From assembly GCA_946183145.1 (NCBI GenBank), contig CAMGZM010000018.1, positions 1-32,418 on the forward strand: DNA of 32,418 nucleotides, read 5' to 3'. The translations under genes and the position numbers were made by a program. This document shows, piece after piece, positions 1 through 32,418 of the stretch. The notes below the pieces were generated by a model. The model made no database searches. It saw only the letters and a list, made by a program, of their open reading frames with translations, and was not told the origin of the DNA. The first letter of the stretch is position 1; each line of letters begins with the position of its first letter. This stretch comes from an uncultured Fretibacterium sp. Lineage in GTDB: Bacteria > Synergistota > Synergistia > Synergistales > Aminobacteriaceae.

Positions 1-506
1 ACCCCCCCCCCCCATTTAAGTAATTCCTGCAAATAATCAGGGCTTTGAATCTCACGTATGATTTTGCTTATCATGTATATTATGAGCAGAAATTTTATGC
101 TGTTCCCAAACGCATACGAAAAGGAGGCATTAGAGGGATAAGGGCTGTCGGTGTATATACCCTGAATTAAGGCAATTATATCCTAGGCAAAAAAGATCCC
201 CGACAGCAGGAGCATAAATACTGTCAGGGAGTTTTTTACAATTTTGAGCTTATTCCTGTAAATATCAAGCATAACAGCAAGAATAATTATAAGCTCAGGA
301 ATCTGTATAGAAGCTACTGCTCTGTAAGTTGAGTCAGTAAAAACAGGAGACAGAATATACATTTTGATGAGCTTGCGGTCTATATGCCTGTCTTTCTGGA
401 GAACAAGTATACGGAAAAATACAAGAAGCAGAAACAGAAGAGCGTAAATCTCTATCGAATTCCAGCTTAATGTACTTACCCGTATATAGTTTCTGTCAGG
501 ATTCAT
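1..506 (-). pseudogene. O-antigen ligase/polymerase-type membrane protein, interrupted by an in-frame TAG, runs off the window
   Basis: The reading frame starts at ATG 506, overlapping the nusB stop by four bases (ATGA), so translation is probably coupled to nusB. The first 107 residues contain hydrophobic segments (about residues 20-36, 62-80 and 91-107) separated by basic loops, as in polytopic O-antigen ligase or polysaccharide polymerase proteins. A TAG at 183-185 ends the frame. The same frame then stays open for about 60 codons to the window edge and encodes another hydrophobic segment (SIKFLLIIYMISKI). It is therefore one gene broken by a nonsense codon. Just before the edge the coding strand contains 12 consecutive G. 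The family is inferred only from hydrophobicity pattern and size, because no catalytic motif is in view. The gene could be a true pseudogene, a strain-level mutation or a sequencing error. Confidence 0.5.
2..13. repeat. 12-base homopolymer tract (C12 on plus strand, G12 in the coding strand)
   Basis: Twelve consecutive C follow the first base of the window. The tract lies inside the frame of the interrupted membrane-protein gene and would be read as Trp followed by Gly codons. Tracts of this length slip during replication, and in many host-associated bacteria they switch surface-glycan genes on and off. The window begins at the tract, so an assembly break here is also possible. Confidence 0.7.
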
Positions 507-991
507 TGCTGTACCGCTGCAATCTGGTTATCTTCTTCCTCAAAAAATTTCGCGGCCCTGTACATTACGCCGTTCACGAAACGCGCCGAGTCTTTTGTCC
601 CGTAATCATTCGCGAGAGTCCCGGCCTCCGCAATCGCTGACTTGACCGGCAATGACTTCAGCAAAAATCCTTCAAGCACCATCAAGCGCAAAATAGTTCT
701 GTCTACGCTCACCATTCTTTCAGGCCGCCAGCCCGTTACCACACGCAATAATACTCCGTCAATCTCCGCTTTTCTCTTCCAGACTTCAGCCGAAAGAGTC
801 CGGCATCTTTCTTTTACATCGGGCGAGTCGTTCTGCGAAATATCGTCAATGTTCAGGAATAATTCAAGTGAGTCTTCAAAGTCCTGAGCCGGGCAGATGT
901 CCAGCGAACATAAAAACTGTACAGCCAGTTCCCGCGACCTGTGCAAGGCTCCGAATTTCCTGCCGATAAATTTTTTCTTGTTTTCAGCCAT
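503..991 (-). CDS. nusB: transcription antitermination factor NusB
   Basis: NusB binds the boxA sequence of rRNA leader transcripts together with NusE (S10) and takes part in rRNA antitermination. The 162-residue product has the family landmarks: an N-terminal basic segment with SRELAVQFL, the central SVDRTILRLMVLEG helix, and the C-terminal FVNGVMYR signature. Length is normal for NusB. ATG 991 is preferred over the in-frame GTG at 1000 because AGGAG lies eight bases upstream of the ATG. The upstream membrane-protein gene ends at 993, just before this start, and the next gene downstream overlaps the nusB stop by four bases, so this is a tight operon. The acidic C-terminal tail (EEEDN) is ordinary for the family. 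Confidence 0.93.
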   Translation of the reverse strand: MAENKKKFIGRKFGALHRSRELAVQFLCSLDICPAQDFEDSLELFLNIDDISQNDSPDVKERCRTLSAEVWKRKAEIDGVLLRVVTGWRPERMVSVDRTILRLMVLEGFLLKSLPVKSAIAEAGTLANDYGTKDSARFVNGVMYRAAKFFEEEDNQIAAVQQ

Positions 992-992
992 A

Positions 993-1439
993 TTAAGCAC
1001 TCCTGAATTTGCCGGCGATGAAACTCAAACCGCGTATGACAAACCACACCGCACCTCCCCAGAATAATGACCAGAAGAAACCATCAAAACCAGCCGTAAC
1101 AATCACAGCCGCACATGACGCAGCACCCGCCCAAAAGTATGAGTTCTGAATCACCGCCGTTATTCCGCGCTCAGGAGTCGCCCATACTACAGAAGGCTTG
1201 AATCCCATAGGCTTTAAGACTGATGATATATGCTCCTCAACTTTTGATTTTGTCTCGCGGGTCAAATCCTCGTCCGAGAATACGAGAGTCAAATTAGCGT
1301 TCTCCTTTTTCCCGGAAGGCTCAAGAGTTACGCTGTAAAGCCGCAGTTTTGACGCTACAATCTCGCGCACGAAACCGCAAAGCCCCGAATACGATACCCG
1401 TATGATTCCGTAATGAGTGTTCTTCCACAGGTAATACAT
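993..1439 (-). CDS. small membrane protein of unknown function in the Asp23-nusB operon
   Basis: I do not recognise a named family. The 148-residue product has a soluble N-terminal part of about 100 residues and two closely spaced hydrophobic segments near the C-terminus (about residues 100-117 and 120-138), rich in Trp, Gly and Phe, followed by a short basic tail. It lies two bases downstream of the Asp23/Gls24 gene and ends two bases before the nusB start. In Firmicutes, Asp23-family genes often sit beside small membrane anchors (AmaP, DUF2273) that tether Asp23 to the membrane. By position and topology this gene could play a similar anchoring role, but that is inference from context and I see no sequence match to AmaP. 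Confidence 0.72.
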   Translation of the reverse strand: MYYLWKNTHYGIIRVSYSGLCGFVREIVASKLRLYSVTLEPSGKKENANLTLVFSDEDLTRETKSKVEEHISSVLKPMGFKPSVVWATPERGITAVIQNSYFWAGAASCAAVIVTAGFDGFFWSLFWGGAVWFVIRGLSFIAGKFRSA

Positions 1440-1441
1440 GA

Positions 1442-1852
1442 CTAGTCAGCCTCTTGATCCTGCGACGGTGTTTCTTCCGGCTCTATGCTCAGGGCTATAT
1501 TTTCGTCTGGAGCTGTGTATATCCCCTGAACATTCACATTCACCGCCTTAACGTCATAACCTGTGTAGCGTTCGAGGTTATCCTTGATTTTCTCCTGAAC
1601 GTCCCATGCGAGATCGGGTATTCTCTGGCCGTATTTCACGAGAACATAAGCATCAACAGAAACGCTCCCCTGAGAATGCTCGACTGACACGCGTATTCCG
1701 CTGCTCTTGCGCCCAATGCTGAACTTTGACGCGAGTCCTGCTGCCTTGATGTTAGGGATTCCCTGTATAGTTTTCCGGGCGAGTTCGGCTATTACGTCCT
1801 CCGAAATGTGAATCATTCCGCCGTTTGAGGACTTCTTTTCATCGCCCGGCAT
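1442..1852 (-). CDS. Asp23/Gls24 family envelope stress protein
   Basis: The 136-residue product matches the Asp23/Gls24 fold: ISEDVIAELARKTIQGIPNI, then a short strand-rich core (GIRVSVEHSQGSVSVDAYV), then the amphipathic helix before YTGYDVKAVNVNVQGI. Members in Gram-positive bacteria are membrane-associated and linked to cell-wall or alkaline stress. In diderms the role is less clear. The acidic tail (EPEETPSQDQEAD) is probably disordered. The gene starts one base after the efp stop and is followed at two bases by a small membrane protein gene, so all are probably translated from one mRNA with efp and nusB. Confidence 0.88.
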   Translation of the reverse strand: MPGDEKKSSNGGMIHISEDVIAELARKTIQGIPNIKAAGLASKFSIGRKSSGIRVSVEHSQGSVSVDAYVLVKYGQRIPDLAWDVQEKIKDNLERYTGYDVKAVNVNVQGIYTAPDENIALSIEPEETPSQDQEAD

Positions 1853-1853
1853 T

Positions 1854-2426
1854 TTATTTCTTCGCGCGTTCCAGGTATGCGCCTGTGCGTGTATCGACTA
1901 CTACCAGTTCTCCCGGCTCAACAAATACGGGAACTGTTACTACGAGTCCTGTCTCAAGCGTCGCGGGCTTTCCTCCTCCTGTTACTGTGTCGCCCTTGAA
2001 AGCGGGGGGAGTGTCAACAACTTTCATCGTTACGCTCTTGGGAAGCTCTATTCCCATAACTTTGCCCTCAAAATATTCTATCTGTATTTCCATGTCATCA
2101 ACTAAATACTTTGCGGCATCGCCTAAAATTTCGGGGGACAATCTCATTTCCTCATACGTAGCCAAATCCATAAATACATAGTCTGCCCCATCCCTGTATG
2201 AGTACTGCGCGGGTTTATCCTCGTAGATTATGCGCTCGAACTTTTCACCGGGCTTGAATGAGTTTTCCACGATTGACCCGGTTTCTACGTTGCGTAATTT
2301 TGTGCGGACTACTGCTCCGCCGCGGCCCATTTTGTGGTGGTCATATTCTACAATTTCCCATATGCCGCCCTGCCAGCGCAGCTTCAGCCCAACATAAAAT
2401 GTAGTAGTATCTGCTACCTGTGCCAT
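1854..2426 (-). CDS. efp: translation elongation factor P
   Basis: EF-P enters the ribosomal E site and relieves stalling at consecutive prolines. All three parts are present in 190 residues: an N-terminal KOW-like domain, a central OB domain, and a C-terminal OB domain with the signature GDTVTGGGKPATLETG. A strong GGAGG precedes ATG 2426. The notable point is the loop tip. The usual segment K-P-G-K-G is here K32-M33-G34-R35-G36, so arginine occupies the position of the lysine that is lysylated in E. coli or aminopentanol-modified in Bacillus, and the proline is replaced by methionine. Arginine at this site is known from the EarP (rhamnosylation) type. No modification enzyme gene is visible in the window. 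Confidence 0.96.
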   Translation of the reverse strand: MAQVADTTTFYVGLKLRWQGGIWEIVEYDHHKMGRGGAVVRTKLRNVETGSIVENSFKPGEKFERIIYEDKPAQYSYRDGADYVFMDLATYEEMRLSPEILGDAAKYLVDDMEIQIEYFEGKVMGIELPKSVTMKVVDTPPAFKGDTVTGGGKPATLETGLVVTVPVFVEPGELVVVDTRTGAYLERAKK

Positions 2427-2477
2427 TATATTAACCTCCTGGAAAAATTTTTACGGGTTAATTATAGTATATTTACT

Positions 2478-4286
2478 CTAATTGCTGTCAAGAATATACG
2501 GTGTTATGACCATTACAACTTGTGTTTTTTGTTTCGTGTTGTACCTGTATGTGAACAGCTCGCCGAGTAACGGAATGTTCCCTAAAATCGGAATCCTTGA
2601 TACGTTCTTGCTGTTGTCTTCACGGAAAAGCCCGCCGATAACGAACGGCATACCGTCCCGGACTCTTACTTCCGTTTTCACTGAACGCGTTGTAGTTACA
2701 GGCATTTGTTCTCCCGTGCTGCTTGTCTGCGTGTCAATGACATCTCCAGTGCTCAAGTCAAGAGTCAGATTGACGTAACCGTCCCGGCCTATTCGCGGCG
2801 TGAATGAAAGTTTAGGGCCGACTTCCTCAGTTGACCATGTTACTGTTCCTTTCTGGTCATCCCTGTTTGATATATACGGGTAATCCTGCGTAAGGTTGAT
2901 TTCCGCCTTCTTGCCGTCCATCGCAATAACAGAAGGATTCGCAAGCACCTTTCCTTTTGCTTTTGCCTCAAGTGCGTGGAATGTGTCTGTAATTATTCTA
3001 GCTGTTCCTCCGCGCGGAGTCTGACGTATAGATCTGTCGTTATTGTAAGTCATCAATATTCCCGTGCCGCTTCCCAGCGACAGCATTATGTCGTCATACG
3101 CAATATCAAGCGCATTCTGTACCGTAAGAGTGTCGTTGTCGTTGAACTCGAACACGCTCGCGCGAATCATCACCTGTTTCTCCGGCGCGTCAAGTATGCT
3201 GATTAAGTCTTCAACTTCCTGCATTTTCGCGGGGTTTGTCTTGACGTAAATAGCCTTCATTCTGTCATCAACTGTTACTGCGTTCCTGTCAAGTGCCGCT
3301 ATAGTGCCGAGCATGTCTCTCACCTTTGCGGGGTCTGCAAAATGAATCTTGAACTGCTTGACGGATCTCTCACCCGAAAGCCTGTAGAGTCCCTCGCGAG
3401 ATCCGAATGTCGTTATATTAGGGCCGGAATTGTAACAAGCAAGGTCATACGTTTTCATTATGTAGTTCAGAGCATCATCGACTCTCACATCACGAAGCGT
3501 CATTGTTACAATAATATCTTCTTCTCTTCTGGTTGTTACTATTCTGTTTCCATCTTCTGCTGCGTTTCCTCCTGTTACTTGCCCGGTTTCTCCTCTTACT
3601 TCTGTTACCCGTGTGCCTCCTCCTGTCCTCCGTTCCTCCTCAACAAATACTCTTTTTGGGAATGAAGGATCTATTATCACGTTCCGGCCTGCGTAATCCA
3701 TAATTCCCCGTATAACATCTTTCAGGGGAGCGTCGCGGAGTTCAAGCGTTACTTTCTCACTTGAGCTGAATGGGACTTTAGTTTGTGGGACGGGATAAAT
3801 TTTCGGCGGAGGCGCGTAAATATTTTCTATTGCGAGATCAGGCGTAACGTCAGATTTGACTCTCAGCGATATTCCCTCAACAGTATTTGATACAGAATGC
3901 ACCTTCATAGGAAAGTTTGCTTTTATCTCTATCTCAACACGGAATGAATTATCATCGGAAACATTCAAGGCGTTGAAATGATATAGAAGCGGTATTGCCT
4001 CCATTGCAGACAAAACAGAAGCGTTAATTTTATCGGGGTGATACGCTTTTGAATCATTGAGAATTATTGATAGTGTCTTACCTTCCTCCCTGCACTCAGG
4101 AAGAGGGAGTCTGCGTCCTGAAAGCCTTATCATGAACTCATCCTCGCCGAGCTGGTATATCCTGCACATCTTGAGGAGAGGCCCTTTGTACTTCTCTGTT
4201 TTTGGCGCGGCTGAAGCTGACAACGTACTACCATCTACGAAAATGATAACAGCTGTTATAAAAGCAATTGTTAATTTACGTAACAT
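2478..4286 (-). CDS. pilQ: outer-membrane secretin, PilQ/GspD-type
   Basis: Secretins form the gated outer-membrane ring through which type IV pili or type II substrates pass. The 602-residue product begins with a signal peptide (hydrophobic residues 6-26, ending ASA). It continues with an AMIN-like beta-rich N-terminal region, an STN/N0 domain starting near VTLELRDAPLKDVIRGI, an N1-type segment (KQFKIHFADPAKV), and a C-terminal secretin domain with the signatures VLANPSVIAMDGKKAEI, VRDGMPFVIGGL and the end motif RIPILGNIPLLGELF. The N0 domain has an unusual insertion of about 35 residues rich in Thr, Gly, Arg and Glu. The neighbours are PilP-like and PilO-like genes, which favours PilQ over GspD. 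The gap to the upstream gene is 71 bases and the ribosome site is weak. Confidence 0.88.
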   Translation of the reverse strand: MLRKLTIAFITAVIIFVDGSTLSASAAPKTEKYKGPLLKMCRIYQLGEDEFMIRLSGRRLPLPECREEGKTLSIILNDSKAYHPDKINASVLSAMEAIPLLYHFNALNVSDDNSFRVEIEIKANFPMKVHSVSNTVEGISLRVKSDVTPDLAIENIYAPPPKIYPVPQTKVPFSSSEKVTLELRDAPLKDVIRGIMDYAGRNVIIDPSFPKRVFVEEERRTGGGTRVTEVRGETGQVTGGNAAEDGNRIVTTRREEDIIVTMTLRDVRVDDALNYIMKTYDLACYNSGPNITTFGSREGLYRLSGERSVKQFKIHFADPAKVRDMLGTIAALDRNAVTVDDRMKAIYVKTNPAKMQEVEDLISILDAPEKQVMIRASVFEFNDNDTLTVQNALDIAYDDIMLSLGSGTGILMTYNNDRSIRQTPRGGTARIITDTFHALEAKAKGKVLANPSVIAMDGKKAEINLTQDYPYISNRDDQKGTVTWSTEEVGPKLSFTPRIGRDGYVNLTLDLSTGDVIDTQTSSTGEQMPVTTTRSVKTEVRVRDGMPFVIGGLFREDNSKNVSRIPILGNIPLLGELFTYRYNTKQKTQVVMVITPYILDSN

Positions 4287-4357
4287 GACTGTATTTTCAC
4301 TTCATCTTTCACTGATTTGGGATTAAGTAAAACTTATTATATTACACAGCTTTATTC

Positions 4358-5032
4358 TTACCGCCTGGATTTTTTGCCCGGCTTCCTGATTCCGTCATAC
4401 TTGGGAATTTCGGCTATATCGTATTGATATTCTTCTTTGTTGAAGATAACAGTTACTCCGCTGTCTCTTATAGCACTTACGAATCCGCCTTCATTCGGGA
4501 GTTCATCGCCCTGTCTTACGATAAGAGATCTTGCAGTTATTGACTGGGCATTGCCGACATCAACAAGAGCTATTTTCTCTCCGTTCTTTGCGGTCATAAT
4601 CATTCTCACGTTCAGAGGGACAGCCTGAGGCTTAACGTCCTGAGTCTGAGCCTGAAATGATGCTGTTGGATTCATAGGGTCGTGTTCTTTGTCCGGCGGG
4701 TCAAGGTTGAATGGCATGTTGTGTATGCCTTCGAGGGTGTTTGCGATTGTAGTGCCTGCGCCCCTCATTGTGTCGATTGTCTGTGCGAGGTCAACTATGC
4801 GTTTCAGTGATGAGTCATCGCCCCTGCGTACTTGAACGTCAGCAAACATATCCGGGTCAATCGGCGTATCAGTGTCAGCAAGAACGCTCGCACGGAAATA
4901 GTACCATCCCGCCCAAAGTATTCCCAGAAAGAGCGCGCCGAAACATATATAGCGGACAATCTTTGACTGATCATCGTCAAAAACTCCCGTCAGCATCTCG
5001 TAAAAATGCTGTGCTGTCTCTCTCTCGTTCAT
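4358..5032 (-). CDS. PilP/GspC-like inner-membrane partner of the secretin
   Basis: The 224-residue product has one membrane segment (about residues 27-45, ICFGALFLGILWAGWYYF), a linker with low-complexity acidic and Pro-rich stretches, and a C-terminal beta-rich domain (about residues 140-210). This domain has the rhythm of PilP/GspC homology regions: MIMTAKNGEKIALVDVG, then VRQGDEL, then VSAIRDSGVTVIFN. Such proteins link the inner-membrane assembly platform to the N0 domain of the secretin. The gene sits four bases downstream of the PilO-like gene and directly upstream of the secretin gene, the usual pilO-pilP-pilQ order. Assignment rests on topology, context and the C-terminal pattern; primary sequence similarity is low. 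The C-terminus ends in a basic tail (KPGKKSRR). Confidence 0.66.
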   Translation of the reverse strand: MNERETAQHFYEMLTGVFDDDQSKIVRYICFGALFLGILWAGWYYFRASVLADTDTPIDPDMFADVQVRRGDDSSLKRIVDLAQTIDTMRGAGTTIANTLEGIHNMPFNLDPPDKEHDPMNPTASFQAQTQDVKPQAVPLNVRMIMTAKNGEKIALVDVGNAQSITARSLIVRQGDELPNEGGFVSAIRDSGVTVIFNKEEYQYDIAEIPKYDGIRKPGKKSRR

Positions 5033-5036
5033 GGGT

Positions 5037-5546
5037 TTATTCCTCCGTCATAACTTGAATCGTCATGTCGACTTCAACGAGTTCTTCGGGCAAATTGTGG
5101 TTTCGTTTCAGGTCAAGCCGGGTAATCTTTGAAGGTACAGGAAGACTCCTCAAATCAGCAAACATTCTCGCCATCGCGTAATAATTTCCGTCAATCTTGA
5201 GCTGAAGAATGTTGTCTTTCTTGCCTGAATTGTCAGGGCCTGAAGTTGACATTGTGAGAAGGCTTATGTTGTTTGTCTCTATTATCTGCCGTACTAGTGA
5301 GAAGAAAGCTACTGCGTCCGGCACTGTTGAAGCTCTGTTTATGCTTAAGTGTGAAATACGTGAAAGGCTTTCGTTCCGTGCTTTAAGGTTTTCGATTACG
5401 CCCGAATGACTGCTGCTCTGCTGCGTGAGCTGGTCATATTCCTCCCTGTATGCGTAAAGCTCTGTGAGGGAAAACCAAATTACGCCGCAAAGGAGAAGAC
5501 ATACGCCTATAAATATTCCTGTTAAGATAAAATAATTCTTGTTCAT
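5037..5546 (-). CDS. pilO: PilO-like type IV pilus inner-membrane assembly protein
   Basis: The 169-residue product has a single N-terminal membrane segment (about residues 6-25), a coiled-coil region (about residues 30-65, EEYDQLTQQSSSHSGVIENL), and a C-terminal alpha/beta ferredoxin-like domain containing LQLKIDGNYYAMARMFADLR and the conserved-type ending of a PilO fold. PilO pairs with PilN in the inner membrane and aligns the motor with the secretin. ATG 5546 is chosen because an AAGGA lies upstream; the in-frame TTG at 5567 has no ribosome site. No pilM or pilN is present upstream. Instead a terminator and a roughly 100-base gap precede the gene, so the assembly cluster appears shortened or the missing genes are elsewhere. 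Confidence 0.72.
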   Translation of the reverse strand: MNKNYFILTGIFIGVCLLLCGVIWFSLTELYAYREEYDQLTQQSSSHSGVIENLKARNESLSRISHLSINRASTVPDAVAFFSLVRQIIETNNISLLTMSTSGPDNSGKKDNILQLKIDGNYYAMARMFADLRSLPVPSKITRLDLKRNHNLPEELVEVDMTIQVMTEE

Positions 5547-5618
5547 AAGCAAGATTCCTTTGTGCAATAAAATTGTTGGGTCAAAAAATGATTATAGTCT
5601 ATTGAGACAAGATAAGGC

Positions 5619-5653
5619 AAAAAAAATCCCTCCTGCAATTTCTCACAGAAGGG
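5619..5653 (-). terminator. rho-independent terminator downstream of the flavoprotein gene
   Basis: Read on the minus strand, CCCTTCTG pairs with CAGGAGGG (eight positions, one mismatch) around a 10-base loop, followed by ATTTTTTT. It begins about a dozen bases after the stop of the flavin reductase-like gene and separates it from the pilus genes. Confidence 0.75.
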
Positions 5654-5665
5654 TGAAATTTTTCC

Positions 5666-6289
5666 CTAGCGTATGAAGTTCGTGTACTGTATTTTCTCGT
5701 GAACGGGGTAATTGATTCCGGCGTTTTTCCCGGCCTCAATACATTTCAGAATCCACGCGAAATTCTCGCCGAGAGTCCTCATAGTCTGCAAGCCTTCTGA
5801 ATCCTGTCTGACTTCATCGGGCGTATTTCCGTGAACCTGATTCCAGTACTGCGAGCCGATGACGATCATGTTGCGGATCGTGAAGTACTTGTTGAGACGG
5901 TCAAAAGCCGCCGACGCTCCGCCCCTCCTGCAAGAGACTACACACGCCGCGGGCTTGCCTGAAAGTTTCGAGTCGTCGACGGACATAAACAGCCTGTCGA
6001 GGAACGCGCAGAGACTCCCGGCCGGGCCTGCAAAGTATACGGGAGAACCGACAATTATCCCGCTGAACTCGTCAAGACGTGAGGCAATCTCATTCACTGA
6101 GTCATTGAAGACGCAACGCCCTGACTCAAAGCACTTGAAGCACGATATACAGCCCTGTATTGACTTCTTGCCGATGTGATAGATTTCGGAGTCGATTCCG
6201 TTTTTCGAGAGTGTTGACGCGACTTCTGACAATGCGGTGAACGTGCAGCCGTGTTCATTAGGCGAGCCGTTAATCAGTAATACCTTCAT
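5666..6289 (-). CDS. flavodoxin-like NAD(P)H-dependent oxidoreductase / iron-sulfur flavoprotein family
   Basis: The 207-residue product has a flavodoxin-like fold: the N-terminal MKVLLINGSPNEHGCT phosphate-binding loop for FMN, the GIIVGSPVYFAGPAGSLCAFLDR segment that contacts the flavin ring, and a segment GCISCFKCFESGRC at about residues 46-59. This cluster (C-x2-C-x2-C-x5-C) resembles the cysteine motif of iron-sulfur flavoproteins found in anaerobes, though the spacing may not be enough to prove a 4Fe-4S cluster. These proteins transfer electrons from NAD(P)H or ferredoxin to small acceptors. The gene is a single transcription unit, divergent from the next gene on the plus strand, with its own terminator. 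Substrate cannot be told from sequence. Confidence 0.88.
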   Translation of the reverse strand: MKVLLINGSPNEHGCTFTALSEVASTLSKNGIDSEIYHIGKKSIQGCISCFKCFESGRCVFNDSVNEIASRLDEFSGIIVGSPVYFAGPAGSLCAFLDRLFMSVDDSKLSGKPAACVVSCRRGGASAAFDRLNKYFTIRNMIVIGSQYWNQVHGNTPDEVRQDSEGLQTMRTLGENFAWILKCIEAGKNAGINYPVHEKIQYTNFIR

Positions 6290-6355
6290 GAAAATTTTAC
6301 CCCCTGAAAAGATTTGTGATAATAATATTATACGCAGGAAGGGGAAATTTCAGCC

Positions 6356-6721
6356 GTGAAAAATATTCAGTCATTCATCGCAAACATAAGCGCGCCGAAA
6401 ACTGTCGGGCAATTGCAGTATCACATGAAGGATTACGGCGGGTACGTCATTGAGCGAGTTCTGGAAGATCCTGACGGGCCGGGCAGCCGGACAGCACCGA
6501 GATGGGCGAAAATAGGCGATATAGTATTCTTCATGCACGCAGTATCAGCCGGGCAATACCTGAAATCTATACGCAGAAAAATTATGCTACAGAAAGAAGC
6601 ATACAGCCCGGAAGATTTTGACGAGGCTATGAGATTTTTGCAGCGCGGATTAAGTTTGCATTCACGTTACGGCAGGAACATTCACGTTACGGCAGGAAAA
6701 TTTTTGCGGTTTCGCATGTAA
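6356..6721 (+). CDS. PUA/EVE-like domain protein, C-terminus altered by a 20-bp duplication
   Basis: The 121-residue product starts at GTG 6356 after GGAAGGGG. The segment WAKIGDIVFFMHAVSAG has the look of an EVE/PUA-like nucleic-acid-binding domain, but I assign no firm family. At the 3' end a perfect 20-bp tandem duplication shifts the frame and the protein ends in an unrelated tail (about residues 108-121). With one repeat copy the frame would read on as SRYGRKIFAVSHVIGAPEYY and stop at TGA 6769-6771. That reads like the missing last strands of the domain. The gene is immediately followed by a nuclease-like piece, and the two are probably halves of one ancestral gene. It is likely a damaged or decaying gene. 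Confidence 0.5.
   Translation: MKNIQSFIANISAPKTVGQLQYHMKDYGGYVIERVLEDPDGPGSRTAPRWAKIGDIVFFMHAVSAGQYLKSIRRKIMLQKEAYSPEDFDEAMRFLQRGLSLHSRYGRNIHVTAGKFLRFRM
6659..6698. repeat. perfect 20-bp tandem duplication
   Basis: The unit cattcacgttacggcaggaa occurs twice back to back (6659-6678 and 6679-6698). Twenty is not a multiple of three, so the duplication changes the reading frame of the gene it lies in. Perfect identity suggests it is recent. Confidence 0.95.
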
Positions 6722-7309
6722 TTGGTGCGCCGGAATATTATGCTCATCTCACACGGAAATATTCTGCCTGATTATGTCATTGAGGCCGAAGCAGCCCCGC
6801 TCCCTTTGTCGGCTGTAAACTCTGAAAACTGGCTTGAGCTTTGCTGTGATTACCGCAGAAGATTTTTCCTTGAGGAACAATTCAGGAGATTCTACGCGGA
6901 TTACTTCCTTCGAGCTTTGTCGGATGACGGGAGACTATACGCTGAATGCAGAGTGCGTAAAAATGGCATGGCCGACTCATTCGTGGACAACGTTATACTT
7001 TTTGACGGCAAATATATTCCCGCAGAAATTAAGCTCAATGTCAGCAACGAACCGAACATTACAGCACAGCTTGAAAGGTATTGTGATTTTGATACGCTGT
7101 TCACGAATCGCGGCGCAAAATCTTCATTTCCCCGCGAAAAATTACACTCCCGAAAAATTATTGTCATTGATACGGAAAATATTTTCATCTTCAATTGCAA
7201 TGATAAAAATATGACTCTCGTGTTTGGACTCGACTCTTTGAATCGAATCGCTGATATTTTTTCTGCAAAGTCAAAACTGAGTCACATTCTCAAAAATGAA
7301 TCTCACTAA
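6722..7309 (+). CDS. PD-(D/E)XK nuclease-like protein, probably the C-terminal half of a broken gene
   Basis: The open frame begins right after the preceding stop with TTG 6722; ATG 6740 (MLISHGNIL) is an equally plausible start. In the 195 residues the pattern of a RecB-like nuclease core is visible: D in SFVDNVILFDGKYIPAEIKLNV (about residues 86-106), the E-x-K pair of AEIK, and the following Q-x3-Y in ITAQLERYC. This is the D...ExK...QxxxY arrangement of the PD-(D/E)XK superfamily. The N-terminal part is helical and basic. No good ribosome site precedes either start, which supports the view that this is the downstream part of a fused gene. If functional it could cleave or bind nucleic acid, perhaps in defence; that is inference. 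Confidence 0.5.
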   Translation: MVRRNIMLISHGNILPDYVIEAEAAPLPLSAVNSENWLELCCDYRRRFFLEEQFRRFYADYFLRALSDDGRLYAECRVRKNGMADSFVDNVILFDGKYIPAEIKLNVSNEPNITAQLERYCDFDTLFTNRGAKSSFPREKLHSRKIIVIDTENIFIFNCNDKNMTLVFGLDSLNRIADIFSAKSKLSHILKNESH

Positions 7310-7403
7310 TTCACAACCGCACTGCTAAAATTAAGCGTAATTGCTGTATACTTATTAATTATTTTTGTGAGGTGTGATTAATCATGAATGCAGAGGATAA
7401 AAC

Positions 7404-8609
7404 ATGCTTACGTTAGACAAAGTTTATCATGCCGCTTATATACTCCGTGAATGCGCCCGTAAAACGGATCTTATTGCCGCGCCTCTTCTCAGTGAGGAGC
7501 ATAATTTGTATCTCAAGACTGAGAACTTGCAGGTTACCGGGAGTTTCAAGCTGAGAGGAGCATACTACAAAATCTCACAGCTTAGTGATGACGAGAAATC
7601 ACGCGGAATTGTCGCATGTTCAGCCGGAAATCACGCGCAGGGAGTCGCAATGTCAGCATCACGCAAAGGAATCCCCGCCACAATCTGTATGCCGGACTCA
7701 GCTCCCGTAATGAAGGTTGAAAGCACTCGGAGGCTCGGCGCAAATGTCGAACTCGTGAAAGGAGCTTACGATGACGCGCACGACAGAGCAGTACAGCTTG
7801 TTGACGAAACAGGAGCGACATTCATTCACCCGTATGATGATGATTTCGTGATTGCGGGCCAGGCTACTATAGGGCTTGAGATTCTCGACCAGCTTGAAGA
7901 CGTTGAAGCGATTATTGCCCCGATTGGCGGAGGCGGACTCATTTCGGGGATTGCGTTTGCTGTGAAGTCATTGAAGCCCGACGTGAAGATTTACGGCGTT
8001 CAGGCGGCAGGAGCTGCGAGCATGTACAACTCATTCAAGGCAAAAGAACGCAGAGTCCTCGACAGTGTTTCAACGTTTGCTGACGGAATAGCGGTGAAGA
8101 ATCCCGGCGAGAATACATACGAGATAATTTCACGTTACGTTGATGATATTGTCTGCGTCTCTGAGGACGAAATAGCAGCGGCAATACTCGCATTGATTGA
8201 GCGTCAGAAACTCATTGCTGAGGGTGCCGGGGCAGTGCCTGTAGCGGCGGCCATGTTCCATAAACTTCCGATTGAGGGCAAGAAAACGGTCTGCATTGTT
8301 TCAGGCGGAAATATTGACGTGAACATATTATCCAGAGTCATAACACGCGGACTCATAATGACAGGAAGGAATATCGACCTCACAATAGAACTCGTTGACA
8401 AGCCCGGACAGCTTCAGCAGGTCAGCGAGATTGTAGCGTCATGCGGTGCCAATGTCGTAGCAGTCTCATATGATCACGGCGATACGAACATGGCAATAAA
8501 TTCCTGCTTCCTGAAGATTTCCCTTGAGACTCTCAACAGCGCGCAGATTGAGATGATAAAGCAGAGGCTCAGCGGAGCGGGATTCAGGATCGTTACAGAA
8601 AGAGTTTAG
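7404..8609 (+). CDS. ilvA: threonine ammonia-lyase (PLP-dependent, with C-terminal ACT domain)
   Basis: The enzyme deaminates L-threonine to 2-oxobutanoate and ammonia, for isoleucine synthesis or threonine breakdown. The 401 residues contain the PLP lysine in TGSFKLRGAYYK (K49), the substrate loop CSAGNHAQGVA, the phosphate-binding glycine loop PIGGGGLISG near residue 175, and a single C-terminal ACT domain (about residues 325-401, DLTIELVDKPGQLQQVSE). The length and one ACT domain fit the shorter TdcB/IlvA type. ATG 7404 follows GAGG. A ten-codon open frame with its own possible ribosome site (7384-7416) overlaps the start. The M23 peptidase gene follows within 20 bases, so the two may be co-transcribed. 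Confidence 0.94.
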   Translation: MLTLDKVYHAAYILRECARKTDLIAAPLLSEEHNLYLKTENLQVTGSFKLRGAYYKISQLSDDEKSRGIVACSAGNHAQGVAMSASRKGIPATICMPDSAPVMKVESTRRLGANVELVKGAYDDAHDRAVQLVDETGATFIHPYDDDFVIAGQATIGLEILDQLEDVEAIIAPIGGGGLISGIAFAVKSLKPDVKIYGVQAAGAASMYNSFKAKERRVLDSVSTFADGIAVKNPGENTYEIISRYVDDIVCVSEDEIAAAILALIERQKLIAEGAGAVPVAAAMFHKLPIEGKKTVCIVSGGNIDVNILSRVITRGLIMTGRNIDLTIELVDKPGQLQQVSEIVASCGANVVAVSYDHGDTNMAINSCFLKISLETLNSAQIEMIKQRLSGAGFRIVTERV

Positions 8610-8623
8610 GAGGATTGATAAAG

Positions 8624-10249
8624 TTGAACATGTTGAAGAAATCTGCGGTTTTTGCGTTGATTGCCGTAACATTTTCGGGCTGTGCTTATGCTGCAAAAGC
8701 CAAATGGAAAGAATTAGTTTTCACTGATGACGTAAGCGCGGGATTTTCTGAGCTGACTCAATATTGCATGGCTCATAATGTCGCTGCTTCTGATGTATTA
8801 TGGGCGAATAACATTGACAGCGCGGACATAAAGCCGGGTCATTCGCTGTATCTTCCTGACAATCAGGCAGATCTTCTTGCGATATGGCAGCACAAAGGAG
8901 CGTGGCAGCCTAAAGCGTTATCACCGTCAACAAGCACGCCCGCGAGCAATTCATCAAAGAAGAAATCACTGCTGAAAGAAGTACCGATGCCGAAAATCGC
9001 AGGCATTCCCGACTTGCAGACTCTCAGCGAAAAACCTAAGCAGGCAGAAACGCAGACTCCAGAGGCAAAACCGCTTGCGGGGAAAATCGCCGACATTCCA
9101 GACTTGAAGACTCTCGCGCCGAAAACCGAAAAGCCCGCTGAGATTCCCGCGCCTAAGAGTGAGGGACTCAATAATCTTCAGGCAAGAACGACTCAGCCCG
9201 CAGAGATTCAAGCTCCGGCCATGACAGCAGAGACAAAATCACAATCAGAGGACACAGCACCGCCCGTAAAAATCGCATTGTCAGACGACAAAACTAATGA
9301 CGACATAATAGCGATGTTACGCGAGGAAGTGAAGACGAATGAGAGAAATCTCCCGCCGGATATGCCCGAACAGAGCGAGCTTTCACCGCATATTGAGCCG
9401 GAAGCCGTTGAAGTCGCGCAAGCTGAACCAGAACCGCAGATTAAGCCGTCGCCGAAAGCAAAGACCCTGAAAATCCCCTCAGCACCGAAAAAGCAGAAGG
9501 ATTCGCCCGCAAAAGTTATCGCTAAAGCCGCAAAGCCCGACAAGATTCTTACGAGCAACCGCAAGAAGTCAGCAAAGGCAGAAATTCCCGGCCTGATGGA
9601 TCCCATCATAATATTTTCACCAAACGGAGACCCGACTCAAGGCCCTATGAGACTCGTAATTTCAGGCGACAAGGTTGAAGTTGTGCAGCTTCCCAAGAAT
9701 GCGGCTCCCAAACGTCCGAGCATTTCCGATCTTGATGACTCATTCGGGACTAACACGAATTACCTGCCTCACTACAATTTGACGCTCAAAGACCCCAAGA
9801 AGCGCGACCCGTTTATTTTTGACATGGGAAATCTTGCGGGAAAAATGATGTGGCCTGTTGACGGAAAAGTCTCATCACCTTTCGGGAAATGGCGCGGAAG
9901 CCACAAGCATCAGGGAATCGATATACCAATGCCCGCAGGAACTCCGATAAGAGCCGCGAAAAATGGCATTGTAGCTAGAACGGGCAATAATTCGACAATG
10001 GGCTTCAGGGGTTACGGGAATTTTGTCCTGATGGATCACGGAGACGGATTGCAGACTTTCTACGCTCACTGTTTGAGCATCGCTGTAGTTCAGGGGCAGA
10101 GAGTAATGCAGGGTCAAATTGTCGGCTATGTAGGCAACACAGGACGCTCAACGGCGAATCATCTTCACTTTGAAGTCCGTGTGAACAACAATAAGGTTGA
10201 TCCTATGCGTTATCTTGCAGGCAATACACGAATTGCGTCAACAAAATAG
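8624..10249 (+). CDS. LysM-like / M23 peptidase, murein hydrolase or its activator
   Basis: The protein has a signal sequence ([15 protein letters not shown], then CAYA), a LysM-like N-terminal region (about residues 30-90, with DVLWANNI and [10 protein letters not shown]), a disordered linker of about 290 residues rich in Pro, Lys, Ala and Glu, and a C-terminal M23 (LytM) domain. The catalytic motifs are HQGIDIP (H-x3-D) and HLHFEVR (HxH). M23 enzymes cut peptidoglycan cross-bridges or activate amidases at division. The linker repeats a module of the type IxxIPDLxTL at least twice. TTG 8624 is chosen because AGGAGG lies ten bases upstream; the in-frame TTG 8615 is too close to it, and ATG 8630 is the other option. 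The Cys after SG could make it a lipoprotein, but the lipobox is imperfect. Confidence 0.87.
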
Positions 10250-10265
10250 AAAGGAGAATTATCAC

Positions 10266-11168
10266 TTGAACTTTCAGGAAGTATATTTCAGGCTGGAAAA
10301 TTTCTGGTCGCGCCAGGGCTGTATCATTCAGCAGCCGTATGACATTGAGGTAGGAGCAGGGACAATGAATCCCGCAACAGCACTCCGCGTATTAGGGCCT
10401 GAGCCTTGGAGGGTTGCTTACGTTGAGCCGTCAAGGAGGCCTTCCGATGGGCGTTACGGCAAGAATCCCAACAGGTTACAGCACTATTACCAGTATCAAG
10501 TAATCATCAAACCCGCGCCCGCTAACATTCAGGATCTGTACATTGAGAGCCTCGCGAGTCTGGGAATTAATCCCGATGAGCATGATATACGATTTGTTGA
10601 GGATGACTGGGAAAATCCCTCGACAGGCGCATGGGGACTCGGCTGGGAAGTATGGCTTGACGGAATGGAGATCACGCAGTTCACGTACTTCCAGCAGCTC
10701 GGCGGCCTCGACATGGAGAATGTTCCGGCGGAAATCACTTACGGCATAGAGCGTATAGCTATGTATGTCCAGAAGAAAGACAACGTTTATGACCTTGACT
10801 GGGCGGGAAAAGTGAAGTACGGAGATGTTCATTTGCAGAATGAGATTGAGCAGTCCCACTACAATTTTGAGGTTGCTGATACGGATATGCTTTTCAGGCT
10901 TTTTGCTATGTACGAGAAAGAAGCCGGGCGCATTCTTGACGCGGGATTTGTCCTGCCTGCATATGATTATGTCCTGAAGAGTTCTCACGCATTCAACCTT
11001 CTTGACGCAAGAAACGCAATCAGCGTAACAGAACGCACCGGATATATTTCGCGAGTCCGTGCGCTTGCCTGTCGATGTGCTGAGGCTTACAGGAAACAGC
11101 GCGAGGATATGGGCTTCCCTTTAATGCAGAAGTTCACGAATGAAACAGGAAAATTTTTCGAGGACTAA
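10266..11168 (+). CDS. glyQ: glycyl-tRNA synthetase alpha subunit
   Basis: This is the catalytic subunit of the bacterial two-subunit GlyRS, which charges tRNA-Gly. The 300-residue product carries the near-invariant start [20 protein letters not shown], the segment [15 protein letters not shown], the motif-2 region [16 protein letters not shown], and the later [21 protein letters not shown]. The true start is TTG 10266, nine bases after AGGAG; an in-frame upstream ATG at 10197 would place 23 unrelated residues in front and lies inside the preceding gene. The glyS start follows 13 bases after the stop. Confidence 0.97.
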
Positions 11169-11181
11169 AGGAGGCTCAACT

Positions 11182-13260
11182 ATGGCAATAAAGAATGTTA
11201 TTCTCGAAATAGGCACAGAAGAAATACCGTCAAGATTTATCCCTGACTCGCTCGCAAGTCTCAAGACGAACGCCGAGTCATTATTTGCCGCAAACAGACT
11301 CACATTCAAGGACGCAACAACTTACGCGACACCCCGTAGGCTTGTGCTGATTGTTACGGAAGTAAGCGAAAACCAATCTGAACAGGTCAACCTCCTCAAA
11401 GGCCCGCCCGTTTCAACAGCATTTGACGACAACGACCAGCCCACACGCGCCGCAATAGGTTTCGCGAAAAGCAAGGGGATTGAAGTCGATAAGCTGACGT
11501 TTACGGAGATCAACGGAGTGAAGTATATAGCCGCAGAGATTCGCGAGGACAGCAAGCCCGCACTTGAAGTACTGCCCGAAATAATGAGGTCTCTGATTTC
11601 CGGCTTGACGTTCCCGAAAAGCATGTACTGGGACAAATCCGGCGTGAGGTTTGCGCGTCCGATTCGCTGGATTCTCTCGATGGCCGACAGTGAGATTATC
11701 CCGTTTGAGTTTGGCGGGGTAAATTCGGGACGCAGGACAACGGGACACCGCTTCATGGGTCATAAGGTGATTGATATTGCTGACGCTTCAGAGTTTCTTG
11801 ACGTACTTTATGACAACAACGTTATACTTGACCAGGAAAAACGCCTCCAGAAAATGAAAGCCTCAATCGCCGCATTACAGAAAGATTTAGACGGCAATCT
11901 TGAAGTTGAGATGGATGAAGCAATACTTGAGGAAAATTTGTATCTTGTTGAATATCCTGTGCCTTTTGTGGGATCATTCGACAAGAAATTTCTTGAAATC
12001 CCCGAAGAAGTTTTGACTACCTCAATGAAGAAGAACCAGAAATATTTAGCCGTCAGAAACCGCGACAAAGGCGGGAAGCTCGCAAATTATTTCGTGGGAG
12101 TGAGCAATAATCTTGTGCCTGACATGGGAATAATTCGCGAGGGAAATGAGAGAGTTTTGCGCGCAAGATTGGAGGATGCCGCGTTTTTCTGGGACGAGGA
12201 CAGGAAGATTCCTCTTGCGTCATACGTAGAGAGGCTTAAAGCTGTAACCTATCAGGAAAAATTAGGCACGGTTTACGACAAAGTGATGCTGACGAGAAAA
12301 TTAGCGTTATGGATTTGTGCGCGTTACGGTATGAGTGATATTGCGTCGCTTGTTGACAGAGCCGCGTACTTGTCGAAAGCAGATCTCGTTACGTCGATGG
12401 TGTTCGAGTTCACAGACCTTCAAGGGGTAATGGGACGTGAATACGCAAAGGCAGCCGGGGAAGATCCGAGAGTCGCACTTGCGTTGTACGAGCAGTATTT
12501 GCCGCTGACAGCTTCGGGGAAAACTCCTTCTGATGATGTCGGCGCGGTTCTGGGGCTTGCTGAAAGAGTGCATGTGATTACGGCGTGCCACAAAGCCGGA
12601 CTTGAGGCTACAAGCTCGCAGGATCCTTACGGTTTGAGACGTGCGGCGCGGTGCATAAACGAAACACTTTTTGCGAGGGGCTACAATTTCGACATGGCCG
12701 AAACAGTTTCAGAGTCATGCGAGATTAACGAGGTTGACGACTCAGTGAAGGCAAAAATTCTCGACTTCATGAAGCAGAGACTCAACGCACAGTTACGCGA
12801 GAGGGGATTTGACGCAGAACTTGTGAATCTCGGAATAACCGCCGCCGGAAATGTACCCTGCCAGGCTCTGAAGCTCATTGAGACATTGAACAAAGTCAAG
12901 GCTGAAAACTGGTTCACGGGACTCGCCGCTTCTGCGTTGCGTGTGAAGAATATTCTGCAGAAGAACGCGAAAGATGTTGCTGACGTTAAGCCGGATGAGT
13001 CATTGATGACGGAGGAAGCCGAGAAGAGTCTTTACGCGGAAATCATGAGGATTGCGGACTCAGTGCGTGAGTCTGTGGACGCTTACGACTGGGAGGGACT
13101 GACGAAGATTCTTGCGGAATTGTCGCCTGTTGTCGCGAAATTCTTTGATGACGTTATGGTAATGGACAAGGACGAAAGAATTAGGAACAACAGAATCGCA
13201 TTGCTTAGAGAGTGCAACAAGTTATTCCTTGAGGCCGGAGATTTGAGCGTGCTGTCGTAA
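11182..13260 (+). CDS. glyS: glycyl-tRNA synthetase beta subunit
   Basis: The beta subunit binds the tRNA-Gly body and anticodon and is needed for charging with GlyQ. The 692-residue length is typical. Recognisable segments are the N-terminal LEIGTEEIPSRFIPDSLASL, the central AAFFWDEDRKIPLASYVERL, and the HD-like SLVDRAAYLSKADLVTSMVFEFTDLQGVMG. The C-terminal anticodon-binding part includes FFDDVMVMDKDERIRNNRIA. ATG 11182 follows AAAGGAGG; an upstream in-frame ATG at 11140 lies inside glyQ and is not used. A strong terminator follows the stop, which ends the operon. Confidence 0.97.
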   Translation: MAIKNVILEIGTEEIPSRFIPDSLASLKTNAESLFAANRLTFKDATTYATPRRLVLIVTEVSENQSEQVNLLKGPPVSTAFDDNDQPTRAAIGFAKSKGIEVDKLTFTEINGVKYIAAEIREDSKPALEVLPEIMRSLISGLTFPKSMYWDKSGVRFARPIRWILSMADSEIIPFEFGGVNSGRRTTGHRFMGHKVIDIADASEFLDVLYDNNVILDQEKRLQKMKASIAALQKDLDGNLEVEMDEAILEENLYLVEYPVPFVGSFDKKFLEIPEEVLTTSMKKNQKYLAVRNRDKGGKLANYFVGVSNNLVPDMGIIREGNERVLRARLEDAAFFWDEDRKIPLASYVERLKAVTYQEKLGTVYDKVMLTRKLALWICARYGMSDIASLVDRAAYLSKADLVTSMVFEFTDLQGVMGREYAKAAGEDPRVALALYEQYLPLTASGKTPSDDVGAVLGLAERVHVITACHKAGLEATSSQDPYGLRRAARCINETLFARGYNFDMAETVSESCEINEVDDSVKAKILDFMKQRLNAQLRERGFDAELVNLGITAAGNVPCQALKLIETLNKVKAENWFTGLAASALRVKNILQKNAKDVADVKPDESLMTEEAEKSLYAEIMRIADSVRESVDAYDWEGLTKILAELSPVVAKFFDDVMVMDKDERIRNNRIALLRECNKLFLEAGDLSVLS

Positions 13261-13286
13261 AAACTTTTTGAGTACTGTATAATCTG

Positions 13287-13319
13287 CCCGGGATGAAATT
13301 TTGTCCCGGGTATTTTTTT
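13287..13319 (+). terminator. rho-independent terminator after glyS
   Basis: CCCGGGA and TCCCGGG form a perfect seven-base stem around a ten-base loop, followed by TATTTTTTT. It closes the glyQ-glyS unit and leaves only about 34 bases before the next start. Confidence 0.9.
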
Positions 13320-13353
13320 GCACATAATCTTTCAGAATGGAGGCTGTATTTTC

Positions 13354-14643
13354 GTGATCGATGTAAGCAATTTGAGAACTGTCAGCGAAAACGGTTGGAC
13401 AAAGTTACTCGCTGACATCTCAGTAGATATACCTAACGAGGGGGGGGGGTCATTTCCCAATAATATTTGGGTGGGAGTGAAAGACGAAAACGCGCACATG
13501 CTCGCAGAAAGTGTGTATAACGCATTCATTCTTGTCCCGCTGTATTTAGGGATGACCTACAAGACGGACATTCACATTCACGGCTGTGTCTCGAAAATTC
13601 TCTACAGGAACATCAACAATTACCTTCAGCAAATACTCTGCAACTTTTCAGACGAACTTTCAAGAATCAATATCACAGTTGACGGCTTCAAAGATGAAGA
13701 GGCTGACCCGAAAATTATCGGCACAGGCTTTTCATGCGGAGTCGATTCGCTTTCTTCAGTGTATAACCGCTATGTTCTTGACGATGATCCCGAATACAGA
13801 ATCAACGGCTTGTTCTTCTACAGCAGCGGAGTTCATGGTCATTATGACGATGAGAGATCACTTCAGCTTTTTACAAAGAGATACGATTCAGTTCAGTCAG
13901 CGGCAAATAAGTTAGGGCTTCCGCTTTATGTGATTGATACGAATCTTCATGCTTTCACGCTGGGGCATGAATGGTACGGCTCAAGGGTTCAATACTTAGG
14001 ATATTACTCCTGCATTCTTGCTCTTGAGCGCGGAATAAAGATGTATTACATTCCAAGTGCTTACGGTTACGGGGGGTTTATGGAATATGGCTTCAAAGCT
14101 GCAAAAGAAATTGACTTCTCTGAGTTTGCAGAATTTTACGCGCTGCCATTGATACGCACAAAAAATATTGAGCTTGTCCCGGAAGGCGGACAGTTCGACA
14201 GAAGCGAGAAGGTAGAACAGATAGCAGACTGGGAAATAGCGTGCGAACATCTCGATGTCTGCAACACGGTTGACGAACTCTACGATACATACGACATTCA
14301 TCATAACTGCTCTCACTGCGGAAAATGTATACGTGTTCTCCAGCCTCTTGAAGCTATGGGAAAACTTGATGATTTCGCCGGACTGTTTGACGTTGACAGA
14401 TACAGGCGCGAATCATGGATGAATAAATGCCTTCTCGTTCTAGACAAAGATATTGACGGTTTTGCGATGGATAATTACAGATTCTGCAAGGCTCATGGAA
14501 TGAAGCTGCCCTCTGTTTTCTCTGCACTGCTGTATGTAGTTTTTCGGAAGCCCAAAAAGTTTATCAGGTACATGATGCAGAAATTTCTTCCTGAAACAAC
14601 ATTCCTGCGAATTTTCCACAAGCACAGGAGCAGTGCAAGATAA
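13354..14643 (+). CDS. PP-loop (N-type ATP pyrophosphatase-like) protein of unknown role, with a G10 tract near its start
   Basis: GTG 13354 is chosen because GGAGG lies ten bases upstream. The 429-residue product contains a P-loop of the PP-loop type, F-S-C-G-V-D-S at residues 126-132 (usual form SGGxDS), and a likely metal site C319-x2-C322-x2-C325 in NCSHCGKCIRVL. This combination is seen in QueC and related adenylating enzymes that activate a carboxyl or carbonyl group. I do not recognise the exact family or substrate. The C-terminus is basic (KFIRYMMQKF, HKHRSSAR). Codons 29-32 lie on ten consecutive G, so a one-base slip would truncate the protein early. The gene is single, with terminators on both sides. 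Confidence 0.78.
   Translation: MIDVSNLRTVSENGWTKLLADISVDIPNEGGGSFPNNIWVGVKDENAHMLAESVYNAFILVPLYLGMTYKTDIHIHGCVSKILYRNINNYLQQILCNFSDELSRINITVDGFKDEEADPKIIGTGFSCGVDSLSSVYNRYVLDDDPEYRINGLFFYSSGVHGHYDDERSLQLFTKRYDSVQSAANKLGLPLYVIDTNLHAFTLGHEWYGSRVQYLGYYSCILALERGIKMYYIPSAYGYGGFMEYGFKAAKEIDFSEFAEFYALPLIRTKNIELVPEGGQFDRSEKVEQIADWEIACEHLDVCNTVDELYDTYDIHHNCSHCGKCIRVLQPLEAMGKLDDFAGLFDVDRYRRESWMNKCLLVLDKDIDGFAMDNYRFCKAHGMKLPSVFSALLYVVFRKPKKFIRYMMQKFLPETTFLRIFHKHRSSAR
13440..13449. repeat. 10-base poly-G tract inside a coding region
   Basis: Ten consecutive G encode the last base of Glu29 and three Gly codons of the PP-loop gene. At the present length the frame is open. Loss or gain of one G would end translation early, as in phase-variable contingency genes. 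The next longest G run I noticed in a host gene in this window is seven bases, in radA. Confidence 0.85.
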
Positions 14644-14680
14644 GCCCTCGAAAATATATATGAAGAGATAAAAATTAAAG

Positions 14681-14711
14681 CTCCTCTCACAAATCGGGGG
14701 GAGTTTTTTTG
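14681..14711 (+). terminator. rho-independent terminator after the PP-loop gene
   Basis: CTCCTCTC pairs with GGGGGGAG (eight positions including G-U pairs) around a short loop, followed by seven T. It lies about 40 bases after the stop codon and isolates the gene from radA. Confidence 0.8.
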
Positions 14712-14758
14712 CGTGATAATATTCATCATCATAAGAATATGGGAAGTGATTTATTTCT

Positions 14759-16108
14759 GTGAGTCGAATCACAAAATATATATGCACCGAATGCGGCCAT
14801 GTTACGACGACAAAAACGGGGAAATGTCCTGCGTGTAATTCATGGGGAACGCTTGAGATTTTGCAGGAGACGAAAACAGACTCACCGTCTCAAAATTTGC
14901 CAGGCGTAAAAATCATCAGCGCGCTGGACGTAAAAGCCCCGCCGAGAATCGCAACAGGCATTGACGAATTAGACCGCGTATTAGGGGGTGGACTCGTTCC
15001 GGGAGGAGTCGTGTTAATCGGAGGCCAGCCGGGAATCGGTAAGTCAACATTACTCCTTCAGGCAGCCGGGAGCGTCGCGAAAATTTACGGAAAACCCGTG
15101 CTGTATATCTCCGGTGAAGAGTCAGACGCACAAATCGCGCTGAGGGCTTCACGAATCAATACGGCAAATGACAAGCTGTATCTTTATTCGGGAGCAAACA
15201 TTGATGACGCACTGAGGAATGTTGAAGGCGGAAAATTCTCGTTCCTCGTTCTTGACAGTGTTCAGGCAATGACGACAGGAAACGACTCAGGCTGGCCGGG
15301 AACAGTAACGCAGGTTCGAGCAGTCGCGCAGAGAGTTGTTGACACGGCGAGGCAGTATATGATTCCTGCTGTGGTAATCGGGCATATCACGAAGGACGGA
15401 AAAATAGCCGGGCCTATGATGCTTGAGCATATGGTTGACACAGTGCTTAACTTTTCGGGCGAGGGATATTCATCATACAGGATGTTGCGTGCTGTGAAGA
15501 ATCGTTACGGAAGCACTGACGAGCTGGGAGTTTTTGAGATGACGGAGGGGGGATTGTCGCCAGTCTCAGACAAAAGCGGGCTTTACTGGAATCGTGATGA
15601 CTCTGCTGTTGCGGGCGTAGCTATGACTATTGCGCTTGAGGGAAGCACGCCACTTGCGGCAGAGATTCAGACATTGGCGACCCGGACGATATTCCCATAT
15701 CCGCGGCGAACATCACGGGGGATTGAGCTTAACAGGTTTCAATTGCTGACGGCGGTAATAGATCGGCGGTGCAGTATCTCAACGAACAATCACGATCTGT
15801 ACATTAACGTTGCGGGGGGGTTAAGCCTTCAGGACCCAAGCGCGGATTTGCCCGCATGTGCCGCAATAGCTTCAGCCCTGAAGAACGTACCATTAGCGGC
15901 GGGAACTTGCTGGCTCGGTGAAGTTGGACTCGCGGGTGAAGTGAGACCCGTAACGCGGATTGATTTGCGGCTGAAAGAGGCTGCGAGATTGGGATTTCAC
16001 ACGGCGGTAGTAAGCTCAAGGGAGAACGTGAAATTTGACGGCATAAAGATTGTGCGGGTTACGCATATTGACGGTGCATTAGCGGGAATGATTACCACAC
16101 GAAATTAG
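14759..16108 (+). CDS. radA: DNA repair protein RadA
   Basis: RadA is a RecA-like branch-migration ATPase in recombinational repair. The 449-residue product has the N-terminal zinc finger C9-x2-C12 ... C23-x2-C26, the Walker A motif GGQPGIGKSTLL near residues 87-98, Walker B FLVLDSVQ, the RadA-specific KNRYG motif near residue 247, and a C-terminal Lon-protease-like domain (INVAGGLSLQDPSADLPACAAI). Start is GTG 14759, with GGGAAG upstream at a rather long distance. A seven-base G run lies in the Lon-like domain. The 3' end overlaps the convergent prepilin-like gene by 17 bases. Confidence 0.96.
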   Translation: MSRITKYICTECGHVTTTKTGKCPACNSWGTLEILQETKTDSPSQNLPGVKIISALDVKAPPRIATGIDELDRVLGGGLVPGGVVLIGGQPGIGKSTLLLQAAGSVAKIYGKPVLYISGEESDAQIALRASRINTANDKLYLYSGANIDDALRNVEGGKFSFLVLDSVQAMTTGNDSGWPGTVTQVRAVAQRVVDTARQYMIPAVVIGHITKDGKIAGPMMLEHMVDTVLNFSGEGYSSYRMLRAVKNRYGSTDELGVFEMTEGGLSPVSDKSGLYWNRDDSAVAGVAMTIALEGSTPLAAEIQTLATRTIFPYPRRTSRGIELNRFQLLTAVIDRRCSISTNNHDLYINVAGGLSLQDPSADLPACAAIASALKNVPLAAGTCWLGEVGLAGEVRPVTRIDLRLKEAARLGFHTAVVSSRENVKFDGIKIVRVTHIDGALAGMITTRN

Positions 16109-17240
16109 GCGGAATGTTGTTGAGCTTCCATGATGCGCGGGAAACGTAGACTATATGATGGGGATAACTGGTATAATCCCGTATATCACTTACTTTCTTA
16201 CCCCACTGTGTTGCGGTGGGTTGAGCTTGTTCCGGCCATGTTTCGGGGCGCGGGTTGTTGAGTGAAGCATCGTAGCCTCCTGAAGCGAGTACCCAGAGAG
16301 TTAATACGCGGTGATTTTTGTCAATCTCCATGTATATATCTAGGATTCCTTTTTCCTGATTGTATGTTTTGTACCACGCTGTACCATCTTCTTGAAGTTC
16401 CCTGAATGCAAATTGCCGTCCTTCTCCGCTTCCGTCTGTACCCTGTACGAACATCTGCATACAGTTCAGGGATAAAAGCTCACCTGCTGCTGGTATTGTT
16501 ATTGATTGTGATGTTTGCATGTCGTAAACCGTAACTAGAACTTCTCCTTTTTTAGCGTCTGTAGTTACAACGCCTATCAAATGTATCGGTAAGCCTAATC
16601 CTTCCATGACAGCATACGTTTTTATATTTGATGGATTATCATTATTATTAATTTGAAACAGAGACTTTACTTTTTTCGGATTACTTTCTGATGATGATAT
16701 ATCATTTGTATCGAGAAGTTTTAAGGTTGCTTTTCCATCTGCGCCAAACGTTTGAGAAGCTCTGAACGCAGAAATTGTTTCCTCCGCTCCTGATGAGAGA
16801 CTCCTTTGTGCATAAAGCAGCGTAAGCACGTCTCCGCTGTCCTGATTCGAGGCAAACAAAGGGATATAGCCTGAACTTGTAGCCTCTTGTGGAGTTTTTT
16901 CCTCGTTCTGCTTATTTTTGTGTCTGAACCCATTTTGAAGCGCAATAGGAAGCCTGTAACCTTGACTACCATCAGTACACAGCATAGTTATATTCTGTAA
17001 TTTACTTCTTATATCGCTTGCATCTTTGCACCGCCATAACCCAAGCCCGGCACTGCGTATCTTGTCATCCATGAACGATATGACTCTCTCAGCGTGATTC
17101 CGAGCCGTCAAAACCTGCTGAGTCCTCGTGTAAAACGATATGAGCTGATAGAATGAAGTACACAGAACGAGAATGAATCCCGCCTGTAACATTATAGTCA
17201 TCAATTGTTCCGACAGAACGAAAGCTCTTGAACGTTTCAT
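16092..17240 (-). CDS. PilW-like prepilin (minor pseudopilin)
   Basis: The 382-residue product begins MKRSRAFVLSEQLMTIMLQAG, which fits a class III prepilin signal: short basic leader, then a phenylalanine as first mature residue, Glu at mature position 5, and a hydrophobic helix of about 20 residues. The residue before the cleavage site is Ala, where Gly is usual. After the helix, HAERVISFMDDKIRSAGLGLWRC resembles the start of PilW minor pilins. The rest is a large beta-rich globular domain I cannot assign. Minor pilins prime assembly or sit at the pilus tip. The gene is alone, not beside other pilin genes. AAGGTG precedes ATG 17240. It converges with radA and is divergent from the superoxide reductase gene. 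Confidence 0.72.
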   Translation of the reverse strand: MKRSRAFVLSEQLMTIMLQAGFILVLCTSFYQLISFYTRTQQVLTARNHAERVISFMDDKIRSAGLGLWRCKDASDIRSKLQNITMLCTDGSQGYRLPIALQNGFRHKNKQNEEKTPQEATSSGYIPLFASNQDSGDVLTLLYAQRSLSSGAEETISAFRASQTFGADGKATLKLLDTNDISSSESNPKKVKSLFQINNNDNPSNIKTYAVMEGLGLPIHLIGVVTTDAKKGEVLVTVYDMQTSQSITIPAAGELLSLNCMQMFVQGTDGSGEGRQFAFRELQEDGTAWYKTYNQEKGILDIYMEIDKNHRVLTLWVLASGGYDASLNNPRPETWPEQAQPTATQWGKKVSDIRDYTSYPHHIVYVSRASWKLNNIPPNFVW

Positions 17241-17268
17241 GATTCACACCTTTTTGCGTAAAATATTG

Positions 17269-17297
17269 TTGTGAAAATTTTTGTTACGGGATATTAT
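17269..17297 (+). promoter_or_regulatory. predicted sigma-70-type promoter of the superoxide reductase-ferritin pair
   Basis: TTGTGA (four of six consensus) and TATTAT (five of six) are 17 bases apart, in the intergenic region between the divergent prepilin-like gene and dfx. The start point would be near 17304, about 35 bases before the dfx ATG. Confidence 0.5.
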
Positions 17298-17338
17298 TAT
17301 GAGCATTCTACCAAAAATATAACAGGGGGTAAAACATA

Positions 17339-17704
17339 ATGGAGAAACTCAGCGTATACAAATGCGGCAAATGCGGAAATATCGTTGAAGTAATGCACGC
17401 AGGCGGCGGGACTCTTTCGTGCTGCGGCGAGCCTATGAAACAGTTGAAGGAGAACACGACAGACGCGGCGACAGAAAAGCACGTACCTGTTTTTGCTGAC
17501 GGAAAAGTGAAAGTCGGAAGCGTTGCTCACCCTATGGCGGAAGATCACTATATCGAGTGGGTAGAAGTCATCAACGGCGAGAGAGTCTGCCGTCAGTTCC
17601 TGAAGCCGAATGAAGCACCTGAAGCGGGATTTGAGTGCGTGAAGGCCGGAACGGTAATGCGTGAGTACTGCAACAAGCACGGACTCTGGAAGGCAGAAGC
17701 GTAA
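17339..17704 (+). CDS. dfx: desulfoferrodoxin (class II superoxide reductase)
   Basis: Superoxide reductase reduces superoxide to hydrogen peroxide without releasing oxygen, a typical defence in anaerobes. The 121-residue product has the N-terminal desulforedoxin iron site, C-G-K-C (C9 and C12) and the CC pair near residues 29-30. The catalytic neelaredoxin-type domain follows, with [15 protein letters not shown] and the late C-N-K-H-G-L-W motif providing His and Cys ligands to the active iron. GGGGG precedes ATG 17339. The stop overlaps the ferritin start by one base (TAATG), so the two are translated together. Confidence 0.95.
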
Positions 17705-18192
17705 TGAAGATTTCCGACGCAATGACCGCCGCCATAAATGACCAGATAAAGGCGGAATTTGACTCAGCGTATATATATCTGGCAATGTCGGCATACTTTG
17801 AGGATTGCGGACTCGCGGGTATGTCTCACTGGATGCGCAAGCAGTACAAAGAGGAAGTAGAACACGCCGAGAAGTTTATCGCGTACCTTTACGAGCGCGG
17901 TGCGAGGGTAATAATTCCCGAAATAGCGAAACCGAAAGAGTCCTACAATGATGCGCTTGACGTATTCAGGACGGCATACGCTCACGAACAGTACGTTACT
18001 TCCAGAATCTACAAGCTGGTTGATTTGGCCGTATCTGAGAAGGATTACGCAACGCAGTCAATGCTGAAGTGGTTTGTTGACGAGCAGATGGAAGAGGAAG
18101 ACAACACGGGCGAAATTGTGGCGAAGCTGGAATTTCTCGGCTCAGACAAACACAGCGTATACATGATTGACCGTGAATTAGCAGCGAGATAG
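17704..18192 (+). CDS. ferritin (non-haem, bacterial type)
   Basis: Ferritin stores iron as a mineral and removes Fe(II) that would fuel oxidative damage. The 162-residue product is a four-helix bundle of the usual length with the ferroxidase ligands in view: E17/Y24 region in AEFDSAYIYLAMSAYF, the E-x2-H pair in YKEEVEHAEKF, and WFVDEQMEEEDN near the third helix. It directly follows the superoxide reductase with a one-base overlap, which fits a joint oxidative-stress role. A terminator lies just after the stop. Confidence 0.94.
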   Translation: MKISDAMTAAINDQIKAEFDSAYIYLAMSAYFEDCGLAGMSHWMRKQYKEEVEHAEKFIAYLYERGARVIIPEIAKPKESYNDALDVFRTAYAHEQYVTSRIYKLVDLAVSEKDYATQSMLKWFVDEQMEEEDNTGEIVAKLEFLGSDKHSVYMIDRELAAR

Positions 18193-18203
18193 AGAGATAT
18201 AAC

Positions 18204-18232
18204 GGGGAGGCTTTGAGGGCTTCCCTGTTTTT
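18204..18232 (+). terminator. rho-independent terminator after the ferritin gene
   Basis: GGGAGGC pairs with the following GGCTTCCC (one G-U pair) around a short loop, followed by TGTTTTTC. It ends only nine bases before the next start codon, so the next gene would have to start from read-through or from a promoter inside the ferritin gene. Confidence 0.7.
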
Positions 18233-18240
18233 CTGCTGAA

Positions 18241-19017
18241 ATGAAGACAGAGCTTAAAGCATTTCTTGAAGGATTGTATTACGTATATCAGCGTCGTGAA
18301 CTGATTAACCCTGACCCGCTGTATTTCCTGTATAAGTATGAAGATGTGAGAGACCGTGAAATAGCGGGGCTTATTGCGTCATCGCTTGCGTATGGAAGAG
18401 TCGCGCAAATCATGAAGAGTGTTGAGCGGGTATTGACGTGCTTAACTGATGAACCGTATAAATTTCTCGTGAATAATGATGAGGCTGAAATAGTGCCTGA
18501 CAGTTTCAAGCACAGGTTTACGACGGGTGAAGACATGAATAATCTTCTGCGTAATCTGCGTGAAATTCTGCGTGAACATGGGACGCTTGAAGAATTTTTG
18601 CGTGAATGCCTGAGAGATTCTGCGGGAGAAATATATTCTGCGCTTGATGAATTTTCTGCTGGATTGTCGCGCAACAGGGAGACTAGGAGTTTTCCGCTTG
18701 TTACAGCACCTAGAGACGGCAGCGCGTGCAAGAGATTATTTTTGTTCCTGAAATGGATGGTGCGAAGTGATGAAGTTGATCCGGGCGGATGGAGTGTGAT
18801 ACGGCCATGTGATTTGACAGTACCGACGGACACGCACATGCACAGGATAAGCATGGAGCTGGGATTTACGAGGAGGAAGAATGCGGATTTGCGATGCGCG
18901 ATAGAAATTACTGATGGATTTCGTGAGATATGCCCTGAAGATCCGGCGAGGTATGATTTTGTTCTTACGCGTTTTGGGATAAGGTCAGGATTAAATTTCC
19001 GAGAAATATCGCAGTAA
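18241..19017 (+). CDS. TIGR02757 (DUF2400) family protein
   Basis: The 258-residue product matches the TIGR02757 family across its length: the start with FLYKYEDVRDREIAGLIASSLAYGRV, the central FLKWMVRSDEVDPGGW, and the end VPTDTHMHRISMELGFTRRKN with RYDFVLTRFGIRSG. The family is predicted to be helix-hairpin-helix/GPD-like and thus DNA-related, but its function is not established. ATG 18241 is the natural start; the ribosome site is poor because the ferritin terminator lies directly upstream. It is the last clear chromosomal gene before the prophage. Confidence 0.88.
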   Translation: MKTELKAFLEGLYYVYQRRELINPDPLYFLYKYEDVRDREIAGLIASSLAYGRVAQIMKSVERVLTCLTDEPYKFLVNNDEAEIVPDSFKHRFTTGEDMNNLLRNLREILREHGTLEEFLRECLRDSAGEIYSALDEFSAGLSRNRETRSFPLVTAPRDGSACKRLFLFLKWMVRSDEVDPGGWSVIRPCDLTVPTDTHMHRISMELGFTRRKNADLRCAIEITDGFREICPEDPARYDFVLTRFGIRSGLNFREISQ

Positions 19018-19122
19018 GACGCGCCTTTACTCTACTCACCTTACTGCTTATTCATATTCTATCTTTTCATCATTTTTTCGTCAACACTTGCAACGCTACG
19101 CTTTACACCTCATAAAAGATAA

Positions 19123-19692
19123 TTAGTTCCTAATTGCATCCCTCATCGCATTTACCCTCCTTAACCATCCCTTCAAAAATACCCCTTGACCCGGACGATT
19201 CCTCACTATATCCCTAAAATATTTCTCTCGCTCATCACATATCTTTTCTCCCAATAACCCCGGCTCAATCCTCTTTATTCCCGTTAATGTCTTCGGTCCC
19301 ATTTTTCCATCTACTACAACATTCCCACCGCATTCATTCACCGCTCGCTGTAATATTTTCGCAAATCCTCCGTGATTTATTGCGCAGTCCAAACAGCACA
19401 AACATGCAGGATATTCCACTTCCCCCCATCCGTATTTATCCCAATAATTTGCACGATATATCTTTTTTGCCTCGTCGATTGTCAGCTTGCATATATCATC
19501 ATGGCCGATTATTCCCTGTTTATACGCACTCTTTAACGTTGACCATGTTACACCATACGCCGTCGCCCCTCCTAAATCTGCCCTCGCCGCTCCCTTGATT
19601 ACCGGCCTTCCGTTTATGATTGTGAAATTCCTTCCGCCTTCCCATCTTAACGAAAATTCTATACTGCGTTCAAATTTCTCTTCCTCTGTCAT
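19123..19692 (-). CDS. phage endolysin, glycoside hydrolase family 108 with peptidoglycan-binding domain
   Basis: The 189-residue product shows the GH108 start FERSIEFSLRWEGG with catalytic Glu18, the family segment GGATAYGVTWSTLK, and the YRANYWDKYGW region. The C-terminal part (about residues 100-175, CAINHGGFAKILQRAVN, DGKMGPKTL) matches the companion peptidoglycan-binding domain. It would hydrolyse the glycan backbone during lysis. ATG 19692 is used because AGGAGG lies seven bases upstream; an in-frame start 12 codons earlier has none. There is no signal peptide, so a holin is expected but none is recognisable nearby. It is the last gene of the minus-strand prophage block. Confidence 0.87.
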   Translation of the reverse strand: MTEEEKFERSIEFSLRWEGGRNFTIINGRPVIKGAARADLGGATAYGVTWSTLKSAYKQGIIGHDDICKLTIDEAKKIYRANYWDKYGWGEVEYPACLCCLDCAINHGGFAKILQRAVNECGGNVVVDGKMGPKTLTGIKRIEPGLLGEKICDEREKYFRDIVRNRPGQGVFLKGWLRRVNAMRDAIRN

Positions 19693-19749
19693 GATTATCC
19701 CTCCTGATAAAATTTCCCCCTCACTCATTGCAAGGGGGATTGTGTTGCT

Positions 19750-19896
19750 TTATTCCGCGTATGCGTATTCCGTTCCCGTTATCTTCTCATATTCTGAGGC
19801 TGTCAGCTTGCCTTTTGCTACTGCGTTCCTCAACCTCACATCATCCCATAATCCCATGTCATACCATGCTTTTATTAACGCGTAATCTTTGCTCAT
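19750..19896 (-). CDS. XkdX family small phage protein
   Basis: A 48-residue protein starts at ATG 19896 after AAGGAGGGT. The pattern MSKDYALIKAWYDMGLWDD, then VAKGKLTASEYEKITGTEY, is that of the XkdX family (from the Bacillus PBSX prophage), short proteins found after tail-fibre genes. The function is unknown. It sits between the 106-residue gene and the endolysin in the same direction, with short gaps. Confidence 0.85.
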   Translation of the reverse strand: MSKDYALIKAWYDMGLWDDVRLRNAVAKGKLTASEYEKITGTEYAYAE

Positions 19897-19908
19897 CTTT
19901 TACCCTCC

Positions 19909-20229
19909 TTAAATTTCAACACCTGTCATCATCGCTATGTACGCTATATTTGCGTCCCGTCTTGCATCCGCGTATATCTCTTTGGGAATATCAGCCAGCG
20001 CAAGCCCGTATTTCCCCTCCATTTCCCTAATATAACATATCTCCATGTGCGCATGTGTCCCCGTTATACCGTCGTCATATTCAGATTTGCCTTCATCATT
20101 GCTGATTGTTGCGGGTGCTAATTTACCCCTGATTTTCGCTCCGTCTATAGGGTTGTCGCTGAAGAATATATTACGTTCAAACGTTAATCCCTCAATTTTT
20201 GAGCCGTCATTAAGTGTTATCGTGTACAT
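19909..20229 (-). CDS. phage protein of unknown function (tail-fibre/lysis block)
   Basis: I do not recognise a family with certainty. The 106-residue product starts at ATG 20229, eight bases after AGGAGG. It begins MYTITLNDGSKIEGLTFERN, has a short beta-rich N-terminal half and an alpha-helical C-terminal half (EIYADARRDANIAYIAMMTG). Small proteins in this position, between the last tail-fibre gene and xkdX, are common in phages of Firmicutes. A fibre assembly or structural role is possible but not supported by a motif. Confidence 0.7.
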   Translation of the reverse strand: MYTITLNDGSKIEGLTFERNIFFSDNPIDGAKIRGKLAPATISNDEGKSEYDDGITGTHAHMEICYIREMEGKYGLALADIPKEIYADARRDANIAYIAMMTGVEI

Positions 20230-20244
20230 AAGTGATCCTCCTTT

Positions 20245-21432
20245 CTAGCCTATGTGTATATACGGACACGCGAGAATGCCGCCCAACTGATTCGTAGTAG
20301 TACTAGCCGCAAATCCATATCGCGTAAATTCCCAGTTCAATGACCCCCACGATTTCACGGACCAGCTTTCATTGAGCCATTGAAAGACCATATAGAAGCG
20401 CATAGTGGGGTTAAGCCTGAAAAGCGGCCAGTCTGGATTATTCCCCGCGATCCTGTAAGACAAGTTTGATGAAGGGAGCCCCATAATATTCGTATAAGAC
20501 GGGAGCCCGATTTTCACGCCTGTGTGATTGGTGAAATTGTTATCGATCACCGTATAGTGATCGACATTGTTCGAGCTGTTAATACTGTCGCTGACCTCCT
20601 CAAGGAAGGGGAGAATATACTCGTCTGGAATGACTTCATTAATTTTGGCGAGCATATAGGGGAAATGTTCAGTATACATTTTAGTGTTCAAAAACCCGCC
20701 CTCAACATTATCCGTGTCATTGATGGAGAAATTCCAGCTGCTATTTCTGAGCCATAACAGCACGTGAGGTTTGTGATATGCTAGTCTATGGTTTGAGCTA
20801 CAGCCGACGACGTAAGCGGTAGTAGTGCCGTCAATGGGTAAATTCCAGTAATCGCCCGGGTAAATATCCGTGAAAGTCCCATTTCTGATAGCGGCAATCT
20901 GAGCTGCGGTAATTGCGGTGCCTAAGTTCTTACCCCTGTAATACGAGTTGTGAGCGGCAGCGTTGTTATACGTGAGAATGTTAGTTCTGTCGTTGAGCGT
21001 AACAATTTCACCCCCACCCTTCAGACTTTCAAGCCATTGTGCTTTTGTCCCCGTGAACCCTTCCTCAACAGCTATCTCAAACGCCGATTTGCCATGCAGA
21101 GTCTGCGTATCTTGATCCCAGTAACGGGTCAAATCGTTGTAAAGTTCCGTGAGCTGAGAAGCAATCTGTGAAGGGACATGAGCCGTAAAATTCCTCACAA
21201 TGTGATACGTAGATTCGTCTACGGTTGAGCCGTTGAATGCGGTTTTAAGTGTCAAGTGAGTATTATCGGCAATGGACGCGATTTCATAATCCGCAACGCC
21301 GTCAACGCTGAAAATATCGCCGGGGTTAAGCCCTGCCGTCAACCAAAATGTATTAGTACCGACGACAGAGGTCGAACCCGTAACGAGCTTCACAGTGCCT
21401 TTTCTGTACCAACGTGTATATGTGCCAGCCAT
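20245..21432 (-). CDS. phage tail fibre / receptor-binding type protein
   Basis: The 395-residue product has a beta-rich N-terminal domain (residues 1-80, strands ending in NTHLTLKTAFNG). A short linker follows with SAFEIAVEEGFTGTKAQWLESLKG near residues 116-139, a module typical of phage tail fibres that joins the virion-bound part to the distal part. The distal region (about 140-395) is rich in aromatic residues, Asn, Ser and Gly, as in receptor-binding domains. It overlaps the start of nothing else but begins one base before the stop of the upstream 144-residue gene. The protein likely decides host range, and its distal half is the part expected to vary between related phages. Confidence 0.75.
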   Translation of the reverse strand: MAGTYTRWYRKGTVKLVTGSTSVVGTNTFWLTAGLNPGDIFSVDGVADYEIASIADNTHLTLKTAFNGSTVDESTYHIVRNFTAHVPSQIASQLTELYNDLTRYWDQDTQTLHGKSAFEIAVEEGFTGTKAQWLESLKGGGEIVTLNDRTNILTYNNAAAHNSYYRGKNLGTAITAAQIAAIRNGTFTDIYPGDYWNLPIDGTTTAYVVGCSSNHRLAYHKPHVLLWLRNSSWNFSINDTDNVEGGFLNTKMYTEHFPYMLAKINEVIPDEYILPFLEEVSDSINSSNNVDHYTVIDNNFTNHTGVKIGLPSYTNIMGLPSSNLSYRIAGNNPDWPLFRLNPTMRFYMVFQWLNESWSVKSWGSLNWEFTRYGFAASTTTNQLGGILACPYIHIG

Positions 21433-21866
21433 TAATATATACCTTCTTCCTTTTCAAGTTTTTTAGTTAAAGAGTTGAGATAAAGAATCATAGACTGCGC
21501 AAGATTTTCATACTGAGAAATCAACGCTTCAGCGGCCATTAACCGAGTATCCAAATCATTAATGTGTTGAGCGGTAATATTCGCCAATATGCGCAGATTC
21601 GTATCAGTATTAATTTCAATAAACGGGAGGTTATTCCATCGTGTAACTCCGTCTCCTGCTTTGAGCCTGACTCTTGATGACGTTGAATTAGTGCTGAAAA
21701 CGGGATTTCCATTGCTGAACGACACAAGAGTGTTATCGTCTTCACACTGAGTGCAAACCGCGATTTCCCCGAACATGAGAATGGGATTAAGCGTCGACCA
21801 TTCGGACTCGGTCTTAACGGTCAAGCAAACGTGTTGAGGGTAAAGAGTTGAATTAACGAGGGACAT
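21432..21866 (-). CDS. phage tail-tip/fibre-associated protein with C-terminal coiled coil
   Basis: The 144-residue product starts at ATG 21866 after AAGGAGG. The N-terminal part (residues 1-85) is beta-rich and contains LNPILMFGEIAVC and VRLKAGDGVTRWNNLPFIE. This is the same kind of module as in the neighbouring 135-residue protein (GEIGLE ... LGDGSTTWGELDY), a fold known from the N-terminus of phage tropism and fibre proteins. A coiled coil follows (about residues 95-140, DLDTRLMAAEALISQYENLAQ). It probably forms a trimeric fibre segment or a connector. Its stop overlaps the fibre gene start by one base. Confidence 0.65.
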   Translation of the reverse strand: MSLVNSTLYPQHVCLTVKTESEWSTLNPILMFGEIAVCTQCEDDNTLVSFSNGNPVFSTNSTSSRVRLKAGDGVTRWNNLPFIEINTDTNLRILANITAQHINDLDTRLMAAEALISQYENLAQSMILYLNSLTKKLEKEEGIY

Positions 21867-21929
21867 AAATCAAGCCTCCTTTTCTGTAGGATGCCCCCCT
21901 GTATCAGACCGAGGGGGAATGCGTGAGAA

Positions 21930-22337
21930 CTAGTTACCAGACGGAGCGGGGTTTGCGCTGATTACCGTAATTCCCTTGAGGGCGGCAATATCTGCATCCT
22001 GCTCAGTGTCTTTAGCCTCAATAGCCGTCATACGAGTCTCGTGAGCAGTGTCCTTAGCTTCTAGAGCGTCTAATTTCACGTCCTGCGCATCGTCTTTAGT
22101 CTCAACAGCCGTAACGCGTTCTATAAGTGAAGAAACGAGGGCGGTAACCTGAGGGTTTGAGTAATAATCCAGTTCTCCCCAAGTAGTGGAGCCATCGCCG
22201 AGCTTGTATTTCTTAGTGTCGAACTCAAGCCCGATTTCCCCCGCAAGCAATACATCAGAAGCCTGCCACTGGTCAGCATTCTTATACTTAAGCTGAATGC
22301 TAACGCCGTATAAACCGTTATTCTGAATGGTAGCCAT
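21930..22337 (-). CDS. phage fibre-connector protein with N-terminal tropism-type module and coiled-coil repeats
   Basis: ATG 22337 is used; AGGAGG lies 13 bases upstream, within an in-frame extension that starts at 22373 and is unlikely to be translated. The 135 residues start with MATIQNNGLYGVSIQLKYKN and contain the module VLLAGEIGLEFDTKKYKLGD followed by GSTTWGELDYY, as found at the N-terminus of tail-fibre or tropism proteins. Residues 70-115 form a coiled coil with three repeats around the core ALEAKDT/AIEAKDT. It is the first gene of the minus-strand prophage block, so its promoter must lie in 22338-22749. Confidence 0.65.
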   Translation of the reverse strand: MATIQNNGLYGVSIQLKYKNADQWQASDVLLAGEIGLEFDTKKYKLGDGSTTWGELDYYSNPQVTALVSSLIERVTAVETKDDAQDVKLDALEAKDTAHETRMTAIEAKDTEQDADIAALKGITVISANPAPSGN

Positions 22338-22390
22338 GCTATAATAGAGACCTCCTAAAAAAAAATTATTCATCTTTTCAGGTACAAATT

Positions 22391-22426
22391 ATTGCGGTAT
22401 GTTTCGGCGCGTACCGTAATTTTTTT
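22391..22426 (+). terminator. plus-strand rho-independent terminator between the divergent prophage blocks
   Basis: ATTGCGGTATG pairs with CGTACCGTAAT (eleven positions, two G-U) around an eight-base loop, followed by seven T on the plus strand. No plus-strand gene ends here. It would stop transcription coming from inside the oppositely oriented fibre genes before it reaches the late regulator. Confidence 0.7.
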
Positions 22427-22683
22427 GTCCTGACGTGTAAAATGATACTGTGAAAGTGTCAGAAAAAAAACGTGTTTCAAGCTCATGTGTGATAACTTTT
22501 GATATGCTATATTTGAGAGTTGAAATTAAGCGTGAAAAGTTTGACCAAATTAGAAAATCATTGTGTAGAATTACCGACCCCAAGAGGCAAAAAAAAAATA
22601 ATTTAGGAAGTGAGAAATATCACCACTTTTTAATTTTATGGTTTACAATCGAGGTTAAAGAATGATAATGACTAGGATTATAA

Positions 22684-22708
22684 AATTGTGTTAAAAGGTT
22701 ACACAATT
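22684..22708. promoter_or_regulatory. inverted repeat, possible operator upstream of the late regulator gene
   Basis: AATTGTGT and ACACAATT are perfect eight-base arms with a nine-base spacer, 41 bases before the regulator start. A promoter-like pair TTTACA and GATAAT with a 16-base spacer lies just upstream (about 22642-22670). The rest of the 412-base gap 22338-22749 is A/T-rich and contains no gene I can support. Confidence 0.45.
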
Positions 22709-22749
22709 CTATTAACTATTTTTGACTAATTAAGGAGGGGGAAAATGAT

Positions 22750-23187
22750 ATGAGCCGTATATACAGGATGGCGGAAATGTATTTATATCGTTACAGTGCG
22801 AATATGTATCGAATTGAAATCTTAAATGATAAGTTGAAGTATGAGGAGATGCACGGAGATTTGAAGGTTCAGAGATTGACGGATGAGGGGAAAAGTTCGG
22901 AGCATGGCCGGGGAATAGAAGACTGGTATACGCGATGTGAAGTATTGAGGGAGAAGATACGATTAATAGAGAGGAAGACGCAGGGAATAACGGAGCTTTA
23001 CGATGAGTTGAGGATAAAATCGAGATTTCAGCGCAAGTACGAGATAATGCTCGGAATACTGGAACATGTGTATATTCTGAGTGAGAGAATGAGCGAGTAT
23101 TGGAGGCGCGAGGGTATATCAGAGCGGACGTGCTACCGCCGTCGATATGAGTTAGTAATGAGAGCGGCGGAAAAATTGAGATTGTGA
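22750..23187 (+). CDS. ArpU/RinA-like phage late transcriptional regulator
   Basis: The 145-residue product starts at ATG 22750 after GGAGGGGG. The N-terminal two thirds is basic and helical. The C-terminal part has LGILEHVYILSERMSEYWRREGI followed by SERTCYRRRYELVMRAAEKL, a sigma-region-4-like helix-turn-helix as in the ArpU/RinA family of phage late-gene activators. These proteins bind just upstream of the terminase genes and switch on packaging and morphogenesis transcription. The position, directly before the terminase block, fits that role. It is separated from the small terminase gene by 440 bases that hold a probable small RNA and an inverted repeat. Confidence 0.68.
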   Translation: MSRIYRMAEMYLYRYSANMYRIEILNDKLKYEEMHGDLKVQRLTDEGKSSEHGRGIEDWYTRCEVLREKIRLIERKTQGITELYDELRIKSRFQRKYEIMLGILEHVYILSERMSEYWRREGISERTCYRRRYELVMRAAEKLRL

Positions 23188-23201
23188 AAATTGCGTAAAA
23201 A

Positions 23202-23233
23202 TTGGCAGAAAAAATATAGAAAAGTGATATAAT
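23202..23233 (+). promoter_or_regulatory. extended -10 promoter of the predicted small RNA
   Basis: TGATATAAT is a perfect extended -10 element (TG, one base, TATAAT at 23228-23233). TTGGCA lies upstream at 23202-23207, but the 20-base spacer is long, so the extended -10 is the main signal. Start of transcription would be near 23240, 50 bases after the regulator stop. Confidence 0.6.
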
Positions 23234-23239
23234 ACGTAT

Positions 23240-23387
23240 CAGAGAAATTACACCAAAAATTTCCTATCCGTGATTTTGATATGCCGGATATCCGGCCTAT
23301 GTCCTTCGAACTGATAAATGAGACTATGAGAAATTACGGATGCTTCTTGTACATATCAGCCCTGCACAAACGCAGGGACTATTTTTT
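23240..23387 (+). ncRNA. predicted structured small RNA upstream of the terminase genes
   Basis: The roughly 148-base segment runs from the extended -10 promoter to a rho-independent terminator (CCCTGC / GCAGGG at 23360-23377, followed by six T) and has no open frame with a ribosome site. A long-range stem closes the middle part: ATCCGTGATTT at 23266-23276 pairs with AAATTACGGAT at 23331-23341 (eleven pairs, one G-U). Inside it GATAT-GCCGG-ATAT-CCGGC-CT-ATGTC (23279-23304) forms a ten-pair hairpin with a two-base bulge; its core GCCGGATATCCGGC is a 14-base DNA palindrome. I do not recognise an RNA family. Role is unknown; a regulatory RNA or a transcribed late-control region are possible. Confidence 0.5.
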
Positions 23388-23411
23388 ACCCAAACGATAA
23401 ACGCAAAAAAG

Positions 23412-23426
23412 TTTGATAGTATCAAA
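23412..23426. promoter_or_regulatory. TTTGATA-G-TATCAAA inverted repeat, possible operator
   Basis: Two perfect seven-base arms around a single base lie between the small-RNA terminator and the small terminase gene. A direct repeat GGTCAAA occurs shortly after, near 23441 and 23459. The arrangement suits a binding site for a phage regulator, for example the late activator encoded just upstream. The remaining sequence to 23628 holds no gene I can support; a weak GCGG/CCGC hairpin followed by T lies near 23540-23565. Confidence 0.45.
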
Positions 23427-23628
23427 TAAATCACATAAAAGGTCAAACACTAAAAAACGGTCAAAACACAATTCGGGATTACCCCCTATTTATAAACATA
23501 GCTGTATCAAGGTACTGTGAAAGGCTGTAAAAGGGAATGCGGAGCCGAGACCGCGCTATTTTTCTAACCATAGGAATTTTAAAAGTTCGGTAACTTCAAA
23601 CAAGAGGGATAAAAGGAGATGAATACTG

Positions 23629-23919
23629 ATGCGGGGAATGTCAAGCATAGATGAATTAAACCAGGAGCGCGCCCGGTATACGCGAATAAAAGCCGATAAG
23701 GAAGAATTGAAGCTAGAGATATTACGCGGTGAATACGTGAGGAAGGCTGATGCTCAGAAAGATTATGACGACAAGGCGGGGAATGTCCGTAAAAAGTTAT
23801 TGGCGTTAGAGGGACGATTGCCCGTACAGCTAGAGATGAAGAAAGCGGGAATAATCTCGGAAATACTGCATGATGCGATATATGAGGTGCTGAGTGAACT
23901 GGCAGGTGATAAGCCATGA
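23629..23919 (+). CDS. terminase small subunit-like protein (Nu1 C-terminal type)
   Basis: The 96-residue product starts at ATG 23629 after AGGAG. The sequence RARYTRIKADKEELKLEILR, followed by GEYVRKADAQKDYDD and VRKKLLALEGRLPVQLE, is the repeating helical pattern of Nu1-like small terminases in the part after the DNA-binding domain. The usual N-terminal winged helix is absent, so the protein is short (Nu1 of lambda is 181 residues). It overlaps the methyltransferase start by four bases (ATGA). Small terminase recognises the packaging site and loads the large subunit. Whether this short form still binds DNA is unclear. Confidence 0.65.
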   Translation: MRGMSSIDELNQERARYTRIKADKEELKLEILRGEYVRKADAQKDYDDKAGNVRKKLLALEGRLPVQLEMKKAGIISEILHDAIYEVLSELAGDKP

Positions 23920-24611
23920 AGTACGGGGAAATAATCGAATTAGGGCGGCACAAGCTGATGTGTGGAGATGCGACGAGTCGTGATGATGTTATTAGGCTTG
24001 TTGACGGAGTGAAGGTTGACTTGGTGCTGACTGATCCGCCGTATGGTATTCGTATATTGGGTAACAGTTCGCGGGGGACTCTAGGTTCAGGAGGGCGGAA
24101 ATATCCTGAAGTGATAGGGGATAACGGAACGGCCATGTTCAAGGAGCATTACCACATAGCGCGCATACTCTGTAACAACATGATTATATGGGGCGGGCAG
24201 AATTTTACGGAATTTTTGCCTGCTTCATGCGGTTGGCTGTTCTGGGACAAGGACAAAGGAACGGACAAGTTATCATTTTCGGACGGCGAATTAGCGTGGG
24301 CGAATATCTTAACGAGGATAAAGAAATACAAATACAAATGGAACGGCAATAACATAGGGGGAAATCCTGAGCTGAATACCCGCGTACATCTGACACAAAA
24401 GCCCGTAGAGCTGCACATGAAAATTCTTGAGGACTTCAGCAAGCCTGATGACGTAATACTCGACTGTTTTGGCGGATCAGGAACGACATTAATCGCGTGC
24501 GAGATGACAGGCCGGAAATGCCTCATGATGGAGATTAGCCCGGAGTATTGCGACATAATCGTTGAACGTTACAGGAAGTTGCGGGAAGTGATGCCCCTTG
24601 CTGTTGTCTAA
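23916..24611 (+). CDS. phage DNA methyltransferase (amino-methyltransferase, beta-class motif order)
   Basis: The 231-residue product has the catalytic motif DPPYG (residues 40-44) ahead of the S-adenosylmethionine motif DCFGGSGTTLIA (about residues 183-194), the motif order of the beta class. DPPY-type enzymes methylate the exocyclic amino group of adenine (N6) or cytosine (N4); the base cannot be told from this alone. LMCGDATS near the start and TQKPVELHMKIL are typical of phage and plasmid orphan methyltransferases. No restriction gene is adjacent. It lies between the small and large terminase genes, overlapping both (4 and 14 bases). It may protect phage DNA from host restriction or mark it before packaging. 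Confidence 0.88.
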   Translation: MKYGEIIELGRHKLMCGDATSRDDVIRLVDGVKVDLVLTDPPYGIRILGNSSRGTLGSGGRKYPEVIGDNGTAMFKEHYHIARILCNNMIIWGGQNFTEFLPASCGWLFWDKDKGTDKLSFSDGELAWANILTRIKKYKYKWNGNNIGGNPELNTRVHLTQKPVELHMKILEDFSKPDDVILDCFGGSGTTLIACEMTGRKCLMMEISPEYCDIIVERYRKLREVMPLAVV

Positions 24612-26409
24612 CGCGATATTTACGCCGCCGCCTGACATGAAGATTTCAGATTGGGCGGATGAGTTTCGTGAATTGCCGCCTGAAGCAAGCTGTGAGCCCG
24701 GGCACTGGTCAACCGACAGAGCACCATACCAGCGCGAAATGATGAATGCGATTTGCCCCCCGTCAGCCGAAAGAATCGTAATGATGACCGCCGCGCAAGT
24801 CGGAAAATCTGAGATATTGCTCAACACAATAGGTTACTATATTCATAAAGAGCCGTCGCCTATATTGATGATGCAGCCTACGTTAGAGATGGGCGAGTCA
24901 TTCAGCAAGGACAGAATAGCGACAATGTTGCGAGATTGTACGTGTCTTCATGGGAAAGTGAAAGACCCCCGAGCGCGTGATTCAGGGAATACGCTTTTGC
25001 ATAAGACATTTCCCGGCGGCCATATAACAATAGCAGGAGCAAATTCCCCGGCGAGTCTTGCATCACGGCCGATTAGAGTCCTGCTGTGTGATGAGGTAGA
25101 CAGATACCCCGTATCAGCAGGCACTGAAGGCGACCCGTTATCACTCGCAATGAAGAGGACGCAAAACTTCTGGAACAGGAAGATCATCATAGTATCAACA
25201 CCGACGCATCAAGGCATATCCCGTATCGAGAAAGAATATCTCAACAGCACCCGCGAAGAATGGACTCTGCCATGTCCTAAATGTGGAGGCTATAACGCGC
25301 TGGATTGGGAACGCATAATCTTTGAGGGCAAAACTGAGCCAGTTATGAGGTGCGAGCATTGCGGTTATGAGGGCAATGGTTACGACTGGAAATCACAGAG
25401 TCATAAAGGGAAATGGTTACGAGGGAATGAGTCGCATGTGAGAGGATTTCACGTAAACGCGCTTGCCTCACCGTGGGTATCATGGCCGGAAATAGTCAGG
25501 CAATATGACGAGGCATATCGCAACGGTGTGGACATGCTCAAGGTATGGCGCAATACAGTATTAGGACTGCCGTATGAGGAGACAGCCGGAACGATAGAGA
25601 TAGACAGCATGAATGACCATGAGGAGACTTACGGAGCTGAATTGCCCGATGAAGTATTGTTGCTGACAGCGGGAATTGATACGCAGGACAACAGGCTGGA
25701 GGTAGAAATCTTAGGTCATGGCCTGAACAATGAGACGTGGGGGATTGAGTACAAGATACTATACGGAGATCCCGGGGATAAAGTATTGTGGGAGAAATTA
25801 GACGAATATTTGAGTCGAGAATGGCATTACGCCGACGGTGAAAGCCTCAAAGTATCATGCGCATGTATAGATTCAGCAGGGCATTTTACGGATGAAGTTT
25901 ACAGCTTCTGCAAGGACAAAGCACGGCGCAATATCTTCCCGATAATAGGACGAGGCAAGTTCGGGCTGCCGTCAGTATCACGTCCGACAATGCACAAGCG
26001 AGGTCAAGTCTACCTGTTCAAGTTAGGAGTCAACACTATCAAGGGAGAATTATTTACGAGGCTGAATGCGTCAAGAGGCGAGTCGGGATATTGTCATTTT
26101 CCGGCCGAAAAAAACAGGGGTTATGACCGGGTATATTACGCAGGTTTGTTGTCTGAAAGAATGATAATGAGGCGCAAAGGCGGGCAGGAATATATAACGT
26201 GGGAAGTTCGCGACAAGAAGATACGAAATGAGCCGCTTGACTGCCGTGTATATGCTTTAGGAGCGTACAAGATTCTCAACCCTGATATGTCCCGTCATGT
26301 TCGCAAAAAGACTCAGACTCAGACTCAGGCGCAAAAATCTCCGGCCATGTCAAAACCCGTGAAAAAGCTAATGAGGCCTCGAATATTCAGGAGGGGGATA
26401 ACGTTATGA
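24598..26409 (+). CDS. terminase large subunit, GpA family
   Basis: The ATP-driven motor and nuclease that packages DNA into proheads. The 603-residue product has Walker A TAAQVGKSE (about residues 64-72), Walker B VLLCDEVD (about 160-167), a zinc-ribbon-like pair CPKCGG and CEHCGY (about 225-258) and the nuclease segment AGIDTQDNRLEVEILG (about 355-370), in GpA order and length. TTG 24598 with GGAAG upstream overlaps the methyltransferase; ATG 24637 (MKISDW) is the alternative start. A Thr-Gln repeat near the C-terminus is encoded by three copies of actcag. GpA-type terminases usually cut at cos sites. Confidence 0.93.
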   Translation: MLLSNAIFTPPPDMKISDWADEFRELPPEASCEPGHWSTDRAPYQREMMNAICPPSAERIVMMTAAQVGKSEILLNTIGYYIHKEPSPILMMQPTLEMGESFSKDRIATMLRDCTCLHGKVKDPRARDSGNTLLHKTFPGGHITIAGANSPASLASRPIRVLLCDEVDRYPVSAGTEGDPLSLAMKRTQNFWNRKIIIVSTPTHQGISRIEKEYLNSTREEWTLPCPKCGGYNALDWERIIFEGKTEPVMRCEHCGYEGNGYDWKSQSHKGKWLRGNESHVRGFHVNALASPWVSWPEIVRQYDEAYRNGVDMLKVWRNTVLGLPYEETAGTIEIDSMNDHEETYGAELPDEVLLLTAGIDTQDNRLEVEILGHGLNNETWGIEYKILYGDPGDKVLWEKLDEYLSREWHYADGESLKVSCACIDSAGHFTDEVYSFCKDKARRNIFPIIGRGKFGLPSVSRPTMHKRGQVYLFKLGVNTIKGELFTRLNASRGESGYCHFPAEKNRGYDRVYYAGLLSERMIMRRKGGQEYITWEVRDKKIRNEPLDCRVYALGAYKILNPDMSRHVRKKTQTQTQAQKSPAMSKPVKKLMRPRIFRRGITL

Positions 26410-26675
26410 CATTGAAGGAACGTATAGAGATAACACGGGCTCGGCTTAACCGTTACCGTGAGGCAGAAGACGCAATATTATCGGCGCAAAGTTACACGCT
26501 TGACGGAATGAGCTTAACGCGTGCGAATCTCCCAGATGTTCAAAAGATGATAAATGAGCTTGAGAATGAACTGACACGGTTAATGCTTCAGGTGCGCAAG
26601 ACATCAAGAAGCCGTATGAGAATGGTGATACCTTCAGACGGGCTTAACATGTACCGAATGAGGGCGATAATATGA
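26406..26675 (+). CDS. gpW / DUF6148-like head-tail joining protein
   Basis: The 89-residue helical protein has the pattern of small W-like phage proteins: RLNRYREAEDAILSAQSYTL then SLTRANLPDVQKMINELENE. In lambda, gpW is added to DNA-filled heads so that tails can join. The gene sits between the large terminase and portal genes as W does in lambda, overlapping the terminase stop by four bases and the portal start by four. The basic C-terminal tail (RKTSRSRMRM) is longer than usual. Confidence 0.75.
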   Translation: MTLKERIEITRARLNRYREAEDAILSAQSYTLDGMSLTRANLPDVQKMINELENELTRLMLQVRKTSRSRMRMVIPSDGLNMYRMRAII

Positions 26676-28099
26676 AGATAACGAATTCGGGCTATAGTCA
26701 TCACGGGGCGAGTCGTCAAAAGCCGTCGTTAATGTCGTGGGTAAGCAGTAGCAAATCACCGCATGAAGATATATCGGAGAATGTGGAGTTACTGCGAGAG
26801 CGTTCGCGTGATTTGTACGCAGGGGGCGGGCCTCTAGGAAGGGGAGCAGTAGACAGAGTCGTGCTTAATGCGTTAGGCTCAGGATTGCGGCTGAATGTAC
26901 GTATTGACCCTGAACGTCTGAACATGGCCGATAACGAGTCTCGAAAATGGGCGGCAGATGTAGAGAGTCAGTTTGATTACTGGGCAAGCTCAAGAGATTC
27001 TGACTTTTACGGAGTGCAGAATTTTTACGGTCTTCAAGTATTGGCGTTGAAATCGGTATTGATAGACGGGGAATGTTTGTTCACGCTTGACAGGCATACC
27101 AGCAAATCACGTTACGGATTGTGCGTGCGGTTGATAGAGTCTGACAGGTTAATGACCCCGTTAATTCGGCCGCCTCGTGTGATGATAGACGAGGGAGTAG
27201 AGATTGACGATTACGGAGTCCCTGTAGCGTACTGGATAAGCAACCGCAACCCTAAAGCGGAATTGCCTAATCAGCCCTCACGAGTCGAATATTCACGCAT
27301 TCCCGCCGGAAATATCTTCCACATAATGAATCCCGAACGCATAAATCAGCATCGCGGAGTCCCGTTCCTGAGTCCCGTAATTGAGCAGTTGAAGCAATTG
27401 GGACGGTATACGGATGCTGAGTTAATGGCGGCAGTGATAAGCGGAATGTATGCGGTGTTCTTTGAGCATGAGCAGAGGCCGGAGGGAGCAATAGGGGAGG
27501 AAGATTACGCAAGCGAGGAAGGACTAGGAGAATATCCCGGGCTTGAGGGATTAACGCAAGAACAGATGTATGGACTCATAATGGATTTGCCGGAAGGAGT
27601 CAAGGCAACAAGTGTATCACCGTCGCGGCCTAATACGAGCTTCAATGCGTTTGTAGAGTCGTTAGTGCGTCAGATTGGTGGTTGTCTTGGGATTCCGTCA
27701 GAATTATTATTCCTGCATTTTACGGCCTCATACAGCGCATCACGGGGAGCATTATTAGAGGCGTGGAAATTGTTCCGTTATTGGCGAGAATGGTTTTCGG
27801 AGAATTTCTGTCAGCCAGTATATGAAGAGTTTTTGAGTGAAGCGGTTGTTAATGGTTATGTATATGCGCCGGGATATTTTGATGATGATTACACGAGGAG
27901 TCTTTACACGTGGTGCGAATGGGTAGGGCCATCACAAGGGCAGTTAGACCCTGTGAAAGAGGTGAACGCGGCAATAATGCGGGTCAAAAATGGCTTCAGC
28001 ACATATCAGCGTGAGACGAGTGAATTAACTGGCGGAGATTATGACCTCAACATGAAGCAGTTGAAACGTGAAGAGGCATACCGGCATGTTCAAGAATGA
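26672..28099 (+). CDS. phage portal protein, lambda gpB family
   Basis: The portal forms the dodecameric ring through which DNA enters and leaves the head. The 475-residue product has family landmarks: the N-terminal LRERSRDLYAGGGPLGRGAV then LNALGSGLRLN, the central LIESDRLMTP and AGNIFHIMNPERINQHRGVPF, and the C-terminal YSASRGALLEAWKLFRYWRE. It overlaps the W-like gene by four bases. The 3' end is overlapped on the other strand by an HNH-like fragment, and the usual tight junction with the protease gene is missing here: about 155 bases separate the two. Confidence 0.93.
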   Translation: MKITNSGYSHHGASRQKPSLMSWVSSSKSPHEDISENVELLRERSRDLYAGGGPLGRGAVDRVVLNALGSGLRLNVRIDPERLNMADNESRKWAADVESQFDYWASSRDSDFYGVQNFYGLQVLALKSVLIDGECLFTLDRHTSKSRYGLCVRLIESDRLMTPLIRPPRVMIDEGVEIDDYGVPVAYWISNRNPKAELPNQPSRVEYSRIPAGNIFHIMNPERINQHRGVPFLSPVIEQLKQLGRYTDAELMAAVISGMYAVFFEHEQRPEGAIGEEDYASEEGLGEYPGLEGLTQEQMYGLIMDLPEGVKATSVSPSRPNTSFNAFVESLVRQIGGCLGIPSELLFLHFTASYSASRGALLEAWKLFRYWREWFSENFCQPVYEEFLSEAVVNGYVYAPGYFDDDYTRSLYTWCEWVGPSQGQLDPVKEVNAAIMRVKNGFSTYQRETSELTGGDYDLNMKQLKREEAYRHVQE

Positions 28100-28238
28100 G
28101 AGGAATCCAGTAAGTTTTTTGAGCGTAAGTCAAGACATTTCGCACGGCCTCAGGATTAGTATCAACATGGCCGCAGTACAGGCAGGTGAAATTATCACGT
28201 TCAAAAACTTTTTGTTTAATATCAGCTCTAACCGACAT
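28047..28238 (-). pseudogene. inverted HNH-nuclease-like fragment between portal and protease genes
   Basis: On the minus strand an open frame begins at ATG 28238, six bases after GGAG. Its first 23 residues are VRADIKQKVFERDNFTCLYCG after MS, the typical start of an HNH endonuclease domain with the first C-x2-C zinc pair. The second half of the domain (the DH pair and later Cys) is absent, and after about 45 residues the frame runs into sequence that is just the complement of the portal gene. It looks like an inserted, truncated HNH gene in reverse orientation. Short HNH-like proteins do exist, so a functional minimal gene cannot be ruled out. Confidence 0.45.
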
Positions 28239-28254
28239 ATTATCAGCTCCAAAC

Positions 28255-29019
28255 ATGAAAGGGATGAAGAAATTGTACCAGATAAAGAATGAGAATGAGA
28301 TATATCTCTATGATGACGTAACGAGCGGAGTAACAGCGCGTGAAGTAATTAAAGCCCTGAAAGAGTCTACAGGCCCCGTAACGTTGAGGATAAATTCACA
28401 CGGCGGCGATGTTTTCGAGGCAATAGCGTTGTACAACGTCTTGAAGAATTACAGCGTAACCGTATATGTAGACGGTATATGCGCATCAGCAGCGAGCATA
28501 ATAGCAATGGCGGGAAGAGTCATAATGCCGTCAAACAGTATGATGATGATCCACAATCCTGCGGGAATGGTAACGGGAGAGTCGGAAGACATGCGCAAGT
28601 TAGCGGACGTGTTAGACAAGATACGCGACTCAATAGCAGAAATATACGCGTCAAAAACAGGCCTCGGCCATGACGAGATAATAGAAATGATGAAAGCGGA
28701 GTCATGGATGACAGCAAGCGAGGCAAAAGCATTAGGATTTGCGGACGAAATCACCGGCGAAATCGTGAACACGTCAGCCAAAACTTTCGACGACGGAGTC
28801 AAGGCAGAACGTGAACGCCTCAAAGCATTAGACAGCCTTAACGCTCCCGGTCGTGAAGGGATAATAGCGCGTGCGAAATATGAGACCTTCAAGAACGCTT
28901 CAGAAATCGCAGTAGACCTTCTCAAAGCGAAATCAACGACAGAAATATACGCAGTAACCAAGCCTGAAGAGGACTATACAGCAGTAGCCAAAATCATCAA
29001 CAAAGCGAGGGGATATTAA
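28255..29019 (+). CDS. ClpP-type (S14) prohead protease
   Basis: The protease matures the capsid. The 254-residue product has the serine protease core: strand-turn NSHGGDVFEAIALYN, nucleophile Ser in ICASAAS (about residue 78), His in MIHNPAG (about residue 100), and an Asp-containing helix region after KTGLGHDEI. The C-terminal 80 residues are helical and may act as scaffold, as in lambda C/Nu3. ATG 28255 is chosen; ATG 28264 and an in-frame GTG at 28186 are alternatives. None has a good ribosome site, in contrast with the rest of the block. The reason may be the inserted HNH-like fragment directly upstream. Confidence 0.85.
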   Translation: MKGMKKLYQIKNENEIYLYDDVTSGVTAREVIKALKESTGPVTLRINSHGGDVFEAIALYNVLKNYSVTVYVDGICASAASIIAMAGRVIMPSNSMMMIHNPAGMVTGESEDMRKLADVLDKIRDSIAEIYASKTGLGHDEIIEMMKAESWMTASEAKALGFADEITGEIVNTSAKTFDDGVKAERERLKALDSLNAPGREGIIARAKYETFKNASEIAVDLLKAKSTTEIYAVTKPEEDYTAVAKIINKARGY

Positions 29020-29020
29020 C

Positions 29021-29401
29021 ATGGCCGAATACCAGGAGAAATTATATGACAGCGAGATGATACCCGCTCCCGATGACTTAGTAGCAGGAGCGAGCGCATT
29101 CACCGGGAAAATCGCAGTAACGCAGTCCGGCGACTACAAGCGCGGAGAAATCATGATGCGTTCAGGGAGTGAGTTCGTTCACGGAACTGTTGAGGGCGTA
29201 AAGTCAGCAAGTGAACTCTGCATACTCTGCAAGAACATGACGCTTATCGATGGCGTAACAGCTGAAGTATACGGTTACTTCATGGGAGCGTACAACACAA
29301 AGCGCGTGAGTCTGAACGGTGAAATGCTGACGGATTACGACGAGTCAGAAATTGAGACCGTAACAGAGGCATTACGCAAGCAAAAAATCTTTTTGAGGTG
29401 A
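29021..29401 (+). CDS. head decoration protein, gpD-like
   Basis: Decoration proteins bind the expanded capsid as trimers and stabilise it. The 126-residue product starts at ATG 29021 after GAGGGG, one base after the protease stop. The sequence GKIAVTQSGDYKRGEIMMRS followed by LCILCKNMTLIDGVTAEVYG fits the lambda-type HDPD domain, and the length matches (lambda gpD 110). Position between protease and major capsid genes is the lambda order C-D-E. Confidence 0.8.
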   Translation: MAEYQEKLYDSEMIPAPDDLVAGASAFTGKIAVTQSGDYKRGEIMMRSGSEFVHGTVEGVKSASELCILCKNMTLIDGVTAEVYGYFMGAYNTKRVSLNGEMLTDYDESEIETVTEALRKQKIFLR

Positions 29402-29405
29402 TGAC

Positions 29406-30437
29406 ATGAATTACTATGAGCCGAAATATTTACGCGGAGTGATAAAGCAGGTATTGCCGTTAAAGCAGTTTTTTCACGTACGCTTTTTCCCTGAAAATGT
29501 ATTGTTTGCGACTGAAACCGTATCAATAGAGTACCAGAGAGATACACGAGAGCTTGCGCCATACACGAGTCCGCATTTCGGGGGAGTATTGACCGGGCGC
29601 GAGGGGTATGAAGTCCGCACGTATCACACGCCGTATTTGCTACCGATGACGACAATAACGAACGACACATTAGCGCAAAAGTTACTCGGAGAGCAGCCGT
29701 ATAACAGCGGGATAACGCCGGAAGAGAGAGCCGCCCAAATCGCCGCCAATGACATAATGAAGTTGCAGGATAAAATCATGCGTCGTGAAGAGTATATGTG
29801 CGCACGCTGTATTCAGGACGGAAAATTAGAGATAACCGGGCCGGGTGTAAATGATGTAGTAGATTACGGGTTTACAGGAATTGAGACGACTCAGAGTTCG
29901 GACAAATGGACATCAAGTTATGACCTTATAGGCAAGCTGTCAGACAAAGCGCAGGAATTACGCAAGGCCGGAACTAATCCCGATATGCTGATACTGGGAA
30001 GCGCGGCGGCAAATGCGTTGTTGTCAAACACCAAGATACAGAAGGCAATGGACATGAGGCAGGTAGATATGGGGTATATCAATCCTAGAGAGCTTGAAGA
30101 CGGCGTAATGTATATTGGGAGATTGGCAGTGCCGGGATTTGTCGGTGATATATACTCGTATGATGAATATTATCGTGATGAAACAGGGCAGGACGTTCCG
30201 TTAGTCGACCCGTCAACCGCAATACTAATCTCAAGCCGCGTGCGGAACTCAATGCTATACGGCGCAATAACATACATTGACGTGAAGACAGGGGAATACG
30301 TTACGGAAATGAATCAGTATGTGCCTTACACGAATTACAGCGTCAACCCTCCTGTGAAGGAAATATATTTAGCGTCTCGACCGTTGCCGATGCCGAAGGA
30401 TTTAGACTCATGGCGCGTTATGAAGGAAGTAGTATAA
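29406..30437 (+). CDS. major capsid protein, lambda gpE family
   Basis: The 343-residue product builds the icosahedral shell. It shows the gpE-family start MNYYEPKYLRGVIKQVLPLK, the segment VSIEYQRDTRELAPYTSPHF and PYLLPMTTITNDTLAQKLLG, and the long central helix before ARCIQDGKLEITGPG; lambda gpE is 341 residues. The C-terminal part includes YIGRLAVPGFVGDIYSYDEY. It follows the decoration gene at four bases and overlaps the next gene by 28 bases. Confidence 0.92.
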   Translation: MNYYEPKYLRGVIKQVLPLKQFFHVRFFPENVLFATETVSIEYQRDTRELAPYTSPHFGGVLTGREGYEVRTYHTPYLLPMTTITNDTLAQKLLGEQPYNSGITPEERAAQIAANDIMKLQDKIMRREEYMCARCIQDGKLEITGPGVNDVVDYGFTGIETTQSSDKWTSSYDLIGKLSDKAQELRKAGTNPDMLILGSAAANALLSNTKIQKAMDMRQVDMGYINPRELEDGVMYIGRLAVPGFVGDIYSYDEYYRDETGQDVPLVDPSTAILISSRVRNSMLYGAITYIDVKTGEYVTEMNQYVPYTNYSVNPPVKEIYLASRPLPMPKDLDSWRVMKEVV

Positions 30438-30736
30438 AAGCATTCTTTCACCGTGATGTAGATGATCCGCGCATATGGTTTGACGTAACGTCGTTCGGTG
30501 AGATTCTGAACATTGACGGCCATAAAGTATTGGGCGTAATGATGCGGCCGAAAAATGACAGGTACAAAGAAGGATTTTCGCGCGGTGATATGACTCTGTA
30601 CGTGAAATGCTCTGATGTCTCGAACGTTACAGCTGGGCAGGAAGTGAATATAGACGGGGTGAATTTCACGGTGAAGACTCACAGCGTAACCGGCCATGAA
30701 GTGAGGCGTATAGAATTGCAGGCGGTTGACCCGTGA
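30410..30736 (+). CDS. head-tail connector-like protein, FII position
   Basis: The 108-residue beta-rich product starts at ATG 30410 inside the end of the capsid gene. It carries the pattern RDVDDPRIWFDVTSFGEILN, then GQEVNIDGVNFTVKTHSVTG, then RRIELQAVDP, as in small beta-barrel head-tail joining proteins. In lambda, FII has this place and forms the ring where the tail attaches. Sequence identity is not clear to me, so the call rests on size, secondary structure and gene order. Confidence 0.62.
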   Translation: MARYEGSSIKAFFHRDVDDPRIWFDVTSFGEILNIDGHKVLGVMMRPKNDRYKEGFSRGDMTLYVKCSDVSNVTAGQEVNIDGVNFTVKTHSVTGHEVRRIELQAVDP

Positions 30737-30761
30737 TAGAATAATGGACGGGGTGATTATG

Positions 30762-31085
30762 ATGTCAGAAATTATGAAGGCGGTATTATTTCTTTATCAG
30801 AATGTAACGGGGCGTGAAATCCCGTATCAATATGCCCGTGAAGATGACGGAAGTTATTTTTGCTGGCCTGAATTAATGCCGGGTTTATGGGGAGAAGGCG
30901 CGACGCTTGAAGAGGCTGAAAATGATATGCTTGACGTACTCAAAGAAGACTGTGATACATATTTAGAGAATGCAGAGGAAATTAAAGCGTCAGAGGAAGT
31001 AATAAGCCTAGTGATGCAAGTGATAATGACGGGAAAAGAGGAGCTGAAGAAATGCCTTCATGGGAAGATTTGCGGCGATACTTAA
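30762..31085 (+). CDS. hicB: HicB family antitoxin
   Basis: HicB neutralises the HicA mRNA interferase. The 107-residue product has the HicB partial-RNase-H-like fold pattern: YQYAREDDGSYFCWPELMPG, then WGEGATLEEAENDMLDVLKE. No clear ribbon-helix-helix or helix-turn-helix is seen in the C-terminal 40 residues, so self-regulation by DNA binding is doubtful. ATG 30762 and ATG 30759 are both plausible after GGGG; further in-frame starts lie upstream. The gene lies between the FII-like and Z-like genes in the same direction and overlaps hicA by 34 bases. Confidence 0.82.
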   Translation: MSEIMKAVLFLYQNVTGREIPYQYAREDDGSYFCWPELMPGLWGEGATLEEAENDMLDVLKEDCDTYLENAEEIKASEEVISLVMQVIMTGKEELKKCLHGKICGDT

Positions 31086-31255
31086 GCAGGCACGGGAAAT
31101 TTATCCGTCATGGGAGCAATCACGATATATATAATTATGGCGGAACAAGGATAAGAGTCTCGCGGGGAAGCGGTGAAATCTCGCATAATAAATGGCGTGA
31201 AATTCTCAAGCATCAGTTACAGATAACGCAGGAAGAATTTAACGCAGGATTGTAA
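31052..31255 (+). CDS. hicA: HicA family toxin (mRNA interferase)
   Basis: HicA is a small double-stranded-RNA-binding-fold toxin that cleaves mRNA. The 67-residue product has the family layout: helix SWEDLRRYLSRHGKFIRHGS, the catalytic His in GSNHDIYNYGG (H24, the same number as in E. coli HicA), then strands RIRVSRGSGEIS and a final helix EILKHQLQITQEEF. The usual sequence is GSHH, here GSNH, with the His kept. It follows hicB, the reverse of the common hicA-hicB order, with a 34-base overlap, and its stop is directly followed by the Z-like start. Confidence 0.82.
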   Translation: MPSWEDLRRYLSRHGKFIRHGSNHDIYNYGGTRIRVSRGSGEISHNKWREILKHQLQITQEEFNAGL

Positions 31256-31813
31256 ATGCCATATGCCATAACGATAAACGCAGATGTAACCGAAATAACC
31301 CGTCTCAAGAATTTACTTTCACACATACCCAACGCCTATAACAAAGCCGCCAAGAAAGCCGCAAGTGAAACCCTTAAAGCCTTAAAGCTCACCGCCTCCG
31401 AAGAAGCCTCGAAAGTCTATGCGATGAGTCCCGCGAAAATCCGCAAAGCCATAAAGTTATACCCCTCATCAGGAACGCTCAAGGTAACAGGCCGACGCAA
31501 GAATCTCACCGATTACCGAATAACGCCCAAAAAGCCAGGAATACGCAAGCAGATGCGCGGAGCTGTAATGCGTCAGGGAGGATTGAAGGCAATACCGCGG
31601 GGATTCCTGATACGGGGGAAAAACTCCAGGAAAATTATTGCGATGCTCCGTACAGGCTCAAAGCCTCAAGACATAGAGAGCATAACAAGCCCGGCAGTTC
31701 CTCAGATGATGGAGAATGAGAATGTCAATCAGGCAATAAGCGACATGGCCGAGTCAGACGTTATGAAGCGACTCAGGCTTTACGTCTCGCAGGCCGTAAC
31801 AGAAGAGAGATGA
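31256..31813 (+). CDS. minor tail protein Z-like
   Basis: The 185-residue basic product matches the minor tail protein Z family (GPZ) pattern: helical AAKKAASETLKALKLTASEE, the AMSPAKIRKAIKLYP segment, and GGLKAIPRGFLIRG. In lambda gpZ acts at tail completion and DNA ejection. ATG 31256 follows the hicA stop at once. In lambda the gene order is FII-Z-U; here the HicBA pair lies between FII-like and Z-like. Confidence 0.85.
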   Translation: MPYAITINADVTEITRLKNLLSHIPNAYNKAAKKAASETLKALKLTASEEASKVYAMSPAKIRKAIKLYPSSGTLKVTGRRKNLTDYRITPKKPGIRKQMRGAVMRQGGLKAIPRGFLIRGKNSRKIIAMLRTGSKPQDIESITSPAVPQMMENENVNQAISDMAESDVMKRLRLYVSQAVTEER

Positions 31814-31819
31814 TAATTT

Positions 31820-32380
31820 ATGATGACAGCACTGGACATGATAGACGCGGTGAATGAAGACTTACGCGGATTATTCAATGGTTACACGCTTCCGAACAAA
31901 GCAGGAATATTGCAGGAAGTAAAAATCTTTTCGCAGTATATGCCGCCGCCTTCAGGAATCGTAGTAGCAGGAAGCAAGCCGGAATATTCTTCAAGCGATT
32001 ACGAGATGAATTTTCCGTGTATTGTGATCAAGACGGGAGAAATGACGGACAAAGAGGAAGGCCGCCTTGGTATGACTCGTGTAAGCCTGAAATTGCTATT
32101 TGGTGTTTACGCATGGAGCGAGTCGGAAGATGATGAAGAGTCGCGAATGTTCAAGGTAAATGCGTGGCGTGATGTTCAAAGTATGATGGATAAAGTGCGC
32201 TGGCATTGGCTGAAAGATAGGATTATAGCGCGCAAGTTCAGAATAGAGATGCCGTTTGTGATGAAACATCTTGATGAAGACACATACCCGTTGTTTTTCG
32301 GGGAGATTAATACGCTTATAGAAATAGGAAGACCAGTACGAGATTATGATTATGTATATAGGGGGCTTAACAACAGCTAA
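31820..32380 (+). CDS. tail terminator/completion-type protein, U position
   Basis: The 186-residue product starts at ATG 31820 (ATG 31823 also possible), six bases after the Z-like stop. It begins with a helix (MIDAVNEDLRGLFNGY) and continues with strands and an alpha/beta core (YEMNFPCIVIKTGEMTDK, RVSLKLLFGVYAWSE), which resembles tail terminator proteins. In lambda, gpU ends tail growth and lies after Z. The call rests on place, size and predicted fold, not on a motif. The last 38 bases of the window hold no feature. Confidence 0.6.
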   Translation: MMTALDMIDAVNEDLRGLFNGYTLPNKAGILQEVKIFSQYMPPPSGIVVAGSKPEYSSSDYEMNFPCIVIKTGEMTDKEEGRLGMTRVSLKLLFGVYAWSESEDDEESRMFKVNAWRDVQSMMDKVRWHWLKDRIIARKFRIEMPFVMKHLDEDTYPLFFGEINTLIEIGRPVRDYDYVYRGLNNS

Positions 32381-32418
32381 TGAGAAATTATAATATCTTG
32401 TAATAATACTATTGAATT

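Follow-up and report, generated by a model that had tools for sequence, protein, structure and literature searches.

The window, by which we mean the whole 32,418-nt stretch of the uncultured Fretibacterium sp. contig analysed here, carries prophage packaging and head genes in the order TerS, DNA methylase, GpA-type TerL, portal, protease and capsid (Table 1). A small RinA-type regulator gene lies directly upstream of the packaging genes, and in the gap between them we find direct repeats, a promoter and a segment that, judging from its promoter-leader-terminator organization, is very probably the 5′ untranslated leader with which the late operon of packaging and head genes begins. Most relatives of the TerL are found in Synergistaceae genomes that were assembled from ruminant guts. 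On the other side of the regulator, minus-strand endolysin and tail-fibre-like genes (19123-22373) directly precede it and adjoin host genes, and early phage genes are not seen in this region. The element may therefore be rearranged or incomplete.

Table 1. Features at the start of the prophage late operon (window positions).
Feature	Position	Strand	Basis
RinA/Ltr-type late transcription regulator, 145 aa	22750..23187	+	homologue alignment A1, phrog_36, AlphaFold model
Two 11-bp direct repeats, AATTGCGTAAA and AATTGGCAGAA	23189..23210	+	lag-11 repeat, p=0.010
Extended -10 promoter, TGATATAAT	23225..23233	+	sequence; aligned with relatives
Predicted untranslated leader transcript, ~147 nt	23240..23387	+	promoter and terminator positions; fold z -4.16; no coding homologue
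Long-range 11-pair stem enclosing palindrome hairpin	23266..23341	+	fold; not found in any relative
Intrinsic terminator	23358..23387	+	hairpin 23360-23377 and U-rich tail
Conserved cos-like motif, AAGGTACTGKGA ... GC-rich core ... TTTCTARCCAYAG	23514..23572	+	lies between terminator and TerS
Terminase small subunit (TerS)	23629..23919	+	phrog_57, 2.7e-16
Terminase large subunit (TerL), GpA type	24598..26409	+	PF05876 4.6e-78, PF20454 9.7e-77

By itself the window regulator gives a weak match to phrog_36 (E 0.015). All 14 members of alignment A1 match this 'transcriptional regulator' family, the best at 3e-15, with 6 also matching TIGR01636 (phage_rinA) and 7 matching DUF1492. The RinA protein of phage phi11 falls into phrog_36 at 1.9e-38, and a profile comparison with phi11 RinA gives E 1.3e-5. 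The AlphaFold model of the regulator (pLDDT 89.6) has two long helices and a helix-turn-helix, and is closest to models of phage DUF1492 proteins, sigma-70 region 4 and activators. No Q protein is among its top 50 PDB fold matches, and none of the Q families (PF03589, PF06530, PF06323) is among the Pfam matches listed for its homologues; a single phrog_79 match is at chance level. Single-query searches of viral contigs with the regulator and TerS returned no relatives. The same genome encodes a second regulator of this family (L050, G000:C16:20211-20642), which has no repeats or terminator downstream.

The extended -10 promoter described by the sequence-only reading is present as TG-A-TATAAT (TG at 23225-23226, TATAAT at 23228-23233), placing the predicted transcription start at ~23240. 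Inspection of the sequence before it revealed no -35 element at the usual spacing. Upstream of the -10 are several direct repeats, which together with the adjacent regulator gene are the marks of a RinA/Ltr-controlled late promoter; in addition to the two listed, a third, weaker repeat reaches 23221. When 21 loci are pooled, the autocorrelation is highest at lags of 11 and 22. These 11-bp repeats are probably binding sites of the regulator that replace a -35, and for Alt of TP901-1 binding to four repeats between -76 and -32 has been reported (PMC13123087).

The predicted fold of the 148-base segment has an energy of -38.9 kcal/mol (z -4.16), and 5 of 269 GC-matched 148-nt stretches of the window fold equally well. 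Much of the excess stability is supplied by the terminator, as z is -2.99 without it and -4.64 for the terminator alone. All structural elements proposed from sequence are found: the 11-pair stem joins 23266-23276 to 23331-23341 with pair probabilities of 0.87-1.00, the 14-base palindrome GCCGGATATCCGGC at 23283-23296 forms a 5-bp hairpin, and the terminator hairpin is followed by ACTATTTTTT. The terminator is modest, at -10.3 to -12.3 kcal/mol. An ATG frame of 39 aa (23281-23400) runs across it; we rejected this frame as a leader peptide, finding neither a ribosome-binding site nor a credible homologue, in line with the proposal that the segment holds no supported open frame. The leader had likewise been assigned to no known RNA family, and an Rfam search with 23240-23387 gave nothing at gathering score and nothing credible at E ≤ 5. 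BLAST against 83 family genomes, distant blastn against a phage collection and exact 20-mer matching in viral contigs recovered only chance or promoter/terminator fragments of the leader.

Comparison with relatives separates the parts of this region that are kept from those that are not. In the nearest relative (G062, TerS 74% identical), the -10 and its 40-nt distance to the regulator stop codon are identical to those of the window, and its leader, ~70 nt to the terminator end, is unrelated in sequence, so that only promoter and terminator are common to the two. Neither the stem nor the palindrome was found in any compared relative. A new conserved structured RNA family is therefore not supported, there being no Rfam match and no homologue of stem or palindrome, and the internal stem and palindrome appear from these comparisons to be dispensable or phage-specific. 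The suggested packaging function of the leader is not supported either: a separate conserved cos-like motif lies downstream, and its conservation does not extend to the leader. This motif also stands upstream of TerS at seven other loci (L275, L265, L266, L268, L267, L273 and L007), is retained even where leader and regulator differ, and probably serves as cos for this group of GpA-type terminases. A terminator-like hairpin at 23538-23555 falls inside the motif and was not counted as a terminator.

What recurs among related loci is a layout: a RinA-family regulator (PHROG 36), 11-bp repeats, an extended -10, a short leader, an intrinsic terminator and the packaging genes, as read from sequence. 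Terminators were called with a self-written strict scorer, tightened once before the second-order sample described below; the loose version had scored 42% in shuffles. At 19 of 28 loci the predicted start is followed by a strict terminator no more than 260 nt away, compared to 1.0 expected from shuffles, in a set that includes several related Alt leaders and was partly picked for a visible promoter. The Synergistota set of 46 regulators was not picked by promoter, and there a terminator is present at 10 of the 17 loci with repeats and at 4 of the 29 without (Fisher p=0.0024), with 18 of 588 control windows positive. Around half of the loci have no strict terminator. Several leaders are short, their terminators ending after just ~30-70 nt. 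Upstream of the promoter we observe only two terminator matches, both within repeat arrays; an insulator would be expected upstream, so the downstream terminator is unlikely to be a mere insulator. The sequence-only reading was thus essentially right to suggest a late-gene attenuator at this place, after a late regulator and before the terminase genes, with the support of many related loci; of its broader interpretation, the conserved structured RNA and the packaging role are not supported.

With scorer and thresholds unchanged, we examined a new sample of PHROG 36 genes from another bacterial order, centred on a genome labelled Eubacteriales. A terminator falls within 220 nt of the stop codon in 33 of 67 genes, against baselines of 1.2% in shuffles and 4.5% (26/576) in control windows, and the strong ones reach ~-22 kcal/mol with U-tracts. 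A terminator after a gene is unremarkable alone; what is notable is a promoter between gene and terminator. Where there is room for one (26 loci), an extended -10 occupies this interval at 12 (2.0 expected), and 15 carry a pair of -10-like hexamers offset by exactly six bases (4.0 expected). This abutting second hexamer is enriched in the second-order set only; double hexamers are seen in RinA late promoters from L291 to L356, for example TATTAT-GATATT-GTG. Terminators were not linked to repeats in this set (Fisher p=0.24); greater degeneracy of its repeats may be the reason. The annotated next genes after the layout include TerS, TerL, HNH endonuclease and portal; one locus, L304, leads to an integrase.

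The order of promoter, then terminator, is also common to phi11, PVL and TP901-1. Phage phi11 has rinA, the repeats AAATTGGCAGT and AAAGTGGCAGT, a -10, the terminator GGGTTGGCTGATTATAGCCAATCC-TTTTTT and terS, and shares the repeat core TTGGCAG with the window. In PVL, 18-bp repeats and TATAAT are followed by a terminator whose end is near +48. TP901-1 carries four 11-bp units where Alt binding is reported and, immediately ahead of terS, a terminator. A terminator is annotated directly before terS in A118 as well, although none near its late promoter passed the strict test. In related Lactococcus phages whose leaders have been swapped by recombination, the terminator is kept in the cases read. 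The strict test detected no terminator in those early-region gaps of the model phages that were checked. Some Lactococcus and Enterococcus late leaders contain tRNA genes (L098 4135-4376, L360 14594-14666, L221 2581-2654, L182 2680-2751), which follow the late promoter region and precede the packaging genes.

Taken as a whole, the region is best explained, with a probability of roughly 0.55, as a late-operon leader that would work like lambda pR′-tR′. Regulator bound at the repeats would switch the promoter on, and most transcripts would end at the terminator by default, yielding the predicted ~147-nt leader as the counterpart of the lambda pR′-tR′ RNA. The terminator lies downstream of the sole recognisable late promoter and therefore must be passed for late genes, which would be made only when polymerase reads through. 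Read-through would most probably come from the regulator joining the departing polymerase and rendering it termination-resistant, as Q and AlpA do. The lambda Q and Pseudomonas alp proteins bind promoter DNA and travel with the polymerase (PMC6606751, PMC7171158, PMC9371919), AlpA has been shown to be an antiterminator rather than an activator (PMC7969949), and GafZ is another protein of this working mode (PMC11150451). Because Q and AlpA pass such terminators in this way, we favour the regulator itself as the antiterminator, to which we would give slightly less than even odds. A wider proposal, that RinA/Ltr regulators, across a broad range of phages from more than one bacterial phylum, are also processive antiterminators, loading at the 11-bp repeats and carrying polymerase through the leader terminator, Q-like and yet unrelated to Q, is put forward more tentatively still.

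Known systems resemble the window in different respects. Lambda pR′-tR′ with Q also has the late regulator gene directly upstream, a regulator site at the promoter, a short leader RNA and an intrinsic terminator that separates the late promoter from the late genes. The window differs in that its regulator belongs to the RinA/Ltr group, outside the Q families, its sites are repeats upstream of an extended -10, and the pause element in the first transcribed bases that characterizes Q-type promoters is not clear; among pooled loci, -10-like pause elements at -2 to +20, which both Q and AlpA require, are not enriched (12 vs 10.1 expected). The phi11, phi13/PVL and TP901-1 systems (RinA/Ltr/Alt) share the phrog_36 family, direct repeats upstream of the -10 and a promoter in the gap before the packaging genes; however, they are described as plain activator systems, and a leader terminator goes unmentioned in PMC13123087. 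In the AlpA/PalpB/tB system of Pseudomonas aeruginosa, the regulator is likewise a helix-turn-helix protein that contacts promoter DNA ahead of an intrinsic terminator, and it lets polymerase read through as an antiterminator, not as an activator, but AlpA uses a single site between -10 and -35 and no relation to the RinA family was detected. GafY/GafZ of the Caulobacter gene transfer agent cluster combine activation and antitermination at the start of a phage-type late cluster, with two proteins plus IHF and a terminator placed after the first gene. The literature searched, which lacked the main early Ltr-family paper, contained no account of the regulator-promoter-terminator layout.

The main and serious rival, which we rate as rather unlikely, is that the regulator only boosts initiation while a leaky leader terminator damps background late transcription from its own promoter or from upstream, yet lets sufficient transcripts through at full promoter activity, with no antitermination. 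RinA, Alt and Ltr have been described as activators, and a phi13 reporter that extends ~50 bp downstream of the start stays Ltr-dependent (PMC13123087). By our own count, a ~50-bp cut in the related PVL sequence removes most of the terminator U-tract, and since the reporter is Ltr-dependent with most of the U-tract removed, Ltr probably activates initiation by itself. The phi13 reporter, the missing enrichment of a pause element where one would be expected and the absence of any detected similarity to Q all speak against antitermination, and activation alone also agrees with the modest window terminator and with the loci missing a strict one. However, the several strong terminators of the second-order sample would then waste most late transcripts, and the promoter-then-terminator order survives leader exchange. 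Activation and antitermination may both be at work, as with GafYZ (PMC11150451).

Two further readings have little probability. As a ~147-nt promoter-to-terminator unit with an above-chance fold, the segment could encode a trans-acting small regulatory RNA of the prophage, but leader sequence and structure differ even in the nearest relative while the layout is kept. Equally improbable is that the terminator merely ends the regulator transcript and the -10 match is incidental, with the late promoter elsewhere, such as in 23388-23628; terminators after genes are common and the start sites here are predicted, but both the 11-bp repeats and the extended -10 are seen again and again in the interval from gene to terminator, and it is at this very place that the late promoters of TP901-1 and phi13 have been reported (PMC13123087). 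Least probable is antitermination in cis by the leader RNA, its stem and palindrome binding polymerase like the HK022 put RNAs (PMC9378689): two stable stems do precede the terminator and the fold retains excess stability without it, but relatives have no similar structure and several leaders reach the terminator end within those few tens of nucleotides.

RinA-type regulators control the packaging and structural genes of many phages, including well-studied Gram-positive phages, and those of the RinA/Ltr family have been known for more than 10 years as activators. A terminator that separates a RinA-type promoter from the late genes, in phages whose hosts differ, implies that initiation is followed by a second control step, and its recurrence in many phages suggests that RinA-type regulators may have to carry RNA polymerase past a stop. 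If these regulators do act on elongation, an unrelated protein family would join the known phage antiterminators, and the expression of a long late operon from just one promoter would be accounted for.
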